IMG/VR virus record: IMGVR_UViG_3300029309_000121
Location: 1 to 36,575 of that record
From: a virus
DNA length: 36,575 bases
Strand: one strand, 5' to 3'
The position numbers were made by a program, and so were the translations under genes. Positions within the stretch are counted from its first letter, which is position 1. Each line of letters opens with the position of its first letter. Under the pieces are notes generated by a model. The model made no database searches, was not told the DNA's origin, and saw only the letters and a list, made by a program, of their open reading frames with translations. This document shows, in pieces, positions 1 through 36,575 of this stretch.

Positions 1-2
1 CA

Positions 3-470
3 CAATTTAGGATGTCACAAGGTATTGTTTGTAGTTCTCCAAGTCTTACGATTACTCCTTATGTGACAGATGCGTGGTCATTTAATAGACCAAAAGAAAC
101 TGTAACTAGACAAAATATTTATGACGAAGATACTGGAGCGATTAAGTATGTGCAGGAGACACCACGTTTTGAAAAAGATAACTATAACCTTAATTATGGA
201 ATTTCAGCACAGATTAGTATTCCGTTAGGTAAAGCACCTGATTTATGTCTTAGAGCTACAGAAGTTAATATTAAAAATCAAGAATTGCTATACCAGAAAC
301 AGGCATTGGAGATGGCACTTTTTCGTTTGGAGGTTTGCTCTAAGCAAGCGAAACTCGGTGTTACTTTTACTGGAAAATACGCAGAGATTTGTGAAGGGAT
401 AAAAGTTACAGTACCACCAGGTCAAGTTATACCACATACACACAAATTAGATGTTAAGTCTAATAAATAA
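3..470 (+). CDS. Unknown Cys-containing phage protein, 5' end outside window
   Basis: The reading frame is open to the left edge; the first Met is at 12, but the frame reads through Gln-Phe-Arg before it, so the N-terminus probably lies outside the window. The visible part has four Cys, a segment that looks like a beta strand (YGISAQISIPLG) followed by an amphipathic helix of about 40 residues, and a C-terminus ending in HTHKLD. The Cys content and strand-helix pattern suggest an exported protein, but no signal peptide is visible. It is the only plus-strand gene at this end. If the window ends are joined, the frame continues from the ORF at 36500, giving 181 residues. I do not recognise the function. 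Confidence 0.7.
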   Translation, partial: QFRMSQGIVCSSPSLTITPYVTDAWSFNRPKETVTRQNIYDEDTGAIKYVQETPRFEKDNYNLNYGISAQISIPLGKAPDLCLRATEVNIKNQELLYQKQALEMALFRLEVCSKQAKLGVTFTGKYAEICEGIKVTVPPGQVIPHTHKLDVKSNK

Positions 471-745
471 TAGAGTACGCATAAAGCTTACTTATTAGAC
501 CTAACTGAATAACCGAGTATATTCCCCATTTCTAACTCTAATAGAAACCAACTTAATTAAGGAATACAATTCTCCACTTAGTTCTGCTGGACGGCAGAAA
601 GTTATTCAATCGGGCGACTAGGTAAAACCTTTATACGTCTATTGCCGAAAGGCTCACAGTCGCTATGACATGACCCGAAAATATCCCCCTTGTTCAATGA
701 AGATACAACTAAGAGGTCTGGGGGAGATCAACCTAGTGAAGTAAC
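453..745 (+). ncRNA. Candidate structured RNA in a gene-free region
   Basis: About 290 bases without a gene and visibly richer in G+C than the flanks. Helices seen: 14-nt arms 453-466/492-505 (one mismatch, overlapping the upstream stop codon); TTCTGC 582-587/GCAGAA 594-599; TCGGG 610-614/CCCGA 674-678, enclosing CGACT 615-619/AGTCG 658-662; small hairpins 620-630 and GCC-GAAA-GGC 644-653 with a GNRA loop; and 681-689/720-728 (CCCCC/GGGGG core). ACTAGGT 617-623 is also complementary to ACCTAGT 731-737, which would compete with the inner helices. The GNRA loop favours the plus strand, the same as the upstream gene. It matches no RNA class I know; the function is unknown. Confidence 0.45.
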
Positions 746-763
746 CCAACGTATGAACTAATT

Positions 764-1387
764 TTATTTTACTTTATTTTTTTTCTTTGTCAGTTTTTTT
801 ACTAAATTTTTAACTAATGGTTTTATAGCATTAAGTATAAGAGGAGATGTCGCAGCGATAAGGCTAATTGTAGCCACGTTAAGAGCAGCACTAGGAGAAG
901 GAAGAAAGGAATCAACAAACGTAACTGATTCGTATTCCGTGATACATTCGCCATCAGAACCTCTTTTATATGATTTTATACGCTCAATGCGAGCTTCTGA
1001 AGTATATTCACCAATTCTGCGATCATTCTTATCAGGACAAGGTTTATAATCATCTTCTTTCTTTTCTTCTTTTGGTATCTCCGCTTGAGGTGGTTTGCCT
1101 TCTGGTAATTTATCAGGTTTTTTATTTACTGGTGCAGCTTCTTCAACAATGATTAATTGATCTGGGACATATTGAAGAGGTGTGAAACTTGGAAAAGGAC
1201 AATCTGAAACAACTCCTCTAGGATCATCTATCAGCAAGTTTCTATTACCTGTATTTCTTGTGTCTCTGTGATAATACTTACAACCTATTAGCTCGATATT
1301 TGAGTGTTCGTAGCTAGGCGAAAAAGTATATGGAATATGAATATTTGGAATACTTATTTCTGGAATACTTATTTCTGGTATTTCCAA
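764..1387 (-). CDS. Unknown protein with C-terminal membrane segment
   Basis: 207 residues with three parts: an N-terminal series of Ile/Pro repeats (PEISIPEISIPNIHIP), a Pro/Lys/Glu-rich linker at about 85-120, and a hydrophobic segment at about 170-190 followed by a very Lys-rich tail. This suggests a membrane-anchored protein with a charged end. The frame opens with a TTG directly after the stop codon of the upstream gene (TAATTG), so translation is probably coupled to it. It is the last gene of the long leftward operon, downstream of the tail fibres, a position where phages often keep host-contact or lysis proteins. No family assigned. Confidence 0.7.
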   Translation of the reverse strand: MEIPEISIPEISIPNIHIPYTFSPSYEHSNIELIGCKYYHRDTRNTGNRNLLIDDPRGVVSDCPFPSFTPLQYVPDQLIIVEEAAPVNKKPDKLPEGKPPQAEIPKEEKKEDDYKPCPDKNDRRIGEYTSEARIERIKSYKRGSDGECITEYESVTFVDSFLPSPSAALNVATISLIAATSPLILNAIKPLVKNLVKKLTKKKNKVK

Positions 1388-1618
1388 TTATAATCCAAGT
1401 TTTTTTGGTATAGGTAATGACTTACCTGTTGTCTTAGGTAAAGCGTTATCCATTACATTAGGCAATAAACCCTTTACTTCACCTAATACTTGATTCATTA
1501 TCTTTGCCTTAAATTGCTCTGATGTTACATATTTGTAACCAAAGTAGCCTCCTCCTATAACAGATGAGACCATGATGAAAGAAAGAATGCTTAAAGCATT
1601 TACTATTTTTTGGAACAT
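1388..1618 (-). CDS. Small membrane protein (holin-like position)
   Basis: 76 residues with one clear N-terminal hydrophobic segment (about residues 7-31, including SILSFIMVSSVIGGGYFGYKY) followed by a soluble, Pro/Lys-containing tail. Small single-span proteins of this type occur beside fibre genes in marine cyanophages. The size and membrane segment would fit a holin or another lysis accessory protein, but nothing in the sequence proves this. It ends exactly where the downstream gene begins. Confidence 0.7.
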   Translation of the reverse strand: MFQKIVNALSILSFIMVSSVIGGGYFGYKYVTSEQFKAKIMNQVLGEVKGLLPNVMDNALPKTTGKSLPIPKKLGL

Positions 1619-1661
1619 TTTTCTATGTTAAAAGAAGCGTTTTTAAAAGCATTAACCCCAA

Positions 1662-1892
1662 TTACTTTGATGGTTTTTGCTTTGATACTTGGACTTGCTC
1701 CTCTTTACTTATTTGCTGGTCTTCTAACTCGATCTTTTTCAACAACACCTCCTTCGCCTGTATCCCACCCTCGATCATCAAAATAGTTTTATTTGTCTCT
1801 TCTAAAACTTTTTGTGCTTGATCCCTTCTTTGAATTTGTTTTGTTAGTTCTTCTTTCCATTCAAGAATTTGTTTTTCAATAATAGAGTTCAT
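1662..1892 (-). CDS. Small coiled-coil protein
   Basis: 76 residues, almost entirely charged and helical, with heptad-like spacing through residues 1-60 (IIEKQILEWKEELTKQIQRR), and ending in Lys/Gln. No Cys, no membrane segment. It lies between the S74 fibre gene and two membrane-protein genes in the same orientation. It could be a structural or chaperone accessory of the fibre module. A hydrophobic ORF is readable on the opposite strand (1626-1787), but it is probably the mirror of this Lys/Glu-rich helix. Function unknown. Confidence 0.7.
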   Translation of the reverse strand: MNSIIEKQILEWKEELTKQIQRRDQAQKVLEETNKTILMIEGGIQAKEVLLKKIELEDQQISKEEQVQVSKQKPSK

Positions 1893-1955
1893 AATGTTTA
1901 CTAACTACTTTTAGAATACTTTGTTTTTAGAGGATCAACAATATTAAGAATTAAT

Positions 1956-3971
1956 TTAACCTTCTAATGCTATTACTTTAGCTTCTAAAGCTTCTATTCT
2001 AATCATAGCTTCTTGTAATGCTCCTAAGCCTTTCATTCTTAATACTGAAGTTTTTACGGTTTTAGTAACTGTACCAGTTTCCTTGAATTCACCTGTTTCT
2101 TTATCTCTTTCAACATCGGGTATGTTTTCTACTAGACTTGGGCAGATGCTCTCTAATTCTTGTGCAATCACACCTAAAAGTTTTTGATCTGATTTATTTT
2201 TTAAATTGAAATTTCTAAGTTTTACAGCTTTTATATCATTCCATTGAGATTTTGCGTCAACAATATTTTCTTTTAATTTTACATCTGAAAAACTTGCATA
2301 ATCATCAACACGACTTACAAAACCACCATTCATTTTTATTCCAGCTTTGTCCTGACTATCATTAGTTGACCTAAGAAGAAAACCAAATTTACTACTTGAA
2401 TCATCATTTACCTCAACGTGTAATCCAAAACCAGCAGCCTGATTAGTTAATTCAAGAGTGTAATTAGCAGAATTATTAGAAGTAAATGAAGAGCGAGTTC
2501 CAGTAACATCTATTCCAAGACTTGTAGTTTCTAGCCTTTCTGTACCATTACAGTATAGTTTTACATACCCTCCACTTTGACAGTGGATCATGTCAGCATT
2601 AGAGGGATTTCTTAAATAAATATCTCCTGACCTTAGTATTAAACCGCCTGTACCTGTTTCATCTATGAAAGAATTGCTTCCATCGTGAAAAAGCTGCAAA
2701 TCCTCGCCAAGACCTAGTTTTAATTTATGGCTATCTGAATCTACAAGAATATCACCAGTAGAAATAAAGTTTCCAGTGACTTTACTGCCTCCAGCAGTTG
2801 TCTCAAGCCTTTTAGTGCCATTATGGTATAACTCTACAGAATCATCCTGTGTAGCACTTATCATTATTTCGCTGTCAGCAGCATTATTAACACGAAGTTG
2901 ACTTGTAAGTATTGATAACCTTCCAGTACCAGAGTCTTTTATAAAACTGTTGTCTCCATCGTGATAAATTTTTAAATCTTGCGATGCTCCGAGTTCTATT
3001 TTTCCTGTATCGTTTGCTATTTGTAAATTTCCCGATGTCGTCAGCCTCATACGTTCTGTAAAGGCTGATTGATCACTTGTACTAAATACAAGTGGATTAC
3101 CATCTTGTGAAAATACATAACTTAAACCACTATCTGCACCAATACCTACTTTTATAGTTCCGCTATCTTTTAAGGTCACAAAAGGAGAAGTTGCGTGATC
3201 CAAAGTCAACAAGTCTGTAGGACCCGTTGTACCTATACCTACGTTTCCAGACGAATCTATAGAAAGCCTAGACGCATTTATATTTGTTTGATCACGAATT
3301 GAAAAAATACCACCATTAACATGAAGATTAAAATCACTATCGGCATTACTATCAACAAGAGAAATAGTTGGACTAGCACTGGTTACAGTAATATCTGAAA
3401 CACTTAAATTTTCCAAATCCAAAGTATTTGAACTTGGGTTATAACTAAAGGCATTACTTATGCCATCAACACCTAAAGTTCTTGCATCACCAGCTCCATT
3501 AGTAGAAAAAACAATCTGAAAACTACTGTCAGTATTGTGATTTCCAATCGTAAGAGTATTTGCTGAAGAAGCTGCAATACCTAAAGAATCAATATCTGCT
3601 TTTGTTTGATCAGCCGTTGCTCCATCTTCTACATTTATCATGGTGCGTAGATTTGCTGGTGTTATTTCTTCAATAACTCCTGCACCACTAGAGTCTCTAC
3701 CTAAAATTCTGTCTGTAGCCGATACATTTTGAATCTTTGCATAAGTGACAGCATCATTGTCTATAGTAAATACAGATCCAGAGCTTGAAACTGTAATATC
3801 TCCTTTATCCCCGTCACTTATTCCACCACCAGAAATTTCAGCTACAGAATTATCATCTTTTTTTGTGAATAATTTGCCTGTATCTGTTCTAATTGCAATT
3901 TCACCAACTACCAAATCACTTGCACTTGGATCGCTACCAGAACCTCTTTTTAATTTAATTTCGTTAGCCAT
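1956..3971 (-). CDS. Tail fibre with S74 intramolecular chaperone
   Basis: 671 residues. The N-terminal about 50 residues (MANEIKLKRGSGSDPSASDL) form the virion-attachment type domain shared with the neighbouring fibre. The middle is beta-rich with two imperfect repeat units, around 'DLKIYHDGDNSFI...' and 'DLQLFHDGSNSFI...', each followed by a 'LYxNGTxRLET' strand. The C-terminal about 110 residues are an S74/endosialidase-type chaperone starting at SDVKLKENI, with the expected Ser562 and Lys567; family members cleave themselves off after helping the fibre trimerise. A final coiled coil (IRIEALEAKVIALEG) is typical. Likely receptor-binding protein. A strong AGGAGGT Shine-Dalgarno sits about 9 nt upstream of the ATG. 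Confidence 0.9.
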   Translation of the reverse strand: MANEIKLKRGSGSDPSASDLVVGEIAIRTDTGKLFTKKDDNSVAEISGGGISDGDKGDITVSSSGSVFTIDNDAVTYAKIQNVSATDRILGRDSSGAGVIEEITPANLRTMINVEDGATADQTKADIDSLGIAASSANTLTIGNHNTDSSFQIVFSTNGAGDARTLGVDGISNAFSYNPSSNTLDLENLSVSDITVTSASPTISLVDSNADSDFNLHVNGGIFSIRDQTNINASRLSIDSSGNVGIGTTGPTDLLTLDHATSPFVTLKDSGTIKVGIGADSGLSYVFSQDGNPLVFSTSDQSAFTERMRLTTSGNLQIANDTGKIELGASQDLKIYHDGDNSFIKDSGTGRLSILTSQLRVNNAADSEIMISATQDDSVELYHNGTKRLETTAGGSKVTGNFISTGDILVDSDSHKLKLGLGEDLQLFHDGSNSFIDETGTGGLILRSGDIYLRNPSNADMIHCQSGGYVKLYCNGTERLETTSLGIDVTGTRSSFTSNNSANYTLELTNQAAGFGLHVEVNDDSSSKFGFLLRSTNDSQDKAGIKMNGGFVSRVDDYASFSDVKLKENIVDAKSQWNDIKAVKLRNFNLKNKSDQKLLGVIAQELESICPSLVENIPDVERDKETGEFKETGTVTKTVKTSVLRMKGLGALQEAMIRIEALEAKVIALEG

Positions 3972-3991
3972 CGGCTTTTACCTCCTATGAC

Positions 3992-5293
3992 TCAATAAGA
4001 TCCACCATCTATGTTAAAACTAGATGCACTTTCATCTTCTAAAAATGTAACTAGATCAGACAAAGCAACCTGTTTCATTGTTCCATTGTCATTACATATA
4101 AATCTATCTGCTGCTGCAAGAGTTGTCGAGGTAGCAGAAGTTCCACCATCCATAAGATTCAATTCTGAGGTGGTTGAGGTTATTCCATCTAAAACATTTA
4201 ATTCTGTTGCAGTTGAAGTCACTCCATCAAGAATATTTAGTTCAGCAGTTGTTGATGTCACTCCATCTAATATATTTAATTCGGCTGTTGTTGATGTAAC
4301 TCCATCGAGAATATTTAACTCAGAAACAGTTGCAGTTAAGCTAGTAAGTTTTGTTACTGGTAAAGTTCCAGTTATAGAACTAGCAGCTAAATCAATAGCA
4401 ATCTCAGTTGACTCAATCACAAGCCCACCATTTGCTTTTAAATCAACAGATAGTGTATTTCCAGACTTATCTAAACCGTCACCTACTGTTATTTGACCTG
4501 CACCTGAGAACTGAGCAAAGGTAAGATCATTCGTTCCAACAACCGCAGACCCTTTATTACTGGTACAGACGAAACCGTTATCCGCATTTACAGTTCCCTG
4601 CTCTACGAAAGTGAACATTCCTGCTGCATCTGCACCAGCAGCCAAATCGCTTGCCCTAGCTGGTGACGATCCAACGATATAAATACCGTTTTGACTTGAA
4701 GTTGATTGATCCTTAACAAGAACTCTATCATTGTCGGCAAGAGTTACACCGTCTAATGTGTCTCCATTATTAAGTGCTGTTGAAATTGTAATATTTCCAG
4801 TAGTAGCTGCTTTCACAGAATCTTTTACATCTAATCCCTGAGAAGTGGCCTCTACAAAACCTTTTGTTGCAGCATCTTGGGCATTAACAGGATCAGATAA
4901 ATTAGTTATAGTCTGACTATTTAGTGAAACAGAGCCAGTTGGTGCAGCTAGTTGATCTAATCTTGAAGTTCTTACCTGCGTATCAAAATCACTTACTTTT
5001 GCAGCCGTAAGAGTAGGAATATCAGCAGCAACTAAAGCTCTAAATGTTGGAGCAGCGTCACTTCCTGTTGTAGGACCAGATAAAACTTTATTGGCATTTT
5101 GTACTGTTGTTTTGTCAAAGAAACTTCCTGTTCCTCCTATCGCTTCAATAGTTGTTGCAGAACCTCCTGCTCCACCCGTCCCGATGCCTATAAATAACTT
5201 TTTACTGCCTTCAGCAAAAGCTAACTCAGCATTTGCAAGACTTGTTGGTGCTGAAGATCCTGTTGATCTTTTTATGCGTACTGTGTTAGCCAT
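3992..5293 (-). CDS. Tail fibre protein with ELNILDGVT repeats
   Basis: 433 residues. The N-terminus (MANTVRIKRSTGSSAP) is homologous in style to that of the S74 fibre, suggesting a common docking domain. The centre has the segment around residues 150-270 with 'GLDVKDSV...NDRVLVKDQ...NGIYIV', common in marine phage fibres. Five tandem 13-residue units of the type ST(T/A)(A/S)EL(N)ILDGVT follow, then a short C-terminal domain. No S74 chaperone is visible, so trimerisation may rely on the repeats or on partners. Probable fibre shaft or adhesin. Confidence 0.85.
   Translation of the reverse strand: MANTVRIKRSTGSSAPTSLANAELAFAEGSKKLFIGIGTGGAGGSATTIEAIGGTGSFFDKTTVQNANKVLSGPTTGSDAAPTFRALVAADIPTLTAAKVSDFDTQVRTSRLDQLAAPTGSVSLNSQTITNLSDPVNAQDAATKGFVEATSQGLDVKDSVKAATTGNITISTALNNGDTLDGVTLADNDRVLVKDQSTSSQNGIYIVGSSPARASDLAAGADAAGMFTFVEQGTVNADNGFVCTSNKGSAVVGTNDLTFAQFSGAGQITVGDGLDKSGNTLSVDLKANGGLVIESTEIAIDLAASSITGTLPVTKLTSLTATVSELNILDGVTSTTAELNILDGVTSTTAELNILDGVTSTATELNVLDGITSTTSELNLMDGGTSATSTTLAAADRFICNDNGTMKQVALSDLVTFLEDESASSFNIDGGSY
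4145..4325 (-). repeat. Tandem 39-bp coding repeats in fibre gene
   Basis: Five consecutive units of about 39 bp encode a 13-residue repeat ending in ILDGVT, LDGIT or MDGGT. Units differ mainly at synonymous positions, so selection is on the peptide, while copy number could vary by slippage or recombination. Confidence 0.85.
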
Positions 5294-5295
5294 TT

Positions 5296-5562
5296 CTAAA
5301 AGTTTCCTCCATCGACAAGTGTTAGTTTAGTGGTTGTGCTATCTGCTTTAAATGTATCAGATGCAGCGTGATAGTACAGAAGAGCATCGTTAACTTTACC
5401 AGAAACATCAAAATTTAATCCACTTATATTTCCACTAGGGCCTTGCGGTCCTTCAGTTGCAATTTGCACCGTTGCAGCGATACCTTCTGTTACCGTTACT
5501 GTATTGGTGGTTTCATTTACAGTAACAGTATTTTTTTGTTCTGTAATTTGAACACTATTCAT
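5296..5562 (-). CDS. Small fibre-associated protein with collagen-like stub
   Basis: 88 residues. The N-terminal half is Thr/Val-rich and beta-like (TVTVNETTNTVTVTEG), then there is one short Gly-Pro-Gln-Gly-Pro-Ser stretch resembling a collagen-type triplet, then a C-terminus ending 'LTLVDGGNF', which resembles the end of the neighbouring fibre 'SFNIDGGSY'. Probably a fibre or fibre-joint subunit. Its ATG overlaps the upstream stop codon (ATGA). Confidence 0.7.
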   Translation of the reverse strand: MNSVQITEQKNTVTVNETTNTVTVTEGIAATVQIATEGPQGPSGNISGLNFDVSGKVNDALLYYHAASDTFKADSTTTKLTLVDGGNF

Positions 5563-5900
5563 GTTGTATAACCCTCCGAAACAAATATTGTACCTTCTAA
5601 ATAATATTCTTTTTTGCCTGACCCATCTGTTAACAAAACATCGTATTTTAATTCATCTGGAGTAAAAGTAGCTGTCTGTGTATCTGTTAAAGATATTTTT
5701 ACTTTTCCATCTGATCTGCTTGTATAGGCAACAGTAAAATCTGCAAATTTTGTTGTTCTAGTTTCTTCCCAAACTTGTGCAGCAACAGTAAAACCAGTTA
5801 AATTTATTGCAGTATTAGTTGAATCTTTGAAAACCAAATCAATATCGTGATCTGATCTTCTTTGAAGAGTAAAATTGTAAGTACCTGGTTCGATTGCCAT
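5559..5900 (-). CDS. Probable tail tip/fibre-attachment protein
   Basis: 113 residues, beta-rich throughout (YNFTLQRRSDHDIDLVFKDS; later VKISLTDTQTATFTPDELKY). The pattern resembles small baseplate or fibre-joining domains such as the N-terminal BppU type, but this is a similarity in style only. It sits inside the fibre cluster with one-base (TAATG) and four-base overlaps to its neighbours, so it is surely part of this module. Confidence 0.65.
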   Translation of the reverse strand: MAIEPGTYNFTLQRRSDHDIDLVFKDSTNTAINLTGFTVAAQVWEETRTTKFADFTVAYTSRSDGKVKISLTDTQTATFTPDELKYDVLLTDGSGKKEYYLEGTIFVSEGYTT

Positions 5901-6160
5901 TAGCTATAAGGTGAAGTGCCTAAGATAGAAGTATTCCATTGAGATTTTAATTCATCTGTTGTACTTGCAGATTTAATAGCTGAATCAGCAGGTGCATCTC
6001 TTAATGCTTGTTTTTTAGCAATAATAGCTAAAGTATCTGATGAAGTTTCCAATGCTTTTTGAAATTCAATATCAAGAGATTCTAGTAATGGCTGTCTAGC
6101 TATTCTTATATTATTCTTATGAATTTCTTTGGCTTTTGCCATGTCTATATCAAATCCCAT
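5900..6160 (-). CDS. Small conserved tail-module protein (FDIDM type)
   Basis: 86 residues if started at MGFDIDMAKAK. I prefer this ATG to the one 24 bases upstream because related cyanophage proteins begin with xFDIDM, and because this start avoids overlapping the preceding gene. The sequence is helical and charged (IHKNNIRIARQPLLESLDIE) with a Thr/Ser-rich tail. Similar small proteins accompany fibre genes in marine cyanophages. The precise role is not known; a tail assembly accessory is plausible. Confidence 0.7.
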   Translation of the reverse strand: MGFDIDMAKAKEIHKNNIRIARQPLLESLDIEFQKALETSSDTLAIIAKKQALRDAPADSAIKSASTTDELKSQWNTSILGTSPYS

Positions 6161-6165
6161 AATAA

Positions 6166-6366
6166 TTATTCTGAATAAGTCCAAGCATCTCTAAAACTTA
6201 AATCTGTAGGAATTTTAGATTTATCTACAGTATAAACTGTTCTATCACTTGGGCAATCTTTAGCTTTTATTTCATCTAATGACAAAGGGGATTCATCCGC
6301 TGGAACGACAATACAAAGATTTCCGTCATCGTCAGTATATAAAAAACGTGTATCAGATTTTGCCAT
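6166..6366 (-). CDS. Small conserved protein ending FRDAWTYSE
   Basis: 66 residues: a beta-like N-terminal part (FLYTDDDGNLCIVVPADES), a helix 'LSLDEIKAKDCPS', and a conserved ending 'DLSFRDAWTYSE'. Proteins with the same arrangement and 'FRDAW' ending sit next to the FDIDM-type protein in marine cyanophages, which supports both as one functional pair. It has no catalytic motif. The role is unknown, probably in tail or fibre assembly. Confidence 0.7.
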   Translation of the reverse strand: MAKSDTRFLYTDDDGNLCIVVPADESPLSLDEIKAKDCPSDRTVYTVDKSKIPTDLSFRDAWTYSE

Positions 6367-6371
6367 TATTT

Positions 6372-7424
6372 TTAGGTATCTCCACTAAACATAACATAGA
6401 CATTTGCCATATTCTCTCTTGATGTTCCTTCAGCATTCATAGTTTCTATCTGCATCTCTCCTACTGCTGGTGTTCCTGTTACACCGTGTCCTCTTGAACC
6501 TCCGTTTGCGTCTTTTCTTACTGTAACTGCAACGCAATAATTAACATTTGAAAAATTAGTTGAAAAGCTTACTCTTGTAACTCCAGTAGAAACTTGAGTT
6601 ATTGAACTTACACCAAAACTATCATTAATTACATCAGGATCTCCTGTATTAGTGTAATTAATCCAGGCTTTTAATCTGCCCTGTTTAATCTGTGTCGCTG
6701 TAAACAAAGTATTCCCACTAGCATCTTGATAATTCGTTGCCTTAAGATTTGTAGCTACTAGAGTTGTGCTTGTAAGTGATGTCAGTCCGGAAAAAGTTGT
6801 TTGAGTAGCTCCTAAAGAAATACTTGTACTTCCCACAGTTATTGAAGAATTAGCTAAAGCACTGTTTGATATTGATGAACCAGAAGTCAAAAGCGTTCCA
6901 GTTTCATTTGGTAACGTTATTGTCCTGTTTGCGGTAACAGTGCCAGCTTTCATTTCAACGTAATGACTATCATCATCGTCAAAGAAACGAACAGCTTTTG
7001 TTCCCTTAAGATTTACACCATTTTGATCTAGAAATATTCTTTCAGTGCCAGCAAAAGTTAATCCAATTTGGTTAGTTCCTCTCTTATAAAGACCAGTTGT
7101 ACTATCTCCAAAGTTAATTGATGGTGCTGAATTTACTCCTTGTGATAAACCTAATACACCTGTCATTGTCCCACCCGAAACAGGTAAAAGACCTAAATTT
7201 GCTGTATCAACTGGGCCTATTGTGGTAAATCCATTGTTTGAAGAATTTCTTATTTTTAAATTATTACTATCGGCTGTATCAACATACGGCATGAAAGCTG
7301 ACATATTAGCAGGATCAGAACTTCCACTATTTAATGTTTTTATTGCATCAAATACTAAGTTAAGGTCACTACGAACAGAAGCTCCCGAAGCATTGGCAAT
7401 ATTATAATCTGTAACTTGAGCCAT
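6372..7424 (-). CDS. Tail fibre-like protein
   Basis: 350 residues. The N-terminus (about 1-45) is a helical docking region, followed by 'LLPVSGGTMTGVLGLSQG', a motif common in phage fibre shafts, and beta-rich repeats (STTGLYKRGTNQIGLTFAGTERIFLD). The C-terminal about 100 residues form a compact beta domain ending 'ANVYVMFSGDT'. It follows the J-like tip protein directly, which fits a fibre attached to the tail tip. Confidence 0.8.
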   Translation of the reverse strand: MAQVTDYNIANASGASVRSDLNLVFDAIKTLNSGSSDPANMSAFMPYVDTADSNNLKIRNSSNNGFTTIGPVDTANLGLLPVSGGTMTGVLGLSQGVNSAPSINFGDSTTGLYKRGTNQIGLTFAGTERIFLDQNGVNLKGTKAVRFFDDDDSHYVEMKAGTVTANRTITLPNETGTLLTSGSSISNSALANSSITVGSTSISLGATQTTFSGLTSLTSTTLVATNLKATNYQDASGNTLFTATQIKQGRLKAWINYTNTGDPDVINDSFGVSSITQVSTGVTRVSFSTNFSNVNYCVAVTVRKDANGGSRGHGVTGTPAVGEMQIETMNAEGTSRENMANVYVMFSGDT

Positions 7425-7434
7425 AACGTACTAA

Positions 7435-10400
7435 TTAAACACCTTTACCATATCCTACAGCCGAAAAAGTAAAAGATCTATCAACAAAACTTGAACCATT
7501 TTTAATATTTATAGTAAATTGTTTACCTGCATTTGAATCAGTAGGTTGACTTATTGTAAAAAAATCTCCTGACTGAGCATCTTCAATAGTGATACCTATA
7601 CTCGGCATAAAAGCTCTCAATCCTCCTAAATCTGACGTTCCAACAAAAAATGGAGAGGCAAAAGTAACTGTTTTTGCCGATGTTCCTGATTGCTGTGGTG
7701 CAGAAGAGGTGCTATTACCTGCCTGATAATTTTGTTCGGTTCTTGATTGAAATAAAGCAGTAAAACCAGCTTGTTGCACATTAATATTTTGGCCAATATT
7801 TCCTGTTTCTAAAATTAATCTAAATTTAAATCTACGGCCTTTGTAATTACCATTAGCAAAATTATTATATGAACTAAAAGACCCTGATGCTGCTTGAGAG
7901 GTAGCTACTTGGACCTGACAGTTAACATCATCTGCTGCTGCACCATCAAAATTACCATCAGTTGCATAATCATCCCAAAAAGACCCTGTTGGTATTAATG
8001 TCTCTATATCAGTTCCTATATTAAAACCAACAGCTTGCATTCTCCTTTTCAAATCAAGTGAAAAAACAGCACCAAGATCAATAACAGATGCAAATTCGTA
8101 TAAACCTCTTTTACCTCGATCAACTGTAACATTTCCACTCGTATTTTTACTCTGTAAAGATGTAACAGTAAAGGTATTTGCATTCGGAACAGATGCAATC
8201 ACATAATCTTTGCTTACTGATTGACCAGAGTTAAAATTAAATCTTAATCTTTCGCCAACTGATAAACCATGAGAATTTATAGTGCAAGTTATTGTAGATC
8301 CTGCGACACCACTACCAACTGGATTAGCGTCATCTTGAACATAAGTACCTGTTATTGTTGCGGCTGGATCTGTAAGTTTTAAAGCACTATTAGCAAAAGT
8401 CGTATTTATTTTCGTTCCATTAAAATTATTATCTTCTTCTTTTTGTTCAAGAATAGTTTGTGTATCAATAAGATCAGGTAAATCTACTATAATACTTGTT
8501 TCTCCTGTACTAAAATTTCCGTTATCATCTTGAAATTTCAAAATATATTCTCCTTCTAAATTAGCAATTATTGCTTCTGTAGTATTACCAGCTAAAGCTG
8601 TTACTAAGTCAACAGAATTTTGAAAAGAACCAGTACCATCAGTTTTATTACTATGTCTTACATATACACGACCACCATGAAGCACATCAGCATCAATAGC
8701 TTTATCCCATCTAAGTCTTACAAGTTTATTTGTGATAGGTTCTAAAGTTAAATTTTCTACATCAGATGGAGGTTCGCTTTTTCCTACTGCATTAAAAGTT
8801 AAATCAGATGAAGTAGAAGATAATTTTAATCCAGAATTATATGAAAAAACTTTAAACTCATATTCACCAGCTTCAGTATTTAAAATTTCAAAATCAGGTC
8901 TGACTACAACTTCATTATTCCAATTAGTCTTATTAAATCTGTATTGAACAAGATATTGAACAACTCCTGTTTCAGGTTTCCAAGATAATGTTAATTTTGA
9001 AACTGCTAAAGCATTTATAACAACAATACTTTCAACTGCTGCTAAGTTTGAGGGAGGATTTTTAGGTGCATTTAATAAAGAAATATTTCTCTGAGGTAAA
9101 CTTATACCTTGCTCTATATTGTTATATTTAGCATCTATATAAGTTAATGCTGTAATAGTAAAATTTATTCCATCTTTTTCCTCTACTGTTATAACTCTAA
9201 AAGTTTGTGACTCTAAGTCTGAACTTTCAATTAGCCATATAGAATTTGAATTAGGTGCAACAGAAAAAGCAGAACTTACATTAATAACATTGCTCGAAAT
9301 AGTACTAATATCTCTAGTTTCTAAAGAACCATCAGGTAAAATAACGCTACATTTTTTACTGGTCCCAGTGAAAGAATCTAAATCTTTAACATTATCTACT
9401 GTTATAGCAGTCGTTGTTGCTGATTTTATACGTCCACTTCGTCTTTTACTTGCTCTTACAGGATCATTTATAGCTATAACACTACCTGGTCTAACAATCG
9501 CTCCAGATTCTATTGATGTAGTAAACGTAACGACCTCAGTCTCACTTTGCTGGCTGAAAAGTATTGCCTTCCCGAGTCTTTGGGCTTGCCCACGAGAAGT
9601 ACACGCAAATGCTTTTATGTCTTTCTTTATTATTCCTAACTTTGCCTGTGCAGCCGTATCCTCTACAACTTCGTAATCTATTTCCCTACTATCCATATTG
9701 AAGTAGCTGACGTTTATGACTGTGTTTCGCTGCTTTAAACTACTACCTGAATAACTGAAACCGCCTTCACCTACATTTGCTAAACTAAATAAATAACTTG
9801 GATCGGTAGGTCTATCTTGTGAGATATTTACAGACCCTTCAGACCAAATAGGAAAACATCTCATAACTCCTGCTAACTCATTAATTAACTTGAAAGCTTC
9901 TGAGGAATTTTGGATATTAACATTACAACTGAATCGAGGTTCTTGACCACCAGCACCGTCATCCACTAATTCATTTGAATATTTACTGGCAGCTACAAAA
10001 CTAAACAAATCAAGATCAGCGTCTTTAATATGAGTTCCAAATCCATATCTTTCAGTAGTCAGAAGATCAAGCAAAATTAAAGAAGGACATGAACACCATT
10101 GAGCAGCACCCATCGTTCCATTAAAAATATAACCACTTGGATAAACTACTCTTCCTGTTTGTAAGTCAATATTAGGAGTACCAGAATTTGAAGCACCTGC
10201 TCCAGGTATTCTTACCTTTATTCCACGAATACGATAAGCCCTCGAAGGAATGTTATTAAATTGTTCTGAATCAATTCTTATCTGTGCATAAGCACAGTCA
10301 GGATAAGTTTGCTTATCATCAACAATTTCAGTAAGGCTTGTAAAGAAAAATTCGTCTTGTAATAGCTCATCTGTGTCACTAGCTGTAATTCTATTTACCC

Positions 10401-11079
10401 TAACTTCAACAGGAAAAGCTGTTCCAGCAGTAATTTTAGCTCTATCAAGACTTACACGATATTCTTTTTGGTACGCATCAGCAGATCTTCCCTGAATATC
10501 ATCAAAGATTTCTCTAGTAAAATCAGCGTCACCATCATATTTAGTAAGTATTTCTAATTTTACTGAAGCACCGTAAATATTTCCTGCTCTAGTATTTTGT
10601 TGTAAGACAGGAAAAGTTATAGTTACTTTAAAAGCATCAACAGCAGTGTTTGTTATTGAACGTGTAACAGGGCTACCAGAGACTACTTTTACTCCCACAT
10701 TAGAAACTGATTGAGAACCCTCAATACCTGGAATATGAGTTTGATTTGATGTTCCAAAACGAGGAGTGAATACTACATTTTGAAAATTAAACTTTGATGT
10801 TTCAGGATTATTATTATCAGCAGAGGAATCTAAAACTTCAGTATTATCTAAAAATACATCTTTTAACGCTGCATTGTTATACGCTGTAGTTCCTTGTGTT
10901 AATGAAGCTTTTGAAGGAGTAGCAAACCCCTCGATTTCTCCTTCAGAAATTAAATCTTGTAATGATGCAAATTGTTTACTATTTAATGTATCAGGAGTAA
11001 TTATTGGTTTTGGTGGTTTTGGTCCCTTAAATAAATTTAAAAAAGCACCTCTAATAATTTTTTTATTTTTATCCATCAT
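7435..11079 (-). CDS. Tail tip attachment protein (lambda J-like)
   Basis: 1214 residues, close to the size of lambda J. The N-terminus 'GPKPPKPIITPDTLNSKQFA...LISEGEIEGF' is typical of J-family tip proteins. The central part carries hub-like domains, then fibronectin-III-like repeats at about residues 660-840 (for example 'YLVQYRFNKTNWNNEV...AGEYEFKVFSYN'). The C-terminal third is beta-rich and probably species-specific. It forms the distal end of the tail and usually determines receptor choice. It starts ATGATG; the first ATG overlaps the upstream TGA. Confidence 0.9.
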   Translation of the reverse strand: MMDKNKKIIRGAFLNLFKGPKPPKPIITPDTLNSKQFASLQDLISEGEIEGFATPSKASLTQGTTAYNNAALKDVFLDNTEVLDSSADNNNPETSKFNFQNVVFTPRFGTSNQTHIPGIEGSQSVSNVGVKVVSGSPVTRSITNTAVDAFKVTITFPVLQQNTRAGNIYGASVKLEILTKYDGDADFTREIFDDIQGRSADAYQKEYRVSLDRAKITAGTAFPVEVRVNRITASDTDELLQDEFFFTSLTEIVDDKQTYPDCAYAQIRIDSEQFNNIPSRAYRIRGIKVRIPGAGASNSGTPNIDLQTGRVVYPSGYIFNGTMGAAQWCSCPSLILLDLLTTERYGFGTHIKDADLDLFSFVAASKYSNELVDDGAGGQEPRFSCNVNIQNSSEAFKLINELAGVMRCFPIWSEGSVNISQDRPTDPSYLFSLANVGEGGFSYSGSSLKQRNTVINVSYFNMDSREIDYEVVEDTAAQAKLGIIKKDIKAFACTSRGQAQRLGKAILFSQQSETEVVTFTTSIESGAIVRPGSVIAINDPVRASKRRSGRIKSATTTAITVDNVKDLDSFTGTSKKCSVILPDGSLETRDISTISSNVINVSSAFSVAPNSNSIWLIESSDLESQTFRVITVEEKDGINFTITALTYIDAKYNNIEQGISLPQRNISLLNAPKNPPSNLAAVESIVVINALAVSKLTLSWKPETGVVQYLVQYRFNKTNWNNEVVVRPDFEILNTEAGEYEFKVFSYNSGLKLSSTSSDLTFNAVGKSEPPSDVENLTLEPITNKLVRLRWDKAIDADVLHGGRVYVRHSNKTDGTGSFQNSVDLVTALAGNTTEAIIANLEGEYILKFQDDNGNFSTGETSIIVDLPDLIDTQTILEQKEEDNNFNGTKINTTFANSALKLTDPAATITGTYVQDDANPVGSGVAGSTITCTINSHGLSVGERLRFNFNSGQSVSKDYVIASVPNANTFTVTSLQSKNTSGNVTVDRGKRGLYEFASVIDLGAVFSLDLKRRMQAVGFNIGTDIETLIPTGSFWDDYATDGNFDGAAADDVNCQVQVATSQAASGSFSSYNNFANGNYKGRRFKFRLILETGNIGQNINVQQAGFTALFQSRTEQNYQAGNSTSSAPQQSGTSAKTVTFASPFFVGTSDLGGLRAFMPSIGITIEDAQSGDFFTISQPTDSNAGKQFTINIKNGSSFVDRSFTFSAVGYGKGV

Positions 11080-11669
11080 CTTGATACCTGATTAGTGTCA
11101 ACACCTGCTGAAATAAGAACTGATCCGGTTAATATCTCTCCATAAACTATAGGTATTGGTGTTCCTGCTCTTGTTGTGTTTTGAATACCAGAAAAGTTAA
11201 AAGAAATTCTTGGATCGCCCTCCTCTTCTGGATCTTCTGATGAAAATAACATATTATTAACACCAGATAAGAGTAAAAGAGCTCCTATATTACCTACTAT
11301 TGCACTTATTCCAGCACCTCCAGCAAAACCTCCAATACCAAACGTTAAACTTGTACCTCCTGTAGCCACTGCAAGTCCAACTAAAGCTACACCTAAAATA
11401 ATTCTTCTAGTGTTTGGTCCTCCTGCTCCTGATATAGCTGGTACAAAATGTATATCTTGTCTTCCAAGAGGATAATCAATTTCATCTTTATCAATATCAT
11501 AATTACCCACACTTACATGATAACTTTGAAAACTCATATGACTTTCTATACCCTTAAAATTATGTATCAAAAAGCTTACAGCTTTTGCAATACTATCAAC
11601 TTCAACTTCAAATTCTTTATGACCAACAAATTCTGCTAACTTTCCATATAGTTTTATTTTACGAAGCAT
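11076..11669 (-). CDS. Tail assembly protein (lambda I-like)
   Basis: 197 residues. The N-terminal about 75 residues have the ubiquitin-like pattern of lambda tail assembly protein I (IKLYGKLAEFVGHKEFEVEV). A hydrophobic Gly/Ala-rich segment follows at about 90-150, and a conserved C-terminus 'RAGTPIPIVYGEILTGSVLISAG' ends the protein. It lies between the K-like and J-like genes, as in lambda. The family acts in tail tip assembly and is thought not to remain in the mature virion. Confidence 0.85.
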   Translation of the reverse strand: MLRKIKLYGKLAEFVGHKEFEVEVDSIAKAVSFLIHNFKGIESHMSFQSYHVSVGNYDIDKDEIDYPLGRQDIHFVPAISGAGGPNTRRIILGVALVGLAVATGGTSLTFGIGGFAGGAGISAIVGNIGALLLLSGVNNMLFSSEDPEEEGDPRISFNFSGIQNTTRAGTPIPIVYGEILTGSVLISAGVDTNQVSR

Positions 11670-12360
11670 AACGATACCTACCTCCAGTACATTTTAATAA
11701 CCATTCAGAATAAGGTTCTTTACAAGATAGTCTATCGGTTAAATGATGTAATACATCCCCATTTAAAAAAATTGCTACATGATTTAGACCTCGACTACAA
11801 ATAGACATAAAAAGCAAATCACCATTTAAAAGTTTTTCATCAGATCTTAGTTTTCTAAACCCAGTACGCCAAGCACAAGATTCAAACATTGGATTTTTGA
11901 CAAATTCATCATGTGTTAATGGTCTTTCCCAATCTCGTAATTCAATATCTTTTGTTTCTTTGTACCAATCTCTAACTAAAGACCAGCAATCAGTTACACC
12001 CCAAACCCATTGACGACCCAATAAGGGTGCTTTATAACCTGATGGTTCAAGATAACCCCACTCTTCTGTTTTGGGATTAACAATATGCCATGGTAGTCCA
12101 CTGTCTTCACAACTTACTCTATCAGCCTGACTTGGTACAGGTGCAGTTATAGGATGACTATGAATAACAGCAACAATCTCACCTGTCTTATCTGCCTTTA
12201 TATAATCTTCTGGATTTAATATAAACTCTTGATAACTGGTTATAGCCAAATTTTGACAAGGATAATATCTTTTCCTACCCTTAACATTTAACAAAAGACC
12301 AACAGATTCTTTTGGATCTTGGTCTTTAGCATGAAGTAAGGCATCTTTTTTCCAATTCAT
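11659..12360 (-). CDS. Tail tip peptidase: JAB + NlpC/P60 (lambda K-like)
   Basis: 233 residues with two peptidase domains. The N-terminal JAB/MPN domain has Glu18 and the HSHP signature (His67, His69) with Ser77 and Asp80, a complete JAMM zinc site. The C-terminal NlpC/P60 domain begins near residue 115 with the catalytic Cys125 (VTDCWSLVRDWY) and His194 (LNHVAIFLN). In lambda-type phages this tip protein is believed to cut peptidoglycan or process tail proteins during infection. It is the only clear murein-active enzyme in the window. Confidence 0.92.
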   Translation of the reverse strand: MNWKKDALLHAKDQDPKESVGLLLNVKGRKRYYPCQNLAITSYQEFILNPEDYIKADKTGEIVAVIHSHPITAPVPSQADRVSCEDSGLPWHIVNPKTEEWGYLEPSGYKAPLLGRQWVWGVTDCWSLVRDWYKETKDIELRDWERPLTHDEFVKNPMFESCAWRTGFRKLRSDEKLLNGDLLFMSICSRGLNHVAIFLNGDVLHHLTDRLSCKEPYSEWLLKCTGGRYRYAS

Positions 12361-12941
12361 TAATTAAAAGTACCTATAGATGGAAATAGCGAGCGAGTGC
12401 ACTGCCTTTTAGGAGCTTTTACACCTGCAAGATCTAACGCTGCTGCTAATTCAAATTCAACTACCTCTCTATTTTCAGAAGCTTTACGATCTACAATAAA
12501 TATTTGTCTTTTAAATTCTGCTGTAGGGTCTGGTGTCCCAAATGGGTTTGTATTACCTGGGAAATTTACAGCGTCCAAGAATCTAGCCATTGTTCTTATT
12601 CTTGTAAAAATAGCACCAGTAAGATCATTTCCTTTTGTAGTTTGATTAACATCAAGTAATATCGCAGATATTGTTCCAAGTGCGTTACTTGCAATAAGTT
12701 TAGGTCTTGGTAATTGTCCACGTTGATATGCAAAACCATTGGCTTCTACAGGAAATCTAAGATAATTATCACCATCCCAAACTATCTGACCATTTGCATT
12801 TAAATTTGATCCAGAGTGAAATCTATAAACAGTAGTCGAACCATGTAACGAATTATCTAATTGAAGTGTAAAAAGTTCAATAATCGCTGAAGGATTAATC
12901 TTTTGAACTTCACTAAAAACGGGATCATTATTTATGGTCAT
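12360..12941 (-). CDS. Minor tail protein (lambda L-like), short C-terminus
   Basis: 193 residues. The order M-L-K-I-J and the sequence ('IELFTLQL', 'VWDGDNYLRFPVEANGF', 'PRPKLIASNALG') identify the L family, which joins the tail tube to the tip. Lambda L carries a Cys-rich C-terminal region with an Fe-S cluster; here the protein stops soon after a single Cys (KAPKRQCTRS), so that region is missing or reduced. The next gene starts within one base (TAATG), so this ending is not a frameshift artefact that can be seen. Confidence 0.8.
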   Translation of the reverse strand: MTINNDPVFSEVQKINPSAIIELFTLQLDNSLHGSTTVYRFHSGSNLNANGQIVWDGDNYLRFPVEANGFAYQRGQLPRPKLIASNALGTISAILLDVNQTTKGNDLTGAIFTRIRTMARFLDAVNFPGNTNPFGTPDPTAEFKRQIFIVDRKASENREVVEFELAAALDLAGVKAPKRQCTRSLFPSIGTFN

Positions 12942-13297
12942 GGTTCAAATACTTGTCTGAAAGTTGCTTGAATAGTTGCTCTATTTTTAAATGGTATTGA
13001 CTTACTCCATGTTTCGCAGACAAATTTAAATTTAGTAGAATCTTCACCAGGTAAATAGTCAACAGGTAAATCAAAGCTATCACTATCATTTGCACGGGCA
13101 TCAAGAAATGTCTCTATTTGATCTGCTTCTGTCTCTGAAACTTCATAAGTAAAATTAAAAACTTTTGGATTTTGATGTTGTGCTAATCCAAATAAAATTC
13201 TATGCTCGTAACCATCAGCAAAACGAACAATGCGAGTTAATGGTGCAGATCGTTTCTGTTGCCCGTATTTAGGCTTTATAGAGGGAAAGGTAGCCAT
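12938..13297 (-). CDS. Minor tail protein (lambda M-like)
   Basis: 119 residues, matching the M family in size and pattern: 'RIVRFADGYEHRILFGL...NPKVFNFTYEVSETEADQIETFL' and the C-terminal 'ATFRQVFEP'. It lies directly after the tape measure gene, as lambda M does apart from lambda H/M spacing. The family attaches to the tail tip complex during assembly. Four-base overlap with the L-like gene. Confidence 0.85.
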   Translation of the reverse strand: MATFPSIKPKYGQQKRSAPLTRIVRFADGYEHRILFGLAQHQNPKVFNFTYEVSETEADQIETFLDARANDSDSFDLPVDYLPGEDSTKFKFVCETWSKSIPFKNRATIQATFRQVFEP

Positions 13298-15396
13298 TAT
13301 GAAAGTAAACCTCCAGGTCTTTTTTGCTGTACTATTTCAGATTCTACTGCTGCGGAAATAAGACGACCAAGTTCTCTTCCTTGCTGTTCATCACCTTCAA
13401 CATTTGATCCAGAAGCATCTACATTTACTACTACATTTGTAGAACCACCAAGAGCATGATTAGGTGTAATATTTCCTGAAGCACGTGGAGTAAAAATTTC
13501 AGGTCCGCGCTCTCCAACAATATAACTTCCACCTTGTTTTACAGGGCCACCATTTGCTCTTTCACCAAAAATTCCACCTAAAACATTAGAAAAGAAACCA
13601 CCACCACCAGATTTTTTATTTTTAAATATTGAACTGCCTATGGAATCAAATAAATTATTTAATGCTTTATCCATTAATTTATTTTTTAAATTATTTAAAA
13701 CATTCGTCATTGCTTGACCAAATGTTTGAGTACCATTAATTGCACCTTTAATGCCATCGATAAGACCTGTTCTAATAGTTTGACCTAGTTCTAATGCAGC
13801 TTGATTTTGTTCTCTTAACTTTTGTGTTTGTAAATCCTGTATATCTAAAAGGAAATTTGCATTAGCAGCTTCAAGTGAATCTTTCCTTATTTTTTCATCC
13901 TTTATTTTATTAATTTCTCTTAGTTGATCTGTAAGTTCAAATTTTCTTTCTAAAATTTGCCTGTCAATTTCATCTTCAATTTTTTTAACCTCAATTTGCC
14001 TTCTAAGTGTTTTTAAAATTTTGCTTTGTTCAACACTTTCAAGTGCCTTTTTTGTCATATTTGGGTCAACTTTTGTTTTATCTCTATTCAAAAATGCTAT
14101 AAGTTGATCTTCTTTACTTATATCCTCTTTGTCCTTTTCTGTTGGTTGTGCTGCTTTACTAGCCTCTTTAATTTTTTTTATTAATTTTTCTTGCTCTTCA
14201 ATTTGTCGCATTATTCCTCTTTTGGCATTACCCCTTGCAGTTGTATTTTTTAATTGTGCAAGCGTATTTTCTTCAACAGCAAGTCTTTCATCTAATTGTG
14301 CTTGCGTTCCTTTATCAAGTAATTCTTTTAATTTTTTTTGTTCTTTGTTATGTTTAACAATATCAACAGTAAATTTTGTTATTAAAGCACCAATACCTAA
14401 AATTGCTAAAGTTAAAGGCCCACCCATTACAGCAGCAACACCTACTGCAATAGTTTTTAATGTAATTAAAGTGCCTACAATAGCTTTTATAACTGGTATT
14501 GCAATAGTTATTGCACCTACAAGAGTCGCTGTAACAACAACAAATGAGGTAATTTCAGGTGGTATTGCATTAATAACAGCAATTAAATTAGTTAAAGAAC
14601 TAGTTGCTAATTTAGTAGCAGGGAGTAATGCTTTACCAATAGTAATTTGAAATTGTTCTATCTCGTTTTGTAAATTTTTAAAAACCTGAGTAGGGTCATT
14701 TTCTAATATTTTTTTTAAATCATCAGCACCACTTTTTCCTAATTTTCGTAAAGCTCTAATAACTACTTCACTTGTAAGTTTTCCTTGTGCAGCTAATTCT
14801 TTTAAATCACCAGTATTTACGTTTAATTCATCTGCTAGTGGTTTTAAAATTAATGGTACTTGTTCTGAAACACTTCTAAATTCATCGCCTGCTAAACGTC
14901 CAGAGCCTAATGCTTGTGCTAATTGCCTGAAAGCATTAGATGCCTCAATAGCTGATGCTCCTCCTAATTTTGCTGCAGTATTAAAACCTATAAAAGTAGT
15001 TTCAATGTCTTGTAAACTAACACCTAATGGTAATAATCTTGCAGTAATATTTGTAACCCCCTCTAATGCTTCAGAAGCACTTATACCAAATAATTCCTGA
15101 CCTTTTGTAGCTATTTTTTGTGCATTAGAAAATTGTCCAGTTGCCTCTGTTAATAATTTTAAACGTAATTCTAATTTTTGAAAATTAGCAGCAGTTGCAA
15201 TTGATCTTCTTCCAAATTCAACTAATCCAACAGCAGCAACAACTTTTGCTAAACCTTTAAAACGTCTTGTAATACCTTTATTTCTTTTTTCTAATACATT
15301 AAAAGATCTACTTAATTTTTTAGTTGCATCATTTACTTTTTTTAGCTTACTACTTGCTTTGTCAACAACATCAATAACAACATTAGCAAAAGCCAT
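13297..15396 (-). CDS. Tail tape measure protein
   Basis: 699 residues. The N-terminal coiled region (about 1-60) is followed by the conserved tape-measure domain (about 100-220; 'SNAFRQLAQALGSGRLAGDEFRSV' region with 'SEQVPLILKPLADEL'). Hydrophobic segments at about 270-350 could cross the host membrane during DNA entry, then a long charged coil to about 560. The C-terminal 'GGSYIVGERGPEIFTP' is characteristic of tape measure ends. Its length should set the tail length: at about 1.5 angstrom per residue roughly 100 nm. It lies downstream of the frameshifted chaperones, as expected. Confidence 0.92.
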   Translation of the reverse strand: MAFANVVIDVVDKASSKLKKVNDATKKLSRSFNVLEKRNKGITRRFKGLAKVVAAVGLVEFGRRSIATAANFQKLELRLKLLTEATGQFSNAQKIATKGQELFGISASEALEGVTNITARLLPLGVSLQDIETTFIGFNTAAKLGGASAIEASNAFRQLAQALGSGRLAGDEFRSVSEQVPLILKPLADELNVNTGDLKELAAQGKLTSEVVIRALRKLGKSGADDLKKILENDPTQVFKNLQNEIEQFQITIGKALLPATKLATSSLTNLIAVINAIPPEITSFVVVTATLVGAITIAIPVIKAIVGTLITLKTIAVGVAAVMGGPLTLAILGIGALITKFTVDIVKHNKEQKKLKELLDKGTQAQLDERLAVEENTLAQLKNTTARGNAKRGIMRQIEEQEKLIKKIKEASKAAQPTEKDKEDISKEDQLIAFLNRDKTKVDPNMTKKALESVEQSKILKTLRRQIEVKKIEDEIDRQILERKFELTDQLREINKIKDEKIRKDSLEAANANFLLDIQDLQTQKLREQNQAALELGQTIRTGLIDGIKGAINGTQTFGQAMTNVLNNLKNKLMDKALNNLFDSIGSSIFKNKKSGGGGFFSNVLGGIFGERANGGPVKQGGSYIVGERGPEIFTPRASGNITPNHALGGSTNVVVNVDASGSNVEGDEQQGRELGRLISAAVESEIVQQKRPGGLLS

Positions 15397-15422
15397 AAAT
15401 ACTTTTTTTTATTAGTTTACAC

Positions 15423-15943
15423 TTATTTCTTAATTTTATCTAATTCTTCTTTTTCATATTCGTTTTTTACCTCATAATAAGCAGCCCAATACAAAAACTC
15501 GGCTTGTGATAACTCTTGACGTAGCCTGCTTACTGTCATTTTTAATTCTGTTGCTAGGAAAAACTCAAAATAAAGCCAGCTATCCCCCTTTATTCTTTTT
15601 TTGCTTCGTCTATTTCAATTTCACCACCAAGTTCAAATAAAAATAATTCAATATCATTTAAAACTTTTTCTGGTAATTCTCTTTGTAAACGTACAACATC
15701 ACCAGTTCCAAAAGCTTTTTCACCATTTTCTTTTTCTGCCATGTGGCAAAGCATTTGGGTTGAAACTCTTAAAGCATCATCACTTCCTGCTAATGCTTGA
15801 ACCCTTGTTCTGTCCGACCTTGTTATTGGTTTAAAATATAAATCAATAATTGGTTCGTTATTTGCATTTTTTAATGTAAATTTACGTCTTTCATTTAGAT
15901 CAAATGCACCAATAATGAGGTCAACTGCTCTTTTTTCAGTCAT
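15423..15943 (-). CDS. Tail assembly chaperone GT-like fusion by -1 frameshift
   Basis: The upstream chaperone frame ends GCA AAA AAA GAA TAA. Its seven-A run (15596-15602) is a canonical A-AAA-AAA slippery heptamer in the right phase. After a -1 slip the frame continues for 57 residues (RIKGDSWLYFEFFLATELKM, then ...TVSRLRQELSQAEFLYWAAYYE...) to a TAA at 15423-15425, giving a 173-residue fusion. The extension, its size and the position just before the tape measure gene all match lambda G/GT, where the fusion coats the tape measure protein during tail assembly. The frameshift is inferred from sequence. Confidence 0.85.
15590..15943 (-). CDS. Tail assembly chaperone (lambda G-like)
   Basis: 117 residues, the unshifted product. 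'LIIGAFDLNERRKFTLKN' and 'LYFKPITRSDRTRVQALAG' are typical of tail chaperones between the major tail protein and the tape measure. The C-terminus is acidic then Lys-rich (IEIDEAKKE) because it runs through the slippery site. Most ribosomes should stop here; a minority should make the longer fusion. Confidence 0.85.
   Translation of the reverse strand: MTEKRAVDLIIGAFDLNERRKFTLKNANNEPIIDLYFKPITRSDRTRVQALAGSDDALRVSTQMLCHMAEKENGEKAFGTGDVVRLQRELPEKVLNDIELFLFELGGEIEIDEAKKE
15596..15602 (-). promoter_or_regulatory. -1 ribosomal frameshift slippery site
   Basis: Seven A on the minus strand, read in frame as (GC)A AAA AAA. The zero-frame stop lies one codon further on. A G-rich stretch follows at once and might pair to stimulate slippage, but I could not establish a firm hairpin. 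Confidence 0.8.
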
Positions 15944-15946
15944 AAA

Positions 15947-16363
15947 TTAAATTGCAAAGGTAACTGGACCACTTACTTGAAAGTTTACTGTTTGAGTTGT
16001 AAGTTCACCAACGGTAGAAGCTGCACCTACTCCAGTAACAATTCCATTAAAAGAATATTTTTTAGCACCCGAAGTATCTAAAAATAAATTAAATGATGCA
16101 TCAGCTGGATCTTCACTTGTATTTATATCTGCTAAAAGTTCAGCAACCGCATCTCCTGAAGTAGCTGTATATTGAACTTCAATAGTTCCAGTAGCACTTT
16201 TTAAACTACCAACATATTTTCTTGACACGTCACCGTGAGCAGTACATTCAAGAACATCTTTAGTTAAATCGAGAGTCCATGCTGTAGTACCAACAACAGC
16301 AGATACTGATCCTGATCCATTATCAAATGAAACTGAACCTTCCTCTCCGCGAACATTTGCCAT
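15947..16363 (-). CDS. Major tail (tube) protein
   Basis: 138 residues, Ser/Thr/Gly/Val-rich beta protein. 'TAWTLDLTKDVLECTAHGDVSRKYVGSLKSATG...IEVQYT' matches the tail tube fold pattern of siphovirus major tail proteins, and the gene lies just before the G/GT chaperones. It should polymerise as stacked hexamers around the tape measure protein. Shorter than lambda V because it has no C-terminal Ig-like domain. Confidence 0.85.
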   Translation of the reverse strand: MANVRGEEGSVSFDNGSGSVSAVVGTTAWTLDLTKDVLECTAHGDVSRKYVGSLKSATGTIEVQYTATSGDAVAELLADINTSEDPADASFNLFLDTSGAKKYSFNGIVTGVGAASTVGELTTQTVNFQVSGPVTFAI

Positions 16364-16388
16364 AATGAAAAAGAAATTTAATTATAGT

Positions 16389-16532
16389 TTATCCTTTTTT
16401 TTGATTTTTTTCTACTTTTTCAATTTTTTTTCTTGCTAAAGCTGATTGACAGCGTGAATCCCATAAATTAGGATTTCTTTTCCCTTTTACTTGCTCAATA
16501 ATATCAAGCATTTGTTCAGTAACTTCAATCAT
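16389..16532 (-). CDS. Small basic protein beside the major tail gene
   Basis: 47 residues (MIEVTEQMLDIIEQVKGKRN and a Lys/Glu-rich end ...KIEKVEKNQKKG). Its ATG overlaps the stop codon of the tail terminator gene (ATGA), and it fills the otherwise empty interval before the major tail gene, which supports it as real. Helical and charged with a single Cys; no family recognised. It may be a tail assembly accessory. Confidence 0.65.
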   Translation of the reverse strand: MIEVTEQMLDIIEQVKGKRNPNLWDSRCQSALARKKIEKVEKNQKKG

Positions 16533-16954
16533 AAGTTTTCAAAAATTTCAAAAGGTATTGACATTACAGATTGAACAAAACCTTCAGGTGCTGCATTTTC
16601 AACAATTACTGGACCTGTAGCTGGATCAAAAAAAATGTCGTTTAGTTTGACTCTATTGTATAAATCTTTAATTCTTTTGGCTAGTGTAAAATTAGTGCCT
16701 GTACCAACTCCTATTTTTGTAAATATATTAAAAGTTATCAAACCAGTTAAATTATTTGTACTATTTGAGGTTCCTCCTAAAGTTATATATTCACTTCCAG
16801 TAAATTCAATTAAACATTGAACAAAATTTTTACCTGGACTAGGGTTAAAAGGCTGATTATTAAAAACTACTTGAGTAGGTGGTGTTTTTTGTAATTCATC
16901 AATTAGTCGCTGTTCTATATCTTTTCGAATTGTATTTAAATTTAAAGCAGCCAT
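16529..16954 (-). CDS. Tail terminator / completion protein (DUF4128-like)
   Basis: 141 residues. The pattern 'IRKDIEQRLIDELQKTPPTQVVFNNQPFNP' at the start and 'VQSVMSIPFEIFENL' at the end resembles DUF4128/lambda U-type tail terminators, which cap the tail tube and bind the head-closure complex. Its position between the gp10-like protein and the major tail gene fits. One-base overlap (TAATG) with the upstream gene. Confidence 0.75.
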   Translation of the reverse strand: MAALNLNTIRKDIEQRLIDELQKTPPTQVVFNNQPFNPSPGKNFVQCLIEFTGSEYITLGGTSNSTNNLTGLITFNIFTKIGVGTGTNFTLAKRIKDLYNRVKLNDIFFDPATGPVIVENAAPEGFVQSVMSIPFEIFENL

Positions 16955-17385
16955 TAGTTTTTACTTTGAGCCTTTCTAACTTTTCTAGCTACAAATTCTA
17001 CCTCTTTCAATGGCCAACCTGCACTTCTGTTACTATCTCTTGATTGAAATGTATTATTCCAGGAGGGAGGAGTATTGGTACCAAAGCAAACTGCTTCCGC
17101 ATAAGGTAAAGGATTAATTAAGCTATATGTATTACCAATAGTTTCTTTTTGATAATTTATTTTAAATGGAGGTATTATTGCAGATTTATTAGGATTAAAA
17201 GGACCACCTTGAATAGGAGCACTTCTTTTATTTTCAGCCAATTGCCAATTCATTCGAAACCTTCCAGTATCTACAGGAGAAACTTGTTTAATACGTGAAT
17301 CTAAAGTAAAAACAGCAAACCGAATAAGAGCTTCATGTTCTTCTTCAAAAAATTTACCAATTTGTTGTATTTTTATTTTTTTCAT
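16954..17385 (-). CDS. Tail completion protein, HK97 gp10-like
   Basis: 143 residues. 'VSPVDTGRFRMNWQLAEN' and 'YSLINPLPYAEAVCFGTN' are signatures of the HK97 gp10/lambda Z-type neck proteins, with the usual 'SPVDTGR' turn. These act at the head-tail junction. Overlaps the upstream gene by four bases (ATGA). Confidence 0.85.
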   Translation of the reverse strand: MKKIKIQQIGKFFEEEHEALIRFAVFTLDSRIKQVSPVDTGRFRMNWQLAENKRSAPIQGGPFNPNKSAIIPPFKINYQKETIGNTYSLINPLPYAEAVCFGTNTPPSWNNTFQSRDSNRSAGWPLKEVEFVARKVRKAQSKN

Positions 17386-17741
17386 GCTCTTATATATAAT
17401 TCATATTTTATTTCTGAATTATCATTTTCATCTGTAAAAATACGTATAATTTGATAATCAATATTTGCTATTGAAACTCTATCAGTAATAGTTGGTATAA
17501 AATTTAAATCTTTAGCGGCAATAATACAAATTTTATCGTTTTCTTTAATTAAATCATTAGTTTCTCTCTGATTTACATTTTGTAATATTCCATGAATAGT
17601 TACGCTTGTAATAGCTTCACTAACAGTTCCAGTAGAAGCATTATATATTCCACTAGTAATTCTTTTAATAGTTATATCTCCACCAAACTTATTTAAAGTC
17701 TTTGAAGCAACTTTTCTTAAGCCTTTCGATAATCGAGACAT
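17382..17741 (-). CDS. Head closure/neck protein
   Basis: 119 residues. After a basic N-terminus (LSKGLRKVASKTLNKFGG) comes a small beta domain ('DITIKRITSGIYNASTGTV', 'VTIHGILQNVNQRE', 'DRVSIANIDYQIIRIF') of the head-closure type such as SPP1 gp16 and relatives. Gene order between the adaptor and the gp10-like protein supports this. One-base overlap with the upstream gene. Confidence 0.7.
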   Translation of the reverse strand: MSRLSKGLRKVASKTLNKFGGDITIKRITSGIYNASTGTVSEAITSVTIHGILQNVNQRETNDLIKENDKICIIAAKDLNFIPTITDRVSIANIDYQIIRIFTDENDNSEIKYELYIRA

Positions 17742-17965
17742 TATAAACGATAAGCAATAACAGAACCGCTAGCTAAAGTGAATCCAGTAATAACACCGCA
17801 AAGTTCACAACTAGCATTTAATGTAATGCTTGTACTAGCTCCGTCTATATTTTGAGCAGTTAATGAAGCGATAACAGTATCTTCATTTGCTTGTAATTTT
17901 CCAAATCTTCCTGTTACAGCACCTGTTGTATTAATGATTGTTGCTGAAGGATATTCGTAAGCCAT
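17741..17965 (-). CDS. Small beta protein in head-tail region
   Basis: 74 residues with Thr/Ala/Ile-rich beta character (ITLNASCELCGVITGFTLAS) and two nearby Cys (C53, C56 in CELC). Related short proteins occur among structural genes of marine phages. It could be a decoration or head-neck protein. No firm family. Confidence 0.6.
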   Translation of the reverse strand: MAYEYPSATIINTTGAVTGRFGKLQANEDTVIASLTAQNIDGASTSITLNASCELCGVITGFTLASGSVIAYRL

Positions 17966-17967
17966 AG

Positions 17968-18528
17968 TTAACTCCTTTTTACTCCTATTGTAGCTGGCCC
18001 ACTTATTCTAATGCCAGTTAAGTATTGTTCAATTATAGGTGGTATTCGATTTGCACCAACAGCACCATAAAATCTAGGTTTTACTTGTAGATTTCCAATT
18101 GATACTTCATTGTAATCTTCAAATCCACTTAAATCTAATCCATCTTTATTATTGTTTAAATAAACTGCTAAATGAATTTGAGCATGTTTTACTCTTTCAG
18201 GTATTTCATTATCAGCATAAAAAGCCGGTTGCAAATTACTTGGATATAAAGCATTGTAAGTACTTGTATATGTATATGGTTTTTTTACGCCTGTTCTTGG
18301 CCATTCAAGTGCTTGAGCATCATTAGTCCTTGCACCTAAAAATCTTTCTCTATCAATTCTTTGCGTAGCACTAAAAAGTGCTCGGTTTTTTTGGTCAGTT
18401 GTTGAACTACTCCAAGCAGTAACATCTTCATTTTCAACTAAACCATCTATAAAAGCTTGAGCCTGAGATAAAGTAACATAGCTATTAGCAGTTGCACTTC
18501 CAGCTGTTTCAACTATTGAGATTGCCAT
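17968..18528 (-). CDS. Head-tail adaptor (DnaT-like family label)
   Basis: 186 residues. 'IVETAGSATANSYVTLSQAQAF' followed by helices ('KNRALFSATQRIDRERFLGAR...ALEWPRTG') is the pattern of a family often annotated as 'DnaT-like ssDNA binding', which in phages lies after the capsid gene and is best explained as the adaptor bound to the portal. The C-terminus 'RIPPIIEQYLTGIRISG' also fits. Position supports adaptor rather than replication. Confidence 0.75.
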   Translation of the reverse strand: MAISIVETAGSATANSYVTLSQAQAFIDGLVENEDVTAWSSSTTDQKNRALFSATQRIDRERFLGARTNDAQALEWPRTGVKKPYTYTSTYNALYPSNLQPAFYADNEIPERVKHAQIHLAVYLNNNKDGLDLSGFEDYNEVSIGNLQVKPRFYGAVGANRIPPIIEQYLTGIRISGPATIGVKRS

Positions 18529-18640
18529 TAGTTTTTAATTTTTTTGGCTTTTTTACTTTTTTTTGTTCGAGAAGTGGAGAAGCCACTTTTAATTTAGCAG
18601 CTTCCCTTTCTCTAGCTAATCGAAATGTAGCTATACCCAT
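18509..18640 (-). CDS. Very small Lys/Arg-rich head protein
   Basis: 43 residues: MGIATFRLAREREAAKLKVA and a Lys/Pro-rich tail. Its ATG overlaps the upstream stop by one base (TAATG), and its end overlaps the adaptor start by 20 bases. Short 'MG(I/L)ATFR...RE' proteins occur between capsid and adaptor genes in other phages. Probably a small structural or assembly protein. Confidence 0.65.
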   Translation of the reverse strand: MGIATFRLAREREAAKLKVASPLLEQKKVKKPKKLKTNGNLNS

Positions 18641-19017
18641 TACTTTCTAAACGCGCTAACAGCAGTTGAACTTGTAACTCTAAAAATAAAAGTTCCAGAA
18701 GTATCTGCAGTTATATCTGGCTCGCCAACAATTGTGACACCAGAACCGGCAGTTAAAGTAAATTTATGAGTTGACGCTGCCTTATTGACAATAGTTAACT
18801 CAAAACATTGACCAACTTTATTTTGAATACCAAGAGCAGTAATAATTTCTGCCGCAGTTGGAGTTGTAATAGCCCTATTACCTGTAGGTGTTCCATCAAC
18901 AATGCCTTCAATAATTTCAGCAGTTGTTAAAGTATGCGCTCCGTTTTCAGTTTTAATAACTTTAGTTTTAGTTAATTGACCAAAAGGAGGGTTTTGAAGT
19001 TCAAAAATACTAGCCAT
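18640..19017 (-). CDS. Possible head decoration protein
   Basis: 125 residues. The C-terminal half is a beta sandwich-like stretch (CFELTIVNKAASTHKFTLTA, 'GSGVTIVG', 'TSGTFIFRVTSS'), preceded by a helical Ala/Ile/Thr-rich segment with 'RAITTPTAAEIITALG'. It follows directly after the major capsid gene, the usual site of decoration or stabilisation proteins. Function inferred from position and fold style only. Confidence 0.6.
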   Translation of the reverse strand: MASIFELQNPPFGQLTKTKVIKTENGAHTLTTAEIIEGIVDGTPTGNRAITTPTAAEIITALGIQNKVGQCFELTIVNKAASTHKFTLTAGSGVTIVGEPDITADTSGTFIFRVTSSTAVSAFRK

Positions 19018-19019
19018 GA

Positions 19020-20081
19020 TTAATCTAATGGTGAAGTAACAGTAGCACGTACGATTCCTATATTTTTGATGTCGTACACTTTTTCCCAGTTAGTTGCTGT
19101 TTCGAGCTGTGCCCTTGTTGGGTTTGTAGTTGTAACTGCCCATTTCAAACCTATTGGGTGATAAATGTAAGCATGCTTAAATGAAACTACATCTTCAAAT
19201 GCAAGAACATCTTCATCAACTTTAGTTACTAAAGCTGCTTGCTGACCAGTTGCTACGCTTCCTTGAGAGAAAAAATACACAGCATATTCTGTAGAAGAAC
19301 CTGAACCAGCAGTTGGAATATCATCTGAAACAACAATATTCATTCCCATGTATTGAGGAACTGAAACATCACCGTAAGCACCAGCAGAAGAACCACCAAA
19401 AGCATTAATTGTACTTGCACCTGTTGCTGCAGTACTTAAACGTGCTTCAGTGTTTGTTACATAGTCTAATGCTCTTCTTTCTTTAAGTGCATAAAACACT
19501 TTTGAATGCATTGCAATAGTTGTTAACTTGTCTCCTTGATCTCCAAGTAAAGACTGAGCTTTAGCAACAGTACCAGCACCTAATGCTGTTGGTGTGTCAC
19601 CAGATTCAGAATCAATTGAAAGTTCGAATAAAGCAGAAGCGCTAGTATTTGAAGTTAAAGAACCGAAAGCACCCTGTAAACAACTATACAAATCTTTTTG
19701 TTTTTCGTTGTTTATATAAGCGCCTAACTTTTGTCTGATTGCTGCTATTGGATCAGGTGAATTTGAACCAATTTTTTGACCTGCAAGCTGTCTTGCAGAA
19801 AAAGCATCACCAGCAGTTAGAACAACACCAATTTGGCTGCTTTGTTCAATTTTATTAGGAGTAAGTGAAGAACTATCATTTAAACGAGTATAGTTACCAC
19901 TTAAATTTGCCTTGTAAAAAGGTATGTTGACGAAATTTCCGCCAGCAGTTGAGCTTAAGTTTAGCTCAGGTAGAGGTGCAAGAACGCCACTTTGAAGAAA
20001 ACTATCTCTTAAAGTTGTCTCTTCAATGATGGAATCCGCAAATACCTCTGGAATAATAATGTCCGCAAGAGTAGTTGCCAT
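19020..20081 (-). CDS. Major capsid protein
   Basis: 353 residues. It follows the scaffold gene and has HK97-fold coat character: an N-terminal arm, 'FVNIPFYKANLSGNYTRLND', a helix with 'LGAYINNEKQKDLYSCLQG' (spine-like), 'AQSLLGDQGDKLTTIAMHSK' and 'VFYALKERRALDYV', and 'YMGMNIVVSDDIP' before a beta-rich end. Size is usual for a coat protein without a delta domain. Leader region 20082-20205 carries three 9-bp repeats that may control its expression. Confidence 0.88.
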   Translation of the reverse strand: MATTLADIIIPEVFADSIIEETTLRDSFLQSGVLAPLPELNLSSTAGGNFVNIPFYKANLSGNYTRLNDSSSLTPNKIEQSSQIGVVLTAGDAFSARQLAGQKIGSNSPDPIAAIRQKLGAYINNEKQKDLYSCLQGAFGSLTSNTSASALFELSIDSESGDTPTALGAGTVAKAQSLLGDQGDKLTTIAMHSKVFYALKERRALDYVTNTEARLSTAATGASTINAFGGSSAGAYGDVSVPQYMGMNIVVSDDIPTAGSGSSTEYAVYFFSQGSVATGQQAALVTKVDEDVLAFEDVVSFKHAYIYHPIGLKWAVTTTNPTRAQLETATNWEKVYDIKNIGIVRATVTSPLD

Positions 20082-20111
20082 TTCAAAGAAATGTTTAAGT
20101 TTACAAAAATG

Positions 20112-20169
20112 AGCACAGCCCTCTAAATCTCAGCACAGCCTTAATTTAGCTTTTCAAATCAGCACAGCC
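20112..20169 (-). repeat. Three GGCTGTGCT repeats upstream of capsid gene
   Basis: Exact copies of GGCTGTGCT (minus strand) at 20112-20120, 20132-20140 and 20161-20169, starting 20 and 29 bp apart, i.e. about two and three helical turns. They lie in the 124-bp gap between scaffold and capsid genes, in AT-rich surroundings. They could bind a protein on one DNA face or act in the mRNA leader. Confidence 0.8.
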
Positions 20170-20205
20170 GAATTTGTTATTAATAAAACTATAACTCAAT
20201 ATTTC

Positions 20206-20913
20206 TTATTTGTAATCTTTAGCAATTTTTTTAGCAGCTAGCCAAGCATCACGACCATATTTTGCGTGAATTTCATGTGCAGCAGTATCTTCACCTTGAG
20301 CCATTCTTTTTAATAAATTTGTATCGATACCAGCAATTGATCCAGGTATTTCACTTTTTCCAATAGGTGCACCTGATCCAACAGGCGGTTGATTTTTTAA
20401 AGCCCATGTTTGAACTTTTTCTTTTACAGCTTCTTGTATTGGCTTTGAAGTAAAACCATCATCTGACATGTAAACAACTGCACCATCTTTTTGAACTTGA
20501 ATTTTTTCTTTATCAAGTTTGCTCATTGCATAATCAGGATCGTGAACAAGTTCTGATAATGCACTTACAGCTGGTGTAACTAATTTTAATTCTTTTAATT
20601 CATTTCTTAAAGAATTTATTTCGTTATCTTTTTTTTCAATAGCTTCTTTAAATTGTTCTTCTCTTTTATTCAATGCTTCTGAATATTGACCTTTTTCTTC
20701 TAATCTTTCTTGTTCAACTTTTTGTTTAAATTCAATCAGAGCTTGAACATCAGTTCCTTCTGGTAAAGTTGCAACTGATTTAGCATTAGAAGTAATTTTT
20801 TGTTTTTCTTCAACAACTTCTCGATTTTTTTGTTTTAATAATTCAATTTCTTTTTTCAATCGATCAATTTCAGCTGAATTATCAACAGCTGCTGCGGGAT
20901 TTTCTTCTGCCAT
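20206..20913 (-). CDS. Capsid scaffold protein
   Basis: 235 residues: an Ala/Glu-rich start (MAEENPAAAVDNSAEIDRLK), a long coiled coil at about 12-110, and a C-terminus with 'IAKDYK' basic end. A coiled-coil, highly charged protein immediately before the coat gene is typical of phage scaffolds. No protease gene or motif is visible nearby. Confidence 0.85.
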   Translation of the reverse strand: MAEENPAAAVDNSAEIDRLKKEIELLKQKNREVVEEKQKITSNAKSVATLPEGTDVQALIEFKQKVEQERLEEKGQYSEALNKREEQFKEAIEKKDNEINSLRNELKELKLVTPAVSALSELVHDPDYAMSKLDKEKIQVQKDGAVVYMSDDGFTSKPIQEAVKEKVQTWALKNQPPVGSGAPIGKSEIPGSIAGIDTNLLKRMAQGEDTAAHEIHAKYGRDAWLAAKKIAKDYK

Positions 20914-20957
20914 GTAAAAATATTAAAGTAATCCTAATATACCTTGTTTTTTAAAAA

Positions 20958-21233
20958 TTAGCATTTCCAACGCTTTAAAGCTTTATTTATTCTGCTGTTG
21001 GGATCATTTGCTTTTTTGCTACCGGTTAATTTTTTCTTCATTCCCTTCATACGACTACAAAATGATTTCCTTCGTTTAGCTGCTTTACTTCCAGGCTTAA
21101 CTTTACCTGTAACTGGTGCTTTAAGATTTCCTCCTGTCGCTTTATTATATTTAGCTCTTCCTTTAGCAGTAAGACCACCTTTTTTTGATTTATCTTCTTT
21201 TTTAAATTTAACTACTTTTCTTTTTGTTGTCAT
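20958..21233 (-). CDS. Small basic protein, DUF6321-like
   Basis: 91 residues, very Lys/Arg-rich. The segment 'KGGLTAKGRAKYNKATGGNL' followed by 'KRRKSFCSRMKGMKKKL' and 'DPNSRINKALKRWKC' matches a family found in many marine phages (DUF6321). Two of its Cys (in FCSRM and at the C-terminal RWKC) are part of the conserved pattern. Its role is not established; presence in the head gene cluster suggests a virion component that contacts DNA. Confidence 0.85.
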   Translation of the reverse strand: MTTKRKVVKFKKEDKSKKGGLTAKGRAKYNKATGGNLKAPVTGKVKPGSKAAKRRKSFCSRMKGMKKKLTGSKKANDPNSRINKALKRWKC

Positions 21234-21394
21234 TTTCCTTTTTTCCTCATAGCTATTGAATGTGCTTGCATAAATGTTTTACCCTTTAACATTTCCTCTT
21301 CCATCACTTTTATGTGTTTTTTAGTATGAGTGCCTTTCTTTTTATGATTTGCTAAAGCAGTTTTTTGTCTTGTGGTTAATGCTTTTTTTTTCAT
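21230..21394 (-). CDS. Small basic protein of head cluster
   Basis: 54 residues, Lys/His-rich (MKKKALTTRQKTALANHKKK, then 'GTHTKKHIKVMEEEMLKGKTF'). Similar small proteins with 'SHTAKHM...M..G.SF..AH..AM' patterns occur beside capsid genes of other phages. Overlaps by four bases (ATGA) both the upstream and the downstream gene, so it is translationally coupled. Confidence 0.75.
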   Translation of the reverse strand: MKKKALTTRQKTALANHKKKGTHTKKHIKVMEEEMLKGKTFMQAHSIAMRKKGK

Positions 21395-21675
21395 TTCTTT
21401 TTAGTAGTTGTTTTGCGTTTACGTCTCATTTGAAACGTAATCTTTTTTTTACTAGTTTTTGCTTTAGTAAATCTTTTTTTTTCAGATGGTGATAATTCTG
21501 AAAGTAATTTAGGAGTTTTACTTGAAACACGTCTTGTTGGTCTGCAAGCAGGATAACCTTTTCGTTTTTTTTCAGATTTTTTTCTACCGCAAGGTTTACC
21601 TGTTTTTACATCAACCCATTTTTCTTTAAACCAATCGGTTAAACCACCTGGAGCTCTACTTTTTTTTCTTGCCAC
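21391..21675 (-). CDS. Small basic protein, DUF5872-like
   Basis: 94 residues if begun at the GTG of 'MARKKSRAPGGLTDWFKEKW'. I prefer this GTG to the GTG nine bases upstream because family members start MARK and the neighbouring gene also uses GTG-GCA. Conserved 'GGLTDWFKEKWVDVKTGKPCGR' (Trp, Cys) and 'YPACRPTRRVSSKTP' resemble DUF5872-type proteins. Lys/Arg tail of about 30 residues. Function not established. Confidence 0.8.
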   Translation of the reverse strand: MARKKSRAPGGLTDWFKEKWVDVKTGKPCGRKKSEKKRKGYPACRPTRRVSSKTPKLLSELSPSEKKRFTKAKTSKKKITFQMRRKRKTTTKKK

Positions 21676-21862
21676 GTTTAGCACCTTTTTTAGTTTTTGC
21701 TTTTGGCTTGTTGACAGTAGTATAACCTCCTCCGGCTCTTTGGTATGCTTGCACTAATTGAGCACTAGCATAAGCACTAGGCCAACGCTTAACACGTGCT
21801 TTAACTCTAGCTTTTACACGTGCATAAAGTTCCGGATCTGTTGGTTTGTTTACCTTTGCCAC
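21656..21862 (-). CDS. Small basic protein (KRWPSAYASA type)
   Basis: 68 residues starting with GTG. The core 'VKARVKARVKRWPSAYASA' and 'YQRAGGGY' is a recurring pattern in small head-cluster proteins of marine phages and algal viruses, and the C-terminus is a Lys run. The GTG overlaps the upstream TAG by one base. Likely DNA- or RNA-binding by charge; unproven. Confidence 0.75.
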   Translation of the reverse strand: MAKVNKPTDPELYARVKARVKARVKRWPSAYASAQLVQAYQRAGGGYTTVNKPKAKTKKGAKRGKKKK

Positions 21863-21945
21863 TATTTTTTAACAGCTTTTTTTTTTGCTTTTTTCTTTTT
21901 TAATGGTTTAGAAAGCATTGATCCATAACCTTTTCCTTTAGGCAT
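21862..21945 (-). CDS. 27-residue basic peptide
   Basis: MPKGKGYGSMLSKPLKKKKA and a Lys run. The start 'PKGKGYG' recurs in tiny ORFs of marine phages. It fits exactly between its neighbours: its TAG overlaps the next GTG by one base. Small size keeps confidence moderate. Confidence 0.5.
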   Translation of the reverse strand: MPKGKGYGSMLSKPLKKKKAKKKAVKK

Positions 21946-21977
21946 AGTTTTAAAAGCAACTAATTATAGTTTACTAT

Positions 21978-22127
21978 TTATTTCTTTTTTCGTCTTGTTT
22001 TTTTCTTTTTTTTACCCGCTGTTGATAAAGCAATAGCAACTGCCTGATTATGTGGCTTGCCTTCTTTTTTTAACATCTGAATATTTTTTGAGATTATATT
22101 TTTTGATCTTCCTTTTTTAATCGGCAT
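21978..22127 (-). CDS. Small basic protein ([12 protein letters not shown] type)
   Basis: 49 residues: '[20 protein letters not shown]', then '[18 protein letters not shown]' and a Lys/Arg tail. The '[18 protein letters not shown]' motif is widespread in small phage and bacterial proteins (DUF6496-like). Overlaps the end of the minor head gene by 11 bases. First of the six-gene basic cluster in transcription order. Confidence 0.75.
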
Positions 22128-23361
22128 TAGCTTGTCTTAACTCTTCTAATGTTAACGTTGATCCGTCAGAGCGCACGAATTTACGAAAAACATCAGTTGG
22201 ATTATTTGTTTTTAACTCTGACCTGTATATTTTTGATTTTTCAATGCCAAATACTTTATTTTGTGTGGCAACATCTTGTTTACTTAACCACACTGCATAA
22301 TTTTCAGAAGCAGGAACTAATTTTCCTCGATTAGATAATCCTGTTTTTGAAGGTCTTTGTAATCCTTCTTCCAGATCATCATCTTCTAATCCGAATTGTT
22401 TTAAAAAAGAATCTTTAATTATTGGAACGATAGTTGATCTACAATTAAAATGTTGAGGTGGTTGAGGACCTTTACCCATTTCAAATACTTGACCATCAAG
22501 TCTTCCACAAATAGCAGAAGTTCTACTATCTAAAGTTGCTACATATTTATAGCGATCAATCATATCTGAATTTGCTTGAAAAACACTATTTATAGCTGAA
22601 TTACTTACTTGATTAATACTTGTTCTAACTATAGTATCAATTTGATTATTAGCTAAAGTTGTTCCTATTCCACCTCGAGCTTTTATTTGAGCAAGAGTTC
22701 CAGTAGCTTCAAAATTTAATTGACCGCGTAATTCTTTAGCTATTTGAGCAGTAGTATTATTTGATAATAAACCTGTTCGAATTGTATTCTGTAAAAGTTC
22801 TGTTTGAGATGCAGCTATTCTTCGAAAAGCAGTTCTTACATTTACGCCGTTAGGTAAATTTATTACTGCACCTTCACGAGCAGTTAAACTAAATTTTGGA
22901 ATAGTACCTGTTCGAACTGCAAACTCTTCGGGTAATGTAAATACATTTATTTGTCGAGGATCAGTATTAACAACACTTTGCGCAAATTGTGGACTTATTT
23001 CAACTGTTCGAACTGCATTTTTAGTTGCCTGGCTTGGTAATACTTTTTTTAATTGTTCTTGTATAAATTCAGATTGTAATTCAACTAAACCCTGTAATTC
23101 TTGAGTTATTACTAAAGAACTACTTTCAGCCCAAGTATTCAAACTTTCTTGTAATTGTAATAATAAAGTTCGTTGTCTATTAACAGCTGCGGGTGTTAAT
23201 GTAAGTTCACCAGCTTCAAATTGTTTTAATCTATCGGTTATTCCAACAATTATATTATTATATTCCTGGACTATCTTAAGAGCTACACTGTTTTCATATC
23301 TATTTAAATTTATTGCATTTCTATATAATGCTTCAGGTATTTGTTGTTGCTCTATTGCCAT
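22117..23361 (-). CDS. Minor head protein (SPP1 gp7 / Mu F type)
   Basis: 414 residues. The diagnostic C-terminal module is present at about 280-330: '[19 protein letters not shown]' and '[14 protein letters not shown]', with the Cys and HxNCR residues of the Mu F-like family. The N-terminal half is helical. In SPP1 gp7 binds the portal and affects DNA ejection. It follows the portal gene with a TAATG overlap. Confidence 0.9.
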
Positions 23362-24746
23362 TATTCATTTGTTGTTTCTTGCTGATCCATTTCAATTAAT
23401 CCTCCTTGCATAGTTTTATTAAGCATATCTTCAATATCTATATCTTCACTTAAAACTTCTCCCTCAATTAATTTTTTAAGAAGTTCTTCCTGATCTATAA
23501 TGCCTTGCGCGTAAATTTTTAATAAAGCATCTATTTGCTGTGGTTCTAAACTTGTATCAACAAAATCTCTATTAACAAAACTAGTTCCAGCAACACTTTG
23601 TTTTTCAAAAGCAGCATGAAATTTTAAACAATTATCAATTAAATCCTGAATTTGTTGACTCAAAACCATCATTGTAGAATCACCCTGCGACCTATCAATT
23701 CTTTTACTTGTAGCTGTTTCCGCGCTCATTTTTTGCCCGAGTATAGCAGCTAAACCTAATTCATTAATTTGATATTCTAATTTATCAATTCTTTCTCTTT
23801 GTGCATTAAAACTATTTCCATTTGGTTCAATATAACTTGCACTACTTCCTTCTGGTAAAGATAATGCTTCACTTGGTCCTGCACTTACTTCTTCAGCAGC
23901 AGCGGGAAATCCAAAAAAAGCAAGCATTGGAACTGCGCTAATATGTAATTGATTATCATAATCACTTTGAATTTGATAGCTTTTGATGTTTAATTCAGCA
24001 ATATCTTCTAAAGGCGGTCTACTTTCATAAATACCAACCTTATTACTATAAGCCACACTAAAAGGAATAAAATCTAAACTTGTTGTTCCTTCGTTAACTT
24101 TTTTAAAATCACCATCATTATTCCTTTGAAATAGTTGAAATGTTCCAGGTTCTAATACTCTAATTTGTTCTACAGTTTCTTCACCATATAAACCTTTTGG
24201 TTTAACTATTCTTTCAGTTAATCTTAATTGTTTTAATTTTCTTAAACCATTTTCAATTTCAGTTCGCCAACCAATAATGTCTCGAGGAGTATAAGGAATC
24301 CAATAAGGTCGCCCGCCTTCTGCAGGAGCATCAACTAAAACACCAACATGACCATAACGAATACATAAACGAGAAATATTATATATAAAATTTGTTAAAT
24401 TATTGCCCTCAAGGTCTGTATCAAATAATTGCTCTTCAATTTTTTCTGGAACATCTGTTAATCGAACTGGTTTACGAGTAAGCATACCAGCTAACATTCT
24501 TTCCATTCTTACGTAATAAGGCGGACAAACTGAACGAGACAGGCGAACATCATAACTTTCATCTTCTTCGCGTGGCTCTTGTTTTAAATAAATTCTTGCT
24601 TTACCACGAATTTTACTAGTTCCTTCAATTAAATCTTCTATTAATCCCCAATGACTTTGCATATTTCTCCACGCCTGATTTTGCTGCTGTACTTCTGTTA
24701 CTGGTATTTCAAAGCTATCAATTCTATTTGTGAAAGAACTATACAT
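23361..24746 (-). CDS. Portal protein (DUF4055 type)
   Basis: 461 residues. The N-terminus 'RNMQSHWGLIEDLIEGTSKIR' then 'ARIYLKQEPREEDESYDVRL' and the following 'YYVRMERMLAGMLTRKP' are typical of DUF4055 portals. 'PYTPRDIIGWRTEI' and 'IQSDYDNQLHISAVPML' (wing/stem region) also fit. It forms the dodecameric DNA channel at one capsid vertex. It lies between TerL and the minor head gene. Confidence 0.9.
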   Translation of the reverse strand: MYSSFTNRIDSFEIPVTEVQQQNQAWRNMQSHWGLIEDLIEGTSKIRGKARIYLKQEPREEDESYDVRLSRSVCPPYYVRMERMLAGMLTRKPVRLTDVPEKIEEQLFDTDLEGNNLTNFIYNISRLCIRYGHVGVLVDAPAEGGRPYWIPYTPRDIIGWRTEIENGLRKLKQLRLTERIVKPKGLYGEETVEQIRVLEPGTFQLFQRNNDGDFKKVNEGTTSLDFIPFSVAYSNKVGIYESRPPLEDIAELNIKSYQIQSDYDNQLHISAVPMLAFFGFPAAAEEVSAGPSEALSLPEGSSASYIEPNGNSFNAQRERIDKLEYQINELGLAAILGQKMSAETATSKRIDRSQGDSTMMVLSQQIQDLIDNCLKFHAAFEKQSVAGTSFVNRDFVDTSLEPQQIDALLKIYAQGIIDQEELLKKLIEGEVLSEDIDIEDMLNKTMQGGLIEMDQQETTNE

Positions 24747-24773
24747 TGTTTTTAAATTAATAATATCAGGTCT

Positions 24774-26126
24774 TTAGTAAATTCTAATGCCTGTTTTATT
24801 TCCTGCTCTACTATAAATCATATTAAACTCCTTATAACATAAATATCCGAGCGCGTCATTAAGGTGATCGTAACCATTTTGTTTATCTGGATCGCCTGTT
24901 TTTTCATCATAACTTTGTAATTCTAAACATTCAATTAAGCGTCGGCAACGGGCATAAATCGCCACACGCACCCGTCCTTTTGAGTTTTCCAAGAGTGCTT
25001 GTAAGGTTTGAACTCGGTCTTTAATTGGTGGGTTACTCCTAAGCGCCATACTTGTGAAGCCATAGCTTTGCAAAATAGCAATATCTGTTTTGCTTGCGTT
25101 GATTGTTGATCTATTAGCACCACTGGCATCTGGATAAACTAAAATCTTATTTCTACCATAACGCCTAACTATTTCTCTTGCCAGAGCATCAGTATCTTGT
25201 TGTTTAGTTATTTCATCAATAACAAATAATTGATCTCCTGAAGTGACACAAACAACAGCATTACAATTCATCACATTAAAATCGATACCAATTTTTAAAA
25301 TTTCATTTTCAATAGGAAAAGGTAGTTTATCAATTACATGTTTATTACGATCAAATCTTGAATAAACAGCCCCTGAAGTTAAATTTACAAATTCACCATT
25401 TAAGTATGCTTTTATTAATTGAGGTGGATAATTTTCTTCTAAAGAAGGAATAAAAGTTTCAGGTAAAAATGGATTATCGCTTGTTTTTCCTTTTATTAGT
25501 CTTGTATCTTCTTTTTTATTTTTTTCAAATGTTTCAAATGCCCATCCATGACCCTCAGGAGTTGTTGTTGCATAAAATTGCTGAATATTACCAGATCTTA
25601 ATCTGGCTAAAGCCATATTCATAGCTTGCTCTGCGTCTCTTTTTGGTACAGTATCAGCCTCATCAAATCCAACAGCACAGAGATTTTGTCCACGAAGGCG
25701 TTGATATGTAAGAATAGTTCTTAATAAAATTGTATGTGATCCTTCTTGAAAAGATAAAACATATTCAGGTAAGGGTGAAGCTCTGAAAGTATATGGTATT
25801 TCCCATTCTTCAAGTAAGTCATTCATAGTTCTTATTAAAATGTCACGGAGCATAACATTAGTAGGTTCAAAAACTGCTGATATATGTCCAACATTCATAG
25901 CTGCAAGCATAAAAGATTTTGATACTAAAGCATAAGTTTTACCAGCACCGAAACCACAAACTAAAGCTAATTTTCTATGTTCTATATCCTTACAAAATTT
26001 TTCTTGATGCGGTAATAAATTATTTTGAATTTTAGTTATAACTTCATTTGCTGAAGGTATTTCATATAAGCCATTACCACTAAGAACATGACCTTGTTTT
26101 AAAGAATCTAAAAAACTCACGAACAA
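24774..26126 (-). CDS. terL: Terminase large subunit
   Basis: 450 residues. The ATPase domain has Walker A GFGAGKT at 58-64 and Walker B VGFDEAD at 152-158, followed by the coupling segment 'YATTTPEG' near 186-192. The RNase H-like nuclease domain has the three expected acidic sites: Asp282 (KIGIDFN), Asp333 (YPDASG) and the C-terminal 'DHLNDALGYL'. It packages DNA into the capsid through the portal. The type of end (cos or pac) cannot be told from the motifs. Confidence 0.95.
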   Translation of the reverse strand: MFVSFLDSLKQGHVLSGNGLYEIPSANEVITKIQNNLLPHQEKFCKDIEHRKLALVCGFGAGKTYALVSKSFMLAAMNVGHISAVFEPTNVMLRDILIRTMNDLLEEWEIPYTFRASPLPEYVLSFQEGSHTILLRTILTYQRLRGQNLCAVGFDEADTVPKRDAEQAMNMALARLRSGNIQQFYATTTPEGHGWAFETFEKNKKEDTRLIKGKTSDNPFLPETFIPSLEENYPPQLIKAYLNGEFVNLTSGAVYSRFDRNKHVIDKLPFPIENEILKIGIDFNVMNCNAVVCVTSGDQLFVIDEITKQQDTDALAREIVRRYGRNKILVYPDASGANRSTINASKTDIAILQSYGFTSMALRSNPPIKDRVQTLQALLENSKGRVRVAIYARCRRLIECLELQSYDEKTGDPDKQNGYDHLNDALGYLCYKEFNMIYSRAGNKTGIRIY

Positions 26127-26440
26127 AGATCAGCTAATTTAGCAGCAGTATTTATAGCACCTAAAGCAATATGAAATTGTCCTGCGTTTCTAGCTTCCAT
26201 CTGTAAAGTTGAACATTGAGCTAATAAATCTGCAATCATTTGTGGTCTTTCAATATCCCAATCTTTTTTAATATCATCTCTAGCTTTCTTTAAATAATTA
26301 TCTACAGTAGCTTCTGATACCCCCCAGTTTTCTCTAGCATACCTTAAACAATCTGACCTTCTACCACCTCTAGCAATTATCCGAGAAAGCTTTTGTACTC
26401 TAAGATCTATTTCAATTTTGCTTGATTCAGAAGCTGCCAT
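26117..26440 (-). CDS. terS: Probable terminase small subunit
   Basis: 107 residues. A helix-turn-helix at about 28-55 ('DCLRYARENWGVSEATVDNY') is followed by 'LKKARDDIKKDW' and a helical C-terminal region with 'AGQFHIALGAINTAAKLADL' that could oligomerise. It directly precedes and overlaps terL by 10 bases, as TerS genes usually do. It would recognise the packaging site, not identified here. Confidence 0.85.
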   Translation of the reverse strand: MAASESSKIEIDLRVQKLSRIIARGGRRSDCLRYARENWGVSEATVDNYLKKARDDIKKDWDIERPQMIADLLAQCSTLQMEARNAGQFHIALGAINTAAKLADLCS

Positions 26441-27475
26441 TTAATTGTTTTCTGTTTTAAACCAGTGATTATATATTTCTAATGCTACACGCTGAGTCAT
26501 AAAAGGGGGAACACTCATGCCCATTACATACCAAGGATCAGTATTTAAAAAGTTAAAATCTTCTGGAAAAGTTTGTATTCTCTTTATTTCATATGAATTT
26601 AAATATCTCGGTTTATTCCAATAAATTAATCCTTGTTTTGTAGTAACAGTACGTGAAGGTAATCGTGGATTTAAAGTACTCATATTAAAACAATGTCCTT
26701 TAGGGTGAACAGTTGAAAATGATTTACCTGGTTTTACTTTATACCAAAGTTTTTTTAAATTACCATTAATTAATTTTTCTTCAGTATTTGGTTTAATTGT
26801 TTCAAATGCCTCGGCAACTGAAATAGGTGCTTCATTAAATACAGGTTTAAAAGGTTTTAAATTTAAATCAGATCGGCGTGCTATAAAAAAAGTTCTTTCT
26901 CTTGCTTGCGGTACACCCATTTTTGCAGCATTAAATAAAAATAATTGTGTTTCATATCCAGCTTTTTTAAAATCTCTAAATATTTCTTTTACATAGCCAC
27001 GAGCATTTCCGGCAATTAATCCTTTAACATTTTCAGCAACAACTATTTTTGGCTGTAAAAGTTTAGCTGTTCGAATAAAATGAAAAAATAAATCATCTAA
27101 TCTTTGATATACTTGACCTTCTCTAAATTTAAATTCAGTACCCCATCTTTTTTCACGCTTGCCTGCCAAACTAAAAGTTGAACAAGGAGGTGAACCATCT
27201 AAAATATCAAGATTTTTTAAATCACCTGGAATATCTAAAAGTTCATTAAACTCCTGGACACCCATTAAATAACTAAATTTAGGTTTATGATTAGCTCTAT
27301 AAATAGCCATCATTTCTTTATCAATTTCAACTCCACCTAAAACATTAAAACCTGCAAGTTTATAACCCATTGATGAACCGCCGCCACAATGAAAACAGCT
27401 AAAAACATTTAAATTATTTTTTTTTATATCTTTTAAATCAGATAAATACCAGGCACCAATTTTTTTTTCTATCAT
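26441..27475 (-). CDS. DNA (cytosine-5) methyltransferase
   Basis: 344 residues with the C5-methylase motifs in order: motif I at about 25-35 (FSCFHCGGGSS), motif IV with catalytic Cys98 (GSPPCSTFSLAG), motif VI ENV at 148-150, motif VIII QARER at 190-194, a target-recognition region at about 215-285, and a C-terminal helix 'MTQRVALEIYNHW'. No restriction gene is nearby, so it probably modifies phage DNA to avoid host restriction or acts in regulation. Overlaps the ParB-like gene by four bases. Confidence 0.92.
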   Translation of the reverse strand: MIEKKIGAWYLSDLKDIKKNNLNVFSCFHCGGGSSMGYKLAGFNVLGGVEIDKEMMAIYRANHKPKFSYLMGVQEFNELLDIPGDLKNLDILDGSPPCSTFSLAGKREKRWGTEFKFREGQVYQRLDDLFFHFIRTAKLLQPKIVVAENVKGLIAGNARGYVKEIFRDFKKAGYETQLFLFNAAKMGVPQARERTFFIARRSDLNLKPFKPVFNEAPISVAEAFETIKPNTEEKLINGNLKKLWYKVKPGKSFSTVHPKGHCFNMSTLNPRLPSRTVTTKQGLIYWNKPRYLNSYEIKRIQTFPEDFNFLNTDPWYVMGMSVPPFMTQRVALEIYNHWFKTENN

Positions 27476-27996
27476 TTTTTATTATTAAATTCGAAACCGC
27501 ATCGGGGACAGGTATTGTCAAATTCATTAAATTCAGTTTCTGCATGTTCGCGTGATCCTTCAAAATCTTTTATTTCACCATCGCCTAATAATTCTGATAA
27601 ATCATCATCATCAAAAAAAGGTTTTAAATCATAATCCATAGTTAATTCTTCTAATACTTCTCTGTCCCATTCCGATAAATCAGAAGTTCTATTATCAGCA
27701 ATAGCTAAACCAACTTTTTGATCTTTAGTTAAATTAGTTCTTTTTACTGCAATAATTTCATCTCCATTTGTTTCTATAACTTTTACATTTTTAACTCCGG
27801 CAGCTTTTGCTCCTTCAATAGTGCCATTACCAGCAATAATTGTATTGTTTTCATCAATAACAATTGATCTTCCAGTACCAAATTTTTCTAATGATTCAGA
27901 AATTAATTTAGCTGATCGATCAGTTCTTAATCGAGCATTGTTTGGATCTTGATTTAATTCTTGAATAGAAATAGTATTTTCAAATTTTTCTTCCAT
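27472..27996 (-). CDS. ParB/Srx-like nuclease domain protein
   Basis: 174 residues. The N-terminal ParB-like fold is shown by 'ISIQELNQDPNNARLRTDRS', the 'TIIAGNGTIEGAKAAGV' box and 'VKVIETNGDEI...LTKDQKVGLAIADNR'. The C-terminal tail is acidic and ends with one CPRCGFEF knuckle. Such proteins are often encoded next to phage DNA methylases; here the methylase gene overlaps it. It may bind or nick DNA; NTPase activity as in plasmid ParB is not evident. Confidence 0.85.
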   Translation of the reverse strand: MEEKFENTISIQELNQDPNNARLRTDRSAKLISESLEKFGTGRSIVIDENNTIIAGNGTIEGAKAAGVKNVKVIETNGDEIIAVKRTNLTKDQKVGLAIADNRTSDLSEWDREVLEELTMDYDLKPFFDDDDLSELLGDGEIKDFEGSREHAETEFNEFDNTCPRCGFEFNNKK

Positions 27997-28041
27997 AATT
28001 TTAAAATTTTATAATTAATATATAACTTTCAACAAAGTTTA

Positions 28042-28503
28042 TCAGTTCTTTTTTCTAATGTCATTTAAAATTGTTTTATTTTTTGATAGTTGTTCTTTAA
28101 CTTTTAAAATATAATCAGGCAGTTCAGTTTTATTTCCTTTAATATTTTCTTGTCTTATTTTATTAAGTGTTTTACAACTAAGTTCCCAAGATTCCTTACG
28201 TAAATTATGAATTAGTCTTGTTTTATCTTTTGGAATATCAATACCAACATCATTACAAATATTAGAAGAATCATCTCGAAAACCATATTTTTCTATGGAA
28301 CCATCTTCTTTTCTTTGTGGATATGCTGCTTGACACCAACAAATAATAGCTAAATCATGCCTTTGATCATAGCCGGGCAGAACATTGGATAAATAACTAT
28401 CAGAATTGTGAACTATTCCAGAATCAGAACAGGCAAAACAATTAAAATCAGGTACTTTATAAGTTACTTCTTTATCAATTGGAAAACGTTTAAAAAAAGT
28501 CAT
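28042..28503 (-). CDS. Unknown Cys-containing protein after the initiator gene
   Basis: 153 residues. The N-terminal half has 'FNCFACSDSGIVHNSDSYL' and 'DLAIICWCQAAYP', two CxxC/CxC pairs that could hold one zinc ion, reminiscent of the zinc fingers in helicase-loader type proteins. The C-terminal half is a charged helix. It directly follows the initiator-like gene (gap 8 bases), the position of lambda P, so a helicase-loading role is a reasonable guess and no more. Confidence 0.6.
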   Translation of the reverse strand: MTFFKRFPIDKEVTYKVPDFNCFACSDSGIVHNSDSYLSNVLPGYDQRHDLAIICWCQAAYPQRKEDGSIEKYGFRDDSSNICNDVGIDIPKDKTRLIHNLRKESWELSCKTLNKIRQENIKGNKTELPDYILKVKEQLSKNKTILNDIRKKN

Positions 28504-28511
28504 AAGCGGGT

Positions 28512-29309
28512 TTAAAATGGAACATTTTTATTCCTGGACTTTAATTTTAACTTGCTTTTTGGTTGTTGTACATAAAGAAATGCTTCATAGTAGCCATCAC
28601 GTAACCATTTAAACGCATTTGGGAAACAAGTAACAAATCCTCCGTCTTTTTCAATTTTATTTTGATCTGCTATAGCTCTAAATAAAGCAGGTTTTAATTG
28701 AACCTGTATTTTTTTTGAAAGTTTATTGTAATGTTGATAAGTTAATTTTTTAGATTGTCCACTAGCTCTTTTTTTAATTTTTTGATATTGATTCCAAAAT
28801 TCATTAAATTCATCAGTATATATATTATTTGTTTTAGTTAATTGTTTTAGTTTAATTTGTTTTAGTTCGTGTATCTCTGGGATACTACCCCCCGTATCTG
28901 AGAAATACTGGGGTGGTATCTGAGAAATACTAGTATCTGAAAAAGACTGCGGTTGTTTACTAGGGTTTTGAAGTTCTGGGTGTAGGGTAGTATCTGAGAA
29001 AGACTGCTTATTTGGTGGTTCAACTTTTAATTCATGCCATACTGTTACTCTATAAGCATTAGTTGATTGAAGGCCATCTTCAACTCTACCAATTTTTTCT
29101 AACCAACCTTTTTCACACAAAGATTTAATTACTTTAACAACTTTATTGCGACCAATTTTTGCATCTTTAGCAATAGTTGAATAAGAAGGCCATATATTAG
29201 GATAGTAACTTTGTAAAACCCATAAAACAGCTAATTCATAAGGATCAATTCTGCCTTTTAAAGCTGTGGGTAATGATACAAAAGGCGTTTTTTCAGGTAT
29301 AAAACTCAT
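28512..29309 (-). CDS. Replication initiator-like protein (lambda O-like layout)
   Basis: 265 residues. The N-terminal about 85 residues form a winged helix ('LAVLWVLQSYYPNIWPSYST', 'IAKDAKIGRNKVVKVIKSLCEKGWLEK'). The middle is a Ser/Pro/Gln-rich linker with QSFSDT-type repeats that result from DNA iterons. The C-terminal region has 'FNEFWNQYQKIKKRASGQSKK', the FWxxY pattern common at the end of phage replication proteins, and 'CFPNAFKWLRDGYYE'. Layout (DNA-binding head, iteron-bearing middle, interaction tail) parallels lambda O. It is first in the long leftward operon, and its start codon shares CATG with rusA. Confidence 0.8.
   Translation of the reverse strand: MSFIPEKTPFVSLPTALKGRIDPYELAVLWVLQSYYPNIWPSYSTIAKDAKIGRNKVVKVIKSLCEKGWLEKIGRVEDGLQSTNAYRVTVWHELKVEPPNKQSFSDTTLHPELQNPSKQPQSFSDTSISQIPPQYFSDTGGSIPEIHELKQIKLKQLTKTNNIYTDEFNEFWNQYQKIKKRASGQSKKLTYQHYNKLSKKIQVQLKPALFRAIADQNKIEKDGGFVTCFPNAFKWLRDGYYEAFLYVQQPKSKLKLKSRNKNVPF
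28829..28867 (-). repeat. AT-rich triple repeat, candidate DNA unwinding element
   Basis: TTGTTTTAGTT (plus strand) is present exactly at 28829-28839, 28842-28852 and 28857-28867, starting 13 and 15 bp apart. The copies fall in two different reading frames of the initiator gene, so the repeat is not a peptide repeat. The AT-rich 11-mers beside an iteron array suggest a duplex-opening element. Confidence 0.75.
28871..29005. other. Iteron cluster, candidate replication origin
   Basis: Five 16-bp copies related to GTATCTGAGAAATACT: 28871-28886 (degenerate in the middle), 28894-28909, 28916-28931, 28933-28948 and 28990-29005 (the last two end GACT). Each has inverted arms (AGTAT/ATACT or a variant) around a short spacer. 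Copies at 28894, 28933 and 28990 are read as Q(S/Y)FSDT; those at 28871 and 28916 in another frame as SI(P/S)(E/Q)I. Conservation at DNA level across frames argues for binding sites of the initiator, as in the lambda origin inside O. Confidence 0.85.
29298..29303 (+). promoter_or_regulatory. Possible -10 element of rusA, leaderless transcript
   Basis: TATAAA lies 4 bases before the rusA ATG, so transcription would start at about the start codon. The -35 position (GATACA at 29275-29280, 17 bp upstream) matches TTGACA only partly. Weak prediction based on the absence of any other upstream space. Confidence 0.3.
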
Positions 29310-29742
29310 GGTTCAAAAAATATATATTGATGTCAAAGGGCTAAATCCAGCTCCGCAAGGAAGTAAAGTCTACTTGGGAAAAGGTCGAATGATTGAAAGT
29401 TGTAAAAGATTGAAGTCATGGCGGGATTTAATTAAGAAAGAAGTATTAAAAGCTAATAAAGAAATGATAAGTGGACCTTGTGAAGTCTTTATATGTTTTC
29501 GATTATCTAGGCCAAAAATACATTTTTCTAGTAAAGGTGAATTAAAAAAAGATGCTCCAAAATATGTAATTACTAAGAATAGAGGTGATCTTGATAAATT
29601 AGTTAGAGCATGTTTTGATTCACTAAGCATGACAGCTATTTCAGATGATGCCACCGTTGTGCAGTTAAATGCAAAAAAAAGGTTCTGCGAAAAACACGAA
29701 GAACCTGGAGCACAAATTTTAATAATGCCAGTGAAAAGTTAG
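29308..29742 (+). CDS. rusA: Holliday junction resolvase, RusA family
   Basis: 144 residues from the ATG at 29308 (MVQKIYIDVKGLNPAPQGSK). RusA marks: the N-terminal 'NPAPQGSKVYL', and the acidic cluster 'RGDLDKLVRACFDSL' (Asp94, Asp96) followed by 'ISDDATV' (Asp113/114) that binds the metal ions. It cuts four-way DNA junctions arising in recombination or replication. A GTG 42 bases upstream is possible but would overlap the divergent gene. It is the only plus-strand gene between two leftward operons; its last codons run into an inverted repeat. Confidence 0.9.
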   Translation: MVQKIYIDVKGLNPAPQGSKVYLGKGRMIESCKRLKSWRDLIKKEVLKANKEMISGPCEVFICFRLSRPKIHFSSKGELKKDAPKYVITKNRGDLDKLVRACFDSLSMTAISDDATVVQLNAKKRFCEKHEEPGAQILIMPVKS

Positions 29743-29837
29743 TCGAATAGACACCACCCGCAAAAGTAAGTCTTTCCCTTTATTGCTTCTTGGAACAACA
29801 ATAATAAGGTATTTTATCCTTAAAAGGATTCGACTAA
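29739..29837. repeat. Four-armed inverted-repeat element after rusA
   Basis: Outer stem TTAGTCGAAT 29739-29748 / ATTCGACTAA 29828-29837 (10 bp, perfect) encloses three arms: AGAC 749-752/GTCT 770-773, TTATTG 780-785/CAATAA 799-804 and TAAGG 805-809/CCTTA 818-822 (all +29000). The result resembles a tRNA-sized cloverleaf but lacks tRNA consensus. It sits between convergent genes, so it may be a bidirectional terminator, a small RNA or a cruciform DNA site. Confidence 0.6.
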
Positions 29838-29857
29838 ACTAAGAATAGCAAATTTAT

Positions 29858-30250
29858 TTAAGTAAATTCAGGATAAGATTGACTTAATCTTTTCTCTATA
29901 TTTTTATGGTCAACATTAAATTCAACTAATAAATCTTCTTTTTGTTTAATTAAATTAACTTTACGTTGTTTTGAATTTTTAATTTGATCTTTAAGATACT
30001 TTATTTGTTCTTCAAGACCTTCTATAAATTCATTAGTTGCTTGAATTTTATCATCATGTTTTTCAAGAATTTGAAATTCTTCTGAATCTTTTCCCCAAGT
30101 AATTGCTTGTCTTAAGATTCTTTCCCAATGGTTTAATTCATCACACCAATGTTCTGATTCTTCTCCACCTAATTCAAACATTTTAGTGTGGAATTTGTTT
30201 AGAATTTCATATGCTTTTTCAGCACGATTTAAGTAGTGTCCAGCTTTCAT
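29858..30250 (-). CDS. Unknown coiled-coil protein
   Basis: 130 residues, helical and charged; residues about 65-115 form a likely coiled coil (EEQIKYLKDQIKNSKQRKVN). The N-terminal part has one Cys and several Trp/His ('SEHWCDELNHWERIL'). Last gene of the short leftward early operon 31482-29858. No family recognised; a small regulatory or host-takeover protein is possible. Confidence 0.65.
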   Translation of the reverse strand: MKAGHYLNRAEKAYEILNKFHTKMFELGGEESEHWCDELNHWERILRQAITWGKDSEEFQILEKHDDKIQATNEFIEGLEEQIKYLKDQIKNSKQRKVNLIKQKEDLLVEFNVDHKNIEKRLSQSYPEFT

Positions 30251-30255
30251 AATTT

Positions 30256-30453
30256 TTATTTAGTAATTTTTAAATAGCCAACTTTGTTTCCATTAGTATC
30301 TTTAATAGGCTTAGATAATGGAAGGTTATAACTACAAATAGTAGTTTCTTTAGCGAAATTTGATAAGTCTTTAAAGATTCTGCTAATTTCAGGTGCAGCA
30401 TCTTCATAAAACATATCGTTATTAAGATTGATTGAAAAAGTAAGTTTTGACAT
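30256..30453 (-). CDS. Small unknown early protein
   Basis: 65 residues if begun at MSKLTFSINLNN; I prefer this ATG since it avoids overlapping the preceding gene by ten bases and gives a natural beta-strand start. Contains 'YEDAAPEISRIFKDLSNFAK' and ends 'GYLKITK', a small alpha/beta pattern. Gene spacing of two bases suggests operon coupling. Function unknown. Confidence 0.6.
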   Translation of the reverse strand: MSKLTFSINLNNDMFYEDAAPEISRIFKDLSNFAKETTICSYNLPLSKPIKDTNGNKVGYLKITK

Positions 30454-30455
30454 TA

Positions 30456-30845
30456 CTAACCCCAAACCATAGTTTTAATTTCTTCATCATTCATATGAAT
30501 GTGTAAGTTTTGTCCTTTAATTAAATTTTTAAGCATAGTTTCATTTAAAAGAATGTTTTCAGCAAAATCATCTCTACTTACATCATTTGCTTTATGCCAA
30601 ACTTCATTTCTATCTAAAGTTTTAGGATTATATCCTCTAGCAAAAGCTACTATAAATTTTTCACCTTTATAGCAACTCATTACATAAATTCCTTCATCTT
30701 TAACTAGCCAAAAAGATTTTTTGTTAGTGTACTTATCTTCATAAGCAACTTTAAATTCTTTAGCTTCAAGTGTTGCTTTAGCTAAATCTCTTAACTTTTT
30801 AGTAGATGGAAAAGTAAGACAGTGAACGTTTTTGTTGTAATTCAT
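30456..30845 (-). CDS. DUF3085-like protein
   Basis: 129 residues. The segment 'SFWLVKDEGIYVMSCYKGEK' followed by 'VAFARGYNP' and 'SRDDFAENI' fits the DUF3085 pattern (LVKDEGxY ... AxGxNP ... DDFxE), a small domain found in phages and plasmids with no known activity. N-terminal helix contains 'LRDLAKATLEAKEFKVAY'. Member of the leftward early operon; its ATG overlaps the upstream TGA. Confidence 0.7.
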   Translation of the reverse strand: MNYNKNVHCLTFPSTKKLRDLAKATLEAKEFKVAYEDKYTNKKSFWLVKDEGIYVMSCYKGEKFIVAFARGYNPKTLDRNEVWHKANDVSRDDFAENILLNETMLKNLIKGQNLHIHMNDEEIKTMVWG

Positions 30846-31009
30846 TTGTTAGGAGTATTTAAGATTTTATAGATTTTATCTAGTGTTTCTTGTCCACTAG
30901 AAGAAAGGCGATCATAATCCCATTGCATATCAATAATTAATTGAATTAATTCGTGGCCTTTTTTGTCGCCATCAAAGTTTCCTTTCTTTTTAGTTGTTGA
31001 AATATACAT
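30842..31009 (-). CDS. Small unknown early protein
   Basis: 55 residues: MYISTTKKKGNFDGDKKGHE, then an amphipathic stretch 'LIQLIIDMQWDYDRLSSSGQ' and 'ETLDKIYKILN'. It fills what looks like an empty interval and is coupled both ways: TAATG with the gene before it and ATGA with the gene after it. No family recognised. Confidence 0.7.
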   Translation of the reverse strand: MYISTTKKKGNFDGDKKGHELIQLIIDMQWDYDRLSSSGQETLDKIYKILNTPNK

Positions 31010-31257
31010 TATTCGAAAGTTCCTCCTTGTGAAAAAAATTGGTTTTCTAGTTTTGTTAATAAAGCTTGTTCTTTTTTAATTCTTTGTTTTAAAGAATCTC
31101 TGAAAGAAACATGAGAATCAATAAGATGTTTTGGTTCTTTTCTTCTTCTGCAATGTTTAATACAATCTTTGATGTCTTGCAAAGTTGCTTTAGTTCCATT
31201 TAAATCAACTCTAGTAACAAAACAAAGATGTTCTAATTCTTCAATAGTAAAGTTCAT
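31009..31257 (-). CDS. Small unknown early protein, helical
   Basis: 82 residues, mostly helical. Early part 'FTIEELEHLCFVTRVDLNGT' has a Cys, then 'DIKDCIKHCRRRKEPKHL' (Cys pair with His and Arg) and a coiled end 'KQRIKKEQALLTKLENQ'. The Cys/His spacing could bind a metal but is not a known finger. Coupled to the next gene by TAATG. Confidence 0.65.
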   Translation of the reverse strand: MNFTIEELEHLCFVTRVDLNGTKATLQDIKDCIKHCRRRKEPKHLIDSHVSFRDSLKQRIKKEQALLTKLENQFFSQGGTFE

Positions 31258-31284
31258 TTGTTTATAAAAATAAAAAAGAAACGA

Positions 31285-31482
31285 TTAAAAACCGTTTCTC
31301 TTGATATCGTTTAATAAGTAATCAAATTCATCATTGATTGCTTTATTGAATTTTAAAAATTCATCTTGTTGTGTAGTGTCTGCATTTTCTTGAAGACGAT
31401 CAAGTTTAAAATTTAAAACTTGTTGAGCATCAACTTGTAAAAGATTGATGACGTATTGAATTTGTTCTTTGTTTAAATTCAT
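31285..31482 (-). CDS. First gene of leftward early operon, unknown
   Basis: 65 residues, helical and acidic (NKEQIQYVINLLQVDAQQVL, then 'QQDEFLKFNKAINDEFDYLL'). It is the first gene read leftward from the divergent regulatory region, the usual position for an immediate-early product. Its leader contains ACCCGCA and GTTATTTCA motifs also present in the opposite leader. Function unknown. Confidence 0.65.
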   Translation of the reverse strand: MNLNKEQIQYVINLLQVDAQQVLNFKLDRLQENADTTQQDEFLKFNKAINDEFDYLLNDIKRNGF

Positions 31483-31635
31483 TGAAATAACTTGCGGGTT
31501 ATATATATATTATACGCTGTAAATTTATATAAGTAGCTGTCAATAGCTCTAATACTATGTAATCGTAGCAATCTTTGCATGGCTATTTACAGTTATTAAA
31601 TATCAAGACATAATATAAATAGTTATTTCACCCGC
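31483..31635. promoter_or_regulatory. Divergent early promoter/operator region
   Basis: 153 bp, very AT-rich, between divergent early operons. Rightward: TTTACA 31586-31591, 17-bp spacer, CATAAT 31609-31614, predicted start near 31621. Leftward: TATAAT (31509-31514) with no well-spaced -35. CTGTAAAT 31517-31524 and ATTTACAG 31585-31592 are inverted repeats; AGCT-N6-AGCT at 31535-31548 is a palindrome. Both leaders carry AGTTATTTC and ACCCGCA in permuted order (31484-31499 and 31621-31636). The arrangement suggests a common regulator; no repressor gene is recognised. Confidence 0.6.
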
Positions 31636-31929
31636 ATGAAATTATTAACAAAAGAACTTTTAAAAAAGTTACCTCCTCTCGGTCATTCAATTAAATCTAA
31701 AGAGGAACCCCAAGCTATTGTTAAATGGTTTACACCTGATTCAAATTGGACTTGGTATGTTGCTGAATACAACCCTAAAAATGGTATGTGTTGGGGCTTA
31801 GTTGACGGATTTGAAAAAGAGTTTGGCTATTTCACAATTGATGAAATAAAAAAATGTAGAGGTCCATTAAAACTACCTATTGAAAGAGATATGTGGTTTG
31901 AAACATGTAATCTTAATTCTTTAAAATAA
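31636..31929 (+). CDS. DUF2958 protein
   Basis: 97 residues, a full-length match in pattern to DUF2958: 'MKLLTKELLKKLPPLG', 'IVKWFTPDSNWTWYVAEYNP', 'FGYFTIDEIKKCRGP' and 'LPIERDMWFE'. This family is frequent on plasmids and phages, often near DNA-handling genes, and has no proven activity. First gene of the rightward early operon; its start codon overlaps the ACCCGCA motif. It overlaps the next small ORF by one base (TAATG). Confidence 0.88.
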   Translation: MKLLTKELLKKLPPLGHSIKSKEEPQAIVKWFTPDSNWTWYVAEYNPKNGMCWGLVDGFEKEFGYFTIDEIKKCRGPLKLPIERDMWFETCNLNSLK

Positions 31930-32060
31930 TGCAGAATTTATTTATGCTATTAGCAGCCTCAGGGCTGCTTTTTACTTCCATTTCATCTTCTTTAGATAAA
32001 AGCACTCAAATTCATTGTGCTAATGGAATACAAACAGCTTGTGAATATTTATCAAAATGA
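31929..32060 (+). CDS. Small probable secreted peptide
   Basis: 43 residues. The N-terminal about 20 residues (MQNLFMLLAASGLLFTSISS) look like a signal sequence or a single membrane span; the rest has two Cys (CANGIQTAC) that could form a disulfide. It is coupled by TAATG to DUF2958 and by ATGA to the next gene. A terminator-like hairpin lies inside its coding region. Export of an early peptide might serve superinfection exclusion; this is speculative. Confidence 0.6.
   Translation: MQNLFMLLAASGLLFTSISSSLDKSTQIHCANGIQTACEYLSK
31952..31973 (+). terminator. Terminator-like hairpin within a small gene
   Basis: AGCAGCC (952-958), loop TCAG, GGCTGCT (963-969), then TTTT and A: a perfect 7-bp GC-rich stem followed by U residues. 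It could terminate or attenuate rightward transcription just after DUF2958. It lies in the coding frame of the small secreted peptide. Confidence 0.6.
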
Positions 32061-32347
32061 AAACAGTTAAAGCTATAGAAGGTACAACTAATGAATTAAA
32101 AGATCATTATTTTTATTTAAGTAATAATTTTTTAATGGCTTGTCCTATTTTGTGTGATGAAGAACCAGATTCTTTTAACGATTCTATTGTTGAAGAATGG
32201 GTTGCTTTAGATGAATTATCACAAGAATCTTTAGTAGAAATATTAGAGATATATAGAAAATTATTTAGTTTAGATTTTCCTTGTGATGAACTTACTAAAG
32301 TTTATGTGCAAGGTCTTAGAACAAAAAAAATTGAGGTTTATGCATGA
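32057..32347 (+). CDS. Unknown small early protein
   Basis: 96 residues, acidic, with 'YFYLSNNFLMACPILCDEEP' (two Cys) and a helical C-terminal half 'LSQESLVEILEIYRKLFSLD'. It lies between the secreted peptide and the exonuclease and overlaps both by four bases. It could be a cofactor of the recombination genes, but nothing in its sequence shows this. Confidence 0.65.
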   Translation: MKTVKAIEGTTNELKDHYFYLSNNFLMACPILCDEEPDSFNDSIVEEWVALDELSQESLVEILEIYRKLFSLDFPCDELTKVYVQGLRTKKIEVYA

Positions 32348-33150
32348 CTAATGCTTTATTTAAAGATGATTTTATTAATGAAAAATTATATAGATCATCA
32401 AGTGATTATTCTGCTAGCGATATAAAGCTAGAAATAAAAACTAATGGTTTTACTTTATGGGATCAAAAACATAATCCTAATACAAGGCCTAAACCACCAA
32501 CAACCGCACTTAAATTAGGTTCAATGCTTCATAAAGCGGTTTTAGAACCTACTGAATTTAACTCTTGTTATCAAGTAATTGAAAATAAAAGGACTAAAGA
32601 AGGTAAAGAAAAAATTATTGAATTAGAAAAAAAAGGTATTGAAGCTATTTCATTTGAAGAAAAAATTCTTTGTAATGATATATGCGACGCTATAGCTAAT
32701 CACCCAATAGCTTCGGAACTTTTTTCAAAAGGTGCACCAGAACAAAGTTTTTTTTGGGATCACGAAGAAACTAATTTACCTCTTAAATGTAGAGCTGATT
32801 GGATTAATGGTGATACTATTATTGATTTAAAAACAACTGCTGAAGGAGGAGCCCATCAAGATAACTTTTCACGTGCAGTTGCAAATTTCTTATATCACGT
32901 ACAATGCGCACATTATTGTGAAGGCATAAATTTAAATAAATTTGTTTTTGTAGCTATTGAAAAAGTTTATCCATTTAATATTGGTATATATGAACTAGAC
33001 TCTGAAACAATTGAAGAAGGTTTACGTTTACAAAAAGAATCGTTAAAAAGAATAAAGTCTTATGTAAAATCCGGAATTTGGCCTGGCTATAACAAACCAA
33101 ATGAAGGAATAAAAACAATTAGCATACCTTATTGGGCATTTAAAAAATGA
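32344..33150 (+). CDS. PD-(D/E)XK exonuclease (RecE C-terminal type)
   Basis: 268 residues. The catalytic core is visible: 'LKLGSMLHKAVLEP' near 57-70, Asp152 (CRADWI), Asp161 and Lys163 in 'DTIIDLKTT', and the downstream helix 'RAVANFLYHVQCAHYCEG' with the Gln typical of RecB-like nucleases. It degrades double-stranded ends to leave single-stranded DNA for the annealing protein encoded next. Overlaps the erf gene by four bases (ATGA). Confidence 0.9.
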   Translation: MTNALFKDDFINEKLYRSSSDYSASDIKLEIKTNGFTLWDQKHNPNTRPKPPTTALKLGSMLHKAVLEPTEFNSCYQVIENKRTKEGKEKIIELEKKGIEAISFEEKILCNDICDAIANHPIASELFSKGAPEQSFFWDHEETNLPLKCRADWINGDTIIDLKTTAEGGAHQDNFSRAVANFLYHVQCAHYCEGINLNKFVFVAIEKVYPFNIGIYELDSETIEEGLRLQKESLKRIKSYVKSGIWPGYNKPNEGIKTISIPYWAFKK

Positions 33151-33794
33151 CTGAAACTAATCCTAAAATAGCTTTTATAAAAGCACTACAAAAAGCACAA
33201 AAAGAATTTCCTACTTTAGGAAAATCTAAACATGTAAATCAAGGTGCATTTGGATATGATTATTTACCACTTGAACAAATGCTTTCTTTAATACAACCTG
33301 TTTTACATAACAATGGTTTTCATTTATCTCAACTTTTTGGTTATACGCCAACAGGTGAAACTTTGATAAAAACTAAATTAGTTCATAAAGAAGGACATGA
33401 AGAAGTAAGTGAATTGCCTTTATTTTTACCACCACGAGATTTACAAAAGAAAAATGAAGCTCATGTTTGGGGTGGTTCTGTAACCTATCAAAGAAGATAT
33501 AGTATTAAATTAATTCTTGGTCTTGAAACTGATATGGATAATAATATGGAAATAGAAGAGGAAAAGCCTAAAAAAGAAAAAGCTAAAAAAGAAGAGTCAA
33601 AAGCACCTGTAAGTCAAAAATCTACTACTTTTGTTTTAGCTCAAGATGCTATTGCTCAATGTACTGTATTAAATAAACTTGATTCAATGAGTAACAGCAT
33701 AGGAGATAGATTAAACGAAGGAAAAATTAATGATGCTGAATATCGTAAATTATTAGATTTATTAGAAAAAAAATATACTGAATTAACAAAATAA
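33147..33794 (+). CDS. erf: ERF-family single-strand annealing protein
   Basis: 215 residues. ERF marks: 'FIKALQKAQKEFPTLGKSKH', 'YDYLPLEQMLSLIQPVLHNNGF' and 'AHVWGGSVTYQRRYSIKLILGL', the last being the conserved 'GSxxTYxxRYxLxxxLGL' box. The C-terminal third is a Lys/Glu linker plus helix. It anneals complementary strands produced by the neighbouring exonuclease in recombination and repair. Ends with a one-base overlap to the HTH gene. Confidence 0.92.
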   Translation: MTETNPKIAFIKALQKAQKEFPTLGKSKHVNQGAFGYDYLPLEQMLSLIQPVLHNNGFHLSQLFGYTPTGETLIKTKLVHKEGHEEVSELPLFLPPRDLQKKNEAHVWGGSVTYQRRYSIKLILGLETDMDNNMEIEEEKPKKEKAKKEESKAPVSQKSTTFVLAQDAIAQCTVLNKLDSMSNSIGDRLNEGKINDAEYRKLLDLLEKKYTELTK

Positions 33795-34027
33795 TGACTG
33801 ATAAATTATATTTAACTACTAAAGATTTAGCTTATAGATATGGTTTAAAACCTTCAACAATTAAAAGTTGGAGGGATAAAACTAAAGCCGGAAAAAAAAC
33901 CGGTCCTATATGGTACGAATTAAAAAAAAATCATTTGGCTATAGGTGATCCTCGAGTCAGATACGAACTTCATCAAGTTTTAGCTTGGGAAGAAACTAAC
34001 AACATTACTCCAATTAATTCTTTTTAA
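33794..34027 (+). CDS. Small HTH DNA-binding protein (AlpA/MerR-like)
   Basis: 77 residues. 'LYLTTKDLAYRYGLKPSTIK' followed by 'SWRDKTKAGKKTGPIWYELK' and 'DPRVRYELHQVLAWEE' is the pattern of small winged HTH proteins of the AlpA/HTH_17 type ('sequence-specific helix, then wing, then W.E end'). Such proteins act as transcription regulators or excisionases; no integrase is present, so a regulator is more likely. Confidence 0.8.
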   Translation: MTDKLYLTTKDLAYRYGLKPSTIKSWRDKTKAGKKTGPIWYELKKNHLAIGDPRVRYELHQVLAWEETNNITPINSF

Positions 34028-34030
34028 ATT

Positions 34031-34378
34031 ATGGCTTACAAACAATTTAACCCTGCACTTTCAATTCCAGTAAATTTTTCAGTTAGAGATAATCCCTATC
34101 CAAACAGTAAAGAAAAATTTCCAAAACAATTAAGAATTTTTGTTCCAAAAAGTACTATAGATGAATGGTGCACTCACTTACAAAATGCAAAAAGTGAGGG
34201 TGATTGGAAAACTGGAAAAGTACGTAACATGGAAACTGGTCAGTCTGAAGAAGTAGAAGGAATTTTTATTAACGGAATGGGTAGAAAAAGTACTTATGAA
34301 GAAGATGAAGATTCATGTTTTGGTACTATAAATCCTAGAAAAATTGAATTACACGAATCAGAGGATATACCATTTTGA
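34031..34378 (+). CDS. SSB-like protein with acidic DIPF tail
   Basis: 115 residues. The C-terminus 'HESEDIPF' matches the acidic tip of bacterial SSB proteins, which recruits DNA-repair partners. The body 'FNPALSIPVNFSVRDNPYPN...PKQLRIFVPKSTIDEWC' is beta-rich but does not show a clear OB-fold consensus that I can read. Position after exonuclease and ERF genes, as in many Exo-annealase-SSB modules, supports ssDNA binding. Confidence 0.65.
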   Translation: MAYKQFNPALSIPVNFSVRDNPYPNSKEKFPKQLRIFVPKSTIDEWCTHLQNAKSEGDWKTGKVRNMETGQSEEVEGIFINGMGRKSTYEEDEDSCFGTINPRKIELHESEDIPF

Positions 34379-34521
34379 ATCAAAAAGAATATGAAATGGC
34401 TATGTCACAATTAAATGATCGGTGGTTAATAGAATCAACTATGACTGAAAATGATTATTTACAAAATAAAAAAGCTATTGAAATTGAATATTTAAAAACT
34501 AAATTTAATTCAAATGAATAG
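34375..34521 (+). CDS. Small unknown ORF, likely TTG start
   Basis: 48 residues (MNQKEYEMAMSQLNDRWLIE and a charged helix). TTG at 34375 overlaps the SSB-like stop by four bases (TTGA); an ATG at 34396 is an alternative. Its end overlaps the next gene by eight bases. It fills an otherwise empty interval; helical, acidic, no family recognised. Confidence 0.6.
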   Translation: MNQKEYEMAMSQLNDRWLIESTMTENDYLQNKKAIEIEYLKTKFNSNE

Positions 34522-35167
34522 AATAACTATTCCAAATATTACTTTTAATAAACATAATATGACCGTTTCTAATACTGGAAGCGGTACTATATCTACTTTT
34601 CCAAGTACTTTTGAAACTGATACAAGACCAAAACATGAAAAGTTTTTTGGAATGTCAGAAGATGAAATTTATAAAGAATATGGTTTAGTTTTTACTAAAA
34701 CAAACATATCTATTGGCGGTGAAATTCAATATAAAATTTCAAGCGATTTTGAAGCTGAATTATGGCTTATCAAAAAAGGTTTTGTTAAATATGTTCGGGG
34801 TAGAAAAGTTTGGCAAGACGAAGCACTTGAGCAAGGGTGGGAAAATGCCTGGACTCCTCCAAAAAATTATAAAGGACCCAAAAATCTTAGAGAGTTAGGC
34901 CATGTTTATTTTGTTGAAAGTCAAGGTTATCACAAAATTGGTAGAGCTACAGCTACTAGAATTAAAGTAAGAATTAAAGAACAATGTCCAGATAAAATAC
35001 TAGCAGTAAGTCCACGTAGAAGTGACTTTAAAAAATTAGAAAGGAAATTACATAAAATGTTTAAAGAAAAAAGAGTTTTAAAATATGAAGTTTTTAGAAA
35101 TCTTAATAAAGAAGATATAAAAATAATTATGAATGAATTAGGCAATAAAATTAATATAGTAATTTAA
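34514..35167 (+). CDS. GIY-YIG/MUG113-like domain protein
   Basis: 217 residues. The C-terminal about 85 residues have the T5orf172/MUG113 pattern: 'GHVYFVESQGYHKIGRATATRI' with Gly-His-Val-Tyr-Phe and 'KIGR', then 'KLERKLHKMFKEKRV' and 'EVFRNLNKEDI'. This is a GIY-YIG-related nuclease-like fold in many phages. The N-terminal half (about 1-120) is of unknown type with Trp-rich 'QGWENAWTPPKNYKG'. It may act on DNA, or it may be catalytically silent; the classical second Tyr is not obvious. Confidence 0.75.
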   Translation: MNRITIPNITFNKHNMTVSNTGSGTISTFPSTFETDTRPKHEKFFGMSEDEIYKEYGLVFTKTNISIGGEIQYKISSDFEAELWLIKKGFVKYVRGRKVWQDEALEQGWENAWTPPKNYKGPKNLRELGHVYFVESQGYHKIGRATATRIKVRIKEQCPDKILAVSPRRSDFKKLERKLHKMFKEKRVLKYEVFRNLNKEDIKIIMNELGNKINIVI

Positions 35168-35171
35168 TTAA

Positions 35172-35327
35172 ATGAAAAAAACTAAATTTCCTGAAAATCC
35201 ATATATTGGAAGAATTTTTTATGATGGAAAAAAAACTTATGAATATATTAATAATCCTTTTTATAATCAAATACCTGGAACAAAACCACAACCAACTTGG
35301 ATTGATATAACTTTAGAATTAAAATGA
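35172..35327 (+). CDS. Small unknown ORF
   Basis: 51 residues: MKKTKFPENPYIGRIFYDGK, then 'TYEYINNPFYNQIPGTKP' and 'TWIDITLELK'. Tyr/Asn/Pro-rich and beta-like. The stop overlaps the following ATG by four bases (ATGA), supporting translation. No family recognised. Confidence 0.65.
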   Translation: MKKTKFPENPYIGRIFYDGKKTYEYINNPFYNQIPGTKPQPTWIDITLELK

Positions 35328-35617
35328 AACGAGAGGAACATTCATCTGCGAAAAAATTAAAATTTTTGCAAGAAAACAGAAGAAAAAATTTAGTAAGATT
35401 ATTACTTGATGTTGAACTTCGTGGAGTTGATCATAAAATATATATTACTAAAGATTCAAGAGCAGACCTAACAGTAAATGATGGGAACTGGATCAATGAC
35501 CATATCAGGACTGCTATTGTTAAACATAACTATGAAATCAATAAGATACCAAAACTACAGGTAAAAGATTTTTCAATAAAGGAAATTAAAGCTTACGAAA
35601 ATTCAAAATGCCAATAG
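35324..35617 (+). CDS. Unknown early protein
   Basis: 97 residues: a basic helix (SSAKKLKFLQENRRKNLVRL) then alpha/beta sequence ('VDHKIYITKDSRADLTVNDG', 'IRTAIVKHNYEINKIPKLQV'). The basic N-terminus could bind nucleic acid. Overlaps the next gene by ten bases. Function unknown. Confidence 0.65.
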   Translation: MKREEHSSAKKLKFLQENRRKNLVRLLLDVELRGVDHKIYITKDSRADLTVNDGNWINDHIRTAIVKHNYEINKIPKLQVKDFSIKEIKAYENSKCQ

Positions 35618-35823
35618 GACAAAAATTCAAAATTAATCAATCTGTGATAAGAAACCATAATATTAGATATTCTGCTAGTAAATATAAACAATATATTGGA
35701 ACAGTTAAAGAAGCTCTTATAAGAAAAAACAAGCTTGGAGTTGCTCAGTATTATTACAGAGTTTTTTGGGAGGATGGAAGATTATCTGAACACGCTCAAC
35801 ATAGTCTTAAATCTATCAAATAA
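35608..35823 (+). CDS. Small unknown basic early protein
   Basis: 71 residues, basic and beta-like: 'FKINQSVIRNHNIRYSASKY', then 'QYIGTVKEALIRKNKLGVAQ' and 'YYRVFWEDGRLSEHAQHSL'. The pattern of a short barrel ('QYIGTV...YYRVFWEDGR') resembles SH3- or KOW-like small barrels, only by style. Last gene of the rightward operon; its last 42 bases overlap the convergent minus-strand gene. Confidence 0.6.
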   Translation: MPIGQKFKINQSVIRNHNIRYSASKYKQYIGTVKEALIRKNKLGVAQYYYRVFWEDGRLSEHAQHSLKSIK

Positions 35824-36096
35824 AGTTTTTTTAATTTTATATTTTTTCTTTTTAATTTTTTTAGTGTCTTTCATTTCCTGTATTGTAACTATCGCTTCAA
35901 GTTCTACAAGCCGACCAAGTAAAGATGCAAGAAATACATCTTGTTTCATTTGATGTCTTATAAGATGAGTACAATATCTCTTGATATTATCGTATTCATC
36001 ACTTTTCATAATTTCTCTACACCTCATTTCAACTGAAAGCTGAAGTTCTGGAGGTGCTGGTTCAATTTCTATATTAAGAAATTTTTCTGGGTTCAT
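35782..36096 (-). CDS. Unknown protein, Lys-rich C-terminus
   Basis: 104 residues: acidic/Pro-rich N-terminus (FLNIEIEPAPPELQLSVEMR), a helical centre with two Cys ('RCREIM', 'RYCTHLIRHQMKQDVFLASLLG') and a Lys-rich tail. Convergent overlap of 42 bases with the rightward operon end. The ATG overlaps the upstream TGA (ATGA). Role unknown. Confidence 0.65.
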   Translation of the reverse strand: MNPEKFLNIEIEPAPPELQLSVEMRCREIMKSDEYDNIKRYCTHLIRHQMKQDVFLASLLGRLVELEAIVTIQEMKDTKKIKKKKYKIKKTLFDRFKTMLSVFR

Positions 36097-36254
36097 TTTA
36101 CTGGAAATAATTTAGCTTTTACTAATTGAACTACCTCGTCATCAATGTCATTATCTGTGAGTTTAACCGCCTCTTCTAATAATAAAATTACCAATTTTCG
36201 CCATGAAGTTGAGGAAAGTAATTTTAATAATAGAGGTTTAAGTATTTTGGACAT
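36093..36254 (-). CDS. Small helical protein
   Basis: 53 residues: 'MSKILKPLLLKLLSSTSWRK' followed by 'LVILLLEEAVKLTDNDID' and 'EVVQLVKAKLFPVK'. Leu-rich amphipathic helix at the N-terminus could lie on a membrane. Coupled by ATGA to the downstream gene. With the next upstream gene (single membrane span) it could form a lysis cassette, but this is inferred from size and neighbours only. Confidence 0.6.
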   Translation of the reverse strand: MSKILKPLLLKLLSSTSWRKLVILLLEEAVKLTDNDIDDEVVQLVKAKLFPVK

Positions 36255-36291
36255 AATTTGTTTATGTGTTCTTTTTCAAACATACCAAACA

Positions 36292-36453
36292 TTATTGAAT
36301 CTTGCCTTCTAAGCGACTTACAGTTTCACTTAATTTATTAAGTCTAAAATAAATATCTCTAATATCTCTTTCTCTTTTGTTACTCATATTAGATAAAGTC
36401 ATTGCTACGGCTGTGATTGCAGCTCCTATTAATGCGGCTTGTACCTCTGGCAT
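36292..36453 (-). CDS. Small membrane protein with coiled coil
   Basis: 53 residues: an Ala-rich hydrophobic N-terminal segment at about 4-22 (VQAALIGAAITAVAMTL) and a charged coiled-coil tail ('IYFRLNKLSETVSRLEGKIQ'). One membrane span plus coil resembles holin-like or XhlA-type proteins in reverse order. First of three coupled leftward genes; faces the gene leaving the window. Confidence 0.65.
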   Translation of the reverse strand: MPEVQAALIGAAITAVAMTLSNMSNKRERDIRDIYFRLNKLSETVSRLEGKIQ

Positions 36454-36499
36454 TGCTTTAATCTATAATTATCTCTATTATTGTAAATAAAAGCGTATT

Positions 36500-36575
36500 A
36501 TGGCAGATAAAATAGCCGAAAAAGTGCAAATAGAGGATGAAAAGCCCGATTATCAAGAAAAAATTACTTTTTTAG
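36500..36575 (+). CDS. N-terminal fragment of a gene running off the window
   Basis: 25 codons: MADKIAEKVQIEDEKPDYQE then KITFL, a charged start with no signal sequence. The last single base plus the first two bases of the window give GCA and continue in the frame of the ORF at position 3, so the two may be one gene in a circular genome. If not, it is a separate gene whose end is outside the window. Confidence 0.55.
   Translation, partial: MADKIAEKVQIEDEKPDYQEKITFL

Follow-up and report, generated by a model that had tools for sequence, protein, structure and literature searches.

Palindromic iterons inside a phage initiator gene change with the DNA-reading residues of its product and probably mark the replication origin

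The window analysed here is the whole 36,575 nucleotides of the virus record IMGVR_UViG_3300029309_000121, and it includes a winged-helix replication gene with a series of short repeats in its middle. This raises the question of whether the repeats are the replication origin of the phage, bound by the product of the very gene that encodes them, or something else, such as a repetitive stretch of protein or a set of regulatory sites. Based on the comparisons below, the region at 28803-29004 is very probably the phage replication origin, lying inside the gene of its own initiator, where the protein would bind as dimers, the DNA would open and a helicase would be recruited. The closest cultured relatives of the virus are Prochlorococcus siphoviruses, with a terminase that is 51% identical. 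The features of the locus are listed in Table 1.

All five of the related 16-bp copies reported by the first-pass annotation are present. Compared with GTATCTGAGAAATACT, the copies starting at 28871, 28894, 28916, 28933 and 28990 have 4, 0, 0, 2 and 1 mismatches, respectively, and there is no further copy with 3 or fewer mismatches elsewhere in the 36.6-kb window. The assigned reading frames are likewise correct, with Q(Y/S)FSDT encoded by the copies at 28894, 28933 and 28990 and SI(P/S)(E/Q)I encoded, in another frame, by those at 28871 and 28916. The inverted arms ascribed to each copy are real. The top-scoring unit is a 15-bp interrupted palindrome, GTATCTnnnAGATAC, in which 10 to 11 of the 12 arm positions are matched per copy, and this is better taken as the functional unit than the 16-mer; unit lengths of 14, 16 and 18 were also tried and gave no result. 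Shuffling the synonymous codons of the gene, which preserves the protein and its codon usage, did not reach the observed palindrome score of 13 in any of 100 shuffles (null mean 4.7, maximum 9). The half-site class of the window is GTATCT. Iteron spacing in its own clade (57, 17, 22 and 23 bp) is less regular than in other clades, and the iteron 1 slot is degenerate in several close relatives.

Table 1. Coordinates of the initiator gene, the iteron array and adjoining features in the window
Feature	Coordinates	Strand	Remarks
Replication initiator gene, 265 aa	28512..29309	-	HTH_36, PHROG 270, AlphaFold2 model
Recognition helix residues 54-66, coding region	29112..29150	-	Residues 55, 56, 59, 62 track iteron sequence
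Residue 80 codon, wing tip	29070..29072	-	Tracks iteron sequence
Iteron 1	28990..29004	.	GTATCTGAGAAAGAC, 10/12 arm positions
Iteron 2	28933..28947	.	GTATCTGAAAAAGAC, 10/12 arm positions
Iteron 3	28916..28930	.	GTATCTGAGAAATAC, 11/12 arm positions
G/C-tract spacer	28909..28915	.	GGGG at 28910-28913
Iteron 4	28894..28908	.	GTATCTGAGAAATAC, 11/12 arm positions
G/C-tract spacer	28886..28893	.	CCCCCC at 28888-28893
Iteron 5, copy beside AT-rich region	28871..28885	.	GTATCTCTGGGATAC, 11/12 arm positions
A+T-rich candidate unwinding element	28803..28870	.	Three TTGTTTTAGTT (coding-strand AACTAAAACAA) repeats
Cys-rich gene (NCxAC...CxC), 153 aa	28042..28503	-	phrog_35089 E=1e-37, unknown function; no Pfam match

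A total of 122 distinct initiator genes, Prochlorococcus phages included, were obtained as relatives from scans. Close relatives retain the iterons of the window with scattered changes. Distant clades, at approximately 40 to 55% identity, have different 15-bp palindromes in the same linker slots, with the half-sites GTGCAT, GTCGTT or GTAGTT, GTGTCA, GTGACA/T, GTTCAY, GTGTAY and GTACAT. There are about ten half-site classes across the family, each half-site being read from a small number of copies in a gene. The second iteron search demanded an outer GT, a feature found in most clades by an unconstrained first search. Measured from start to start, neighbouring iterons are most often 22 bp apart (139 of 282 intervals), so the reading frame shifts by one at each copy, and two or three frames are used by the iterons in 107 of the 122 genes. 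Linkers of quite different peptide sequence still encode palindromic iterons. The slots are common to clades at approximately 45% protein identity, which indicates that they are old. Since the slots are kept while sequence, frame and peptide vary among the relatives, the DNA is conserved as DNA. This bears out the proposal that the DNA rather than the peptide is conserved, and the check suggested for it, whether relatives keep the iteron DNA while frame and spacing change, came out in its favour. The opposite pattern, of relatives with the peptide repeats but not the DNA, is contradicted.

The synonymous-shuffle null is exceeded in the window gene and in most of the clade representatives. In the representatives L022 and L050 the iterons are weak and the single-gene shuffle test is not significant, and 11 of the 122 relatives lack clear iterons with the finder used. 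Iteron sites are found at 17.2 per kb in the linker versus 0.031 per kb elsewhere, making them approximately 550-fold rarer outside. Within the close clade, synonymous variability was seen in 2 of 10 iteron codons, versus 8 of 20 in the other linker and 47 of 79 in the N-domain, a difference in the expected direction but on too few codons to carry weight. A search of cellular genomes with two peptide patterns found no relatives.

Does the protein read these sites? With overall divergence removed, differences in iteron sequence were set against those at each residue of the DNA-binding domain. Among the 52 variable residues, those that best track the iterons are 62, 59, 55, 80 and 56 (partial r 0.70 to 0.44), the highest partial r of any residue in 300 permutations being 0.17. 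Residues 62, 59, 55 and 56 make up one face of the recognition helix and residue 80 is the tip of the wing. Permutation tests remove relatedness incompletely, and the safeguards against this are a repeat within clades and a tree test. The same five residues lead within the large clade alone, and residue 55 leads in the smaller clades. On a tree that leaves out both helix and linker, a change of the helix face accompanies 11.1 of the 18 iteron changes on the same branch, with 1.7 expected; for control residues within that helix the figures are 4.5 and 0.9, showing the possible size of a linkage effect. The sharpest contrast comes from one pair of genes, L054 and L057. Their products have the same residues 1-50 (100% identity) and C-domains that are 96% identical, and their helices differ at residue 55 (R/D) and residue 62 (D/A), with iterons of GTGCAT versus GTCGTT. 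Repeats and DNA-reading residues change together in approximately 110 related phage genes. This is strong computational evidence that the gene product binds the iterons, and the residue-level covariation with its DNA-reading face supports the earlier claim to that effect. Computation has shown this covariation, the position of the iterons and their conservation at the DNA level.

In the protein, a winged-helix domain (aa 13-93) is followed by a disordered linker (aa 93-161) and a helical C-domain (aa 166-245). The match to HTH_36 (PF13730) in Pfam has E=4e-11, and this N-domain is present in 59 of the 59 family members tested. Residues 7-248 match the PHROG 270 replication initiation protein (E=3.4e-20). 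DnaD_N is below the cutoff in the window protein and is found in 51 of the 59 members at E<=0.01, and the RP-C N-domain is a weak match in 17 of the 59. In the AlphaFold2 model, made from 59 relatives, the recognition helix spans residues 54-66 and the wing strands residues 70-77 and 81-88, and the helical C-domain is predicted with confidence. The linker, which encodes both the iterons and the A-rich repeats, is disordered exactly at the iteron sites. Because the iteron segment is translated only as disordered linker, DNA sites can be encoded there in any frame. Searching solved structures by sequence with the initiator gave no match. The top PDB fold match of the model is the primosomal protein DnaD (E=1.6e-3); lower-ranked fold matches are mostly MarR-type repressors, and the winged-helix centromere-binding proteins TubR and pNOB8 are also among them.

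On their 3' side, in the direction of the gene, the iterons adjoin an A+T-rich region with copies of TTGTTTTAGTT at 28829, 28842 and 28857. The first-pass description of three repeats in two frames, in AT-rich sequence beside the iterons, holds for their positions and frames and for low stability, but the repeats are not above the single-gene shuffle null, 221 of 1000 shuffles reaching 3 copies, as expected of a Lys/Thr/Gln-rich peptide. The 40 bp at 28817-28856 are among the least stable of the window (top 0.07% of positions), with about six other peaks comparable, and the AT-rich stretch is thus not a unique minimum. Across the family, AACTAAAACAA is the most widely common 11-mer 3' of the iterons, being found in 118 of the 122 genes, and it is read as KLKQ in some clades and as (L/I)TKT in others. 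The spacers between iterons are also distinctive. A run of at least four G or C is present in 149 of 171 iteron spacers (87%), versus 0.75% of 7-mers elsewhere in the genes. The strand of the G-tract is clade-specific, and the phage family itself is A+T-rich. These G/C-tract spacers are a new feature.

An origin is by far the likeliest reading of the array, and the results support the interpretation of the region given in the first pass, with origin activity, like dimeric binding, strand opening, helicase loading and a start of replication at this site, being what we infer from them. Initiator dimers would bind the five 15-bp palindromes via their winged-helix domains, with the variable base pairs 3-5 of each half-site read by one recognition helix and a further contact made by the wing. 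The resulting nucleoprotein array would strain and open the adjoining A+T-rich AACTAAAACAA repeats. The host helicase and primase would then be recruited by the helical domain at the C-terminus, with possible help from the Cys-rich protein encoded next door. The GC skew changes sign at approximately 28.5 kb, a change confounded with gene orientation; for this reason, and with an uninformative third-position test, GC skew was dropped as independent evidence of an origin.

Other explanations of the repeats need to be weighed. The sites could be bound by the protein as operators that repress transcription, for instance as a roadblock inside its own gene, with replication starting elsewhere. Winged-helix proteins that bind palindromes are often repressors, and it is repressors of the MarR type that dominate the lower-ranked fold matches. 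However, a scan of 111 genes from -300 to +30 found no iteron sites, so that an autoregulatory operator near the gene start is rejected, and 4-5 sites arrayed beside an A+T-rich stretch look like an origin and have the same layout as in lambda. The PHROG and DnaD assignments also point to replication proteins. Operators are therefore considered improbable. The array might instead be a centromere-like or packaging site, as the fold matches to TubR and pNOB8 could suggest, but the scan of early genes turned up neither an ATPase nor a GTPase for partition, and the protein has a second domain and matches to replication-family profiles; this is given a very low probability.

The evidence for recognition could itself be read differently. 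Joint transfer of one short recombining cassette could make helix and iterons covary with no binding at all, given that the helix codons are only 120-290 bp from the iterons and that the same pairs recur on the background tree. Only the DNA-facing residues and the wing tip carry the signal, though, and this holds when the large clade is taken by itself. Residues 82-98 have far lower scores although their codons lie closer to the iterons, and the buried residues 52, 58, 60 and 61 of the recognition helix do not track the iterons, so linkage or co-transfer alone is insufficient, and an account without binding is very unlikely. Conservation of the repeats as the peptide QSFSDT, with the DNA similarity a by-product, or a recent expansion by slippage, would fit the frame and peptide common to 3 of the 5 window copies and a linker that tolerates change. 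Against this, the frame differs for two copies, no shuffle reached the observed score, and relatives with quite different peptides have palindromes in the same old slots. These frames, shuffles and relatives rule out the peptide-repeat explanation, which is left with practically no probability.

The surroundings of the putative origin contain several genes worth recording. A RusA-like resolvase gene (29308-29742, + strand) directly abuts the start of the initiator gene, which is on the other strand, so that hardly any room for a promoter remains, an arrangement also seen in MED4-184 and MED4-117. In the window, as in those relatives that were examined, the Cys-rich gene immediately follows the initiator. 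Its predicted fold is of low confidence (pLDDT 52), and a search of solved structures by sequence returned one meaningless match. As a guess, its product is a candidate partner of the initiator and possibly a functional analogue of a helicase loader. The early genes scanned include those for RusA, an exonuclease, an ERF annealing protein and a T5orf172 protein, with no polymerase or helicase among them. The T5orf172/MUG113-type (GIY-YIG-like) domain protein is encoded in the early region at 34514-35167 (+). In phage ICP1, an origin-directed nuclease has a T5orf172-type domain fused to an initiator-like DNA-binding domain (PMC8263062); no such fusion is seen here. A C5-cytosine DNA methylase gene (26441-27475, - strand) is beside a gene of 174 aa without a Pfam match (27472-27996). 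The initiator of MED4-184 is a single frame. That of MED4-117 (L083, 4001-4769) is annotated as two overlapping frames, with a frameshift near the start of C-domain coding, which is either a sequencing error or a real change. The related Synechococcus phage KBS-S-2A has no annotated initiator.

These results point to a concrete candidate origin that can be tested, in a family to which the cultured Prochlorococcus phage P-HS2 belongs. No description of the origins of marine cyanobacterial siphoviruses was found in searchable papers, and none was found in the searchable literature for P-HS2, MED4-184 or MED4-117. The larger value is a catalogue of naturally matched initiator-iteron pairs, in which about ten half-site classes are set against five residues. 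From it a recognition code for this type of winged helix may be read and then tested with natural alleles. The use of an in-gene origin would be that protein and site are inherited together. It is conceivable, at slightly less than an even chance, that the family is a recombining set of about ten specificities on a common initiator scaffold, with a half-site code set by four recognition-helix residues and one in the wing, transferred as one cassette and with required G/C spacers. Frequent switching of specificity would be driven by origin competition or interference, from co-infecting phages, satellites or iteron-targeting nucleases.

The layout of the locus resembles that of lambda. The lambda initiator gene carries its origin in the middle, as the window gene does its putative origin, and in both the iterons are interrupted palindromes in several frames with an A+T-rich region directly 3' of them (PMC5043065, PMC7466680). 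In lambda this region opens on O binding (PMC5043065, PMC7466680), and O still complements after in-frame deletions in the AT-rich part (PMC6022878). Put through the same kind of scan, lambda O yielded the four iterons known for it, in three frames, which shows that a proven case is recovered by the method. Lambda O binds its iterons as dimers; for the present family, the matching observations are palindromic sites and covariation of the recognition face with the half-site. The label of a lambda-style origin therefore stands for the layout but not for the protein, which is not a lambda O homologue. PF04492 (Phage_rep_O) was found in 0 of 59 family members, with lambda O itself at 6e-36, and there is no detectable sequence similarity between the family and lambda O (profile comparison probability 0.1%). 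Membership of the lambda O family is rejected on these grounds. The resemblance appears to be architectural, the protein being nearer to the HTH_36/DnaD type. Iterons are 15 bp in this family versus 18-19 bp in lambda, and the mostly 22-bp pitch, the G/C-tract spacers and the A-rich 11-mers are further differences. There is no lambda P homologue (PF06992) next to the window initiator, the next gene having no Pfam match.

Other known systems share parts of this arrangement. The initiators of RepA_N plasmids (pSK41) and the chimeric pPR9 also have a DnaD-like winged-helix N-domain, an origin central in the rep gene and an origin-encoded linker (PMC5703833). Their N-domain and origin are exchanged as a unit, the origin-encoded central domain of pSK41 is dispensable as protein, and the HTH domain of pPR9 is pfam13730 (PMC5703833), which is HTH_36, the same domain as in the window initiator. 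RepA_N (PF06970) itself has no match among 59 family members, and the present family differs in being from phages rather than plasmids and in having many specificity classes within one family. The C-domain of such plasmid initiators recruits DnaG primase, and that of the window initiator is predicted to be helical. In repABC plasmids, oriV is inside repC, in or near an A+T-rich region (PMC3155836), but no iterons are found in repC and incompatibility is tied to the C-terminus. Direct homologues of the initiator, at 42% identity, are found in the Prochlorococcus siphoviruses P-HS2, MED4-184 and MED4-117, which have the same gene order of RusA, initiator, Cys-rich gene and terminase, with the half-site class GTTCAC versus GTATCT in the window. 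In the RepA of the Vibrio cholerae satellite PLE, the DNA-binding domain covaries with the origin and the C-domain is constant (PMC8263062). PLE has an intergenic origin and two specificity groups (PMC8263062), whereas in the present family the putative origin is in the gene and there are about ten half-site classes. What is added here to the covariation reported for PLE and the joint exchange reported for pPR9 is a large natural set at residue resolution, together with the G/C-tract spacers.
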